From assembly GCA_031279515.1 (NCBI GenBank), contig JAITII010000032.1, positions 36,303 to 100,302 on the forward strand: 64,000 nucleotides of DNA, in the 5' to 3' direction. The DNA comes from Deltaproteobacteria bacterium. GTDB lineage: Bacteria > Desulfobacterota > Desulfarculia > Adiutricales > Adiutricaceae. This document shows positions 1-64,000 of this stretch, piece after piece (positions within the stretch are counted from its first letter, which is position 1; the number at the start of each line of letters is the position of its first letter). The position numbers were made by a program, and so were the translations under genes. The notes beneath the pieces were generated by a model. The model ran no database searches, was not told the origin of the DNA, and saw only the letters and a list, made by a program, of their open reading frames with translations.

Positions 1-1802
1 ACGCAACAGCTGTATCTGCCCAATTGGAAGCCAACGTCAATGCCGCCTGGGCTGCCAAGTATCCCACTAATTTGGAAAAACTGGTATTTTCTCCTGGAGA
101 AAACGCCAATGCCTTAGCGGACCTAACACTGGCCAATATTATCGCCAGCGCCAATAATACTAATGCCACTGGCATAGGCCCCACGGATCATATCTGTGCA
201 GGGCAAAGCCTAAATATTCACACCGGCTACTATGCTGACACTACAGCCGGAGTATGGACTGACAGCGCCTCCATCGCCTCGGCCCTGGGGCTTACCAAAG
301 AAATCGTCTTTACGGTCACAAACACTGCAGGTACCTATTCAGTTGTAGATCAAGACGGAAACGCCCTCGCTGGCTCTCCCTATACCCCGCTTCCAACATC
401 ATTGACCTTCCAGGACTTTACCCCTTGGATGGCCAATGCAGCCAAGACATATATGTCCGAGCTTGTAGTAAGCACCGGAGGAGGCCGGGTAGAACTGGGC
501 GGCAACCTCAAGCCCACAGCGCCTAGTGCCGCAACAGTTGAACCCCTTAAGAGTAGTACCACAACTACTACCAATACTGTCAATACTGCCCTCCAAGGGT
601 TACTCCAAGGCACTGCCAATGTATCCGGCATAGTAGTCGATGTCTTTGACGGAACTCCGCCTCCACCGATTCCACCTGGCACCTTGACTACTGCCACTGA
701 TATGAACACCCTCGCTGCGGCCATAAACGATGACATTGACAGACTGCTCTACGAGTTTTACAACACTTACGGTTATCCTGTAGGCTTATCGGGCGGAGGA
801 AAACTCTTAAAGGGCGCCTCTACCGCTCCCAATGCTCCTACAACATTGACCCAATTGGAAAACGTCGCGACAACCGACACCTATAAGGAGGCATCTGGTC
901 AACAGACAGTGACGACCACTGGCTTCATTGACAAGTATAAGTTTGTAACCTTGGTAGCCAGCGCCGGTACGGCCTATACCAATGCCTCAGGCGTCTCCAA
1001 CTTTGGAGCCTGGGCCCTGGCCTCGGCTATCAACCACAATCCCAACAGCCAGTTCTGGGCCATGATCCAACCCTTTGACAGCAATGGCAATACCGCCGAC
1101 ATGGTCTATGTCTTCGCCAAAGAAGGCGGAGACTTAAACAGCATTCTGGCTTGCGACGTTGCCGATGGTGACATACCTTCCCAGGATGCTATAAAAGGCA
1201 TAGAGTTTGAGAACACCGAATCCGGCAAGATGAACCAGGACGGTACCAACCTCTCACTGGGCGGTCAGAACTGGGCCACCTTCAAGCCTGTACAAACCAG
1301 GGCTGGAATGGGTAAAGAGGTCTGGAACCTCACCCTAAACGGTAGGGATGTGGGTAAAGAAAGGGATCTCTGGATTGCAGCTGTCACAGACGGCAAAAAC
1401 GAAGTAAATACCCCGGGCCTCACAGGTAATATTATCAATGGCCTGGATCGTTACAGCTTCGTGGAAATCCAGAATGCCGACAATGGACCCTGGGTAGGGG
1501 CGGAAGTCCGCACCCAGTCTTCGGCCCAGGAAGCCCTAGACGCCTTAAATGACGCCATGGAGCGTAAGGACAAGGTCAGGGCAGATATTGGTGCTCTCCA
1601 GAATCGTTTGGAAAACACCATCACCAACCTGGAAATCCAGGTGGAAGCCCTCCAGGCTTCCGAAAGTCGCATATCGGACGCAGACCTAGCTACGGAAATG
1701 ACTGAGTTTGTACGCAATCAGGTACTTGCCCAAGCTGCAGTCGCTATGCTATCTCAGGCCAACTCCTTGCCGCAGATGGCTCTCTCACTCCTAAACGGAT
1801 AA
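1..1802 (+). CDS. flagellin, 5'-truncated by window edge (C-terminal flagellin domain plus long variable region)
   Basis: Frame is open to the window edge upstream of the TTG at 24. C-terminus SRISDADLATEMTEFVRNQVLAQAAVAMLSQANSLPQMALSLLNG matches the flagellin C-terminal D0/D1 signature. Confidence 0.9.
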   Translation, partial: ATAVSAQLEANVNAAWAAKYPTNLEKLVFSPGENANALADLTLANIIASANNTNATGIGPTDHICAGQSLNIHTGYYADTTAGVWTDSASIASALGLTKEIVFTVTNTAGTYSVVDQDGNALAGSPYTPLPTSLTFQDFTPWMANAAKTYMSELVVSTGGGRVELGGNLKPTAPSAATVEPLKSSTTTTTNTVNTALQGLLQGTANVSGIVVDVFDGTPPPPIPPGTLTTATDMNTLAAAINDDIDRLLYEFYNTYGYPVGLSGGGKLLKGASTAPNAPTTLTQLENVATTDTYKEASGQQTVTTTGFIDKYKFVTLVASAGTAYTNASGVSNFGAWALASAINHNPNSQFWAMIQPFDSNGNTADMVYVFAKEGGDLNSILACDVADGDIPSQDAIKGIEFENTESGKMNQDGTNLSLGGQNWATFKPVQTRAGMGKEVWNLTLNGRDVGKERDLWIAAVTDGKNEVNTPGLTGNIINGLDRYSFVEIQNADNGPWVGAEVRTQSSAQEALDALNDAMERKDKVRADIGALQNRLENTITNLEIQVEALQASESRISDADLATEMTEFVRNQVLAQAAVAMLSQANSLPQMALSLLNG

Positions 1803-1848
1803 ATTTCACTCGCAGTACTAAAGTAAAACCTTCCTTCAACACCAATTG

Positions 1849-1895
1849 GCCCCTGGCAGCCGCTGATATTCAGCGGCTGCCAGGGGCCTTTTTCA
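1849..1895 (+). terminator. Rho-independent terminator after flagellin
   Basis: GGCCCCTGGCAGCCGCTGA-TAT-TCAGCGGCTGCCAGGGGCC (19-bp perfect stem) followed by TTTTT. Confidence 0.9.
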
Positions 1896-2118
1896 TTTGA
1901 CGCTAAGGGTCCCCTTGACTTAGGACAAAAGAGCTTTAATTTTAAAGGGAATGGGTGCTTCTAGGCCTTGGCTAAAAACTTGCCATCTTCCAAGCCCATG
2001 TGTTAAATTTGCGCCAAAGTCCTTATCTCCATATTTTGGGGACCTTATTTTATTATCCCCCAATATTCCCTGAGCTCCAAAATAGCTCCTATATAATATA
2101 GTTTCCGGTTAAACCCTT

Positions 2119-3123
2119 ATGGCCCCCCTCCTCACCACTCTGGCCTTTCTCTTGGACAGCATCATAGGCGATCCCCAATCCTGGCCTCACCCTGTTCGTT
2201 GGATAGGCCGCCTTATCACCCTCTGGGAAAAAGTTTTAAGGGCCACCCTTTCCTTCCTCAAGGCAAGCTCGCCTTTTGCCTTCATCTTAGCCGGGTTCTT
2301 TCTCTATATTTTTGTGGTGGGCATAAGCGCTTGTCTCGTCTATCTGGCCCTGTATTTTTCCCACAAGTATCTTTTTGTCCTCTGGGCCCTTTTGGCCCTT
2401 TACCTGGTCTTCGCCTCCATCTGTCTTCGGGACCTTATCCGCCACACCCAGAGGGTGGAAGCCTTTCTTGCCAAAGGCGACCTTTTGAGCGCCAGAGACG
2501 CCCTTTCCTGGATAGTGGGAAGGGACACCAGTTCCCTAGATGAGGCGGCTATCCGCCGCGCCGAGATAGAGACCTTGGCTGAAAACTTCTCCGATGGCCT
2601 GGTTGCCCCTCTATTCTACCTGGCGCTTTTTGGCCCCTTGTTTGCCTGGATCTATAAGGCCACCAACACCTTAGACAGCATGGTGGGCTATAAAAATGAA
2701 AAATATCTCTATCTTGGGCGCTTCTCAGCTAAAATGGACGATCTCTTGAACTATCTTCCAGCCCGCATAGCTGCCCTACTCTTAATAGCTGCCGCAAAAC
2801 TTGGATCTTTTGATGCCAAAGAGGCAGCTAAGCTCTGGCGCAAAGAGAGCCGTTTCCATACCAGCCCCAATTCCGGCCAGACCGAGGCCACCATGGCCGG
2901 GGCCTTAGGTGTCCACTTGGGTGGTAATTCCTATTACAGGGGGATCTTGGTGGAAAAGCCCACCATAGGTGCCGGAGGCAAAGAAGCCTCCCATGCCGAG
3001 GTCCAGGCTGCCGAATATATAGTGACCCTAGGCACCTTGCTGGCCCTTGCCCTTTGCCTCCTTGTAATGGGACTTATTAGCTTCTTTTTCACTAACCCTT
3101 GGGGTTGGGCCCTTTGCCACTAA
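2119..3123 (+). CDS. cbiB: adenosylcobinamide-phosphate synthase (CbiB/CobD)
   Basis: DSIIGDPQSWPHPVRWIGRLI N-terminus, FSDGLVAPLFYLALFG, TLDSMVGYKNEKY, SPNSGQTEATMAGALGVHLGG: CbiB family signatures. Confidence 0.93.
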   Translation: MAPLLTTLAFLLDSIIGDPQSWPHPVRWIGRLITLWEKVLRATLSFLKASSPFAFILAGFFLYIFVVGISACLVYLALYFSHKYLFVLWALLALYLVFASICLRDLIRHTQRVEAFLAKGDLLSARDALSWIVGRDTSSLDEAAIRRAEIETLAENFSDGLVAPLFYLALFGPLFAWIYKATNTLDSMVGYKNEKYLYLGRFSAKMDDLLNYLPARIAALLLIAAAKLGSFDAKEAAKLWRKESRFHTSPNSGQTEATMAGALGVHLGGNSYYRGILVEKPTIGAGGKEASHAEVQAAEYIVTLGTLLALALCLLVMGLISFFFTNPWGWALCH

Positions 3124-3865
3124 AGGGAGAAGCCAATAAAAGTAAAAATAAAAATTTTTATCATAAATACTATATAGTTATATATTTTTCCTTCTAAAAA
3201 AATAATTACCTAATAATCATATATAAGAAAAACTCTTATATGTTTTTTTAAGTTTTACTTTTCTATATAATTATACTTTTTCCAGTACTTCAAAAATATT
3301 TTTTTCCCTAAACGAAAATTCGCAAAACCCCAAAAACTTTTCAAAAAAATATCTAGCCCCTTACACTTGGCTATAGATAGTGCAGCTTACAAAAGATTTG
3401 CCCTCTAGAAATATCCTTTAAAAATTTCATAAAAATGCTGCCCTTTGTCTCAAAGGCTATCCCTCTTGGTGCAAAACTGCAAAATTCAGCCGGTACCCAG
3501 TTAGAGGAAGGCTATGAATCTACTTAGCAGAAATAAAATTTTTCCAATTTTTCTATATTTTCTACATATAGTATGAATGTTCATGAAACACTATACTTTT
3601 AATTAGCCACCTTTAGCCAAAGGGCCCCATCTATTATTTGCATAACTCTACAATATAATATTTATGGTAAAAAGAGCGCCCTTGGAACATCTGTAAGCAA
3701 CTAGGGCATTTCCGGGGAGGCCTTTCATTTTTAGAAAGCATTTTAGCCTTTGTGGAAACTTACAAGAGACAAGAGAACTATAATAATGGATAATATCAAC
3801 AGAAAATTTTTACCCCACCAAATAAATCCTGCTTGACAGCAGAAAAATAGGCAGTTTATAATAAT

Positions 3866-4054
3866 GGGGCGTAGGCGCCTTGAAGGCTTAATTGGGAATC
3901 CTGTGTAAGTCAGGGACGAGCCCATCGCTGTATTTCCATTTTCGGTAGAAACCGAACGAATTCGCTCAATTTTTTCAGTCACTAACCACTCCAGCCAGGT
4001 TGGGAAGGCTGAGCGCATTTGGGAAGAGTCAGAAGACCTGCCTAGGCACTGGAC
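3866..4054 (+). ncRNA. cobalamin riboswitch in the leader of exbB-exbD-tonB
   Basis: cttAATTGGGAAtcctGTGtAAgTCaggGACgaGCCCaTCGCTGTa ... gagTCAGaAGACCTGCCtaggcactgg matches the conserved cobalamin-riboswitch core and 3' motif; plus strand, about 155 nt upstream of exbB. Confidence 0.85.
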
Positions 4055-4208
4055 TTATTCGCTTGGGGGACAAGTGAGAAGGCCAATCGCTAGAACTTTA
4101 ACAACATTTTCCAGGAACTATGGGCATCCCGGATCGCAAGTTATTTGTGGTTCGGTTTTTTTTTATCTTTACCTGGCTGTGATACTAATTTGAATAAGGT
4201 ATTCTAAA

Positions 4209-4904
4209 TTGGAACAATATTCAATCAAAGGGATGTTCTTACATGCTGACCCTGTAGTCCAAGGAGTTATGGTCCTCCTGCTCTTAGCTTCCATTGCTAC
4301 CTGGGTTGTCATTATTGAAAAAGCGTTGCTCCTTAGGAAGGCCAGTCGCATTGTCTGGCAGTTCAAAAGGACTGCCTATCAGATAGGCAATAGTATAGAC
4401 CCCGAAGATTACCCTGGGTTTTCTAGCATGATAGTAGAATCGGGTATCAAGGAGAGCTGGGATCACGCAGGGGGAGAGACCAGAGCTGATTATAGAGAAA
4501 GGGTGGAACGCACCATGCGGGGTACCCTAGCCAGCAGGATATACAGGCTGGAGGCTAGGATTACCCTTTTAGCTACAGTAGGGTCCACCTGCCCCTTTAT
4601 TGGACTTTTTGGCACGGTCTGGGGCATTATGCATAGCTTTATCGGCATCGCCGCCACCGGCGAGACTACCTTGGCTGTTGTTGCCCCAGGTATCGCAGAA
4701 GCCCTCTTTGCTACTGCTATGGGTCTTTGCGCTGCTATACCGGCGGTTGTAGCTTTCAACAAGGTCAACGCCACCTTGAAGAAACTCACCAAGGAAGCCG
4801 TAGCAGCTATAGGACTAGTTGGTAATGCTTTGGCCAGGATGCATTTCCAGCAAAAAGAGTCCAGGACCCAACCCTATATAGCCAAAGTGGAAAAACAAGG
4901 TTAA
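4209..4904 (+). CDS. exbB: MotA/TolQ/ExbB proton channel family protein (TTG start, or ATG near 4233)
   Basis: ARITLLATVGSTCPFIGLFGTVWGIMHSFIGIAATGETTLAVVAPGIAEALFATAMGLCAAIPAVVAFN: TolQ/ExbB signature. Confidence 0.92.
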   Translation: MEQYSIKGMFLHADPVVQGVMVLLLLASIATWVVIIEKALLLRKASRIVWQFKRTAYQIGNSIDPEDYPGFSSMIVESGIKESWDHAGGETRADYRERVERTMRGTLASRIYRLEARITLLATVGSTCPFIGLFGTVWGIMHSFIGIAATGETTLAVVAPGIAEALFATAMGLCAAIPAVVAFNKVNATLKKLTKEAVAAIGLVGNALARMHFQQKESRTQPYIAKVEKQG

Positions 4905-4909
4905 TAGCC

Positions 4910-5548
4910 ATGGATTCGCATGATCAGGATCTAGTGAGTGCTGATACCAGCGATGGAGCCATGTCAGAAATAAACGTCACTCCGTTTATTGATGTCATGC
5001 TTGTTTTATTAATCATTTTCATGGTCACCGCACCACTTATGATGGGCGGCGTACGCATAAACCTTCCCAAGACCGATGGCACTCCCATGGAGCGCCCAGA
5101 AAAACCGCTCATAGTCAGCCTGGACGCAGAAAACCAGGTTTATGTGGACAAGGACATGGTCCTGGATGCAAATAGGGCAACTATATTTAGAGAGCTTGCC
5201 CTAGCCTCTCAATCGGGTGAAGTCTTTGTCAGGGGAGACGGAGAGGTCAAGTACGGAAGGATGATGGAACTCATGAGCGAACTGGGGCAAGCGGGTTTTT
5301 CCCGGGTGACCCTAGTCACCAATGTCCAGAAGGGCGGCCCCTCATCAGGTGGCGGTGATGCCGCACCAGCTTCCGATACAAGCGGAAGTGCCCCGGCTAC
5401 TCCAGCTACTCCAGCAGCCCCAGCTACTCCAGCAGCCCCTGCTGCTCCGGCAGCTCCGGCAGCTCCTGCTGCTCCTGCTGCTCCGGCAGCTCCCAGTGCC
5501 TCCTCCGGTGGGACCGGGAGCCCAGCTCCAGCAGCTCCGGGGACTTAA
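4910..5548 (+). CDS. exbD: ExbD/TolR family protein with long Ala/Pro-rich C-terminal tail
   Basis: MSEINVTPFIDVMLVLLIIFMVTAPLMMGGVRINLPKTDG is the ExbD/TolR N-terminus; C-terminus is PATPAAPATPAAPAAP... low complexity. Confidence 0.92.
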   Translation: MDSHDQDLVSADTSDGAMSEINVTPFIDVMLVLLIIFMVTAPLMMGGVRINLPKTDGTPMERPEKPLIVSLDAENQVYVDKDMVLDANRATIFRELALASQSGEVFVRGDGEVKYGRMMELMSELGQAGFSRVTLVTNVQKGGPSSGGGDAAPASDTSGSAPATPATPAAPATPAAPAAPAAPAAPAAPAAPAAPSASSGGTGSPAPAAPGT

Positions 5549-5570
5549 CATTTATGGGAGGAACAGTCTT

Positions 5571-6347
5571 TTGGCAGACTTTGAGGCACAATCTTCAGTA
5601 GAGACCTCAGCTTTCCGCAAGGCTATGATAATAGCCGTAGTACTTCATGCTGCGGTCATAGGGCTGATACTTTTTCCCAAGCAGGCTGACTCCTTCCAAC
5701 CCCTGGCTACCATGGACTTTGATGTTTATGACCCCTTAGGCGGAGAACCAGGCGGTGAAATGGAAGCACCACCAGAGGAGCCCGAGCCTGAACCAGAATT
5801 CGAACCGGAGCCTGAACCAGAACTTGAAGAGCCTCCGGATATCATTGAGAGTACCGCAGAAGAGGCCGAGCCTTTACCTCCGCCGCCTCCGCCTCTGCCG
5901 CCAGAAGAAAAACCAAAACAAAAACCAAAGCCAAAGCCTACGCCTGCGCCCCAAGCCAATCCTAATCCTGGTCCCCCAGCAGCGGGACCTGGTCTGGGAG
6001 GAGGTCCGGGCACAGGACAGGGGGGCTCAGGTGGCGGTACCGGCAAAGGCAATGCCAATGCATTGGGCGCCTACAAGGCCAAGGTACAGCGCAAGCTTGA
6101 GCGCTACAAAAAATACCCGCCCCGCGCCAGAAGTGATAGGCAAGAGGGCACGGCCACAGTACGTTTCACGATAAACCGCAGTGGCCAGGTGGTAAACTAT
6201 TCACTTGTTAGTAGCTCGGGCCATGCCATCTTAGACGATGAGGTCTTAGCCCTTTTAAGGAGGGTGAATCCCTTTCCGGAGTTTCCTCCGGAAATCCCGG
6301 ATAGTACTCTGACCCTCACAGCACCGATACAGTTTTCTTTGCGTTAG
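5571..6347 (+). CDS. tonB: TonB family energy transducer (start revised to TTG at 5571)
   Basis: TTG 5571 is preceded by GGGAGGA; yields N-terminal TM (AMIIAVVLHAAVIGLILFP), Pro/Glu and Pro/Lys spacer, and TonB C-terminal domain (RYKKYPPRARSDRQEGTATVRFTINRSGQVVNYSLVSSSGHAILDDEVLALLRRVNPFPEFPPEI). The track ORF from 5322 reads exbD out of frame. Confidence 0.85.
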   Translation: MADFEAQSSVETSAFRKAMIIAVVLHAAVIGLILFPKQADSFQPLATMDFDVYDPLGGEPGGEMEAPPEEPEPEPEFEPEPEPELEEPPDIIESTAEEAEPLPPPPPPLPPEEKPKQKPKPKPTPAPQANPNPGPPAAGPGLGGGPGTGQGGSGGGTGKGNANALGAYKAKVQRKLERYKKYPPRARSDRQEGTATVRFTINRSGQVVNYSLVSSSGHAILDDEVLALLRRVNPFPEFPPEIPDSTLTLTAPIQFSLR

Positions 6348-6384
6348 CTACGCTATCTTCAAATACTAGCAGTTATCTCATTTC

Positions 6385-6422
6385 TAAAAGCAAAGGGGGG
6401 CATGCCCCCATTTGCTTTTTAG
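6385..6422 (+). terminator. terminator after tonB
   Basis: AAAAGCAAAGGGGGGCATGCCCCCATTTGCTTTTT hairpin with one stem mismatch. Confidence 0.8.
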
Positions 6423-6790
6423 CTTTTCTTTGTATGGAAATTACTTAAAAAATTTATTTTTATATTTTACCACTATCTTAAGATGCTAGAAATCTTTATC
6501 AAATAAAAAATTTTTATAGCTTTTTTGTTTTCAAACTGCAAGGACAAAAATTTTTAGGTTTTTTTTAAGCCGCAAGGAAAAATTTTTTAATTAATGGGAA
6601 AATATAAAGGCTATGAAGTTATAAGCTCTTAGCAATAAGTTTAGCACTATAAGCTTTTAGCAATAAGTTTTCACTTAAAAAAATTATCAAAGTTAATAGA
6701 GATTATCAAGCTAAAAAGGAAAGATTTTTTAGCTAGCTAAAGGCCAATTTAACTTATCTTTTAAAGTGAGACGGAATAAAAAATTTTCCT

Positions 6791-9175
6791 TTAGCAGCTG
6801 GAGTAGCCACAGTTATCACACTTTCTGCAAGATCCCTCTCTTCTTAAGGACAACTGGTGGCACTCGGGACACAGATCGCAGCCTCCTTTTTCGTGGGGTA
6901 CGGGCACCAAACCCCCCTTGTCCAGAAAATCCTTTCTCTGGCGCATGAGAAGCCCTATAGCCTGAGGCAGGCTATTACCCACTATGGGGTCCTCGCTCAT
7001 AAGGGTACGGATTATGACCCTCTGATCCATCTTTACCTTGCAAAGCACCTTTACCAGGTCATCAAAGAGGATAGGTGCCTTCCTCAAAGATACTGATAAG
7101 ATCATACCCAGGGCTGTGAAGATGGCGTTGACGTCTGCTCCCACGTCCCCAGCAGAGACAAAGACCTCTCGGATATTGTTGTTAACGTCGTGGGACAAGG
7201 TAATATGGGCGTTCAATGATGAGCTCCTGGCCTTATAGATGCGGCCTGGCCTATCGTCTCCTATGTCTTCTGTTAGCTCAGTTATTACTGATATCCCTTC
7301 AGAAGATTCTTCATTTTCCTTTTCTTTGGCCACTGTTATGACGCCTTTTAGGCTTGTGTCCCTGTACACAGTAAAGCCTTTTAAGCGCATATCCCTGGAG
7401 GCTATTATGAGTTTTTTTATCTCTTCTACTGTTACATTACTGGGAAGATTAACGGTCTTGGAGACCCCTGTGTGGTTGTGCCTCTGGAAGGCAGCCAACA
7501 TGTTTAGCTGCTCCGCGGGCAGAAGCTTTAAAGCTGTCTGGGCCTCGGCCCTTTCTCTAAAGTCAGGGTAATCGTCTAGGATATCGGCCAATTCAGCCGG
7601 CTTTAAGGTAAAGCTTATCCAGCCTTCTTCCGGGTCTCTGACCATCCTCTCCACTGCCAAGGCAAAAAAAGGCTCTATACCGGTATCAATGTTGCGTAGG
7701 AAAACCGAGACGCTCCCAGTGGGTGCCTGACTGGTGGTGAGGCAGTTGTAAAAACCCCCCCTTTCGTCCACCAGGTTTTTAAGATCCTCTATGATGTGGC
7801 CCGCAGTCTCCTTAAGGCCAGAGCTCTGAAAGGTCTCGGACAACTCAGAGAGGTGCTGTGTCCAGTAAGGGGCGTTCTCATAGACGTGCCCAGTTTGCCT
7901 TGCCAATTGGGCGGACATGGTGAGGGTCCCCAGGGTAAGTGAGGCCTGGGTAGTGCGGGCAAAGTCCACCGCCTGGGTGGACCCGTAATAGGCTTCTCCC
8001 CAAAAGGCCAGAAGTAAGGCCGTATGGAACCCTGAGATCCCCACTCCCACAGGTTTTTTAGCCTGGGTCTTCTCCCTTATCTCAGGGAGGGGATAGCCCT
8101 CGTCAAAGTCCAAGATAAGGCTTCCCAGATAGCTGGCCAGAGATGCAGTGCGCCCCAGGATACCCCAGAATTGACGGCAGAAGCAGTCGGTCCAATTGGC
8201 CCTATCGTCTTGGGGTGAAAGGCCCTCTTCTAGGAGCCTATTGTAGGTAATCCTGGCTAGACGCGCGGCATTTACAGTTATGAGGTTACAGGCTGTACCA
8301 CTGGAGGCCAAGTACTCCCCGCAAGGATTAGAAAATCTGGGCTCGTCTTCGGCCCTTAAAGGCGAATATTGGAGCATATTGTCCACAAAAAGGAGCCCAG
8401 GGTCTCCTGTGGTCCACATATTTCTTGCTATGAGGTCAATTAGGTCCTCCCTTTCCCAGAAATCCCCGAAGGCATTGACTGAGATATTCATATTGGAAAG
8501 GTGCGGACTTTGGACAGGGCGCTCTTCTATAGGAAGGCTCTGGATAAATTGATTTAACTTGGCATTGAAGTTCTTGGCCTGGATAAAGTCCTTGATATCC
8601 GGGTGATCATAGTCCATCTGCACCAAAAGAGCGCCCCTGCGTCTTCCCCCCTGGTTGGTGGTACCTGTAACAGCATCAAAGTCAGGCAAAAACCCCACTG
8701 GACCAGAGGCTATGCCCTGGCCATTGTCCACAGGCTTTCCCTTGGGTCTAAGCTTAGAGATATCAATACCTGCCCCTCCCCCTGCCATGTAGATGGTCCT
8801 CATCTTATGGCGAATGGCCTCTATCTCCCCTAAGCTATCGCCCACCCAGCCCAAGGGGTAGCAAGAAAAATATCCTGGCCTCCTGGTATGGGGATTGCCA
8901 AAGGACATAAGAAGCGGGGAAGCTGGAATAAGGTGCCTAGTGAGTAGGGCCAAAGCCAGGTCCTCTATGAGATCCGGATCGAAAATGGGGCTTTTAGAGC
9001 TTTTTAGCTTTGGTATCACCCTCTTGGCTATGATGGTCTGGTAGTCACCTTCCAAGGGTTCCCCGGTCTCTGGGTCCCTCACTGCGTAACGGGTGGAGGA
9101 AAGATACTTGTCCATATGGTCCCAGGCATTGTGGATCTCTTGGACTACGGGATTAATTCTGGCTTTTTTCTCCAT
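6791..9175 (-). CDS. nrdJ: adenosylcobalamin-dependent (class II) ribonucleoside-diphosphate reductase
   Basis: RDPETGEPLEGDYQTIIAKRV, SPLLMSFGNPHTRRPGYFSCYPLG, GGAGIDISKLRPKG, RFSNPCGEYLASSGTACNLITVN, C-terminal CDLCPECHQLSLRREGSCRKCDNCGYSSC: class II RNR features. Confidence 0.92.
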   Translation of the reverse strand: MEKKARINPVVQEIHNAWDHMDKYLSSTRYAVRDPETGEPLEGDYQTIIAKRVIPKLKSSKSPIFDPDLIEDLALALLTRHLIPASPLLMSFGNPHTRRPGYFSCYPLGWVGDSLGEIEAIRHKMRTIYMAGGGAGIDISKLRPKGKPVDNGQGIASGPVGFLPDFDAVTGTTNQGGRRRGALLVQMDYDHPDIKDFIQAKNFNAKLNQFIQSLPIEERPVQSPHLSNMNISVNAFGDFWEREDLIDLIARNMWTTGDPGLLFVDNMLQYSPLRAEDEPRFSNPCGEYLASSGTACNLITVNAARLARITYNRLLEEGLSPQDDRANWTDCFCRQFWGILGRTASLASYLGSLILDFDEGYPLPEIREKTQAKKPVGVGISGFHTALLLAFWGEAYYGSTQAVDFARTTQASLTLGTLTMSAQLARQTGHVYENAPYWTQHLSELSETFQSSGLKETAGHIIEDLKNLVDERGGFYNCLTTSQAPTGSVSVFLRNIDTGIEPFFALAVERMVRDPEEGWISFTLKPAELADILDDYPDFRERAEAQTALKLLPAEQLNMLAAFQRHNHTGVSKTVNLPSNVTVEEIKKLIIASRDMRLKGFTVYRDTSLKGVITVAKEKENEESSEGISVITELTEDIGDDRPGRIYKARSSSLNAHITLSHDVNNNIREVFVSAGDVGADVNAIFTALGMILSVSLRKAPILFDDLVKVLCKVKMDQRVIIRTLMSEDPIVGNSLPQAIGLLMRQRKDFLDKGGLVPVPHEKGGCDLCPECHQLSLRREGSCRKCDNCGYSSC

Positions 9176-9486
9176 CTTAGGCTCATTTAATAAGATTAAA
9201 TTTATTTTGTAGTTTAAGCTCTGAAAAGCTTGGAGCTAGCTTAGCTAGCAAGGACTCTAGAGGCTTATTTAGTTAAATCCAATGCCAATAAACAATTTTT
9301 AGCTGTTTATCTAAGAAACATTTTCTATATGTTTATATAATAAGCATGGAAAAGTCAATATATTGTATTTTCCCCCAAAAGGCAAGAATTTTTTCCAAAA
9401 AAGTGCCAGTAACAGAGAAAACTGTCCCCTGGGCCATATTAAGCCCTCTTATTTTATTGCTATAAAGTAGGGTAAAATATCCGTAT

Positions 9487-9993
9487 GTGAAGGGACTGAC
9501 TATGGACCTGCCAAGAAACTTAAAAGCGCAACTTAAAGCCTTCCTTCCCTTCCTGCGGGCTGGGACCCTGATGCTGCTATTAGCTACCCTTACTTCTCTT
9601 GTCTTTAACTTCTTGCGGCCCAATCCCCTAATTCTTTTACCCAATAAGGATGCCACTTTTTCCAAAATATCCGACTATGGGCGCTTAGAAGAGCTTTTAA
9701 GTACCCCTGGGGTAGTTCTATTGGATGCAAGGATCAAAGACCTTTTCCAGCTGGGACACTTGCCAGGGGCAAAAAATATCCCCCCGGAGAGCCTCATGGA
9801 CCCTCTAAGCCCAGAGGCCAACTACTTAGATGGCCTAAAAAGGGATGCCCTTATTGTTACCTACTGCTCAGATCCCCTCTGTCCCATGGCAGAGGAGCTG
9901 GCGGGCTATCTTAAGGGTAAGTCCTTTGAAACAGTCTATATCTTTACCCCAGGCTTTGATGGCTACCTTGCCACTGGCAGACAAATAGAGTAG
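9487..9993 (+). CDS. rhodanese-like domain protein, membrane anchored
   Basis: N-terminal TM; VVLLDARIKDLFQLGHLPGAKNIPPESL and LIVTYCSDPLC active-site loop. Confidence 0.85.
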   Translation: MKGLTMDLPRNLKAQLKAFLPFLRAGTLMLLLATLTSLVFNFLRPNPLILLPNKDATFSKISDYGRLEELLSTPGVVLLDARIKDLFQLGHLPGAKNIPPESLMDPLSPEANYLDGLKRDALIVTYCSDPLCPMAEELAGYLKGKSFETVYIFTPGFDGYLATGRQIE

Positions 9994-10059
9994 AGCCTAA
10001 TAACTAATTAGGTAGATAAATTTCGTAGAGCCTTATAAATAATTAGGTAGATAAATTTC
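9990..10059 (+). repeat. 35-bp tandem duplication filling the rhodanese-mauE spacer
   Basis: gtagagcctaataactaattaggtagataaatttc / gtagagccttataaataattaggtagataaatttc (2 mismatches). Confidence 0.95.
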
Positions 10060-19722: not shown

Positions 19723-19738
19723 TGGCATGGCCTTTGCA
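19723..19738 (+). promoter_or_regulatory. sigma-54-type (-24/-12) promoter for flgH operon
   Basis: TGGCATGGCCTTTGCA, GG-N10-GC spacing, about 62 nt upstream of the flgH ATG. Confidence 0.75.
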
Positions 19739-19799
19739 TTTGACAGATTGCCAAGCGGAATTACCGCCCTTTTTATCTTTGCTTGTAAGGAATGGGATT

Positions 19800-20546
19800 A
19801 TGAACGAGACGTGCGAAAAGACCAAAAAAATGGGATTTATTGGTGCTGTAGCCATCATGTGCCTTTTGGCCATGCTTTTAGCAGGTTGCGGGCCAAAACT
19901 AAATGTACCCTCCTCTTTGAATAACCAGGAAGCCGCCCTCTTAAACCCACCGGTTTCCACTTACCCTAACCCGGCAATTAAGACTGAGGGGTCCCTCTTT
20001 ACTGAGGACACCCGTCCTGACTTCTTTTCCGACATGAAGGCCCAGAGGGTAGGTGACATTATTACTATCAATATAGTGGAAACCTCCAGGGCTACAAAAC
20101 AGGCCAATACCTCACTAAACCGCAATTCTCAGGTAAATGCCTCCATCACCGCACTGTTCGGCTATGAGGCGGAAGGTGCCATGCCCACCCCAGGCAACTT
20201 TAACCTCATGAAAGGCGTCCAGGCGCAGACCCAAAACCAGTTCACAGGTTCGGGACAGACCAGCCGCAATGAGAACATCACAGCCAAGGTCTCTGCCAGG
20301 ATAATCCAGGTCCTGCCTAACACCAACCTGGTGGTACGGGGTTCCCAGGAGATCCTGGTGAACAATGAGCGCCAGTACATTACTATCCAGGGAGTCATCC
20401 GTCCTGCCGACATTGCAACGGACAATACAGTTCTTTCCACCTATCTGGCCGATGCCCGCATCGAGTACACAGGTCAAGGCGACTTAACTGACAAACAGCG
20501 GCAGGGTTGGCTGACAAGGATCCTAGACAAGGTCTGGCCCTTCTAA
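19800..20546 (+). CDS. flgH: flagellar L-ring lipoprotein FlgH (start revised from 19722)
   Basis: ATG 19800 preceded by AAGGAA; lipobox LLAGC; DTRPDFFSDMKAQRVGDIITINIVETSRATKQANTSLNR and VRGSQEILVNNERQYITIQGVIRPADIATDNTVLSTYLADARIEYTGQGDL. Confidence 0.94.
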   Translation: MNETCEKTKKMGFIGAVAIMCLLAMLLAGCGPKLNVPSSLNNQEAALLNPPVSTYPNPAIKTEGSLFTEDTRPDFFSDMKAQRVGDIITINIVETSRATKQANTSLNRNSQVNASITALFGYEAEGAMPTPGNFNLMKGVQAQTQNQFTGSGQTSRNENITAKVSARIIQVLPNTNLVVRGSQEILVNNERQYITIQGVIRPADIATDNTVLSTYLADARIEYTGQGDLTDKQRQGWLTRILDKVWPF

Positions 20547-20585
20547 AGACTAATTTAAACAACTAGACCCTAAAGGTTAATTTAT

Positions 20586-21698
20586 ATGTCACATATCATG
20601 CGCTTTATTTCCGCGGCCCTTCTCTTGTCCATGGCCGGATGGCTGTGGCCAACTGAGGCCACAGCCATCCGCATCAAAGAGATAGCCACCTTCGAAGGGG
20701 TGCGGGTAAACCAGATTATTGGCTACGGCTTAGTTGTGGGCTTAAATGGCACTGGTGACAAGGACCAGACGGGTTTCACCCGTCAGAGCTTGTCCAACCT
20801 CTTAAAGAGGATGGACATAACCGTAGCCCCCACTGCATTGAAGGTGAAAAACGTAGCCGCCGTCATGGTGACTGCGGACCTGCCGCCCTTTGTAAAGCCT
20901 GGCACCAAGATAGATATCTTAGTCTCTTCACTGGGGGACGCCACGTCCCTCCAGGGAGGAACCTTACTTATAACCTCCCTGAAAGGTATGGACGACCAGG
21001 TCTATGCCATGGCCCAAGGCCCCTTGTCAGTGGGCGGTTTTCAGATAACAGGGGCCGCAGCTTCCGTGCAAAAAAACCATCCCACTGTGGGCCGCATAGT
21101 CCAGGGTGCCACTGTGGAAAGAGAAGTCCCCATCCGCTGGCAGGGAAAAGAGACCTTAACCATCAAACTGGGGCAACCTGATTTCACGACAGCTGCCAGG
21201 GTGGCCGAGGCAGTAAATGATGCCCTGCCTGGATCAGCAGCCAGGCCCCAGGACGCCTCCACCATAGAGCTTACAGTTCCTGTAAATTACAGAGATAACC
21301 TGGCCATCCTAGTGGCCAATCTAGAGAACTTAGATGTAGTCCCCGATGCTGTGGGAAAGGTCATCATAGATGAGCGAACAGGTACTGTAGTTGTGGGTGA
21401 AAATGTCAAGCTATCCACTGTGGCAGTGGCCCATGGCAACTTATCGGTACAGATTAGAGAAGGCTTTGACGTAGACCAGCCTGGACCCTTTAGCCAGGGT
21501 CAGACCGCCATCACGCCCAATACGGACATTAACTTGGAGGAGGGGGCTGACCAGGTGCTCTTAATAGAGCGCTCCACCAATATTAATGATGTAGTTAAGG
21601 CCTTAAACGCCATAGGTGTCACCCCCAGGGATCTAATTATGATCTTCCAGGCCATAAAAGCAGCAGGTGCCCTCCACGGCGAATTGGAGATCATCTAA
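20586..21698 (+). CDS. flgI: flagellar P-ring protein FlgI
   Basis: RIKEIATFEGVRVNQIIGYGLVVGLNGTGDKDQTGFTRQSLSNLLKRMDI: FlgI signature. Confidence 0.96.
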   Translation: MSHIMRFISAALLLSMAGWLWPTEATAIRIKEIATFEGVRVNQIIGYGLVVGLNGTGDKDQTGFTRQSLSNLLKRMDITVAPTALKVKNVAAVMVTADLPPFVKPGTKIDILVSSLGDATSLQGGTLLITSLKGMDDQVYAMAQGPLSVGGFQITGAAASVQKNHPTVGRIVQGATVEREVPIRWQGKETLTIKLGQPDFTTAARVAEAVNDALPGSAARPQDASTIELTVPVNYRDNLAILVANLENLDVVPDAVGKVIIDERTGTVVVGENVKLSTVAVAHGNLSVQIREGFDVDQPGPFSQGQTAITPNTDINLEEGADQVLLIERSTNINDVVKALNAIGVTPRDLIMIFQAIKAAGALHGELEII

Positions 21699-21700
21699 TT

Positions 21701-22555
21701 ATGGCTGGCACGATAAATCCCGGGGGCCTTACTAACCTTGATGTAAAGGCCCTTACAAGTACCTCTAAAGCCATAGACTATTCCAATAGAGGAGCCGCGG
21801 CTAGCCGCGGCTCCTCTATTAGTGTCAGCGTGGAAGAATTGAGAAAAAATGGCATTAATTTTTCCTCCTCTGGAACTGGAGGAAAACCTGTGGACTTTGG
21901 CTCGTCTCTTAAAAGTACAAATGAGGCAAATGAAGGTTCTGCAAGCGGCCGCTATGAGCCCTTGAGCTACAGAATAGCCCACAGTGGCGGAAATCTTAGC
22001 GAAGAGGAGCAACTGGCTAAACTTCAGAAGATAAGGGATTCTGCCAGGGAATACGAGGGCCTCTTGATGGCGGAGATGATAAAGGCCATGCGCCAGAGCC
22101 CCTTTAGTGAAGAGCCTGGGAGTGATACCTATGCAGAGATTGCTGAAAAACCTTTTACTGCTGCTCTTACTAAGGCCGGGGGGCTGGGCTTGGCTGACAA
22201 GATAGTGGAAGACGTAGCTGCCCAGGAAGGCCTTTCCGGCGTCTTAGCCGCCCACCCTGAGGTGATGGGACCCAATTGGAAGATGCGCATAGCCCCCTCC
22301 AGACGCTTTAAGCAATCTGGGATGCAAAATGTAGCAAACGGGGCACGTGGCGATGAAAATGTAGCCGCCTTAGCTCAAGGGGCCCTTTCTTTAAGCTCCG
22401 AGGCAATAGGCTCCGGCATTTTAGGGGAAAGTGCTACAAGAGGCCTCCAGTTAGCCGGACTTGATACAGAGGCGGCCCAAAACGGGCCTGAGGGCACGCT
22501 CCCCTTTAAGCCTACAAGCTTTCGCAGGGCTCCCACCTTAAAGAAAGGGGAATAA
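21701..22555 (+). CDS. flgJ: FlgJ-like rod-binding protein (no hydrolase domain seen)
   Basis: AREYEGLLMAEMIKAMRQSPFSEEPGSDTYAEIAEKPFTAALTKAGGLGLADKIVED: FlgJ N-terminal rod-binding domain. Confidence 0.87.
   Translation: MAGTINPGGLTNLDVKALTSTSKAIDYSNRGAAASRGSSISVSVEELRKNGINFSSSGTGGKPVDFGSSLKSTNEANEGSASGRYEPLSYRIAHSGGNLSEEEQLAKLQKIRDSAREYEGLLMAEMIKAMRQSPFSEEPGSDTYAEIAEKPFTAALTKAGGLGLADKIVEDVAAQEGLSGVLAAHPEVMGPNWKMRIAPSRRFKQSGMQNVANGARGDENVAALAQGALSLSSEAIGSGILGESATRGLQLAGLDTEAAQNGPEGTLPFKPTSFRRAPTLKKGE
21785..21820. repeat. perfect 36-bp palindrome inside flgJ
   Basis: AATAGAGGAGCCGCGGCT|AGCCGCGGCTCCTCTATT, no loop, no mismatch. Confidence 0.98.
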
Positions 22556-22593
22556 TTTTCCCTTTGCCCAGTGCATTTAGTTAAAGAGAAATA

Positions 22594-22700
22594 ATCTTAG
22601 GCCCTCTCTTAAACGGATGGGGCTTATCTTAGGCCCTCTCTTAAACGCTTATAACTTATCTTAGGTCCTCTCTTAAACGGATGGGGCTTATCTTAGGGCC
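22594..22700. repeat. 32-bp tandem repeat, about 3.3 copies
   Basis: Copies of atcttaggccctctcttaaacggatggggctt begin at 22594, 22626, 22658, 22690. Confidence 0.95.
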
Positions 22701-22902
22701 TTAGACTTATCTTTCTAGCGCATTTAGCACTACATTAATTATCTTTAGCCTCTTTAGTGCAATCATTTCTAGCGCAATCAAAATTTACCTTGGGGGGCAA
22801 ATTTTCCCTTCTTACTTGGAACGGATCTTGAAAAGCATAGCTTAGCCGGATCCATTTTCCTTGTGACTGGCCAATCTACCAATATAGAAAAAGGTAACTC
22901 CA

Positions 22903-23418
22903 ATGGACATCACCCTAATCTCCCAACTTTCTGAAGCTTTACAAGAGCACACGGCTCGCTATCAGGAACTTATTGATTTCCTGGAAGACGAGAAAAAGTA
23001 CCTTTTGAACCTAGACTTGGATGGCCTTCTTTTAGTCAGTAAGGCCAAGGAAAAGCTCGCCAAGATCATCTTAGCCTCCAATGAAAAGCTCACAGAAAAG
23101 ATAGCCTGCGCTGCCTTGATGTTGGGACTGCCCTTGGACCCCCCGCCCACCTTAGCGGCCATTGCCATGGCAACGCCTGGGCCCTTTGGGGCCAAGCTCT
23201 CGGAAATGGCAAGTACCTTAGCGAGATTAAAAAATCTCATAGTAAGGGAAAATGCCACTGCCAAGCACTTTGTGGAGCATTCTTTGGAGCTTGTAACCGA
23301 GTCTTTAAATATCCTCTCTGGGGCCAACCAACTCAAAGGGGACGGCTACTCCTCAGATGGCAAAAAGGAGAAGACTGTAAAAAGAGGTCTTCCCTCCAAG
23401 CTTTCCCGCGAGGTATAA
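22903..23418 (+). CDS. flgN: FlgN-like flagellar export chaperone
   Basis: Helical protein of FlgN size with YQELIDFLEDEKKYLLNLDLDGLLLVSKAKEKLA; immediately upstream of flgK. Confidence 0.8.
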   Translation: MDITLISQLSEALQEHTARYQELIDFLEDEKKYLLNLDLDGLLLVSKAKEKLAKIILASNEKLTEKIACAALMLGLPLDPPPTLAAIAMATPGPFGAKLSEMASTLARLKNLIVRENATAKHFVEHSLELVTESLNILSGANQLKGDGYSSDGKKEKTVKRGLPSKLSREV

Positions 23419-23419
23419 A

Positions 23420-25954
23420 ATGAGCATCTCCAGTTCCATGTATGTTGCCTTGACCGGTATGCGCATGAGCCAGGCAGCCATGGAGACAGCAAGCAACAAT
23501 ATAGCCAATGTCAATACCCCGGGTTACTCCCGCCAGAGGATAAATCTTGCCACTCTGCCTTCCCAGACTCGCAGCTGGGGCCAGATGGGCTTGGGGGTAA
23601 CGGGTGATAATATAATACGTTATCACGACGAATTTTTGACCCGTTCTCTCATAATGACCGGCTCCACCCTAGGTAAAGAGGTGGCCATAAAAAACCAGGT
23701 GGATAATTTAGAGATCTTCTTTAACGAGAGCGCAGGAAATGGCATCAATGCGGCTATGAACGACTATTTTGCCGCCTTCGATCAGTTGGCCGATGAGGCC
23801 AATAATGAGCCCAATAGGGAAGAATTAATTGAATACGCCCAGACCCTGGCCACTCAGTTAAAATATAGAAAAGAAGAGATGGACGAGCTGAGGCTGGATA
23901 CCAATAAAAGAATAGACGATGCTGCAACTGAGATTAACACCCTCATAGCGGAACTGGCCTCTTTAAATAAGGAGATAACCGTATACGAAGACCCTACCTT
24001 AAATAGGCAGGCCAATGATCTAAGGGACACCAGAGAAGAAAAGACCAGGCAACTTGCTGAATACATGGACATAGAGTACTACGAAGACCCCCACGATGGA
24101 CAGTGGACTATAACTACTGGCACGGGTATACCCTTGGTCCTGAAAGAAAGGTCCTTTCCTCTAACTACAAATACCTCCTCCAATGGAGACGTAAGCCTCC
24201 ATACCTCCCACAATGACTATTGGCAAGAGGACATTACAGGCCAGATAACGGGCGGTGCTGTGGGTGGTTATATAGAGTTTAGAGATGAGATCCTAAGTGA
24301 ATACTACAAGCAATACGAGTCCTTTGTGGACGGATTTATCTTCCAGGCCAATAACCAGCATGCCCAAGGTACTGGGCTCTCGCTTATGACAGAGGTCTTA
24401 GGTACCACACAGGTATCCAACCTGGCCTCCGTAGAGATAGACTTTCCAGGGGATGACAATTCCATCCGCATCTCCTCACTGGTTCCCCACCTTGCCTCCA
24501 AAGAGCCCTACGACCCCTATAGTGACCCGGACAATATTGAGGTGCGCTTTGTAAAAAGTGAAAAAGTAACCTCTGAGATCACTTCCACGGTCAAATTTAA
24601 CGAGGACCCGGCCAGGATGAAGTGGGAGATAACTATCACCTTGCCAGTGGATTCCTTGGGAAATGTCTCTGTTACTGCAGCAGAGCTCACTGAATATATC
24701 AATTCGGAAAGGTCTCTTAGCCCCACAGATGGCATAAATTACCTCCCACCCAGGACTGTGGCCTGGAAGGTAGGTGATTTTATCTCCGCAGAAGGTGTCT
24801 TTAACCAGTCGGATACTGGAAGGGTTAATTTCGCTGGTCCCACCTTGCCCCAGGGCCATGAAGAGATAGGCTTTTACTCCCTTTCCAGGTCCCTTAAATA
24901 CACCGCGCCCCAGGGTCACCACCTGGCTTACGATTCCGAGTATGCCACTTTAAAGACTACCCTTATCCATACGGACAATGACATCATCTATACAGCTGTG
25001 GATAAGGGCGAAACAGGTGATAAGATCTCAGTGGAATACGTAAACACAGGGGCAAATCAAAAGCTACTCATAAGTGTTACCCAGGAAGAGGACGGCTCAC
25101 AGCGGATAGTTGTAAACCTCGCAACTGATGTAAATGGGGACATTACCTCCACAGCCGGAGACATTGTTAGCGCCATAAACTCCCACAACGTGGCACGTAC
25201 CCTGGTAACAGCTGAGACCCCACAGGGAGAAACAGGCCTTGGACTTGCCCGGGAGATGGATAGGACCTTTTTAGATAGAAGCGGCTACTTTGAGCTGGTT
25301 ACCTACACAGATGGTGGGGAAGCCACCTTCCACAAGGTAACAGTTACCCCGGAAGACACCTTAGAAGATGTGATAAAACAGATAGCCGATATCCCCGGCT
25401 TAAGGGTGGAATCCGTAACAGACCGCCACGGCAAAGATAACTTACGCATCATAGCAGACACGGGGGTAGAATTTGGTTTTGCCGGTGACAGCTCCGGGGC
25501 CTTGGCCGTCTTAGGTATCAATACTATCTTTACAGGCACATTAGGCAATGACGTGGGCGTCAACCAGATGCTGATAGACAATAGAGAGCTTATAAATGCC
25601 GGTATCATAGACTCCAACGGCGTAAGGGCCCCTGGGAGCAATGAAAACGCCCTGGATATGGCAGACCTCAAGGACAAAAGGTTCGACTTTTACCATCAGA
25701 AGGATGCCACCATTAGCTCCATGTTTAACAGCATCTACTCCAACATAGGTGCCACTGCCCAGGGAGCTACCCGGGACTATGAATTTACCCAAGGTGTCTA
25801 TACCCAGCTCCAAGATCGCCAGGACTCTATCGCAGGCGTTAACCTGGACGAAGAGCTAGCCGACGTCCTGCGCTATCAGTACATGTACCAAGCCTCAGCC
25901 AAGATGATCTCCACCATAGACACCATGATGGAGTCCCTCCTGGCCATGAGATAA
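23420..25954 (+). CDS. flgK: flagellar hook-associated protein 1 FlgK, enlarged (844 aa)
   Basis: N-terminus MSISSSMYVALTGMRMSQAAMETASNNIANVNTPGYSRQRINLATLP; C-terminus GVNLDEELADVLRYQYMYQASAKMISTIDTMMESLLAMR. Confidence 0.95.
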   Translation: MSISSSMYVALTGMRMSQAAMETASNNIANVNTPGYSRQRINLATLPSQTRSWGQMGLGVTGDNIIRYHDEFLTRSLIMTGSTLGKEVAIKNQVDNLEIFFNESAGNGINAAMNDYFAAFDQLADEANNEPNREELIEYAQTLATQLKYRKEEMDELRLDTNKRIDDAATEINTLIAELASLNKEITVYEDPTLNRQANDLRDTREEKTRQLAEYMDIEYYEDPHDGQWTITTGTGIPLVLKERSFPLTTNTSSNGDVSLHTSHNDYWQEDITGQITGGAVGGYIEFRDEILSEYYKQYESFVDGFIFQANNQHAQGTGLSLMTEVLGTTQVSNLASVEIDFPGDDNSIRISSLVPHLASKEPYDPYSDPDNIEVRFVKSEKVTSEITSTVKFNEDPARMKWEITITLPVDSLGNVSVTAAELTEYINSERSLSPTDGINYLPPRTVAWKVGDFISAEGVFNQSDTGRVNFAGPTLPQGHEEIGFYSLSRSLKYTAPQGHHLAYDSEYATLKTTLIHTDNDIIYTAVDKGETGDKISVEYVNTGANQKLLISVTQEEDGSQRIVVNLATDVNGDITSTAGDIVSAINSHNVARTLVTAETPQGETGLGLAREMDRTFLDRSGYFELVTYTDGGEATFHKVTVTPEDTLEDVIKQIADIPGLRVESVTDRHGKDNLRIIADTGVEFGFAGDSSGALAVLGINTIFTGTLGNDVGVNQMLIDNRELINAGIIDSNGVRAPGSNENALDMADLKDKRFDFYHQKDATISSMFNSIYSNIGATAQGATRDYEFTQGVYTQLQDRQDSIAGVNLDEELADVLRYQYMYQASAKMISTIDTMMESLLAMR

Positions 25955-25990
25955 AAAGACCTAAGGGCCCTTGGTAAATCCAAAGACCCT

Positions 25991-26120
25991 GCGCTAATTC
26001 AAAAGCTAGGCGCTAGTTCAAAAGCCATGCGCTAATTCAAAAGCTAGGCGCTAATTCAAAAGCTAGGGGCTAGTTCAAAAGCAAGGGGCTAGTTCAAAAG
26101 CTAGGCGCTAGTTCAAAGGG
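25991..26120. repeat. 19-bp tandem repeat, about 6.8 copies, between flgK and flgL
   Basis: gcgctaattcaaaagctag units at 25991, 26010, 26029, 26048, 26067, 26086, 26105. Confidence 0.96.
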
Positions 26121-26211
26121 AAAAATAGCCCTTTTAGCCTATAAAGCTCAGTTTAAGTCCAAGACAGTTTTATCTTTACATAAATTGGCATCCAAGCTGC
26201 CGGAGGAGAAG

Positions 26212-29200
26212 ATGATCTACCGCACCTCTCAGCGGGGCACCTACCGCAACATAAATAACAACCTTAACCTCTTGTCCTGGCATATAGCCCAGCTGAGTAA
26301 CAAGGTAGCTTCGGAAAAACAGATAAATAAACCCTCCGATAATCCCTCTGGGGCTGCTGCTGTGCTCCGCACCCGCAGCACCCTATCTGAAATAGCCCAG
26401 CACACGGAAAACGTCTCCTTTTCCAATGATTGGCTCACCAATACTGGAAATGTCATGCAGAGCATCAAAGACGTCTTAGATCAGATCTACGTAAAAGCTG
26501 AGCAAGCTGCCACAGATGTCTACACAGCGGACCAGAGAAAGATAATAGCCACAGAGGTGGACCTGCTTTTCCAGACCATCATCCAATTTGGTGACTCTCG
26601 CTTCGGCTTTAACTATTTACTGGCCGGACAAGAGCTTCAGACCCAACCCTTTTCCAATGAGATGAGGGCCCAGGACGTAATAGCAGCCTGCCAAAATAGT
26701 GAAGGCTTTACTGGAAAAGTGGAAAACTATGGGGATAGGGAATATGAGTCCCGTCCGGATCTACCCACCCAGAGCCAGCTCTTTTTGATTGAATGCGTAG
26801 AGGCAGGGGGCATAGATTCCTTAAACTATGCCCACCAAAATGCCGACTCGGTCTCCCAGGCTATAGTAAATGGCACAAATGGCGCCTATAGTCTAACTTT
26901 AACCACCACCTCCCAAGCCTATAGGGATACCACAATAAAGTTCGTAGCTGGACAGGAAAATAATAACTCCACTGGGACTAAGTCAGCTACCTTTAGCTCT
27001 GCCGATAACCAGGTATCTTTTAGCTCCACAAATTCCACCAAGGGCCCTATTGACCTCTACTATACCTATGGCAATAGCGCAGGTACCTACGCTACTGAGG
27101 CAGCAGACGGCACCATAACCGTCTATCTTCAGACAGACCCCCAAGGGGAGCAATCAGTTGCCAGGGCCCGTGACGTAGCCGATGCAGTAAACGCCATTTC
27201 AGCCCAGACTTCCATTAGGGCCGATTACGCCTCCATCCCCTTTAGAGGGGGCATTGTAGAAATATCTAAAGATAGTAATGGCCAGCTGATGCGCACTAAG
27301 CTTTCCATTAATAATAATCTTAGCTATTCGATAAATGACGATGAGATAACTATTTATCTGGAAAGGGGGGCAACAGGCACCGGCCAAGAGGGCACAATTG
27401 TAAGCACAGTGGAAGAGGTGGTAGATTTTATCAATAATACCCCGGAGCTAGCAGAAAGGCTTAAGGCCTCTTATTCCTATCCCGATAGTGCTCTGGCACC
27501 TCCTCCCACCATGGAACCCGTGCAGGGTCCCATTTCCTTTACCCCCTCTGATGCCTATACCCTGGCCTATACTGAGATGACTATACCAGGGACCCACAAT
27601 GACATCAGGTGGTCCATCCTAAATGAGCCGGGTGCAGCTGTGGGCGAGGCGGGAAATGGGGTTACCATCCGCTACGACTTCTACAATCCTCCGGAGCAGA
27701 CTGCCGCCACTACTGCACAGTATAATTCAGCAGAAAATGCCTTAATTATCACCCTAGGGTCAAGCGGCTCGGCCTTTTTGGAGGAATATGCCAGGGCCTA
27801 TACCTCCCCAGCCTCAGCTACTTACGGAAATGCCAAAGAATCGGAGCTAGTTGCCCGTAAATATGCAGTAACAGCTACTGCCCAAGAGGTGATAGACGCA
27901 GTAGCCGCTCTAACAGACGCCCAAAACCCCTTGCATATTGGAGGCGTCCTGGCGGAGGGAAACTCCGGCCTAGGAAAGATGGTGGCCTCCAGCGCCCAGG
28001 TCCTAGCCAAGGGCTATGACCAGCCAGCCCTCTTTAGGGTCTCTCAAGATGGGGGCAAGACCTGGGGTCCCCCCCAGTCCTTTGCAGCCTCTGAGTTCCA
28101 AAACGGGCTCTTTTATAACTCTCAACTGGGACACGCCTCCCTCACTACAAGCCTAGCAGGTGGTGCCAATGACGTGGTCCTCACTGCCAACTACATGGGC
28201 ACCTGGGGCGACGATGTCCGCCTGGAATACCGCCAACCCACCTCAGCCAATCAAGAGGCCTCCATTACCCTAGGTCCCCAGTCCTGGAACATCTGCATTA
28301 ATCTTGCCACAGATGCCCAAGGCCGTGTAACTACCACGGCCAATGACGTAGTGGCTCTAATAAATCAGCATCCAGAGGCCGGCGCCCTGGTGACGGCCTC
28401 TCTGGCCGATTACCACGAGGGGGGAAGCGGCGTGGTAACCAAGATGGACTGCGTGTCCCTCTCTACGGCAAAACCTTATGAGGTAGAAGGGGTAACCCAG
28501 ATTACACCCTTGGGACATGCCACAGCAGCTGTCCGCTTTGCCTATTCCCCTCCTGCCCAAAAGTCACCGGATCTACTCTATCAGGCTATAGAGCACGGCA
28601 ATGCCGGTAATGCCATAGGCATCCGCTACACCCTGTCGGCGGACACCACTATCTACGGTTCTGCTCTACAGTATCAGGACCATGTCTCTATCTCATACGA
28701 GACCCTTTCCAACGGAGACCAGGTGGCCGTAGTCCACCTGGCCTCCGTCTCCCTTCCCAGCTGCCCAGACATCAATACGGAAAGGGAAGCCTATGACGCC
28801 TGGAGGGAACTCTACCCTGTCTATTCCTGCTCCTCTTCTAGGGCCACCACCTCCACAGCCGGGGATGTCCTCCAGGCCCTAGTTGCCAAGAACCTTGCCA
28901 GCCCCGATAGCGCCCTGGTCTGGGCCTCCATGGAGTACAAAGACGAGGGCTGGGATTCCACAGCCAAGGTGGGACCCACCACGGGCACCATTTGGCTCTC
29001 TGGGGGAGATGACACCATCAAAGAAGAGGACTACGGCATTAGCCTTAAGTTTATCCCCGATGGCACGGCCATAGGCGTAGGAGATATCTACCAGGTCTCC
29101 GTAGGTTGGTACAACGGAGACTCCAAAGATATAGATGTAAATGTCATGAACGGCTTCAGGACCGACATCAATACCACCGGAGAAGAGCTCTTAGGCGCCA

Positions 29201-29541
29201 ACGGCGCCTCAGACAATATCATGGATACCATCCAGAGGCTCCTTTGGGCCCTAGAGCATAACTACACGGAAATGGTGGAACAAGAGCTACCTAACCTGGA
29301 AAAGGCCGTCCAGAAGGTAACCATGATGGAAACTGCGGTGGGGACCAAACTTATCCGCAATCAGTTCGTGCAAAACACCTTAGATGACAACCAGTACGCA
29401 GCTGAGACAATACTTTCCGCCACAGAGGACGCAGACTTTACCCGCCTCATAACTGACCTCAAAAATGCCCAACTGGTCTATGAAGCAGTCTTAGGGACGA
29501 CAGGCCTTACTACCAAGCTGAGCCTCTTAAACTATCTTTAA
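26212..29541 (+). CDS. flgL: flagellar hook-associated protein 3 FlgL, giant (start revised to ATG 26212)
   Basis: GGAGGAG precedes ATG 26212; N-terminus MIYRTSQRGTYRNINNNLNLLSWHIAQLSNKVASEKQINKPSDNPSGAAAVLRTRS; C-terminus FTRLITDLKNAQLVYEAVLGTTGLTTKLSLLNYL. Confidence 0.93.
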   Translation: MIYRTSQRGTYRNINNNLNLLSWHIAQLSNKVASEKQINKPSDNPSGAAAVLRTRSTLSEIAQHTENVSFSNDWLTNTGNVMQSIKDVLDQIYVKAEQAATDVYTADQRKIIATEVDLLFQTIIQFGDSRFGFNYLLAGQELQTQPFSNEMRAQDVIAACQNSEGFTGKVENYGDREYESRPDLPTQSQLFLIECVEAGGIDSLNYAHQNADSVSQAIVNGTNGAYSLTLTTTSQAYRDTTIKFVAGQENNNSTGTKSATFSSADNQVSFSSTNSTKGPIDLYYTYGNSAGTYATEAADGTITVYLQTDPQGEQSVARARDVADAVNAISAQTSIRADYASIPFRGGIVEISKDSNGQLMRTKLSINNNLSYSINDDEITIYLERGATGTGQEGTIVSTVEEVVDFINNTPELAERLKASYSYPDSALAPPPTMEPVQGPISFTPSDAYTLAYTEMTIPGTHNDIRWSILNEPGAAVGEAGNGVTIRYDFYNPPEQTAATTAQYNSAENALIITLGSSGSAFLEEYARAYTSPASATYGNAKESELVARKYAVTATAQEVIDAVAALTDAQNPLHIGGVLAEGNSGLGKMVASSAQVLAKGYDQPALFRVSQDGGKTWGPPQSFAASEFQNGLFYNSQLGHASLTTSLAGGANDVVLTANYMGTWGDDVRLEYRQPTSANQEASITLGPQSWNICINLATDAQGRVTTTANDVVALINQHPEAGALVTASLADYHEGGSGVVTKMDCVSLSTAKPYEVEGVTQITPLGHATAAVRFAYSPPAQKSPDLLYQAIEHGNAGNAIGIRYTLSADTTIYGSALQYQDHVSISYETLSNGDQVAVVHLASVSLPSCPDINTEREAYDAWRELYPVYSCSSSRATTSTAGDVLQALVAKNLASPDSALVWASMEYKDEGWDSTAKVGPTTGTIWLSGGDDTIKEEDYGISLKFIPDGTAIGVGDIYQVSVGWYNGDSKDIDVNVMNGFRTDINTTGEELLGANGASDNIMDTIQRLLWALEHNYTEMVEQELPNLEKAVQKVTMMETAVGTKLIRNQFVQNTLDDNQYAAETILSATEDADFTRLITDLKNAQLVYEAVLGTTGLTTKLSLLNYL

Positions 29542-29572
29542 AAAAGAGGGGCTTTGGCTTTTTTAAAAGATT

Positions 29573-29623
29573 AAAAATCCCCCCCCCCTTATGGGCCTTT
29601 GGCCCATAAGGGGGGGTTTTTTT
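29573..29623. terminator. bidirectional terminator after flgL
   Basis: CCCCCCCTTATGGGCC-TTT-GGCCCATAAGGGGGGG flanked by AAAAA and TTTTTTT. Confidence 0.93.
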
Positions 29624-29659
29624 ATACCTAAAGCCCTTGGCTTAGCTAAGGCTACTATC

Positions 29660-31201
29660 TTAGACGAAACGGTTATGTTGTAGGCTGTGCCTTATGTGCT
29701 GGACAAAGAGGGATAAAAGGCAGTTTAACTTCATCAGATTAGTACCTGGCGCGCCCAAGGCAAGCTGACCCTCCTTAAAGGGACGCTCGAACTCAAAGCG
29801 GGCCTTTAAAAAGACCTTGGTAAGCTCTGCGGCCTTTACTAGTGTTAACTCTTTTGCGGGCACCCTTGTCTTTAAGACGCAGCCGCCATCTGCCTGGACC
29901 CCTTGGGTAAGGAAATTCTTATTGGAAATACACATAAGCCCCTGGCCTTTGTCAAAGACTAAATGCACATGTTCAAGTAACTTTTGTAGCCTTAGCTCTC
30001 CAAATTTTTCTTTGAGCTCACCTAGCATCTTATCTATGTTCTCAGTAAGTATGGCATTGGAGGCCTTAAACTTCTTATTTAGCTCTCCCAATGCCAGTAC
30101 TAAGGAGCTGTACTCTATTTGCCTTTCTGCTCTCCTATCGGGGATATAACCAGGGCAATTTACTACAAAAAGCCTTGTACCTTTCTCCCTATTTAAAGAG
30201 CTCAAAGGGAAGTAAAAGTAATCTTGGCTTTCATCGCAAACGCCCCCAGAAAGCTTAGCGGCAAAAATAGACCTTAGTTGCGCATAAAAATGATAGTCCC
30301 AGTCCTCATACCTTAGCTCTTCTATAAGGCTAAGATCTTTAGGCGGAAAGGCTCCCAGCTCCCCCATATGGAAGTGCCTATGGATATAGTAGGTACTTGT
30401 AATATAGCTTAAGTTTTCCTCCATTTTGCTTCTTTCGATTAGCTCCGGGGAATAAACCCTAAATGAGAGGATCCTCCCTTCCCCGTCCACATATAGCCTA
30501 TAGGCTATTTTCTTTCTGTCCCTGGGGGAAATAGGGTCCTCACCTAGCCTGGGGATATAGTCAGGAAAGCGGGAAAAAGCTGATATCCCGTAGAGCTTCC
30601 TATAGAGATAGCGCTCCATGAACTTTAGATCAATGAGGCCATATTTGCCTATAAGCCACTTGTCCCCAAGGACTTTCTCTTTTCTGCTCGGCTTTAAAAG
30701 TTTCCCTTGCCACAAATAGTTCTTCATATCGAAGAAATCCTCTTCCACTAGAGGATCCTTTTCAGCTAGGAGCATAACTATCCGGTATTTGATAGCATTG
30801 TAGACCTCTTGGGGTGGATCCATTAACAGCCCTTTTATATTTAAGACATTAAACTGGCTCTCCAATGCCTTAATAAGATCCAAGGTATTGGGGATTTTTC
30901 GTCCCCAACCGGGCCTTACCAACTGGGTGAGACCCCCTAGCGGGTAATCCTTGATAGCCAATTGGAAATTCGCATAAATTGCTAATGGGTTCTCGCTTAA
31001 ATGAACGTGATACTTGGGCGCCATGCTGGGCGGCTCTATAAGGCAGCGCGTGGGCGTCTTTTCCTCTGTTTCACATGTACCAACTTCGTTTGCTTCCTTT
31101 AAATCAGAACCTTTGTCAGCTTGTACCCTAATGCCACAGGGGCGTAAAAATTGTCCCAAGGCTATAAGCAAAGCCTTAATACTTTTCAAAATACCAGGCA
31201 A
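29660..31201 (-). CDS. hypothetical protein, 513 aa, no family recognised
   Basis: Long ORF on the expected strand opposite a bidirectional terminator. Confidence 0.75.
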   Translation of the reverse strand: MPGILKSIKALLIALGQFLRPCGIRVQADKGSDLKEANEVGTCETEEKTPTRCLIEPPSMAPKYHVHLSENPLAIYANFQLAIKDYPLGGLTQLVRPGWGRKIPNTLDLIKALESQFNVLNIKGLLMDPPQEVYNAIKYRIVMLLAEKDPLVEEDFFDMKNYLWQGKLLKPSRKEKVLGDKWLIGKYGLIDLKFMERYLYRKLYGISAFSRFPDYIPRLGEDPISPRDRKKIAYRLYVDGEGRILSFRVYSPELIERSKMEENLSYITSTYYIHRHFHMGELGAFPPKDLSLIEELRYEDWDYHFYAQLRSIFAAKLSGGVCDESQDYFYFPLSSLNREKGTRLFVVNCPGYIPDRRAERQIEYSSLVLALGELNKKFKASNAILTENIDKMLGELKEKFGELRLQKLLEHVHLVFDKGQGLMCISNKNFLTQGVQADGGCVLKTRVPAKELTLVKAAELTKVFLKARFEFERPFKEGQLALGAPGTNLMKLNCLLSLFVQHIRHSLQHNRFV

Positions 31202-31420
31202 TAGTCACCTACCTTTAAAGTAAAAAAATATTGAAAAAATACCTTCTGCTTAGAAAAGAGAAATTTAAGCCCTCTTAGCTGCCCCTATTTGGGGTTCAAG
31301 ATTTACTCTTCTAAATTTCAGGCAAATTGGCATGGGAAGGCTCTTTTTGTTTTAAAAGTCCCCTAAATTTTCCTCTTGCCTCCTGCGCTTTACCTTACAA
31401 GGGCATAAATCATGACTGTG

Positions 31421-31530
31421 AGGCCCATGCCAGGCACATGCCAGACACATGTGGGGATAGCCAGGCCCAGGCCAGACACATGTGGGGATAGCTAAGGCAC
31501 ATGTCAGGCCCATGTAGGGATAGCAAGGGA
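31421..31530. repeat. degenerate ~31-bp tandem repeat
   Basis: ccagacacatgtggggatagc recurs with copies at about 31441, 31472 and 31504. Confidence 0.8.
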
Positions 31531-32220
31531 GGATTTTAATATTTCGCTGACCCTTTCAAAGGGCAAAAAAACCTTAGATCTTTTTAAAAGCCTAAACCCT
31601 CTAGGAATTTTTAAAAAGGAACATATTAAAAAAATATCCTTCCTATATATCAGGCAATTTCGTAGCCCTTTTTTCAGGCATTTTGAGCCTTTTTTTTGTG
31701 CCTTTCTTCAATAAGCCTTATTCTATATGGATAAAAAAATTTTTCCACACTTTTAATATAATACTATATCTTTTAATCTAATGCTATGATATTTTACATA
31801 ATACTATAATATTTAACATAAAACATTAATATAGTCTGAGCTAGCGGCAAAACCCTCGCTAGCTAAAATAGAAGACGGCTAACTTAGAAGTTTTCACTTG
31901 GCTCCCATTTCAAATTTAGCCTCTCTTTACAAGCCCTTGTGCCTTTTTAAATAGGTGCCTTCCTATGATGTTAAATTTCTTGCATAAAAAACTTCAATGG
32001 GCACAAAAGGGGAAACAAATAAATTAAAGCTTAAAGTTTTCCCTAGGCTTAAAATTTCACAAATATCATTTTCTAAAAAAGAATCTTTAAAGGGCCTTTG
32101 TTAATTTTATAAATTTACTATAGTTAAACTAATTGCATTTTCACTTTGACTTTTGTGCCCCGGGTGCTTACATTTAGAAATGAGTCAAGCTTAGCTTACC
32201 GCCAATTTTAGGAGGCAAGA

Positions 32221-34794
32221 TTGCCCAAAGAACTCTATAACCTCACTGGACTTAGCTGCGCAGCCTGCGGAGCTAGGGTGGAAAAGGCCGTAAAGGCTCT
32301 GCCTGGGGTCACCCGAGCCGACGTCAATCTACTAAAAAGCAGCCTCACCTTAGAGCACGACCCCGCCTTGACTGCCCCACAGGTAATAGATGCCATAGAG
32401 AAGGCGGGTTACGGGGCATCTCTACCCAGTGCCAAGGCCGCAAAAAGCCAGTCTGACTCCCCTCAAGAACGCTTCAAAAAAGAAGCTTCCCAGATGCTGT
32501 ATAGACTCAAGGTCTCCATTATCTTTACTGTGCCCTTGTTCTATCTGGCCATGGGACATATGTTTTCCTGGCCCATACCCCACTTTTTTTTGGGGCATAA
32601 TGGGGCCCTACCTTTGGCCTTCACCCAGTTTCTCTTACTACTTCCAGTTATCCTGGTAAACCACCTCTACTTTCAAAACGGGATAAAGAGCCTGTGGCAT
32701 AGGGCTCCCAACATGGACTCCCTCATAGCCGTGGGATCAGGGGCTGCGGCTGTTTATGGTCTAATTATTCTTTACCAGATGATGTTCCACTTAAATGACC
32801 CGGCCTTCCTGCACAAAGCCTCAATGGCACTCTACTTTGAGTCAGGTGCCACTATCTTAACCTTAGTCACCACCGGTAAGTACATGGAAACCAGGGCCAA
32901 GGCAAGAACAGGGGCAGCAATAGAGGCTCTTTTGGCACTGGCTCCCAAGACAGCTCTCATCTTGAAAAATGGTGAAGAAGTCACCATTCAAGCAGAAGAG
33001 CTAAGACCCCAAGACGAATTAGTCATAAAAACTGGGATGGTAGCTGCTGCAGACGGCACAGTCATTCAAGGGGAGGGGGCAGTGGATGAATCTGCCTTGA
33101 CCGGGGAGAGCCTGCCTGTGGACAAAGAGGTAGGTAGCCCTATTACCGGGGGAACCTCACTTTCATCTGGGCATCTCTTGGTAAAAGTTACCAAGGTGGG
33201 TGACGATACCACTCTGGCCCAAATTATCCGTCTAGTGGACGAGGCCACAGGTACCAAGGCGCCAATTGCCGCCCTGGCAGACAAGATAAGTGGAATCTTT
33301 GTGCCACTGGTCATCTGCATTGCCATTGCCTCAGGTACGATCTGGTTTATGTTAGGTGAGCCAATAGGATTTTGCCTCACCATCTTGATCTCAGTACTTG
33401 TGATATCCTGCCCTTGCGCCTTGGGACTTGCCACCCCCACGGCCATTATGGTGGGCTCAGGCGTTGGGGCTAACTTAGGCGTACTTTTTAAATCCGCCTC
33501 TTCCTTAGAGCAGAGCTCTAAGGTGGAAGTTGTAGTCTTAGATAAGACAGGAACCTTAACTCTAGGAGAGCCTTCTGTAAAAAATATCCTACCTGTTGCC
33601 CCTACCGATGAAAACGAGCTCCTTTGCCTCCTCTATTCCTTGGAGCTCTTATCTGAACACCCCTTGGCCAAGGCCATCGTGGAGATGGCCAAATCCAAGG
33701 GCCTTACCTCAAAACCAGTGGAATCTTTTAAGCAGCTGCCAGGTCAAGGACTATCCGGGATTATCGATGGAGAGGAGTATTTTGTTGGTAACAGTAAAAT
33801 TATAGGTGCCCTTGGGATAACTGACGAAGATCTCTCCCTTAAGTCCAATGAATTTTCCCAAAAAGGCCTTACCACCCTTTTCTGCGCTAAAAAAGATAGG
33901 CTACTTGGCCTTTTGGCCTTAGGAGACACCCTAAAGCCCAAAAGCACCCAGGCTGTAGCCGAGCTCCACAAGCTTAAGATTAAGACTGTTATGCTTACAG
34001 GCGATAACGCCGTAACAGCCCAAGCCATTGCCGCTGAAAGCGGCGTAGGCAAGGTGATAGCTGAGGTCTATCCCCAGGATAAGGAAAAGGAAATTGTAAA
34101 GTTACAAAAAGAGGGATTTGTAACTGCCATGGTGGGAGACGGGATAAACGATGCCCCTGCCTTGGCCAGGGCCGATGTAGGCATAGCCATTGGCGCGGGC
34201 ACAGACGTAGCAGTAGAGACTGCCGACGTGGTCCTCATGAAAAGTGACCTTATGGACGTGCCCGTTACTATACTTTTAGCCAGAGCGGTTATGCGCAATA
34301 TCCGCCAAAACCTTTTCTGGGCCTTTGGCTACAATGTCATAGGCATACCAATAGCTGCCGGCATCTTCTTTAAGGCCTTTGGCCTTACCTTAAATCCCAT
34401 GATAGCCGCTCTGGCCATGAGCTTGTCCTCTGTCTGCGTAGTCACCAATGCCTTAAGGCTTAAGTTTTTTAAGCCCAAGCTAGCTGACGACTCAAGTAAG
34501 GGCCCCGATAGTGCCAGCTCCCAAAATAAACAAGATATAATAGCGCCTAATGCAACTACTTTCGCGCTGCAAAGTGAGGAACATAAAATGGAAGTAAAAC
34601 TCAAGGTAGACGGCATGACCTGCGGTCATTGCTCCAGCAGAGTAGAAAAGGCCCTTTCCGAGATCCCGGAAGTAAAAAAGGCCAAGGTGGATCTCTCAAA
34701 AGGAATAGCTACTGTTACCCTCAAAAGTGAGGTCTCTAATGATGTCCTCACCCAAAAGGTGGTAAACGCCGGATACGAGGCCACAGTAATTTAA
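32221..34794 (+). CDS. copA: Cu(I)-translocating P1B-type ATPase CopA with N- and C-terminal HMA domains (TTG start)
   Basis: GLSCAACGARVEKAV, ISCPCALGLATPTA, DKTGTLTLGE, MVGDGINDAPALA, C-terminal DGMTCGHCSSRVEKAL. Confidence 0.95.
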   Translation: MPKELYNLTGLSCAACGARVEKAVKALPGVTRADVNLLKSSLTLEHDPALTAPQVIDAIEKAGYGASLPSAKAAKSQSDSPQERFKKEASQMLYRLKVSIIFTVPLFYLAMGHMFSWPIPHFFLGHNGALPLAFTQFLLLLPVILVNHLYFQNGIKSLWHRAPNMDSLIAVGSGAAAVYGLIILYQMMFHLNDPAFLHKASMALYFESGATILTLVTTGKYMETRAKARTGAAIEALLALAPKTALILKNGEEVTIQAEELRPQDELVIKTGMVAAADGTVIQGEGAVDESALTGESLPVDKEVGSPITGGTSLSSGHLLVKVTKVGDDTTLAQIIRLVDEATGTKAPIAALADKISGIFVPLVICIAIASGTIWFMLGEPIGFCLTILISVLVISCPCALGLATPTAIMVGSGVGANLGVLFKSASSLEQSSKVEVVVLDKTGTLTLGEPSVKNILPVAPTDENELLCLLYSLELLSEHPLAKAIVEMAKSKGLTSKPVESFKQLPGQGLSGIIDGEEYFVGNSKIIGALGITDEDLSLKSNEFSQKGLTTLFCAKKDRLLGLLALGDTLKPKSTQAVAELHKLKIKTVMLTGDNAVTAQAIAAESGVGKVIAEVYPQDKEKEIVKLQKEGFVTAMVGDGINDAPALARADVGIAIGAGTDVAVETADVVLMKSDLMDVPVTILLARAVMRNIRQNLFWAFGYNVIGIPIAAGIFFKAFGLTLNPMIAALAMSLSSVCVVTNALRLKFFKPKLADDSSKGPDSASSQNKQDIIAPNATTFALQSEEHKMEVKLKVDGMTCGHCSSRVEKALSEIPEVKKAKVDLSKGIATVTLKSEVSNDVLTQKVVNAGYEATVI
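34588..34794 (+). CDS. candidate internally initiated CopZ-like copper chaperone (68 aa), in frame with copA 3' end
   Basis: In-frame ATG 34588 preceded by GTGAGGAACATAAA (AGGA-type RBS); complete HMA domain MEVKLKVDGMTCGHCSSRVEKALSEIPEVKKAKVDLSKGIATVTLKSEVSNDVLTQKVVNAGYEATVI. Confidence 0.45.
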   Translation: MEVKLKVDGMTCGHCSSRVEKALSEIPEVKKAKVDLSKGIATVTLKSEVSNDVLTQKVVNAGYEATVI

Positions 34795-34865
34795 AGTTGT
34801 TGCGGGTTAGCTAAGCGAGGCTAAGGGCCTACATTGTAACTTCGGCTGCATTTAATGCTAAAGGC

Positions 34866-36509
34866 CTAGCTTCTTATAAAGACCCTTTCCCCTCCCACTA
34901 CGGTCATAACCGGAAGTGTATGGGCTAGCTCTATGGTCTCTACCTTAAAGATATCCCTGTCTAAAACCACAAAGTCCGCCAGCTTTCCTGCCTTCAAGGA
35001 CCCTAGTTCTTTATCCCTAAAAGAAGAGTAAGCTGGCCACAGGGTGTAGCTTTTTAAGGCCTCCGTAAGTGTTAGGGCCTCTTCCATCATAAAGCCGCCT
35101 TGGGGGTGCCCATTTAAATCCTTTCTGGCCACTGCAGCGTAGATGCCGTGGAAGGGATTGGGCGTTTCTATGGGGGCATCGGAGCCGTTTATCAAGATCC
35201 CTCCCCCCTTTAAAACGCTTTTCCACCTATAGGAGTCCTTGAGCCTTTCTGCTCCTAGGCGGTAGCCCACCATGTGCAGATCGCTCATGAGACCCACGCT
35301 TTGGATGGAGGGAATAAGCCCCAGCTTTAAGGCCTTCTCTAGGGCCCAGGGGGAAATAACCTGGAAGTGCTCCAGGCGCCAGTGCCTAGCTAGGCTACTG
35401 GCGCCTAGGACCCTTTCCATTACCCTTATAGCTTGCTCCACTGCAGCATCACCTATGACATGGATAGCCGCCTGGTACCCAAGGTCACGGACCTTGACCA
35501 TGACTTCATAGAGCTCATCATCTTCATAGTTGTGGTCCCCTAGGTAATCTGGTCTATCGGAGTAAGGCTGGCGCAGCCAGGCACTCTGGGATCCCAAGGA
35601 CCCGTCGGAAAAGAGCTTTACCCCATCTATGGAGAGCTTGTCGTCATAGGGCTCCCTTACCGGGCCCTGTGCCAAGAGCTCCTTTTCACAGGCATCGAAG
35701 ACCAAAAAACCCCGGAAACGAAACTCTAGTTTATTTTCCTCCCAAGCCCTCTTAAAAAGCTTAAAGGTGCCCCAGCGGACCCCACAATCTATAACTGTAG
35801 TTAGCCCCAGGCTCAACATCTCCTTTTGTGAGGCCAAGAGGGTCTCCATGGGGTCTAGGCCGTCTAGATTGGGCATCTTGGAAAAGACCAAAAACATTGC
35901 CTTGCCCACCAGGACCCCTTCTGGGTTCCCGCTAGTATCTTTTAAGATCTCGCCTCCCGGGGGATTTTTAGTCCCTCCATTGATGCCAGCTAGTCTTAAG
36001 GCCTCTGAATTTACCCACACCGAGTGCTTGTCCACCCTATCTAGGACTACGGGATTATTAGGGGCTATCTTATCCAGGTCTTTGGCCCTGGGCCAGGCCC
36101 TATTGGGAAAGTTATTTTGATCCCAGCCCCGGCCGTGGAGCCAGATGCCGGCATCCAAGCTCTTTACCTTTTTCTCCACTGCGTCTAAAGACTCTTGGTA
36201 GCCCAGTCCGTAGAGGTCCAGCTGCTTTAAACGCACGCCTTGGGTGAGGACATGGGTGTGGCTATCAAAAAGACCTGGGATTACGGCCCTCCCGCTTAAA
36301 TCAAAGAGCTCCGGCTTATCCTTATAGCCTAAGGCCTTTAGGGCCGCCCTGGCATCTTCTAGCTCATCTCCCACGTAGGCGAGCTTCTGTCCGCAAGTGG
36401 CCAGGACCTTAACATTAAAAGCCCCAGGCTCTAAGGTATAGACAGAGCCATTGTGATAGATGGCCGCCTTAGCAAAGGCTGCCCTCTCTCCTTTAAGAGC
36501 CTTCACCAT
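34866..36509 (-). CDS. amidohydrolase family protein (YtcJ-like)
   Basis: ALSGRAVIPGLFDSHTHV-type metal motif (FDLSGRAVIPGLFDSHTHVLTQG), DGSLGSQSAWL, HVIGDAAVEQAI, LINGSDAPIETPNPF. Confidence 0.88.
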   Translation of the reverse strand: MVKALKGERAAFAKAAIYHNGSVYTLEPGAFNVKVLATCGQKLAYVGDELEDARAALKALGYKDKPELFDLSGRAVIPGLFDSHTHVLTQGVRLKQLDLYGLGYQESLDAVEKKVKSLDAGIWLHGRGWDQNNFPNRAWPRAKDLDKIAPNNPVVLDRVDKHSVWVNSEALRLAGINGGTKNPPGGEILKDTSGNPEGVLVGKAMFLVFSKMPNLDGLDPMETLLASQKEMLSLGLTTVIDCGVRWGTFKLFKRAWEENKLEFRFRGFLVFDACEKELLAQGPVREPYDDKLSIDGVKLFSDGSLGSQSAWLRQPYSDRPDYLGDHNYEDDELYEVMVKVRDLGYQAAIHVIGDAAVEQAIRVMERVLGASSLARHWRLEHFQVISPWALEKALKLGLIPSIQSVGLMSDLHMVGYRLGAERLKDSYRWKSVLKGGGILINGSDAPIETPNPFHGIYAAVARKDLNGHPQGGFMMEEALTLTEALKSYTLWPAYSSFRDKELGSLKAGKLADFVVLDRDIFKVETIELAHTLPVMTVVGGERVFIRS

Positions 36510-36533
36510 TGGATGTTGGCCTCTTTCATAAGT

Positions 36534-37688
36534 TTAGCGGTAATAGTAATAGTGGTCGTCCTTGTTCAAGACCTCATTGCCATTTTCCGTAATCAAGACC
36601 AATTCCTCCAAGCGGACCCCGCCTTTGCCAGGAAGATAGATGCCCGGCTCCACAGTCACTAGAGATCCGGCCTTTAAAGGGGCCTTACACAACGGAGAAA
36701 GCCTGGGCTCCTCATGGATTAAGAGCCCAACCCCGTGCCCTAAGCTGTGCCCAAAATAATCCCCGTAGCCAGCTTCGGTAATATGATCCCTGGCAACTTT
36801 ATCCACCTCGCAAGAGATGGCCCCTGCCTTTAAGACTTCCAAGGCCCGCTCTTGCGCCTCCTTTACTATAGAGTAGATCTCTTTCTGCCAGGCCCTAGGC
36901 ACCTGGGGCATATAGGTGCGGGTCATGTCAGAGCAATATCCTTTGTAGCGGGCACCTATGTCAATGACCACCATCTCCTCTTTGCCTATCTTCTTTTTAC
37001 TAAACATGGCATGGGGCAAAGCGGCATTGGCACCAGCTGCCACTATGGGAGTAAAGGCAGAACCTTGGGCCCTGTATTCACGAAACTTATTCTCCAGAAA
37101 CCTAGCTGCCCATTCCTCAGGTACCCCCGGCTCCAGTTCTACCCAGAGCTCGGCCAAAGACCTCTCTGTTATCTCCACGGCCTTTTTCACCAAGAGTAGC
37201 TCTCCTTCGGACTTTATCATCCTCAGTTCCCCTAAGCTAAAGGGGAGGGCTTTGAGCTCCACTTGATCCATGGCGGCTTTCAAGAGGCCACAAAATTCTA
37301 CAGTGACACTGTCCGCCTCAAAATAGAGGCTACCTTTTACCTTGCCCTCTTCTAATATCGCTTTGGCCAAATTCCTTTTAACCGTCACCACCTGAAATAG
37401 GGGAGCCTCTTTTAAGGCCTCAGTGGTGAAGCGGAAGTCGGTGAAAAGAAGGTTTCTCTCTAAGCTTATTAAAAGGACCCCGGAACTTTCGCTTATCATG
37501 GCGTCTTCAGCCAGAAAGCCCGAAAAATAGCGGCGATTTTCCGGAGATTTTATGAGCAGAAAATCAATCTTGTTCTCATCCATTAGGCCGCGGAGCCGCT
37601 CCAAGCGTTCCGGGACGGGATCTTGAATTACTTTCTTTGCTGGACTGGTTTTTTTGGGTGTGGAACTTTTTAGCCTTTTAGTTACCAT
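36534..37688 (-). CDS. M24 family aminopeptidase (Xaa-Pro aminopeptidase/prolidase-like)
   Basis: VIDIGARYKGYCSDMTRTY, YFGHSLGHGVGLLIHEEPRLS, VTVEPGIYLPGKGGVRLEELVLIT. Confidence 0.93.
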   Translation of the reverse strand: MVTKRLKSSTPKKTSPAKKVIQDPVPERLERLRGLMDENKIDFLLIKSPENRRYFSGFLAEDAMISESSGVLLISLERNLLFTDFRFTTEALKEAPLFQVVTVKRNLAKAILEEGKVKGSLYFEADSVTVEFCGLLKAAMDQVELKALPFSLGELRMIKSEGELLLVKKAVEITERSLAELWVELEPGVPEEWAARFLENKFREYRAQGSAFTPIVAAGANAALPHAMFSKKKIGKEEMVVIDIGARYKGYCSDMTRTYMPQVPRAWQKEIYSIVKEAQERALEVLKAGAISCEVDKVARDHITEAGYGDYFGHSLGHGVGLLIHEEPRLSPLCKAPLKAGSLVTVEPGIYLPGKGGVRLEELVLITENGNEVLNKDDHYYYYR

Positions 37689-37913
37689 TTTCAGAGAGTC
37701 CTTGGATTCACTTTTGATAAAAAGCTTTCCTTTAGCTTGTGCTTTAGAGTTTTCCGACTAGAAAATTGTTGGTGGGCAAAAATAAAGACAAAAGACTTAA
37801 ATATCTACCTTTAAGATAGAAGGGTTGACTTTTAATTGTACCCTTTTGACCCAATTTGTCAAGGTCTATTAAAGGGTCCTGGCCGCCATGCAAGAAAAAG
37901 CTATAACTTTTCT

Positions 37914-37996
37914 AAAATCAAAATCTAACTGTAGAAAAATCAAAACGTAACTGTAGAAAAATCAAAATCTAACTGTAGAAAAATCAAAATCTAACT
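37914..37996. repeat. 22-bp tandem repeat, about 3.8 copies
   Basis: aaaatcaaaatctaactgtaga at 37914, 37936, 37958, 37980. Confidence 0.95.
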
Positions 37997-38727
37997 AAAA
38001 AAAGTAAAGCATACCATTTATAAGGCTAAACTAAGGTGAGCTATAGTAAGCTATGGTAAGCTAAGGTGAACTATGATAATACTAAGTTTTAAGCTAGAAG
38101 TCATACATGCATTAGATAGTAAATGCTAAGATAGACTTAGAAAGTAATGGAATACTATAATAAAAAAGTAAATCTATAAAATACTGGAATGTTAAAATGC
38201 TAGCCATTGGAATAGAAAACCAAATGCAAGGGCGGCAGTTTGCCAAAGATAGCTTCAGCTAAAGCTTAGCGATTATCTAAAAAATCCCAAGGCTAAATTA
38301 GTCTGAGTAAATGGGTCTAAGAGCCAATTCATTATTACCCAGAGTACATATGCCCAGGCAAGAAGAAGAAAAGAAAAACCCATGCTAGAAAATAGGAATA
38401 ATTATGCCCACTTCTTTTGGAGCGCTAGGCTTAAATTTGGAGGCTAAAAAAATAAAAGCTGCTGTTAGCTAAAAAGCTCATATTCACATAATCGCATAAT
38501 TACTTAATCTTAGTTTAACATGAGTTTGCCTAGGGGCTCTATTTTACACTTCTAGAAATTTATTTCCCCTCTTTCTCATCCCCAACCCTACTCTAATCCC
38601 TAGCCCTAATCTAAATCCCAATCCTCTGTTCTCATGCCCACCCTAGTTCAAAACACTTCCTACCCCTTTCTAGAGCTGCGCATTAGGTCTAGCCGGGCAA
38701 GGTACCCTTTGGAAAAATATCCTTATT

Positions 38728-39765
38728 TTGGTAAACTTATGCCAAAGGCGTTTTTATCATTTTTTTAAGGGGCTTTGGGCCCTTAAGCTAGCAACTATGA
38801 CCCTATATAATAAGGGCCTAATATCCATCTGGCAATTGTCCTTAAAAGTCCTTTGGCTAATACTTAAAAAGGCAAAACTTGTGGCTTCCTTAGTCTTAAA
38901 CGTGCCATACGGAGGCGTCTTTATGCCTCCGGCTGTGATAAAACACCTGGGCTTTGCAACAGAGGAGCTAGGCTGGGAGAACTTTCGTCTAGCAGACCCC
39001 TTACTGCTACAGGTCTTGACCCAGGCCTCCCAAGGTACCACCTTAAATGGTTCCTTAGGGGAAAAGGTAATTCCCAAAAGGACCTTAATCTCCTATAGAT
39101 TCAGTCCCTTAGTAGCTGACCCCTTGGGGACCTTGGCCCAAGAGTTGGGTGATAAGGAGGCTACTGGGCCCTCTTTCATAAGCTTAAGCACAATGGGAAA
39201 ACCCATCTCACCTTGGAAAGACCAGGAAGGGGAATTCATCATAAAAAAGAGCGTAGAGCCCTATTTGGCAGAGCTGGAAAATAGTTGCCGCAAGGGTCTG
39301 GAAGAGGACACCCTGGTCCTCTTAATAAGCTTCCGCTCCTATGCCTCCAAGCCCTGGAACTATGAAAACGAAAGGCGCTACCCCAGACCCCAAATTGCTA
39401 TAGGTACCCACAGCGAGAAAAAAAGCCCCAAGGGACTTGCGGAATTTCTGGGTAAGACCTTCAAGGTCTTTAACTTCTGGCCCGAGCTCAACTGGCCCCA
39501 CAAGGGGGCCTTTTTACCCCAAGACCTTTTAGCCCTGCCTAGGCTCTTTGCAGTAAATATCTCCTTTCGTAAGGACCTTTACATGAATGAGCAAACTGGT
39601 AAACTAGCCCCCTCTGCCGAGAGCTTCACCCGGGTCCTCATGACCATCTTTAGCCTCCTGGACCAAGAGCTAGATACCGTAATAAAGATCCGCAAGAGGC
39701 GTAAATATCCCCCTAAGCCGCCCAAAGCTCCTTCCAACGTGATAAAGCTAAAAAACGAAGACTAA
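38728..39765 (+). CDS. N-formylglutamate amidohydrolase-like protein, possibly degenerate (true start may be near 38797)
   Basis: LVLNVPYGGVFMPPAV resembles the N-terminal SxPHxG region and FRKDLYMNEQTGKLAP the C-terminal NR.LYMDE region. Confidence 0.6.
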   Translation: MVNLCQRRFYHFFKGLWALKLATMTLYNKGLISIWQLSLKVLWLILKKAKLVASLVLNVPYGGVFMPPAVIKHLGFATEELGWENFRLADPLLLQVLTQASQGTTLNGSLGEKVIPKRTLISYRFSPLVADPLGTLAQELGDKEATGPSFISLSTMGKPISPWKDQEGEFIIKKSVEPYLAELENSCRKGLEEDTLVLLISFRSYASKPWNYENERRYPRPQIAIGTHSEKKSPKGLAEFLGKTFKVFNFWPELNWPHKGAFLPQDLLALPRLFAVNISFRKDLYMNEQTGKLAPSAESFTRVLMTIFSLLDQELDTVIKIRKRRKYPPKPPKAPSNVIKLKNED

Positions 39766-40015
39766 GCTACTCTAGGTCTTTTTTTCAGCCAAGGGGGCTA
39801 AAAAAGGAAAGTTGACTAAAAAAGGGGCTAAAAAAGCCAAAGTTGGCCAAAAAAAGCCAAGGGGCTTTTCTTAAGCTTTATTTACCCTCCCTTTTTTATC
39901 TTGCCATAGGGAACTAAAGCCGCAAGGCCCATTGTTTCTGTTAAAGGCCCATAAAAAGCCAAAACTCTCAAAAGGAACCCATAAATTGTCCATAAGCTCC
40001 AAAAAACCACTAAGT

Positions 40016-40540
40016 ATGGAACTATTACATAACAAAACAGAAATAGCCCAAATGGTAAGTACAATAGGTGCCCAGATAGATGCCGATTACGCCAATAAAG
40101 TTTCCGAGGACAATAGACTCCTCATAATAGGGGTTCTAAATGGGGCCTTTATCTTTATGGCGGATCTGGTGAGGGCCATCAGCCTTCCAGTGGAGATGGA
40201 TTTCATCCGCCTTTCCAGCTACGAAGACCAGGATACCTCCAACCACCACGTGGTTATGCTAAAAGCCCCGGAAAGGACCATGGAAGGGCGACATATCTTG
40301 ATAGTAGAGGACATTGCAGACTGTGGCTACACCCTCCAATGGTTTCAGGGCTTTCTTTTGAAAGAAAACCCCTCTTCTGTAAAGATAGCAGTGGCAGTGG
40401 ACAAGAGGGAAAGGCGGGAGACCTTTGTGCCCTTGGATTACGTAGGATTTGTGGAAAACGAGGGTTTTTTGGTAGGTTATGGACTAGATTATGCCCAAAG
40501 TTACCGTAATTTGGATGGAATTTACAGATTACGCTTCTAA
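40016..40540 (+). CDS. hpt: hypoxanthine phosphoribosyltransferase (start revised to ATG 40016)
   Basis: LLIIGVLNGAFIFMADLVRAI, MEGRHILIVEDIADCGYTLQW PRPP loop, VPLDYVGFVENEGFLVGYGLDY. Confidence 0.92.
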   Translation: MELLHNKTEIAQMVSTIGAQIDADYANKVSEDNRLLIIGVLNGAFIFMADLVRAISLPVEMDFIRLSSYEDQDTSNHHVVMLKAPERTMEGRHILIVEDIADCGYTLQWFQGFLLKENPSSVKIAVAVDKRERRETFVPLDYVGFVENEGFLVGYGLDYAQSYRNLDGIYRLRF

Positions 40541-40814
40541 AATGCATTAAATTCTTGGTCTTTGCCCATTTCGCAAAGAAATTCTAATGCATTAGAATTT
40601 TTTTTATACTTAAGAGGCTAAATTTAGTAAATTTACTTGTATATTCCTAGTTTTTGTTGTACAATGCCAATAGTTTTGAAAATCTTGGTATTTCCAGCCT
40701 AAGACAAGATATCTAGTATCCAAGGCCCAAAAATACCAAAAAGCGCCCAGGCCCATTGCGAGCTATAGAGCGAAGACTTTAGAGATTGCCTGATAGTACT
40801 AAGCCCCTTGCCCA

Positions 40815-40872
40815 TAGCCCATTGGCCATAGCCTATAGCCCATTGGCCATAGCCTATAGCCCCTTGGCCATA
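40815..40872. repeat. 21-bp tandem repeat, about 2.7 copies
   Basis: agcccattggccatagcctat repeated. Confidence 0.93.
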
Positions 40873-40970
40873 AAAGTACAAGCCATCAAGGCAATATTAA
40901 CGCCCTAAATAGCCGCCAATTACCCTTGTAAAGGTTAAACCCACAACCGGCATAAAGCTCTGGAAACTCT

Positions 40971-42365
40971 ATGATTATCACCTGCAGTTACTGCCAAACA
41001 AGGTACAGAGTAGATGAAAGGCTCATCAAAGAAACAGGGACCCGAGTCCGCTGCTCCAACTGCCAGCACGTGTTCACTGTTTTTCTCCCCCATGCCGTAG
41101 AACTGGACCTCACGCAGCCCATCCCCAGAGCTCCGGCCTCACAACCCGGGCCTCAAGGCGGCCAGCAATCCTTTCCAAACCAGGATTTGCCAGATTACGA
41201 GTCCTTCAATGAATCCAATTCCCCTGCCCCCCAGACCAGAGTACTGACCGCAAAACCCATTGTACCGGCTACAGCGGACTTTATGGTGCCTGGGGACTAT
41301 GCCCAAAAGGTGCCAGAGACAAATGTTGCGCCCAAAGAGCGCCCAAACTTTCAAGACCTAAGCCCTGCTGCAAGCCGTGGGGTCTATCTAGCTAAAGGGG
41401 ATACAAATCCTAGCTTAGCTGGCAGCAAATTTCATAGCACCCCTGACCTGGGCTTAGCAGATGATCCTACTGTGGACCAGAGGCAATACAGTAGCTATCA
41501 AGTGCCACCACCTACAACTAAGGTTAGCCCTGAAGAACCCTTCGACTTCGATGACGGTCCAGCCCAGGGCTCTTTTGCATACCAGGACACAGAGCCCAGG
41601 TTTGTAGACCAGGGGCAGGACACTTTTTATGCTAAAGAGGCCCCCTCTCCTACAACCCTCATGGCGCCTTTACAGCCTCGGCGCCGAGGCCCTAGCTCTA
41701 AGACCCTCATCATCTTGGGGTCCGTAATAGTTGTGACCTTTTTGGTCATAGGCGGCTTTCTTTTCATGGGTGTAGACTCTGCCTCTAGCCCAGAGGTGGC
41801 CATCCAAAACACAGGCCCAGATTCAGCTAATGGGCCTACTATTGAAGAGTCCCCCTTAAATGCTGAAAATGCCACAACAGTTTCTCCGGAGATAGACGCC
41901 AAAAGCAACCTGTATTTTTCAGCCGATCAAACCACCCACCACTACCGCGCCAATGACAAGGCAGGGGACATCCTCATAATTACAGGCCGCATGACCAATG
42001 GCTACGATCACCCCAGGAGCTTCATTAAAGTAAAGGCTATCCTGAAAAACTCAGCCGGCACAGTTGTGGCGGAAAGGGAAGCCTTTGCAGGCAACTATCT
42101 CACCGAAGGTGAGCTAGTTTCCCTTTCCATGCAAGACATCTTAACTAGGCTTGCCATCAAAGGCGGACAGAATAGCAGTAATATCAATGTAAATCCCGGC
42201 AGCTCCATACCCTTTATGCTGGTCTTTGACAAGCTGCCGCCGGACCTGGCGGAATACGTAGTGGTACCGGTTAGTTCCGCTCCCACTGGCACTATGGCGC
42301 AAGGGGACTCCGAAGAACAGCTAGGCTCCCTGGAACAGGCCCCTCGTGATGGGGTGGCATCTTAA
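40971..42365 (+). CDS. MJ0042-type zinc-ribbon protein with TM and DUF3426-like C-terminal domain
   Basis: MIITCSYCQTRYRVDERLIKETGTRVRCSNCQHVFTV zinc ribbon; TM TLIILGSVIVVTFLVIGGFLFMG; C-terminal GDILIITGRMTNGYDHPRSFIKVKAIL. Confidence 0.85.
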   Translation: MIITCSYCQTRYRVDERLIKETGTRVRCSNCQHVFTVFLPHAVELDLTQPIPRAPASQPGPQGGQQSFPNQDLPDYESFNESNSPAPQTRVLTAKPIVPATADFMVPGDYAQKVPETNVAPKERPNFQDLSPAASRGVYLAKGDTNPSLAGSKFHSTPDLGLADDPTVDQRQYSSYQVPPPTTKVSPEEPFDFDDGPAQGSFAYQDTEPRFVDQGQDTFYAKEAPSPTTLMAPLQPRRRGPSSKTLIILGSVIVVTFLVIGGFLFMGVDSASSPEVAIQNTGPDSANGPTIEESPLNAENATTVSPEIDAKSNLYFSADQTTHHYRANDKAGDILIITGRMTNGYDHPRSFIKVKAILKNSAGTVVAEREAFAGNYLTEGELVSLSMQDILTRLAIKGGQNSSNINVNPGSSIPFMLVFDKLPPDLAEYVVVPVSSAPTGTMAQGDSEEQLGSLEQAPRDGVAS

Positions 42366-42427
42366 CCTAAGGCGCTCGCTATAAGATGCCCTTTTTACCT
42401 CTAGCTTATTCTGTCAGGTAGTTTTCT

Positions 42428-43036
42428 ATGGACTCGGTACCAGACGAAAAGCCTTTGTCTTTAAAAAGAGCTAAGGCTATTTCCATAGCTCCGCGCCTTG
42501 GCCTTAGGGGGGCACTCTCATTAAGTCTTAAGATCCTTTTACCTATTTTGGTACTTTTAGCCCTCTTTCCCTTTTTCCTTAGCTCCTTTCCTTTTAAAAA
42601 ATCTGCCACTTCCACTTTTGAAATGGCCTCTTTGGGCCTCACAGCGGAAAAGTTCTCCCACCATTTTCTGGAAAACCGCAATGCTGGGACCATCTTAGTA
42701 GTCACAGGCACTGTTACCCACAGTGCCTCTGAACCCCAGAGCTATTTCCGGGTAAGGGCCCATCTAGTGGATATAGAAGGCAAGGTTGTCTCAGAAAGCC
42801 AGGTCTTTGCTGGCAACTACCTTGGGGAAAAGGACTTAAAGACCCTTTCCTTAGAAGAGATCTACTCTTTTCTGTCCCTCAAGGAGGGCTCAGACGGGGC
42901 CAACTTAAAGGTCCCTTCCCAATTGCCCATCCCCTTCATGTTGGTCTTCCATAGCCTCCCCAAGGACATAACTGAATACAGTGTAGAAATCTCCGTTGGC
43001 GACTCCCCCTGGGTAAAGTACCCCAATTTCTCCTAA
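42428..43036 (+). CDS. DUF3426-like membrane protein, paralogue of the preceding gene's C-terminal domain
   Basis: GTILVVTGTVTHSASEPQSYFRVRAHLVDIEGKVVSESQVFAGNYLGEKDLKTLSLEEI aligns with the preceding protein. Confidence 0.8.
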   Translation: MDSVPDEKPLSLKRAKAISIAPRLGLRGALSLSLKILLPILVLLALFPFFLSSFPFKKSATSTFEMASLGLTAEKFSHHFLENRNAGTILVVTGTVTHSASEPQSYFRVRAHLVDIEGKVVSESQVFAGNYLGEKDLKTLSLEEIYSFLSLKEGSDGANLKVPSQLPIPFMLVFHSLPKDITEYSVEISVGDSPWVKYPNFS

Positions 43037-43133
43037 AATCCCCCCAAATTCTTCTTAATTCCCCAGCAAAATCTTTAAATTAAGACCATTACTATAGTGC
43101 TTTGCCCCTCTAGCCCCCATCTTCCCTGAAACT

Positions 43134-43173
43134 AAAACCAAAGGGGTAGATAAGATCTTAGCCCTTTGGTTTT
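43134..43173 (+). terminator. putative terminator after the DUF3426-like gene
   Basis: AAAACCAAAGGG ... CCCTTTGGTTTT inverted repeat. Confidence 0.6.
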
Positions 43174-43366
43174 GGCTTCGGCTTCGGCTTTGGCTTTTTT
43201 AAAGGGCGCCCTTGGGGCAATATTATGCTATTATGATAGATACGCAAAAATTCCTCTTTAAGGTAAGATTTGCTCTCCTATAGTTATATTCTATTTTCCT
43301 CTCTTTCTAGGATTTTCTAAAATTACTAGGCTAAAATCCCAAAGCTATCTAAAATAAAGTTAAAAA

Positions 43367-45793
43367 GTGTCCCATAACCTAAAATCATTTCTCAAAAGTC
43401 CAATTAAGTACTCTTTAAAGAACCTGGACTTTATCAAGATCTTAGAGCGCCTCTCCCAGCTGGAACCGGGCAAGAGCTATGTGGAAAACTCCTCTAAGCC
43501 AGGGCCTAGTTTTGAGGACCAGGAGCAAATAGCAAAACTGGCCGTAGATCTTGCGGAAAGGTCCTTTTCTGCCAAAGGGGACCCAGTAAATCGCCAGGAA
43601 CTCAAAAGCCATGCCGATATAATCTCTTGCCAGTACGACTGGCCACTGCACAAGACTAGCAAGGCAGCCTGCTTCAATGTGCTAACCCACATCTTTGAGA
43701 CCCAGTCTTTGGAAAACCTCTATATCTCAGAGGACAGACGAGAGCTAAAGAACCTCCCTAAAGTTTTAGAGGCCCAGAAGGATAACTTAGGGGTAGTCTA
43801 TCTCATCAACCACACCTCCCATTTCGATGAGTTCCTCTTTGACATCTTTTTAGATAGCCTAGGACTCCAGCTGCCACTTTTTGCTGCCGGCTCCAACATG
43901 ATGGCCACCCCAAGCCTCACTAAGTTCTTCATGATAGGCTCCTATGTCATCATCCGCAAAGGGGCCTCCAGGTCATATCTATCGGTACTACATCACTACT
44001 GTCAGGCCTTGGCCGAGATGGGAAAACCCCAGGGCATCTTCCTGGAGGCCTGGTCCGGCGGAGCCCGGACCAGGGATGGTAGCCTCAGGTACCCCAGACG
44101 CCTGGTTACCCTCCAAGGGGCCCTAGCCTGCCGGGGGGATGTCCTTATCCAGCCCGTGGTCATAAGTTACTCCAGGGTACCGGAAGACTTGGACCTCTCT
44201 GAGGGAAAGGGCCTTTGGTCCTGGCTAAATGGCCACCATATGTATAGGGAGGCCTTGAAAAGTCCGGCCCATCCTCTCCAGGGCATGGCTAGAGGACTCA
44301 AAGGACTCTACGGCCGCACCTATATAGAGTTTTGCGAGGGAAAACTTCTTAGCCAGCTAAAATCTGAATGGACCCAGAAACCCCAGACCTTGGAGCTGGA
44401 TGAATACACAGCACTCTACGCCATCAGAGAAATAGCCAGGGATAAAAAGATCATGGCCTCCCACCTGGCGGCCCTGGGTTTAGAGCTGGCTTTAAAGAGG
44501 GGCTCAAATGATATAGTGGCTCAAGCGGAAGAGAAGTTGGCCGACATCCGTGACTACCACAGCCGGGTCTTTGAAACAGAGCCTTCCTTAGAGGACTTTG
44601 TCCGGGATAGGCCCATGGTAGAAACCATTTCCGACGGCCTGGCCTCTTTAGGGGCCAGAAAGATTATCAAAGGGCGCCTTGAAGATAAAAAGCTCCCCAA
44701 GGTACGCTCCTGGCACGGGCTTTCCTACTATGCCACCCACAGTGACCATAGGCTCTATAGCCCAGCTGGAAAAGAGAACATGGTGGTCTGCGGAGCTGGA
44801 CCCTGGGGCTTTGCCCTAGTGACCCATGTGGGGAGGCGGACTTTAAATGACCGCAAGTTTCATAACTCCAGCTTGTCACTCTATGATTCTTCACCTGAAC
44901 TCATAGCGGAAATTGATGACCAGCGTACCCACCGGGAATTTCCCTCCCAAAGGCTCCCGAAAAATGTCTTTCCCTCCTCTGATACTGTGGAGGCCTTCAG
45001 AAAGGCCAATGACGTCATAGTGGCGGTCCCCCCCTTGGACTGTCAGGCACTTTTTAAGACCATCTTTTCCAACTCCAAGGATCTAAGGAGCCTCATCTTG
45101 GCCTCCAGGGGCTTTGACCCCCTGTCCCACAGGCTCACCATCCAAATAGCCTGGGAAGCAGCTGTGGCAGCTGGAAGACCAGACGTTAGTATCTTAGCCC
45201 TCTCAGGGCCCTTTTCTCCGGAAGACCTCTTAGAGGACAAAGGCGGGTCCTTTATCTTGGCCTCTTCCCAAAAAGAGGGAAAGATTCCCGAGGCTTCCCT
45301 CTTTAAGTTCAATAAATTTCAGGTTGTGGAAAGCTCTGACCCCTTGGGCGTCCAGGTGGCAGCGGCCTTGGCCGATGCCTATAGCCTGTACTACGCCTAT
45401 CTCTCTGAGCACAAGTCCTTAAAACAGCCCGCCCAAATAGCCGCCTTTATCCGTGAGGTGAGCTACGAAACCAAGACTTTGGCCATGGCCCTGGGGGCCA
45501 AACCCAGTACCTTTGAGTCGGACCAGTACGCCTGGATCCCGGAGTTCATCTTTGCCTCCCTTACTGCCGAGACCCACTATTCCGTTAAGCAGGCCGCCCT
45601 GAAAGGCGGTGACGGCTTAAGGCATCTTTTGCAGGACAACCCGGAAGAGTACCAATGGCCTGACAAGGGGGCCTTAGGCTATCAATCCATCCGCTCAGCT
45701 CATCTCATTGCCAAGAACCTTTCCTTAAAGGTGCCCCACCTGGACAAGGCCAATGACGTCTTCTGGGGCAATACTATCCCCAGGGGCAATTAA
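43367..45793 (+). CDS. fusion: glycerophospholipid acyltransferase (PlsB/PlsC-type) + NAD-G3P dehydrogenase (GpsA)-like domain
   Basis: NHTSHFDEF (NHx4D), LEAWSGGARTRDG, VLIQPVVISYSRV in the N-terminal half; VVCGAGPWGFALVTHVGR Rossmann motif, ANDVIVAVP and TLAMALGAKPSTF in the C-terminal half. Confidence 0.78.
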   Translation: MSHNLKSFLKSPIKYSLKNLDFIKILERLSQLEPGKSYVENSSKPGPSFEDQEQIAKLAVDLAERSFSAKGDPVNRQELKSHADIISCQYDWPLHKTSKAACFNVLTHIFETQSLENLYISEDRRELKNLPKVLEAQKDNLGVVYLINHTSHFDEFLFDIFLDSLGLQLPLFAAGSNMMATPSLTKFFMIGSYVIIRKGASRSYLSVLHHYCQALAEMGKPQGIFLEAWSGGARTRDGSLRYPRRLVTLQGALACRGDVLIQPVVISYSRVPEDLDLSEGKGLWSWLNGHHMYREALKSPAHPLQGMARGLKGLYGRTYIEFCEGKLLSQLKSEWTQKPQTLELDEYTALYAIREIARDKKIMASHLAALGLELALKRGSNDIVAQAEEKLADIRDYHSRVFETEPSLEDFVRDRPMVETISDGLASLGARKIIKGRLEDKKLPKVRSWHGLSYYATHSDHRLYSPAGKENMVVCGAGPWGFALVTHVGRRTLNDRKFHNSSLSLYDSSPELIAEIDDQRTHREFPSQRLPKNVFPSSDTVEAFRKANDVIVAVPPLDCQALFKTIFSNSKDLRSLILASRGFDPLSHRLTIQIAWEAAVAAGRPDVSILALSGPFSPEDLLEDKGGSFILASSQKEGKIPEASLFKFNKFQVVESSDPLGVQVAAALADAYSLYYAYLSEHKSLKQPAQIAAFIREVSYETKTLAMALGAKPSTFESDQYAWIPEFIFASLTAETHYSVKQAALKGGDGLRHLLQDNPEEYQWPDKGALGYQSIRSAHLIAKNLSLKVPHLDKANDVFWGNTIPRGN

Positions 45794-46051
45794 AAAACCT
45801 AAAATTACCAAAAAATGCATCACAGAAGATACAATCTTTGTTAGAATGCCCTTGAAAGGAAGGCCCTTCTCTTGTACTTTACAAGCCTTTTAGACCCCTT
45901 GGCACCTATTTTTAAAAGAGCTTTTATTTGACAGAAATTAGCTTTGGCTGTACTTTATCAAGAAAAGCACTTCTGCCTTTTGGCCTCAAAGCCAAAAGGG
46001 CCATAACTTATATGCCCTTCGGGGTTCATCTTATACGGTCCGGTAATAACC

Positions 46052-47005
46052 ATGCCCTTGCGCCTCACGTTTATCCTGAAGCTTCTACTTGCCCTCGCAC
46101 TTGTACCACTTTTTTCAGCCTGCGGGGTCTTTACAGACATGGTACGAGACAATGAGCTCTCTGTTCCACTTTTAAATAGCCCAGATTTTTTAAGTCCAGC
46201 TAAGCTCAGGGCAGGGATCTTACCCTTCCAGGATCAGGTGACTGCCAATCCGGAAACCGGTCCCAACCTTGCTAGGCTCATGACAGAAGAATATGAAGAT
46301 AACGGGAACCTCTTGATGGTCCCAGCTGCAGAGGTGAAGCGCTATGTCGATTTAATGGGAATACGCTCACCTATTACTGCGGAACAGGCGGTACAGATCT
46401 GCCGCGACTTAAACCTTAACCTTGTCATGGAAGGCACCTTAGCCCATATTGGCCAGAGCCAGGTTCGCTCTGGCTGGCGCAGACTCTTCAGATGGTTCTC
46501 TAACCAGCAGGTCTATGTAGAGGCCATCCTCTATCTCAATGCTTTTGACCCCAGTGATGGGACGATTATTACCTCCAGGGCAGCAGAATCCCGCATCAAA
46601 GTGGGACGCGCCCCTGAAAGGGGCGTCATGGGAGAGATGCAACGCTATCAGCTCACCCAGGAAGACATAGAAGATTCCTTAGATGAAGCCTTGGAAGGCT
46701 TATATATGCGGTCCCTAGAGGGCCTGAGGGTATTTCCCTTCAAGGCACCCATCATAAGTACCCAAGGAGACACGGCCACCATCAACTTTGGCTCTGAAGT
46801 AAGGCTCCGCAGGGGTCAAGAATTCGCTGTCCTCTCTTTGGGTGACCAGGTGATAAACCCCATAGGCAGGGTCTATAATGTACCAGGTGCCCCTGCTGCA
46901 CTTTTGAAGGTGCAATCAGTGAGCGAAGGTTCTACCACCTTGACTATAGTTCGCGGAACAGTAAGGCCCGGAGATTTTATCCAGTCCTGGAAGTTCAATG
47001 ATTAA
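46052..47005 (+). CDS. putative lipoprotein, CsgG/FlgT-like fold suspected
   Basis: Lipobox LFSAC; RAGILPFQDQ ... LNLNLVMEGTLA ... C-terminal GDTATINFGSEVRLRRGQEFAVLSLGDQV ... GDFIQSW. Confidence 0.6.
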   Translation: MPLRLTFILKLLLALALVPLFSACGVFTDMVRDNELSVPLLNSPDFLSPAKLRAGILPFQDQVTANPETGPNLARLMTEEYEDNGNLLMVPAAEVKRYVDLMGIRSPITAEQAVQICRDLNLNLVMEGTLAHIGQSQVRSGWRRLFRWFSNQQVYVEAILYLNAFDPSDGTIITSRAAESRIKVGRAPERGVMGEMQRYQLTQEDIEDSLDEALEGLYMRSLEGLRVFPFKAPIISTQGDTATINFGSEVRLRRGQEFAVLSLGDQVINPIGRVYNVPGAPAALLKVQSVSEGSTTLTIVRGTVRPGDFIQSWKFND

Positions 47006-47041
47006 ATTTAGTCCCTAAAGCCTCTTATGGAGAATTTCAAA

Positions 47042-47080
47042 TAATAAAGCCCCCGCCTCTGGCGGGGGCTTTATTATTTT
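47042..47080. terminator. bidirectional terminator between lipoprotein gene and yidC
   Basis: TAATAAAGCCCCCGCC-TCT-GGCGGGGGCTTTATTA then TTTTTT. Confidence 0.93.
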
Positions 47081-47243
47081 TTGAAGCTAAGGGCTCTAAA
47101 ACTTCTTGCTTTAAAACTTCTAACCTTAAAAGCATCGCGGAAACAATATCTTAAATCAAGATATCAATAGGGCTAAAGGCTCTTGGCCTAGACTTTTAGC
47201 GTAAAAAAAAAGTTCAGTCTGCTAATTTTTAACCAGGTCGCTC

Positions 47244-49184
47244 TTAAGCCCTGCCGGCCCCCCTTGCCGCCTTAGAGCCCTTGGCCTTGCCAGCACCCTT
47301 GGCCTTACCAGAACCTTTTGTCTTGCCCTTAGCCTTGGAGGGACTATCTTGGGATCTGGCGGGAAGGGCTTCGGATTTAAGAGGCTTTTCTTCTACCTTA
47401 GGGGGTTTTTCCTCTAAGGTATCCGGCTTTTCCTCTTCCTTTTTTGGCTTTTCCGGTCTATTTATGAGCTTCTGCTGGAAGATAGACAGGATGTTATTTA
47501 CCAACCAGTAGAGGACCAAGCCAGAGGGCATGTTTAAGAGGGCCACAATAAAGACTATGGGAAGTATCATCATAATCTTGGCCTGCATAGGGTCCCCCAT
47601 GGAAGGGGTCATACGCTGCTGCCAGATCATGGTAGCTCCCATGAGTAAGGTTAAAACCGGTAGGCCTGTGGGCGGAGCTAAAAGGGGTATGGAGACGGCA
47701 AAGTGAAAGAGCCTGTCAGGGGCTGAAAGATCCTGGATCCAGAGCATGAAAGGGGCGCCTCTCAGCTCTATGGAGTAGTCTAAGACCCTGTAGAAGGCAA
47801 AGAAAAAGGGGATCTGCAGGATCATAGGCAGACAGCTCCCCAAGGGGTTCACCTTGAAGGTGCGGTAGAGCTGCATTATCTCCTTATTCATGGTCTGGGG
47901 GTCGTCTTTAAACTTATCCCTAATCTTTTTAATCTGCGGCTGGATTTTTTGCATGTCCTTCATAGAGCGATAGCTCTTGGCTGTCAAAGGCCACAAAACA
48001 ATCTTGATGAGTACTGTCACTAGGATAATTGCCAGACCGTAATTACCCACCAGACCGTAGAAAAACTTCAAGAGCCAACCCAAGGGCCTAGCTAAGAAGG
48101 TGAACCAGCCTAGATCAACACTGCGATTTAGATCGCTTCCTGCTTGGGCTAAGGCGCTATCCGACTTGGGGCCGTAGTAGAAGTCAAAGTTAAAATGGGC
48201 GCTCCCCTGGGGTCCTACATGCAAGGGGTAACGCGCCGACAAAAGAACCCCCTGTCCTTTTAATTCATCTGCGTCAAAGCGCAGATAAGAGATATCTTGG
48301 GACTCGCTTATGGGCTGCCCTTGTGCCCTTCCACCAAAGGTAAAGGCCGTAAGAAAGTACTGGTCCATGTAACCCAAAAAGCTGGCGCTATTTAAGGACC
48401 CCACCTCTTTTAGCTCGTCTTTGGCGTCATCCACTTGGTCGGAATACAATTTGCCGTTTAAAAAAGCCGCCATCACGTTATAGCGGTTCTGTTGGACAGA
48501 AAAGGGCCAGGAGCTAAGGCTCATGCCCATCTGTCCATCAAATACTGAAGATCCTTCATTATTTAAGGTGAGCTCCTGACGTATCAGATAGCTTCCCGAC
48601 TCAAAGTGAAAGGTCCTTACAAATTGTAGCCCAGAGGGCACCTTGGCTGTAAAGGTTAAGGTAGCCGCACCCCCCTCTGGGACTTTTAAATCATAGTTAT
48701 CCGCCGTAAACCTTAGGCCCTTAAGATCCGTAGCTACCCCGTTCTGCCAAAAGCTTAAAGCCAAGGGGTAATCCGTGTCACCTTCTGGGTGTCTTACAAG
48801 CTCCTGAAAGGTATCCCGGGCATCTGGGTCCACTTTATAGGTATTGTATTTTTTCAGCTGAAAGCTTTTAAGCCTTCCCCCCTCTTCTGTAAAGACAGCA
48901 ATAAAGTCTAAAGTCTCAACTGTCACGTCCTTAAAGGAGGCAAAAGGGATATCGCTTTCCGCGTCTTGTGGAACAGCTTGACTAGCCGGGGCACCTTCTG
49001 GCGCCTTTCCCTCCACTGTTACAGGCGGCGGGGCGGGTAGCCCCAAGATGTCAGCGGCTGGCGCAGCTGGACTTTGAGGTTTAGTTTCCTCTGGTGGTGG
49101 CGGAAAGAGGATGGGATAGAGATAGCTCACGACCATAAAAAAGGCCATCATCACCAGCATGGTGACTATGACGCGTTTTTCCAT
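47244..49184 (-). CDS. yidC: membrane protein insertase YidC with long basic C-terminal tail
   Basis: N-terminus MEKRVIVTMLVMMAFFMVVSYLYPILFPPPPEE; FFYGLVGNYGLAIILVTVLIKIVLWPLTAKSYRSMKDMQKIQPQIKKIRDKFKDDPQTMNKEIMQLY. Confidence 0.97.
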   Translation of the reverse strand: MEKRVIVTMLVMMAFFMVVSYLYPILFPPPPEETKPQSPAAPAADILGLPAPPPVTVEGKAPEGAPASQAVPQDAESDIPFASFKDVTVETLDFIAVFTEEGGRLKSFQLKKYNTYKVDPDARDTFQELVRHPEGDTDYPLALSFWQNGVATDLKGLRFTADNYDLKVPEGGAATLTFTAKVPSGLQFVRTFHFESGSYLIRQELTLNNEGSSVFDGQMGMSLSSWPFSVQQNRYNVMAAFLNGKLYSDQVDDAKDELKEVGSLNSASFLGYMDQYFLTAFTFGGRAQGQPISESQDISYLRFDADELKGQGVLLSARYPLHVGPQGSAHFNFDFYYGPKSDSALAQAGSDLNRSVDLGWFTFLARPLGWLLKFFYGLVGNYGLAIILVTVLIKIVLWPLTAKSYRSMKDMQKIQPQIKKIRDKFKDDPQTMNKEIMQLYRTFKVNPLGSCLPMILQIPFFFAFYRVLDYSIELRGAPFMLWIQDLSAPDRLFHFAVSIPLLAPPTGLPVLTLLMGATMIWQQRMTPSMGDPMQAKIMMILPIVFIVALLNMPSGLVLYWLVNNILSIFQQKLINRPEKPKKEEEKPDTLEEKPPKVEEKPLKSEALPARSQDSPSKAKGKTKGSGKAKGAGKAKGSKAARGAGRA

Positions 49185-49187
49185 GAA

Positions 49188-49604
49188 TTAATCCTTTATG
49201 GTATCTTTGGGAGCCACTCTTCTATAACGGTAGGGCTTGGCCCTTTTTGGGCCCCTCACCGGCCTAGCCGGACGGCGGAGCGGCCTTTGTCTCTTGAAAG
49301 GCCCTTTAGAAGGACTTGGGCTAAAAAATGGAGCGGCACCAAATTCTTCCGCCTTACGAGGAGGTACTGGATCATAGCCACCCCGACTCCAGGGGTTACA
49401 GCGCAGGATGCGCCAAGAGGCTAAAAAAAAGCCCTTGAAAAGACCGTGCACCTTTACGGCCTCTAGGGCGTAGTTGGAACAGGTGGGAAGATAGCGACAA
49501 GTTGGGGGAGTTAAGGGGGAAATAAATCTCTGGTAGCAAAGGATTAAAAGAGAAGCTAGGAGGCGAGGAAGCTCCAACAAGAATCTTAAAATCTTCTCGA
49601 ACAT
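49188..49604 (-). CDS. yidD: membrane protein insertion efficiency factor YidD with basic C-terminal extension
   Basis: [62 protein letters not shown]. Confidence 0.95.
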
Positions 49605-49617
49605 GTTTTCCAGGCTT

Positions 49618-50007
49618 TTAGCCAGCTAAGATTCTGTGAAAGGCCTTTAGCATCTTTTTTTCGCCTCCAGGGCCCAGAAAAGAAAAAAGCCCGGCTGGGC
49701 TGGGAGGAAGGGAGCGGGCAATAAAAACCAGATCCAATCCCTGGGGCCAAAAGGGGTTGCGGAGCCTAAAAAACTCCCTCGCCATCCTTTTGAGCCTGTT
49801 GCGCACCGTGCTTTTGCCTATCTTCTTAGTGATGGTAATACCCAGGCGATTGGAAGGGCCATTATTTTTCACCGCAATCAGCAAAAAGGGTCCAATTCTT
49901 AGTTTAGCAGGGTTTTTCACCTGCTTGACCCTTAAAAACTCGCGCCTTTTGCGGATTCTTGCTTCCTTGGGAAAGGCATAGCCCCTTAAACAATTAGCCT
50001 GTGGCAT
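49618..50007 (-). CDS. rnpA: ribonuclease P protein component
   Basis: [31 protein letters not shown]; located between rpmH and yidD. Confidence 0.94.
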
Positions 50008-50019
50008 CTAAAGTATGCA

Positions 50020-50154
50020 CTAGACGGCAAGTCTTTTGCGGCCTTTGGCCCTGCGGCGACGGATCACTGCTCTGCCGCCCGTCGTCCTCATGCGCACAAG
50101 AAATCCATGGGTTCTCTTTCTTTTTGTGTTATGGGGTTGAAAGGTCTGTTTCAT
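50020..50154 (-). CDS. rpmH: 50S ribosomal protein L34 (missing from supplied ORF track, under 60 aa)
   Basis: Minus-strand translation [44 protein letters not shown]. Confidence 0.98.
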
Positions 50155-50346
50155 AATTTCGCCGCCCTTGGGATCTCTGGCCCCTGGCAGCCCTCCTTCA
50201 AGCTCTTAATAAAAATTAGTCTGGAACCAAAAGGCAGCCCCAGAAAGGCACCTAGTTGGGGCCTTAAAGAAGTCGATCCATAAATTATAGCGTATTAAAG
50301 AGCTCTTGTCAATGCCAGAAGGGCCTTTAAATATGGGGGTCCTTGG

Positions 50347-50709
50347 TTAGTCTCCACGCACCTTTTCCATCTCTTCCTGAGCGGTCTTGCAGCTGATGCA
50401 CAAGGTAGAAACCGGACGGGCCTCCAACCTGGGTATGGAGATCTCGAGGCCACAATTTTCGCATATCCCAAAGGAGCCATTGTTGATGCGCTCCAAGGCT
50501 ACATCTATCTTGTTCAACAGATGCCGCTCCCGCTCCCTTAGGCGCAGATTAAAACTCCTGTCCGTCTCCAAAGAGGCCCTATCATTGGGATCGGGGTAGT
50601 GTTCCGCCTCGCTTTGCATGTCATTTATCGTGTTGGCAGCGTTTTGGATAATCTGTTGCCTTTGATCCATAAGCTTCTTTTTGAAATGTTCCAATAATGC
50701 ACTATCCAT
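50347..50709 (-). CDS. dksA: DksA/TraR C4-type zinc finger protein
   Basis: ALERINNGSFGICENCGLEISIPRLEARPVSTLCISCKTAQE zinc finger and upstream coiled coil. Confidence 0.93.
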   Translation of the reverse strand: MDSALLEHFKKKLMDQRQQIIQNAANTINDMQSEAEHYPDPNDRASLETDRSFNLRLRERERHLLNKIDVALERINNGSFGICENCGLEISIPRLEARPVSTLCISCKTAQEEMEKVRGD

Positions 50710-51046
50710 AAAAATAAATCCTTAAAGTAAGCTTCTTTGGGGCCACAGCTCCCAAATTGCATTAGTATGCCTCTTCTTTTACCCTAGGTAAAGAAAATTT
50801 GCTCTCTCCCAAGGAAAAAAAGCTTGGCCCCTTATAACATAATTCGGCACAAGTTTCTCTACTTTTTAGCTTTCTTAAGGCCCCTTAAAAATACTAATTT
50901 TTACCCCAAAGGGCCCCATATTTCAACAAATTGGTGGCTCTTACCCTAAAGTGGCCACAGCCCTCTATCCTTGCCCGCCAGCCTCCATCCTTTCACGCCT
51001 TTTATCCTGAGTTCCCGGCCTCCTTAGCCCCCTCTTCCCAGTTCCC

Positions 51047-51140
51047 AGCTCCCTTGCCTCACCTGGCCTCCTCTTCTATCCCAGCTCCCTTGCCTCACCT
51101 GGCCTTCTCTTCTATCCCATCCCCTTGCCTCACCTGGCCC
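51047..51140. repeat. 36-bp tandem repeat, about 2.7 copies
   Basis: agctcccttgcctcacctggcctcctcttctatccc at 51047, 51083, 51119. Confidence 0.93.
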
Positions 51141-51326
51141 TAGCCCTTAGATCTCCTCTCCTAGCCTTAGCTCCTAGATCTCCTGGCGTATCGGCCCTGC
51201 ACCCTAGCTCTTTTCTCTTAGCCTCTTCTTTAGGCGGCCATCCCCTGCCAGGGCCCTAGCCCCATTGAGCCGTAGCTTTTCCCTTGGGCGCAAAATGCAA
51301 AAGGCTTCTCGTCCATACTAGCTGGG

Positions 51327-51350
51327 CTTGGGCACAGCTCTGTGCCCAAG
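51327..51350. repeat. perfect 11-bp inverted repeat hairpin
   Basis: CTTGGGCACAG-CT-CTGTGCCCAAG. Confidence 0.85.
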
Positions 51351-51856
51351 AATCAGGAGAGGGCATATTTTAGCCTTTTTTATCCATCTTCTATTTTTTT
51401 TAGCTTTTTTTGCCCTTTTGCTTTAAGCTCCTTTTTTCCTTGCCTTTTGGGGTCATTAGGCATAAAACCCTATGTAACCTCTGCTCCAGGCTAAAAAAGA
51501 AAAGGGATAATCTACATTATTGTTATAAATATCCGTTTATTTCAGACATATTTGTAGCTAAAAATGAGGCCCCATTTCCCCGCCTCCTGCTTTTGACTTG
51601 GCTAACTATTGGAAAATACTAATAAAAATTTGTAATTTAAAAAAAGTCCCTCTTGTGCACAATTGTTGCAAAGAAGCTATTAGGCTTCTTTCATTTGTCC
51701 CCATAAAGAGGCTTAGGGTCTTTTTCTCCATAAGGCTTTAGAGGGGCTAATGACACCCCATTACCTACCTTTTTCCTATCCATATAGTTCCGGCCTCAGG
51801 CCAAAAAGAAAAAACAAGAAAATAAATTGTTTGTTTATTTGTTTAAAGGAGTACAC

Positions 51857-54049
51857 ATGACCAAGAGCATTCCCCGCGTTTCCGTGAAAGCCCATATCGC
51901 CCAGACTCCAAATGGTTTCCCCATTTCGGAGAACATTCCCCCCACGGAGCTTTTCGGCAGGGACATCTTCAGCCTCAAAATTATGCGCGAACGCCTGCCC
52001 AAGAGTGTCTACGACAGACTTTTGGCCACCATTGAAAATGACTTTCCCATCACATCGGCGGATGCCGATGTGATAGCCAGTGCCATGAAGGATTGGGCCA
52101 TAGAGCGCGGAGCTACCCATTTCACCCATTGGTTCCAGCCGCTCACGGGCTTGACAGCTGAAAAGCACGACGCCTTTCTCACCCCCACGCATCACGGGGA
52201 AATAATTAACGAGTTCTCCGGCAAGATGCTGGTAAAGGGAGAACCCGACGCCTCCTCCTTTCCCTCCGGGGGCATCCGCTCCACCTTTGAGGCCAGGGGT
52301 TACACGGCCTGGGATCCCACCAGCCCTGTCTTCCTCTTGAAGTCCGGGGGCGACTTTACCCTGTACGTGCCCTCCATCTTCCTGTCCCACACCGGTGAGG
52401 CCTTAGACGTTAAGACCCCACTCTTGCGTTCCCAGGAGGCGGTCTCTAGGCAATCCTTGAGGGTCTTAAAGTTCTTTGGTGACACCAAGGCCACAAGGGT
52501 AAGGGCCATGGTGGGTCCGGAGCAGGAATACTTCCTGGTGGACAGGCGCTTCTACAGCCTCAGGCCTGACTTAATCCAGGCTGGACGCACCCTCTTTGGA
52601 GCCTCAGCTGCCAAGGGCCAGGAGCTGGAAGACCACTATTTTGGTGCCATTACCCCCAGGAACCTGGCCTTCATGTCCGAGGTGGAGCATAGGCTATGGG
52701 CCCTGGGAATTCCCGCCAGGACCCGCCACAACGAGGTGGCCCCTGCCCAGTTTGAGCTGGCTCCCCTCTATGAGCACGTGAACATCGCAGTGGATCACAA
52801 TATGCTGGTCCTGAAGATCATGAGGGACACTGCCGCAGAATTCGGCCTGGCCTGCCTGCTCCATGAAAAGCCCTTCGCCGGGGTAAATGGCTCCGGGAAG
52901 CACAACAACTGGTCCCTCTGCGACTCAGAGGGCAGGAACCTCACTGACCCCGGCCCCACCCCCTGGAATAACAGCCAGTTCATGGTCTTTTTGGCAGCGG
53001 TCTTAAGGGCTGTCCATATCTACTCCGTACCTTTACGCATAGGCGTAACAGGTGCGGGAAATGACCACAGATTGGGTGCCAATGAGGCTCCCCCTGCCAT
53101 CCTCTCGGTCTTTTTGGGAGAACAGCTAACAGACGTCATCAAGGCCTATAGCGAAGGCAAAGACGACACCGAGACCTGGCGTACCGGTAGCATGGCGCCC
53201 GGTATCACGGCCTTGGCCCCCTTGGCCCGCGACGTCACAGATAGGAACCGCACCAGCCCCTTTGCCTTCACAGGCAACAAGTTCGAGTTTAGGGCAGTGG
53301 GCTCCTCACAGTCCATAGCCCCGGCCAACATCGCTCTAAACGCAGCAGTGGCCTGCGCCTTAGATGACATCTGCTCGGAGTTGGAAAAAGCGGCAGCCTC
53401 CGGGATAGACCCCAAGACAGCGGCCCACCAGGTCCTGCCCAAGTTCTTCGCACAGCACCTGCCAGTTATCTTCAATGGCAATAACTACGACCCAGAGTGG
53501 GAAGTGGAGGCAGAAAAAAGGAAGCTCTGGAACCTCAAGGACTCCGTCTCAGCTCTGTCCCATTACACGGACGACACTGTCAAAGACGTCTTTTTGCGCC
53601 ACGGCATCCTCTCCGATAGGGAACTCGTGGCCCGCCAGGAGGTCTTACTGGAAAACTATATCAAGGTGTGCATGGTTGAGACCAAGCTAGTGCGCACCAT
53701 GGGCCGCTCCTCAATACTTCCCGTGGCCTTAGACTCCTTGGGAAAGGCGGCTAACCTGGTAAACAGCGTCAAGGCCGCAGGGGCAGTTTCCGGCACAGAC
53801 GGCCCGGAAAAGAAGCTCTACGAAAAGCTCTCCGTGTTATGCTCTACGCTCTACCAGGATCTAGACACCTTGGACGAGAAGTCCGAAAAGGTGGAAGAGA
53901 TAGAAAATGTCCTGGAAAAGGCCACAAAAGTAAGGGATATCCTCTTGCCCTTACTGGTAAAGGTCAGGGAATCGGTGGACGCCTTAGAGCTCATCATAGA
54001 CGATAACCGCTGGCCTCTGCCCAAATACACAGAGCTCCTCTGGCAATAG
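51857..54049 (+). CDS. glnN: type III glutamine synthetase (start revised to ATG 51857)
   Basis: AAAGGAG precedes ATG 51857; THFTHWFQPLTGLTAEKHDAFL, GGIRSTFEARGYTAWDPTSPVF, VGPEQEYFLVDRRFY, FAGVNGSGKHNNWSL: GSIII motifs. Confidence 0.96.
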   Translation: MTKSIPRVSVKAHIAQTPNGFPISENIPPTELFGRDIFSLKIMRERLPKSVYDRLLATIENDFPITSADADVIASAMKDWAIERGATHFTHWFQPLTGLTAEKHDAFLTPTHHGEIINEFSGKMLVKGEPDASSFPSGGIRSTFEARGYTAWDPTSPVFLLKSGGDFTLYVPSIFLSHTGEALDVKTPLLRSQEAVSRQSLRVLKFFGDTKATRVRAMVGPEQEYFLVDRRFYSLRPDLIQAGRTLFGASAAKGQELEDHYFGAITPRNLAFMSEVEHRLWALGIPARTRHNEVAPAQFELAPLYEHVNIAVDHNMLVLKIMRDTAAEFGLACLLHEKPFAGVNGSGKHNNWSLCDSEGRNLTDPGPTPWNNSQFMVFLAAVLRAVHIYSVPLRIGVTGAGNDHRLGANEAPPAILSVFLGEQLTDVIKAYSEGKDDTETWRTGSMAPGITALAPLARDVTDRNRTSPFAFTGNKFEFRAVGSSQSIAPANIALNAAVACALDDICSELEKAAASGIDPKTAAHQVLPKFFAQHLPVIFNGNNYDPEWEVEAEKRKLWNLKDSVSALSHYTDDTVKDVFLRHGILSDRELVARQEVLLENYIKVCMVETKLVRTMGRSSILPVALDSLGKAANLVNSVKAAGAVSGTDGPEKKLYEKLSVLCSTLYQDLDTLDEKSEKVEEIENVLEKATKVRDILLPLLVKVRESVDALELIIDDNRWPLPKYTELLWQ

Positions 54050-54112
54050 AGAGAATGTTTATTGAAGGCATCTAGAGCTTATGCTAAGATAGCCTATAGT
54101 AGCTTATAGAAC

Positions 54113-54151
54113 TAAGGGAAGCGGCTGTCTTTCGAGATATCCGCTTCCCTT
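54113..54151 (+). terminator. putative terminator after glnN
   Basis: AAGGGAAGCGG ... CCGCTTCCCTT inverted repeat shortly after the stop; no immediate T-tract. Confidence 0.55.
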
Positions 54152-54429
54152 ATCTAGAAGGTGCTAGTTTTAGTTTTTTTTGTGTCTTTCTGAGCCAGGC
54201 TCGTCCTAGAGAGTTAGTTTTCTAATATTTCTATATTTCTATATCTCCCTTATCTAGCTAAATTTTTTTCCCAGCTAGCTATAAGTTAATTTCCCCACAA
54301 TCGCCATACTACCACCCTTGGCGCAAAGCTTTTCCCTTCAAAAAGGGCAAAAATATAGAATTTACTAAAGCTTTTTTTGTATCTTCCTGCCCGGTATTAG
54401 CTTAACTCCAATAACTTTCCAGGTTTTCT

Positions 54430-57400
54430 ATGAAAAAGATAGGACTATATGACCCCGCCTTAGAACACGACTCCTGCGGAGTGGGATGCGTCTGTCGCCT
54501 AGACGGTAAATCCACCCACGAGGTTGTGGCACAGTCTTTAAGTTTACTTATAAACCTTACCCACAGGGGGGCTGCCGGAGCCGATGCCGACTCCGGAGAC
54601 GGGGCAGGCATCATTGTTTGTATTCCCCATAAATTCTTTCAAAAGGTCCTAGGACCTGCCCTTCCCCCGGAAGGGACCTACGGAGTGGGGATGCTCTTCC
54701 TTCCCTCAGACGGCCTCCTGGCCGCGAGGGCCAGAGAACTTACGGAAAACCAGGCCCAGCTCTTAGGTTTCCAGCTGGCAGCCTGGAGGGAGGTGCCAAC
54801 TGATCCTTTAAAGGTGGGCCGCTATGCCAGAGAAAGGCGCCCAGCGGTGTGGCAGGCCTTTTTCCATGCCCCGGGCAGGGGCTTTGCCAATTCCGATGCC
54901 CTGGAAAGGGGCCTCTATGTCTTAAGAAAGTGCCTGGAAAAGGCAGCACTCAAAGCAGGCTTTTCCCAAGATGACTACTATGTCCCAAGTCTATCATCTC
55001 GCACTATAGTATATAAGGGCATGATGTATGCCGCCCAGCTGGAAGGCTTCTACCCCGAACTGGCGGACCCCTTACTTGAGAGCCCCTTAACAGTCATCCA
55101 TCAGCGCTATAGCACCAATACCTTCCCCTCCTGGCGCTTGGCCCAGCCCTTTAGGGCCCTGGCCCACAATGGGGAGATAAATACCATCAAGGGCAATAGG
55201 GCCTGGCTTACAGCCAGGGAACCCCAATTGGCCTCCCCACTCTTTGGCGAGGACATTAAAAAGCTCTTTCCCCTTATAGAACCAGAGTCCTCGGATTCAG
55301 CATCCTTGGATAATTCCTTGGAATTCCTCTTAATGGGCGGCCGCTCTTTAGAGCACTCTTTGACTATGCTCCTCCCCCAGGCCTGGGGGAAAAAGTATCC
55401 CATGAGCGCTAATTTAAGAGGCTTTTTTGAATATCACGCCGGCCTCATGGAACCCTGGGACGGTCCTGCGGCCGTGTGCGTAACAGATGGGAAAAAGGTA
55501 GCCGCTGCCTTGGACCGCAATGGCCTAAGGCCTGCCCGCTATTCACTCACCTGTGACGGGCTCTTGGTCTTTTCCTCAGAGGCAGGATCCCTTCCCTTAG
55601 ATCCAGAAAGGGTCATAGAAAAGGGTTCCTTGCGCCCCGGCCAGATGCTCTTGGCCGAGGCAGGGGGCGGAAGGCTACTTAAAAATACAGAGATAAAATC
55701 CGTTCTAGCTAGAAGGCATCCCTATCTTCGTTGGGTGGCCCAAAATAGACTGGATATCCCAGGCTTTTTCTCAGCTAATCAGGACTTTAAAAAGAGCGTC
55801 AAAGACCTAAAGTTTAGGCAGAACCTCTTTGGTTACACCAGGGAAGATACTGAGATCCTCTTGGCCCCCATGGCTGAGACCGCCAGGGAGCCCGTGGGCT
55901 CCATGGGAGCCGACGTCCCTTTGGCAGTTTTGGATAGCTATCCCTCCTCTCTCTTTTCCTTTTTCCGACAGCAATTCGCACAGATAACCAATCCGCCCAT
56001 AGACCCCATCCGCGAAGAGCTGGTCATGTCTCAGATGACCTTCATAGGCTACAACCCCAATATCCTAGATGAAACCCCCTCTCAGGCCCGCCTCGTAAAA
56101 CTCACCCACCCCTTCCTCTCCAACGACGATCTAGTCCGCCTCATTAACGACTTAAAATACGATGACTTCCACGCTAGCGTCATAGCCTCCGTGTTTCCGG
56201 CCCCGGAAAAGGGGGCCGTGAAAGGGGCATCCTTGGAAAAGGCCTTGGATACGCTGGCAGACGCTGCTTTACAAGAAGTGGAAAAAGGCGCCAAGATAAT
56301 AGTCATCTCAGATAGGGACGCTGGCCTAAGGAAGGCCTACTCTGTGGGGGAAAGGAACATAGACCTCTTTGAAGGCTTAAAGTACAGCTCTTCTAATAAA
56401 ACCAGTGCCATGCTCTTACCCATACCCTCGCTTTTGGCTGTGGCAGCAGTTAACCAAAAGCTCTCCAAGGCGGGCAAAAGGGTATCCGTTGGTCTAGTCT
56501 GCGAGACCGGAGACGCCCTGGAAGTAAGCCATATGGCCATGCTTTTATCTTTAGGGGCATCGGCAATAAACCCCTATCTAGCCTACGAGACCGTAGCAGA
56601 TCTGGCCCTAAAGGGGCTCTTAAAAGAGCCCATGAGCCCCACCATGGCTGTGGAAAACTATGTCATGGCCCTCAGAAAAGGCCTGCTGAAGATCATGAGT
56701 AAGATGGGTATCTCCACCCTCCGGGGCTACCGCGGAGCCCAGATCTTTGAGGCCGTGGGCCTGGGTAAATCCATAATGGATAAATACTTCCCCGGTATAC
56801 CCTCCAGGGTGGGAGGACTCTCCCTTTACCACTTTGAAGAGGCTGCCCTATTAAGATATGCCTCCTCTGAGAAAATCTCCAAGCTCCCCTTGGGGCCCCC
56901 GCCGGAGGTAAAACCCCTGCCCCTTGGCGGTAGCTACCGCTACCGCCAGGGAGGCATAGGCCATCTTTGGACCCCGGAATCAGTAACGACACTCCAGGAG
57001 GCGGTGCGTACTGGTAACTACGAGCTGTACAAGAAATACGCAGCTATGATAAATGACCAGAGCGAAAAGGCCTATACCTTAAGGGGACAATTGGACTTTG
57101 TCCCAGCAGCAAAGAGTCTACCTTTGGAAGAGGTGGAACCCATAGAGTCCATAGTAAAGACCTTTGCAACGGGTGCCATGTCCTTTGGCTCACTCTCCAA
57201 AGAAGCCCATGAGACCATGGCCCTGGCTATGAACACCCTAGGTGCCCGCTCCAATTCAGGGGAAGGCGGGGAGGACCCGGCCCGCTATCTGCCCAGGCCC
57301 GATGGCCGCTCCACCATCTCAGCAGTCAAGCAGGTGGCCTCGGGACGCTTTGGGGTAACTATAGAATATCTAGCCCACGCCAAAGAGCTCCAAATAAAGA

Positions 57401-64000: not shown

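Follow-up and report, generated by a model that had tools for sequence, protein, structure and literature searches.

A putative outer-surface domain, also found in phage tail sheaths, recurs in the oversized hook-filament junction proteins FlgK and FlgL of a deltaproteobacterium

The flagellum is unrelated to the contractile phage tail, yet both machines assemble their tubes from subunits that combine a conserved core with an outer part left free. In phage tails, portable accessory domains are already known: the additional domains of type 2 and type 3 sheath proteins are inserted in a conserved core, built from the N- and C-terminal parts of the protein, that forms the tube; they lie away from this tube and possibly stabilise virions or help adhesion (PMC9230969). 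On the flagellar side, giant flagellins show internal duplication of an outer insert (the ‘domain-extension regions’) in a tube protein, in their case FliC, the text of PMC6248924 containing no link to phage proteins that we could find. The Flagellin_IN motif (PF07196) likewise recurs in hook and filament proteins. In Salmonella, weakening the FlgK–FlgL interface leads to more filament breakage under shear (PMC12221982).

Our literature search returned no paper that links the flagellar hook and the tail sheath through an insertion domain; what is new, as far as the literature we found shows, is that an undescribed domain of the portable, accessory kind is also carried by FlgE, FlgK and FlgL, and appears to have been amplified to seven copies.

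FlgK, FlgL and their module copies

The window (the whole stretch of DNA analysed, 64,000 nucleotides) holds flgK and flgL as neighbouring genes, both on the + strand. FlgK (23420–25954; 844 aa) belongs to the junction between hook and filament and contains two copies of the module; over the whole protein it passes the curated cut-off of TIGR02492 (9.7e-97; 325 bits vs 170.75). FlgL, with five copies, does the same for TIGR02550 (2.7e-43; 148.8 bits vs 127.2). The FlgL open reading frame opens at a TTG (26185–29541; 1118 aa), but a Shine-Dalgarno-like GGAGGAG lies just 5′ of the ATG at 26212, which is therefore probably the start, making the gene 26212–29541 and the protein 1109 aa. We take the termite gut to be the probable habitat of this bacterium, the isolate codes of close FlgK relatives looking like those of termite-gut metagenome bins. 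Following flgL, a 513-aa open frame on the opposite strand (29660–31201, −) has no NCBIfam match at E ≤ 1e-4. In one FlgL of family f1 (L031; G018:C86) we see 13 in-frame stops in the main matched piece and more in the other pieces; it is probably a decayed gene.

In both proteins the module copies sit in a non-core middle, between the conserved helical ends that form the tube; the inserts are flanked by the Pfam core domains FlgK_D1, Flg_bb_rod, Flg_bbr_C and Flagellin_N (FlgK_D1, PF22638, matching FlgK aa 95–320), and no model in Pfam, PHROGs or NCBIfam covers the middles themselves. Modules account for ~238 aa of FlgK and ~580 aa of FlgL, and hence for much of the unusual sizes (844 and 1118 aa) to which an earlier note on this DNA had drawn attention, the second figure more likely being 1109.

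The count of two copies in FlgK (K1 and K2) and five in FlgL (L1 to L5; FlgL residues numbered from 26185) comes from an iterated profile; as such iteration may be circular, membership of the module was tested in three further ways. All copies lie on the + strand. K1 (24422–24769, FlgK aa 335–450) aligns with K2 at 98.8% (hhalign, E 1.3e-16), and a profile from order-level outgroups matches FlgK at aa 334–470 with 9e-11. K2 (24932–25297, aa 505–626) is matched at 5.9e-27 by a profile built solely from phage and sheath sequences. L1 (26965–27267, aa 261–361) pairs with K2, L2 and L3 at 93.5, 93.7 and 93.4%, respectively, and with the outgroup profile at 1e-5; L2 (27304–27489, aa 374–435) is shortened, and reaches 98.6% against FlgE, 98.1% against phage and 97.5% against K2. 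Both L3 (27556–28005, aa 458–607; 98.1% with K2, 97.5% with L4) and L5 (28531–28974, aa 783–930) contain an internal insertion, whilst L4 (28126–28479, aa 648–765) is the best preserved copy in FlgL: its pairing with K2 is the best among the seven (99.8%, E 2.8e-28), and the phage/sheath-only profile matches it at 3.8e-21. The earlier note had thus picked out one real FlgK segment (K2) and four correct FlgL segments (27055–27240, 27556–27990, 28177–28450 and 28570–29000, corresponding to L1, L3, L4 and L5), whilst overlooking K1 and L2.

That FlgK and FlgL share one recurrent module, as first proposed in that note, is borne out by HMM–HMM comparison, the test on which the proposal had been staked: with per-position ortholog alignments as input, similarity among the segments is significant, and reversed controls among the seven copies reach 0.1–2.8%. 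Control segments (the FlgK linker, the FlgK C-part and both D1 domains) give ≤ 4% against the seven copies with two exceptions, K1 vs FlgK D1 (22%) and K1 vs the linker (88%), the latter reflecting slices that overlap by 11 residues and so representing no finding. Simple alignment of the FlgK and FlgL inserts gives a Smith–Waterman score of 201 (best of 200 shuffles, 74); the phage/sheath-only profile matches both proteins, FlgK with 8.8e-31 and FlgL with 9.3e-31, where the best of 400 shuffles gives 0.13; and a profile made from FlgK K2 alone finds FlgL L4 at 1.1e-24. Membership is clear for K1, K2, L2, L3 and L4 by HMM–HMM comparison, and backed by some partners only for L1 and L5. The weakest members are L1, L2 and L5, with L1 and L5 the least certain: L5 scores poorly against several other copies (0.3% with L1, 2.8% with K1), being linked to the family through K2 (96.0%), L3 (88%) and the order-level outgroup copies (97.1%). 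On the strength of these sequence comparisons, K1, K2, L2, L3 and L4 are diverged copies of one domain of ~110 residues, to whose family L1 and L5 probably belong.

Structure prediction, also suggested in the earlier note, succeeded for a single module and failed for the larger insert. An AlphaFold2 model of K2, built on an alignment of 16 copies from the window, relatives and phages, is confident (pLDDT 87.5, pTM 0.83), and comprises ~5 strands, then a pair of short helices, then another two strands; the model of the FlgL insert is poor (pLDDT 47). Compared with the PDB, the K2 model finds no match at E ≤ 0.001 (best 0.35, TM ~0.2), and thus no solved structure with an Ig-like fold, whereas five predicted viral proteins match at that threshold (best E 2.2e-7, TM 0.71). 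As modelled, the module is a ~110-residue alpha/beta domain common to K2 and phage proteins.

Distribution in hooks and phage tails

Within its own genome the module is confined to FlgK and FlgL, with no match in the giant flagellin or in FlgE. Both of the latter are themselves oversized. The window opens with the C-terminal part of a 1657-aa flagellin (1–1802, +; continuing upstream to G000:C95:33131), and flagellins of 1650–1717 aa are found in several relatives from family f1. FlgE (12367–16257, −; 1296 aa) carries an Ala/Thr-rich insert at aa ~180–850 that is not the module; the two halves of this insert are alike (score 172, against 105 for the best of 200 shuffles), with a best self-offset of 73 aa.

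Family-level relatives share this layout, with two FlgK and five FlgL copies, and 26 orthologs of FlgL were identified in family f1. In the outgroup families of the order, FlgK contains between one and three copies and FlgL two or three. Bacterial sampling covered 395 genomes of this phylum, 22 of which contain the module; its carriers there, beyond FlgK and FlgL, are contractile tail sheaths, the FlgE of several families and a small number of other proteins. The FlgE carriers include that of an f2 genome; an f6 genome has the module in two FlgE-like genes. Among viruses, the module is present in the tail sheath of an Aliivibrio phage, in a J-like tail-tip protein and in a protein adjoining the major tail protein of a methanogen-associated virus; IMG/VR contigs have the module in sheath and other virion proteins, and some Vibrio plasmid-like records have it in sheath genes. 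Module-like matches also fall in an 873-aa open frame and a frame of >5000 aa (L089 and L091), neither evidently a tube protein, so that the domain may also serve purposes other than decorating tubes.

The sheaths provide the clearest view of the module as a unit. In two sheath proteins from our set (L101 and L102) and those of Pseudomonas phage ZRG1 and Aliivibrio phage H905, it forms a clean insertion of ~117 residues between the motifs GTAPN and AFPLNTPVLV; the sheaths of Pseudomonas phage PPpW-3 and Escherichia phage ep3, 61–63% identical to L102, lack it and run uninterrupted through the site. In sheaths, at least, the module has therefore been gained or lost as a unit, and the ‘additional domain’ of this sheath group is this very module. 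PPpW-3 and ep3 (L138 and L139) contain a different, Gly-rich insert of ~80 residues at another site.

The closest described relatives are phrog_8757 (virion structural protein), which matches 8 of 19 module sequences (best 7.8e-9), and the module-bearing phage proteins, whose copies are the same domain by profile–profile comparison; the members of phrog_8757 are virion proteins, whereas here the module stands in hook-filament junction proteins and in multiple copies. The additional domains reported for sheaths are mostly Ig-like (PMC9230969), unlike the strands and helix pair of the K2 model. Weaker resemblances, leads at most, fall in the first half of the module: to sheath gp20 of Milano phage (PDB: 8fop; E 0.046, not significant) and to Phage_sheath_domII (PF17481), matched below its cut-off by 1 of 19 members (E 0.021). 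One further sheath (L081) has a weak, sub-cut-off PF17481 match just after its module.

Origin of the copies

The earlier note ascribed the sizes of FlgK and FlgL to exchange of modules between them, and proposed domain trees as a way to separate duplication from transfer. In our tree (72 rows, 97 columns, with many open forks), the FlgK copies of families f1, f2 and f3 cluster (88/87), as do the K1 copies of f3 and of one f1 genome (99/95); L4 of f1 joins the second FlgL copy of f3 (99/98), and L3 and L5 each form one clade. Copies hence group by protein and position, from which it follows that positions have been inherited within each protein; recent exchange between FlgK and FlgL is unsupported, and with it the proposed cause of the sizes. 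An older event, in which one junction protein donated its insert and the copies then multiplied, seems to us unlikely: although flgK and flgL adjoin, K2–L4 is the best of the pairings between the window copies and a clade of FlgK with L4 is not rejected (p-AU 0.40), K2 is about equally close to phage copies (HMM–HMM score 153), to FlgE copies and to L4 (158), and FlgE of the f2 and f6 genomes has the module too. The grouping of all FlgK and FlgL copies as one clade gave a borderline result in one of three tests (p-AU 0.038). We also considered segmental copying of a two-module block between the proteins; here the K1–K2 and L3–L4 linkers share no similarity, leaving no visible trace of such copying and counting against exchange more generally, and the best FlgL partner of K1 is L4 rather than L3, and so this candidate was rejected.

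The remaining readings are less probable still. Given the 1657-aa flagellin and 1296-aa FlgE nearby, and the thick filaments that giant flagellins form in two marine gammaproteobacteria (PMC6248924), the outer modules of FlgK and FlgL might have grown to step up to a thick filament; we think this improbable, as three genomes of genus g6 in the same family (G013, G026 and G030) combine FlgL proteins of 1115–1217 aa bearing the same modules with flagellins of ~630–900 aa, and family f2 has modules in FlgE, FlgK and FlgL yet flagellins of ~605 aa. Very little weight falls on the idea that the segments are simply Flagellin_IN, the common repeat of hook and filament proteins. By eye the second half of the module is similar (a helix, and ‘AIN’), 1 of 19 module sequences matches PF07196 (E 0.004), and L1 reaches 39% with hhalign, a weak match and the only one of note; but the copies other than L1 score 0.3–9% against a same-phylum Flagellin_IN alignment and 93–99.8% against K2, PF07196 has 55 positions, about half the ~97–110 of the module, and a Pfam search of FlgK and FlgL finds no PF07196 match at E ≤ 10. 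As the identity of the module, Flagellin_IN is thus ruled out by HMM–HMM comparison. FlgK does have a Flagellin_IN-like segment, separate from the module (25337–25489, +; aa 640–690), which aligns with Flagellin_IN copies at 71% (hhalign, E 3.7e-5) and receives no Pfam call. Least credible of all is convergence of low-complexity or beta-rich sequence: the weakness of L5 and L1 against each other would fit, but shuffled and reversed controls fall far lower than the observed scores, and an ordered motif (NDL.FTA..G..G..I..EY ... LATD..G..TSTA..V..AIN ... LVTA) recurs in the copies. For K1, K2, L2, L3 and L4, convergence is refuted.

A possible outer decoration of flagellar tubes

Our preferred reading, in which we place somewhat better than even confidence, is that the module is a portable decoration domain for outer surfaces, drawn from a pool in common with phage tails and amplified in FlgK and FlgL. 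Given that it is also inserted in tail proteins of phages and in hook proteins of other bacteria, the domain resembles an exchangeable part that decorates the outside of protein tubes. The N- and C-terminal ends of FlgK and FlgL would build the tube, with the inserted modules folding outside it, an outward position that rests on analogy given the poor model of the FlgL insert. So placed, the modules could contact their neighbours, stiffening the hook-filament joint or shielding it against shear; alternatively, they could touch host or mucus material. The module would have entered the flagellar tube proteins from the pool common with phage tail proteins, with transfer in either direction, and then multiplied by duplication inside each of FlgK and FlgL. 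For the broader proposition—that a domain with neither Pfam entry nor solved structure moves between the virions of phages and bacterial flagella, whose tube proteins have acquired it more than once (FlgE in several families; FlgK and FlgL in this class)—we judge the chances to be about even.

If true, the presence of the same undescribed domain in both machines would be a direct case of parts common to flagella and phage tails, and would account for some of the variation in size among hook-junction proteins. It would also define a cassette whose deletion could reveal what it contributes to joint strength or adhesion, and would mean that phage tails and flagella have exchangeable outer parts in common.

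Follow-up and report, generated by a model that had tools for sequence, protein, structure and literature searches.

A predicted copZ gene nested at the 3′ end of copA, with an internal start conserved among fused copA genes of several phyla

Architecture and surroundings of the copA gene

The window, a stretch of 64,000 nucleotides from a genome of the family Adiutricaceae, includes a copA gene whose product has metal-binding HMA domains at both ends. Its features, including the Shine-Dalgarno (SD) sequences discussed below, are as follows.

32210..32215, + strand: AGGAGG, SD of full-length copA (SD dG -10.2)
32221..34794, + strand: copA, encoding the full-length CopA-CopZ fusion of 857 amino acids, with a TTG start and a TAA stop
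32242..32412, + strand: N-terminal HMA domain of the CAAC type, the signature of ATPase metal-binding domains
32482..34479, + strand: P1B-type ATPase core (membrane helices; A, P and N domains), limits approximate
34480..34587, + strand: low-complexity linker (residues 754-789), disordered by pLDDT, unalignable in relatives and containing the internal SD
34574..34580, + strand: GTGAGGA, predicted internal SD for the nested copZ (dG -7.8), with a counterpart in relatives
34588..34590, + strand: internal in-frame ATG (codon 790), predicted start of the nested copZ
34588..34794, + strand: predicted nested copZ, encoding a 68-amino acid CopZ-type copper chaperone (GMTCGHC; HMA 61.9 bits)
34612..34632, + strand: GMTCGHC, copper-binding motif of the chaperone domain

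An earlier note on this DNA described the gene as a copA with a CopZ-type domain fused to its C-terminus, and the Pfam matches bear this out. There are two HMA domains at opposite ends of the 857-amino acid protein, and matches to E1-E2_ATPase and Hydrolase confirm the ATPase core. The score against TIGR01511, the model for copper-translocating P-type ATPases, is 569.5 bits with a cut-off of 397, as is required of a P1B-1 CopA. The core ends in the conserved sequence NALRLKFFKPK and is followed by the linker, which had already been recognized as low in complexity and is predicted to be disordered. An AlphaFold model based on an alignment of 15 fused relatives has a mean pLDDT of 74; linker residues 756-788 have values below 50, while the C-terminal domain is modelled confidently as a ferredoxin-like fold whose first strand begins at residue 790, with pLDDT values of 87-90 from there. 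Thus, the candidate start codon lies exactly on the domain boundary.

The earlier note had also pointed to this in-frame ATG and the GTGAGGA upstream of it as opening a complete HMA domain, which proves correct. The two are separated by 7 nucleotides, and the isolated 68-amino acid segment aligns to positions 2-62 of the 62 in Pfam HMA, its 61.9 bits standing against a cut-off of 24.8. Although the internal SD is only of moderate strength in the window, its duplex energy is the best found among the in-frame ATG codons of the gene (runner-up -6.3). The 3′ end of 16S rRNA with its anti-SD was not found in the metagenome-assembled genome itself, and an anti-SD was therefore assumed for the host; it was present in the 16S recovered from just two of ten related genomes, the remainder being probably incomplete or masked. 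In this genome, a weak hairpin (-5.9 kcal/mol) predicted at 34558-34608 overlaps the internal SD in part; relatives have, on average, a far less structured start region.

The copA gene stands alone. Upstream are flagellar hook genes and a minus-strand ORF of unassigned function (29660-31201, 513 amino acids, without a Pfam match), and downstream are a convergent amidohydrolase gene and a gene for an M24 peptidase. Beside flgK lies a gene for a protein of 1118 amino acids (26185-29541) that matches the flagellin N-terminal helix at its start alone and has a very long unmatched remainder. There is no copZ adjacent to copA in the window, and the search for a separate copZ that the earlier note had proposed found none in the genome, which is 93.8% complete and could therefore hold one that was overlooked. 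The only HMA matches genome-wide are the two in this CopA and a weak one in another frame of 850 amino acids.

Distribution of the fusion and conservation of the internal start

The fusion with the C-terminal domain is found in 26 of the 36 other genomes of Adiutricaceae, or in 27 genomes of the family when the window's own is included (among these, G017 has an apparent frame break and G002 is partial). A standalone CopZ frame was found in none of these 27 genomes at the listed E-values. Some unfused genomes of the family carry a small separate CopZ (G006, G013, G018 and G022), and 21 of the 23 genomes from other families of the order and class have a standalone CopZ, the other two being without any HMA match. 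In one genus of the family (g8; L011 and L028-L031) the frame is especially long, at 946-1170 amino acids, and has long low-complexity linkers.

A scan of named genomes yielded 80 loci, mostly fused, from Clostridia, Eggerthellaceae, Desulfovibrio, Mucispirillum, SAR324, Peptoniphilaceae and others. The search patterns involved the final membrane helix together with the HMA motif, such that the internal start and its SD played no part in the selection. In even draws, about 59 of 196 genomes of one Clostridia-class group carry the fusion, as do 4 of 198 genomes of the window's own phylum, the window included. On a tree of ATPase cores made with FastTree, in which many forks are weak, approximately six changes of fusion state are needed to account for 109 genes, and 79 of the 82 genes in a single deep clade are fused. 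This last observation leads us to regard the fusion as ancient. The arrangement, which the earlier note had described for this gene alone, is common to a large clade of CopA genes across several phyla.

Two members of this collection depart from the usual layout. In L023 (G018; positions 3664-4033), copA and copZ are split into frames that overlap by a few bases (GGTGCTTAA), and copZ is intact behind AAAAAGGAG and a GTG codon (AAAGGAG...GTG). This locus sits inside the fused clade with weak tree support, and could represent either a natural fission or an unfused ancestor. The Peptoniphilus copA gene L127 apparently encodes two tandem C-terminal HMA domains, the last of which has its own AAAGGAG and ATG.

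The linkers of fused loci range from 12 to 144 codons. Frame 0 is open across the linker in all 124 loci scored, whereas the +1 frame is open in 36 and the +2 frame in 14, and base shuffling leaves a linker free of stops in 19% of cases. Thus, the fusion is kept as a translated protein, and the long form, too, is evidently maintained.

Conservation of the internal ATG and ribosome binding site in relatives, which the earlier note had named as a check, was scored in 126 fused copA loci from the same family, Desulfovibrio, Clostridia, Eggerthellaceae, Mucispirillum and others. These loci are related, and so neither the counts nor the P value given below are independent. A start codon is found at the beginning of the HMA domain in 124 of them (121 ATG and 3 GTG), usually located 8 codons before the GMxCxxC motif, and a strong SD (dG <= -6) precedes it in 110, with a median of -8.7. 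For comparison, the 1561 in-frame ATG codons in the same ATPase cores have a median of -2.9, with 14.6% at or below -6, and 18.2% of 2469 other linker positions reach this value. When loci are grouped at 70% HMA identity, start and SD occur together in 83 of 91 clusters, against 2.45% of core windows. A separate, evenly drawn sample, comprising a Clostridia group and three genomes of the window's phylum and overlapping the first set by one locus (L151 is L074), has starts in 27 of 27 loci and dG <= -6 in 23. There is no ATG and no SD at any of the ten second HMA domains from tandem N-terminal pairs.

The internal start codon is missing only from L071 and L094 among the 126 fused loci. In G081, the genome that carries L094, a small separate HMA protein with a CPKC motif (L223) is encoded some 2 kb from copA, as if compensating.

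The details of the SD site indicate what is being conserved. Between 12 and 9 nucleotides upstream of the start codon, 96-100% of bases are purines, while the linker surrounding the start has no consensus and cannot be aligned between relatives. The SD occurs in three codon registers, which are KEE-like in 52 loci, KGE-like in 36 and RS-like in 7; because the resulting peptides differ, it is the nucleotides that are conserved and not the peptide. Three loci (L067, L081 and L082) have their ATG farther from the motif than the usual 8 codons, at 12-14, and the SD is shifted along with it. In all 93 loci examined for local structure, the start region is also less structured than the core of the gene. 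A null model of synonymous recoding gives a combined P of 4e-14, but individual genes yield weak results (median P 0.21), since the amino acids of the linker are in themselves compatible with an SD. Taken together, these patterns point to selection on the internal start and SD at the nucleotide level.

Standalone copZ genes provide a further comparison. Among 33 of them, the start usually precedes the motif by 7-9 codons and the median SD dG is -9.8. The nested start shares this position and has an SD of close strength, and thus resembles an ordinary copZ start. The copper-binding motifs agree with such an identity. CopZ chaperones and ATPase metal-binding domains differ in having CxHC and CAAC/CSAC-like motifs, respectively. 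Of 124 fused loci, 119 have CxHC in the C-terminal domain, while the N-terminal motif is CAAC/CSAC-like in 83 of 89, with histidine in 3 of 89 N-terminal domains. The best NCBIfam matches of the 68-amino acid segment are CopZ models (NF047957, 68.1 against a cut-off of 85; NF033794, 67.5 against 95), and since both scores fall below the curated cut-offs we name the segment CopZ-type only.

Small extra HMA frames in 26 other fused genomes were considered as separate CopZ proteins and set aside, as they are mostly of a DLDCANC type or membrane-anchored rather than CxHC (of the extra-HMA regions fetched, L231 and L234 yielded no readable HMA frame). The DLDCANC-type proteins, in frames of approximately 72-97 amino acids, recur in fused Clostridia and Eggerthellaceae genomes (L224, L225, L227-L229, L232 and L235-L241). 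They are distinct from CopZ and, as a guess, might be partners of Cd/Zn ATPases.

Internal initiation and competing explanations

There is a conserved in-frame start with an SD at a domain boundary, as is characteristic of genes within genes. The earlier note would have counted a lack of conservation of the ATG and its ribosome binding site, and a separate copZ elsewhere, against its reading; neither was observed, and that reading is supported. We consider it highly likely that copA is a conserved gene-within-gene that yields the CopA-CopZ fusion and also, through internal initiation, a free CopZ of about 7 kDa. Ribosomes initiating at the TTG codon at 32221 would produce the copper ATPase with its tethered CopZ domain, and other ribosomes would initiate at the ATG at 34588, guided by the SD within the linker codons, to produce the free protein. 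The free chaperone might then gather cytosolic Cu(I) and hand it over to the pump, and the tethered copy could serve as a local metal donor or sensor. We infer from the sequences that the short protein is made, and likewise its ratio to the pump, any response to copper and the function of each form. A free copy of CopZ would make sense because the membrane sites of Archaeoglobus fulgidus CopA (AfCopA) receive Cu(I) from CopZ, whereas isolated metal-binding domains were unable to supply them in vitro (PMC11970713).

Some 120 related genes in many gut and anaerobic bacteria very probably share this capacity to make both the pump and a free carrier from one gene. It is also likely that they represent an old and widespread class of copA genes (approximately 59 of 196 sampled Clostridia-class genomes, Eggerthellaceae, Desulfovibrio, Mucispirillum and Adiutricaceae) in which copZ survives mainly as a nested gene with an internal start, and in which pump and chaperone are made from one mRNA in a ratio set by the two SDs.

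One alternative is that copZ was once a separate gene behind copA and that the intervening stop codon was lost, leaving the old start and SD functionless. There are indeed loci in which copA and copZ are adjacent but separate genes and the same SD and ATG are present (L114, L133, L138, L156 and L203-L209). However, the fusion is old and the linkers have since become unalignable, yet SD and ATG persist, and the SD has altered its codon register and its position jointly with the ATG. An intact start within saturated linkers of an old fusion makes such a relic very unlikely. It is also highly improbable that the fusion protein alone is made and that its C-terminal HMA stays tethered and acts as a regulatory metal-binding domain, as in Archaeoglobus CopA, with the methionine and the purine-rich codons being protein-level features. 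Terminal metal-binding domains of CopA are known and are dispensable for AfCopA activity (PMC11970713), and the linkers are rich in K, E and G, but the peptide at the SD site varies (KEE, KGE or RS) while the nucleotides agree, and three loci use GTG in place of ATG. Moreover, the domain has the chaperone motif CxHC, and the fused genomes of the family have no other CopZ.

Other explanations accept a role for the linker or its SD but do not invoke internal initiation on the long transcript. Since frameshifting can be stimulated by SD-like elements, the internal SD could in principle promote -1 frameshifting or pausing. This reading is barely credible, as slippery heptamers of the kind needed for an E. 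coli-type frameshift occur near the ATG in 4 of 89 loci, below the 6.4% of background windows, and there is a conserved start codon at the usual distance from the SD. Free CopZ could instead arise by proteolysis of the linker, which is long and predicted to be disordered, or from an internal promoter. We give this little chance, since the linker has no conserved peptide, there is no promoter-like site on the plus strand within the gene, and conservation of an SD and a start is not needed for either process, although transcripts from an internal promoter would still be translated from the same start.

Relation to known systems

The open-access literature, which was the scope of the search, yielded no description of a copZ start nested in copA. 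If internal initiation at this ATG is correct, there would be a second, unrelated route from one copA gene to pump and chaperone, beside the frameshifting of E. coli, and the case would be one of unusually broad conservation for an internal start. Gene-finding programs that assign a single start to each frame would record the long form only, and inventories of copper homeostasis would therefore score such genomes as lacking CopZ. The arrangement also makes a disputed point directly testable, as mutation of a single start codon would show what a tethered metal-binding domain does in comparison with a free CopZ of identical sequence.

E. coli CopA(Z) is the N-terminal domain of CopA. It is made by frameshifting, as stated in PMC9548414 with reference to Meydan 2017 and Drees 2017. 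In both cases a copper ATPase and a free copper chaperone would come from one copA gene. The earlier note rightly drew the contrast between them: in E. coli programmed -1 frameshifting frees the N-terminal domain, whereas here the C-terminal CxHC domain would be restarted in frame at an internal ATG.

C-terminal products from internal in-frame starts are known for Rpn (PMC10327210), Cas11 (PMC11899642) and SpaO (PMC13059759), where a full-length and a C-terminal product likewise share one frame. Their short products are antitoxins or complex subunits, whereas here the product would be a metallochaperone for its own pump. Unlike these examples, the nested copZ is orthologous to a standalone gene in other lineages.

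Two metal-binding domains are mentioned for A. fulgidus CopA (PMC11970713), and its C-terminal one is attributed to Agarwal 2010 in PMC7558416, such that this protein also has metal-binding domains at both termini. In contrast to the fused genes, CopZ of A. fulgidus is a separate protein with a fused iron-sulphur domain (PMC7558416), and that article describes no internal start. The copA-copZ operons of Bacillota encode the same two proteins, and their copZ start and SD are at the same place relative to the domain. There, the two genes form separate frames divided by the copA stop codon, whereas in the window they lie in a single continuous frame.

Follow-up and report, generated by a model that had tools for sequence, protein, structure and literature searches.

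A single open reading frame in the stretch of DNA analysed here (the window, 64,000 nucleotides) joins a glycerophospholipid acyltransferase to a domain resembling the glycerol-3-phosphate (G3P) dehydrogenase GpsA, and raises the question of whether one polypeptide both makes G3P and acylates it or whether its second half is no longer an enzyme. Fused enzymes are usually read as both activities running together. Here, the analysis makes it likely that the window protein is a PlsB/GPAT1-type G3P 1-O-acyltransferase carrying a non-catalytic former GpsA domain, and that it descends from a bifunctional fusion.

Domain architecture and distribution of the fusion

The protein (808 residues) is encoded by a single intact gene with a GTG start. 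Its features are given below; class rows are the aligned fusions from the window's class, and f16 and f58 are two other families of the phylum that carry an acyltransferase–GpsA fusion.

43367..45793 (+): entire fusion ORF, PlsB/GPAT1-type acyltransferase plus degenerate GpsA, from domain and structure matches
43778..44167 (+): acyltransferase domain PF01553, residues 138–267 (39.7 bits, cut-off 23)
43808..43834 (+): motif I NHTSHFDEF, of the form HX4D (H149, D154), with H and D in 67/67 class rows with letters there
44042..44080 (+): motif III variant LEAWSGGARTRDG, residues 226–238, with G231 at the position of the PlsB motif-III glutamate
44729..44764 (+): joining motif YATHSDHRLYSP, residues 455–466, partly common to the f16/f58 fusions (Y455, D460, R462, Y464)
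44780..45274 (+): GpsA N-terminal Rossmann domain PF01210, residues 472–636, GAGPWG intact (54.6 bits, cut-off 23.1)
45107..45109 (+): first catalytic-lysine site (human K120), R581 in the residue table
45338..45772 (+): GpsA C-terminal domain PF07479, residues 658–802, degenerate (15.0 bits, under the cut-off of 25)
45371..45373 (+): second catalytic-lysine site (human K204), A669 in the residue table

Pfam domains and structural matches both confirm the architecture given in the preliminary description, an acyltransferase fused to a GpsA fold. By sequence, the solved chains nearest the N-terminal half are human GPAT1 (8e4y, E = 8.2e-06) and a bacterial glycerol-3-phosphate acyltransferase (9vuq, E = 9.8e-06), and the NCBIfam plsB equivalog model scores 40.9 bits against a cut-off of 618.5. 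The structure of the window protein was predicted from 26 aligned sequences (pLDDT 84.4, pTM 0.60); at this pTM the mutual placing of the two halves in the model is uncertain. Residues 31–535 of the model match human GPAT1 (Z = 24.3, rmsd 4.4, 380 residues aligned), the sole acyltransferase among the structural matches listed, and thereby show the GPAT fold; 9vuq is not among the 50 structural matches listed, which was not counted against the GPAT match. Residues 467–804 match the GpsA structure 3k96 (Z = 34.0, rmsd 2.7, 310 aligned). The next family for this half is ketopantoate reductase (Z = 22.0), and its assignment to a Rossmann family other than GpsA was rejected on this comparison. The NCBIfam GpsA model (NF000942) scores 71 bits, far under its cut-off of 257.

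Compared with PlsB/GPAT1 (TIGR03703; 8e4y), the window protein has the same fold, HX4D motif, motif-II arginine and motif-IV proline, but differs in motif III (LEAWSGGARTRDG, against EGGRSRTG in PlsB) and in having a GpsA-fold domain in place of a detectable GPAT_C domain (PF19277 gave no Pfam match in the window protein at E values up to 10). Relative to the NAD(P)H-dependent GpsA dehydrogenase (3k96; NF000942), the C-terminal half retains the fold and the Rossmann motif but lacks the equivalents of K120, K204, N205, D260, T264, R269 and N270 (human numbering). A further likeness is to the algal bidomain enzyme DsGPDH of Dunaliella (6iuy, Z = 33.4), which likewise couples a GpsA-type domain to another glycerol-phosphate enzyme; its partner is a phosphatase-type domain that yields glycerol, according to part of the text of PMC7468427, whereas the partner in the window protein is an acyltransferase. 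The literature search, which reached few subscription journals and was aimed at fusions and at a dead GpsA, found no paper describing this acyltransferase–GpsA fusion, and the words fusion and fused are absent from the main text of a phylogenetic study of membrane-lipid genes (PMC6431249).

In a sample of 60 genomes centred on the window's class, the fusion is present in 54 (the window's own included), with partial genes scored as present (for example in G001, G004, G035, G038, G040 and G057); it is missing from G003, G022, G037, G039, G041 and G056. By family, it occurs in 35/37 genomes of f1 (the window's family), 2/2 of f3, 16/17 of f5 and 1/1 of f6, and in none of those sampled from f2 (0/2) and f4 (0/1). 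This retention, together with the alignments, rules out a pseudogene or assembly artefact. Independently, 67 fusion loci were found, the named ones including Ca. Adiutrix, Desulfarculus, Desulfocarbo and Dethiosulfatarculus, which suggests that the window comes from a member of Desulfobacterota close to Ca. Adiutrix; in a sample of 394 genomes from the phylum 26 exceeded 150 bits (18 from the class, three from f16 and five from f58). One class-type fusion (L120) lies on a contig labelled Spirochaetaceae, probably mis-binned or transferred. The ORFs adjoining the window's fusion match either DUF3426/zinc ribbon or no Pfam family at all, and no lipid-synthesis family was found among the scanned neighbours of the f58 and f16 fusions. 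Downstream, an ORF at 46052–47005 (+) encodes 317 residues with, by eye, a lipoprotein-like start and no Pfam family.

Active-site residues and constraint in the two halves

Residues K120, K204, N205, D260, T264, R269, N270 and Q295 of human GPDH show high conservation from organism to organism; the carbonyl oxygen is contacted by K120 and K204, D260 is paired with K120, and R269 and N270 hold the phosphate (all from part of the text of PMC12874384). In an alignment of the window protein to two canonical GpsA sequences, the column of the first lysine (A[ST]KGIE) contains R581 of ASRGFDP and that of the second (GALKN/GAFKN) contains A669 of AALADAY. The suspicion, raised by eye, that both catalytic lysines are missing is thus upheld by alignment, and the losses extend further than had been recognized, which supports the suggested pseudoenzyme: K120, K204, N205, D260, T264, R269 and N270 are replaced by R581, A669, D670, E726, A730, E735 and T736, with E726 and E735 lying in the degenerate PF07479 region.

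The same losses run through the class. Among 72 class rows (human GPD1 numbering; denominators are the rows with letters at the position), the wild-type residue is found at K120 in 1/70, K204 in 0/69, N205 in 1/69, D260 in 0/67, T264 in 4/67, R269 in 1/66 and N270 in 3/67. The counts leave out L002 and L035, which are copies of the window, and L152, a copy of L140; the rows are not independent, and L117 is counted twice, as two pieces. A single class fusion (L024, genome G017) has a lysine at the first site (ASKGFE), its second site not being lysine, and another (L051, genome G058) carries about 34 extra residues in this half, inserted past the region of residue 520. All seven positions are kept in six free GpsA proteins from the phylum. 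Lysines hidden by misalignment were rejected as an explanation, as every free GpsA and f16/f58 bridge row with letters at the two columns has lysine at both.

The nucleotide-binding part of the site has fared differently from its substrate part. The GxGxxG motif, intact in the window protein (GAGPWG, residues 476–481), is intact in 59/70 class rows and damaged in 11 (for example 'GEA' in L032 and L053), and the aspartate after strand 2 is present in 67/70. This aspartate occurs in both fusion clades and is absent from the six free GpsA. Five residues (K532, N533, F535, F544 and K546) are invariant in all 70 class rows, and as a set are common neither to the f16/f58 fusions nor to the six free GpsA; they belong to 26 positions from residue 441 onwards that are at least 95% conserved in the class only. 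In three close pairs of fusions (L037/L091, L099/L100 and L008/L009), omega for the C-terminal half is 0.125–0.158; it reaches about 0.4 in other close pairs and about 1.08 in more distant ones, among the 40 of 1112 pairs listed. The dN/dS values of distant pairs were set aside as evidence because dS looks saturated. Together, these features are consistent with a GpsA half in which the fold and, for most members, the NAD(H)-binding motif survive and the DHAP/G3P site has been lost; purifying selection would preserve it as a structural or regulatory module in which further residues have become invariant.

The acyltransferase half is the better conserved of the two in the class (mean identity 54%, against 43% for the C-terminal half, which is the higher in 146/2408 pairs). 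H149, D154 and R197 are each present in 67/67 class rows with letters there, and R234, P263 and G231 each in 68/68. In the region of motif III, LEAW is invariant (47/47 rows), and the window protein reads SGGARTR rather than EGGRSR or EGTRSR; EGGRSR is found in nine of the ten separate PlsB proteins scanned from the same phylum. The acyl acceptor could therefore differ from that of PlsB, as G231 replaces the glutamate and the score is far under the plsB cut-off.

Sister fusions, separate genes and origin

The fusions of f16 and f58 show the converse pattern. Both lysine sites are occupied by lysine in 7/7 rows, and when these rows were extended with further f58 genomes, K120, K204, N205, D260, T264 and R269 were kept in 19/19 rows reaching the region; at the N270 position, f16 has N and f58 has S. 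In the three f16/f58 fusions scanned, both GpsA Pfam domains exceed their cut-offs, while PF01553 goes undetected in L215 and L217 and scores 23.2 bits in L216. The catalytic histidine of motif I is Y in f16 (3/3) and H in f58, in which HX4D is kept in 16/16 rows; the motif-II arginine is missing from all eight f16/f58 rows, and motif III reads ASRYTTRSIDG or RTSRYTVRSRDG, with near variants. Both folds are present in the model of an f58 fusion (Z = 39.9 to GpsA and 25.9 to GPAT1). Mean identity is reversed relative to the class, at 45% for the N-terminal and 62% for the C-terminal half, in 21/21 pairs. The tyrosine in motif I (f16), the loss of the motif-II arginine and the changes in motif III mark this acyltransferase half as worn; judged from these residues, it has probably lost its activity in f16 and become altered or inactive in f58.

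The separate genes for each step follow the same division. A gpsA outside the fusion (PF01210 above 100 bits) is present in 49 of the 54 fusion-bearing class genomes, including the window's own, in which it is canonical (NCBIfam, 388 bits), and was not found by this search in G004, G015, G033, G034 and G040. G040, whose fusion is degenerate, is 95% complete; its lack of a gpsA match may stem from an assembly gap. By contrast, no separate gpsA was found in nine f16/f58 genomes (best other PF01210 match 36.7 bits) or in 18 f58 genomes (32.2 bits), leaving the fusion's GpsA half as the only GpsA detected; two such weak matches (L160, L162) proved to be 3-hydroxyacyl-CoA dehydrogenases. Neither a full fusion nor gpsA is seen in genome G440 of f58 or in genome G138 of f16. 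PlsB-size PF01553 ORFs (865–992 residues) are present in 9/9 f16/f58 genomes, and the three such PlsB scanned carry GPAT_C after the acyltransferase domain. Three f16 genomes (G138, G069 and G105) have an extra PlsB-like protein of 507–514 residues with HRSNxD (L212, L213 and L214, respectively); L213, the only one scanned, has only part of GPAT_C.

PlsY is absent from all 37 f1 genomes and from the nine f16/f58 genomes, and present in 18/19 fusion-bearing f3/f5/f6 genomes. PlsX was not found in f1 except as three weak matches (G006, G022 and G034; 57–70 bits, about 390–410 residues); in the fusion-bearing f3/f5/f6 genomes it is present in 17/19, being missing from G038 and G046. The latter (f5) lacks both PlsX and PlsY and has kept the fusion. 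Besides the fusion, the window's genome contains only two PF01553 proteins, one of 275 residues and one, of Aas type, of 1143 residues. With no PlsY and no strong PlsX in f1, the fusion is probably the glycerol-3-phosphate acyltransferase of this family. The missing genes are not proof that it fills the step, however, since f2 (G037 and G039) has PlsX and neither the fusion nor PlsY was found there.

In a tree of the GpsA half (58 rows), the class fusions (25), the f16/f58 fusions (7) and free GpsA (26) fall on separate sides, with branch supports of 100/100, 98/92 and 100/100, respectively. The free GpsA of the class fall inside the free clade, and a fusion with the class's own gpsA was rejected. 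In the tree of the acyltransferase half, the fusions lie apart from ten PlsB and three short PlsB-like proteins, a placement that carries a warning of long-branch attraction; outgroups were drawn solely from this phylum. The two fusion clades have the junction residues Y455, D460, R462 and Y464 in common. Since the intact form of each site is seen both in the outgroup of that half and in one of the two fusion clades, the simplest reading is a single fusion event with both sites intact, and the ancestor most likely had both activities. Judging from the residues and trees, this bifunctional ancestor then probably decayed in roughly opposite directions, since in f16/f58 the GpsA half is intact without a separate gpsA and the acyltransferase half is eroded beside a separate PlsB. 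The mirror image is incomplete, with HX4D still present in f58.

Possible roles of the GpsA half

The retained GpsA fold and dinucleotide motif, and the catalytically intact appearance of the GpsA side in the f16/f58 relatives, would fit a bifunctional enzyme with an unusual active site, the C-terminal half making G3P and channelling it to the N-terminal half for acylation. This possibility, also put forward in the preliminary description, is contradicted by the loss across the class of seven positions that handle DHAP or catalyse its reduction and by the separate canonical gpsA in 49/54 genomes, the window's included; channelling is therefore not supported in the window protein, and we consider a bifunctional enzyme there highly improbable. 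We favour the acyltransferase with a non-catalytic GpsA domain, in which G3P would be supplied by the separate canonical GpsA and the N-terminal half would, as the gene complement suggests, probably carry out the first acylation.

For the role of that non-catalytic domain, three proposals were weighed. It may be a purely structural replacement for GPAT_C, acting for example in dimerisation or membrane docking: GPAT_C is undetected in the window protein and present in the f16/f58 PlsB, the fold is kept without its catalytic residues, and residues invariant only in the class lie near the junction. Structure alone leaves the mostly kept nucleotide-site residues unexplained, and we hold this proposal tentatively, at somewhat less than an even chance. 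Those residues, with GxGxxG in 59/70 and the strand-2 aspartate in 67/70 rows, would instead suit an NAD(H) sensor that tunes the acyltransferase to the redox state, the substrate part of the site being lost and the nucleotide part mostly kept; given the motif damage in 11/70 rows, such a sensor is possible but rather unlikely. An earlier suggestion of G3P/NAD sensing thus survives only in its NAD part and at that same low strength, as loss of the phosphate-binding R269 and N270 positions makes G3P sensing at the classical site unlikely. The combined scenario, in which a bifunctional G3P synthase–acyltransferase decayed oppositely in the two lineages, neither of which discarded its dead half, and the dead GpsA of the window's lineage became an NAD(H)-responsive allosteric coupler of redox state to the step that first commits the cell to membrane-lipid synthesis, appears less likely still. 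The invariant K532, N533, F535, F544 and K546, shared with neither f16/f58 nor free GpsA, could alternatively reflect a new catalytic or metabolite-binding function, but they suggest no ligand or reaction and may belong to an interface; we regard a new function as distinctly doubtful.

Annotation from a domain match alone could mislabel the window protein as a G3P dehydrogenase. On the reading we favour, of an acyltransferase with a former GpsA domain, it offers a candidate for the enzyme of the first acylation, otherwise missing in bacteria that have neither PlsX nor PlsY. More broadly, two sister lineages seem to have worn down different halves of one fusion, and in each the weakened function is also encoded separately; the fusion therefore offers a natural test of the role of a fused domain beyond catalysis.
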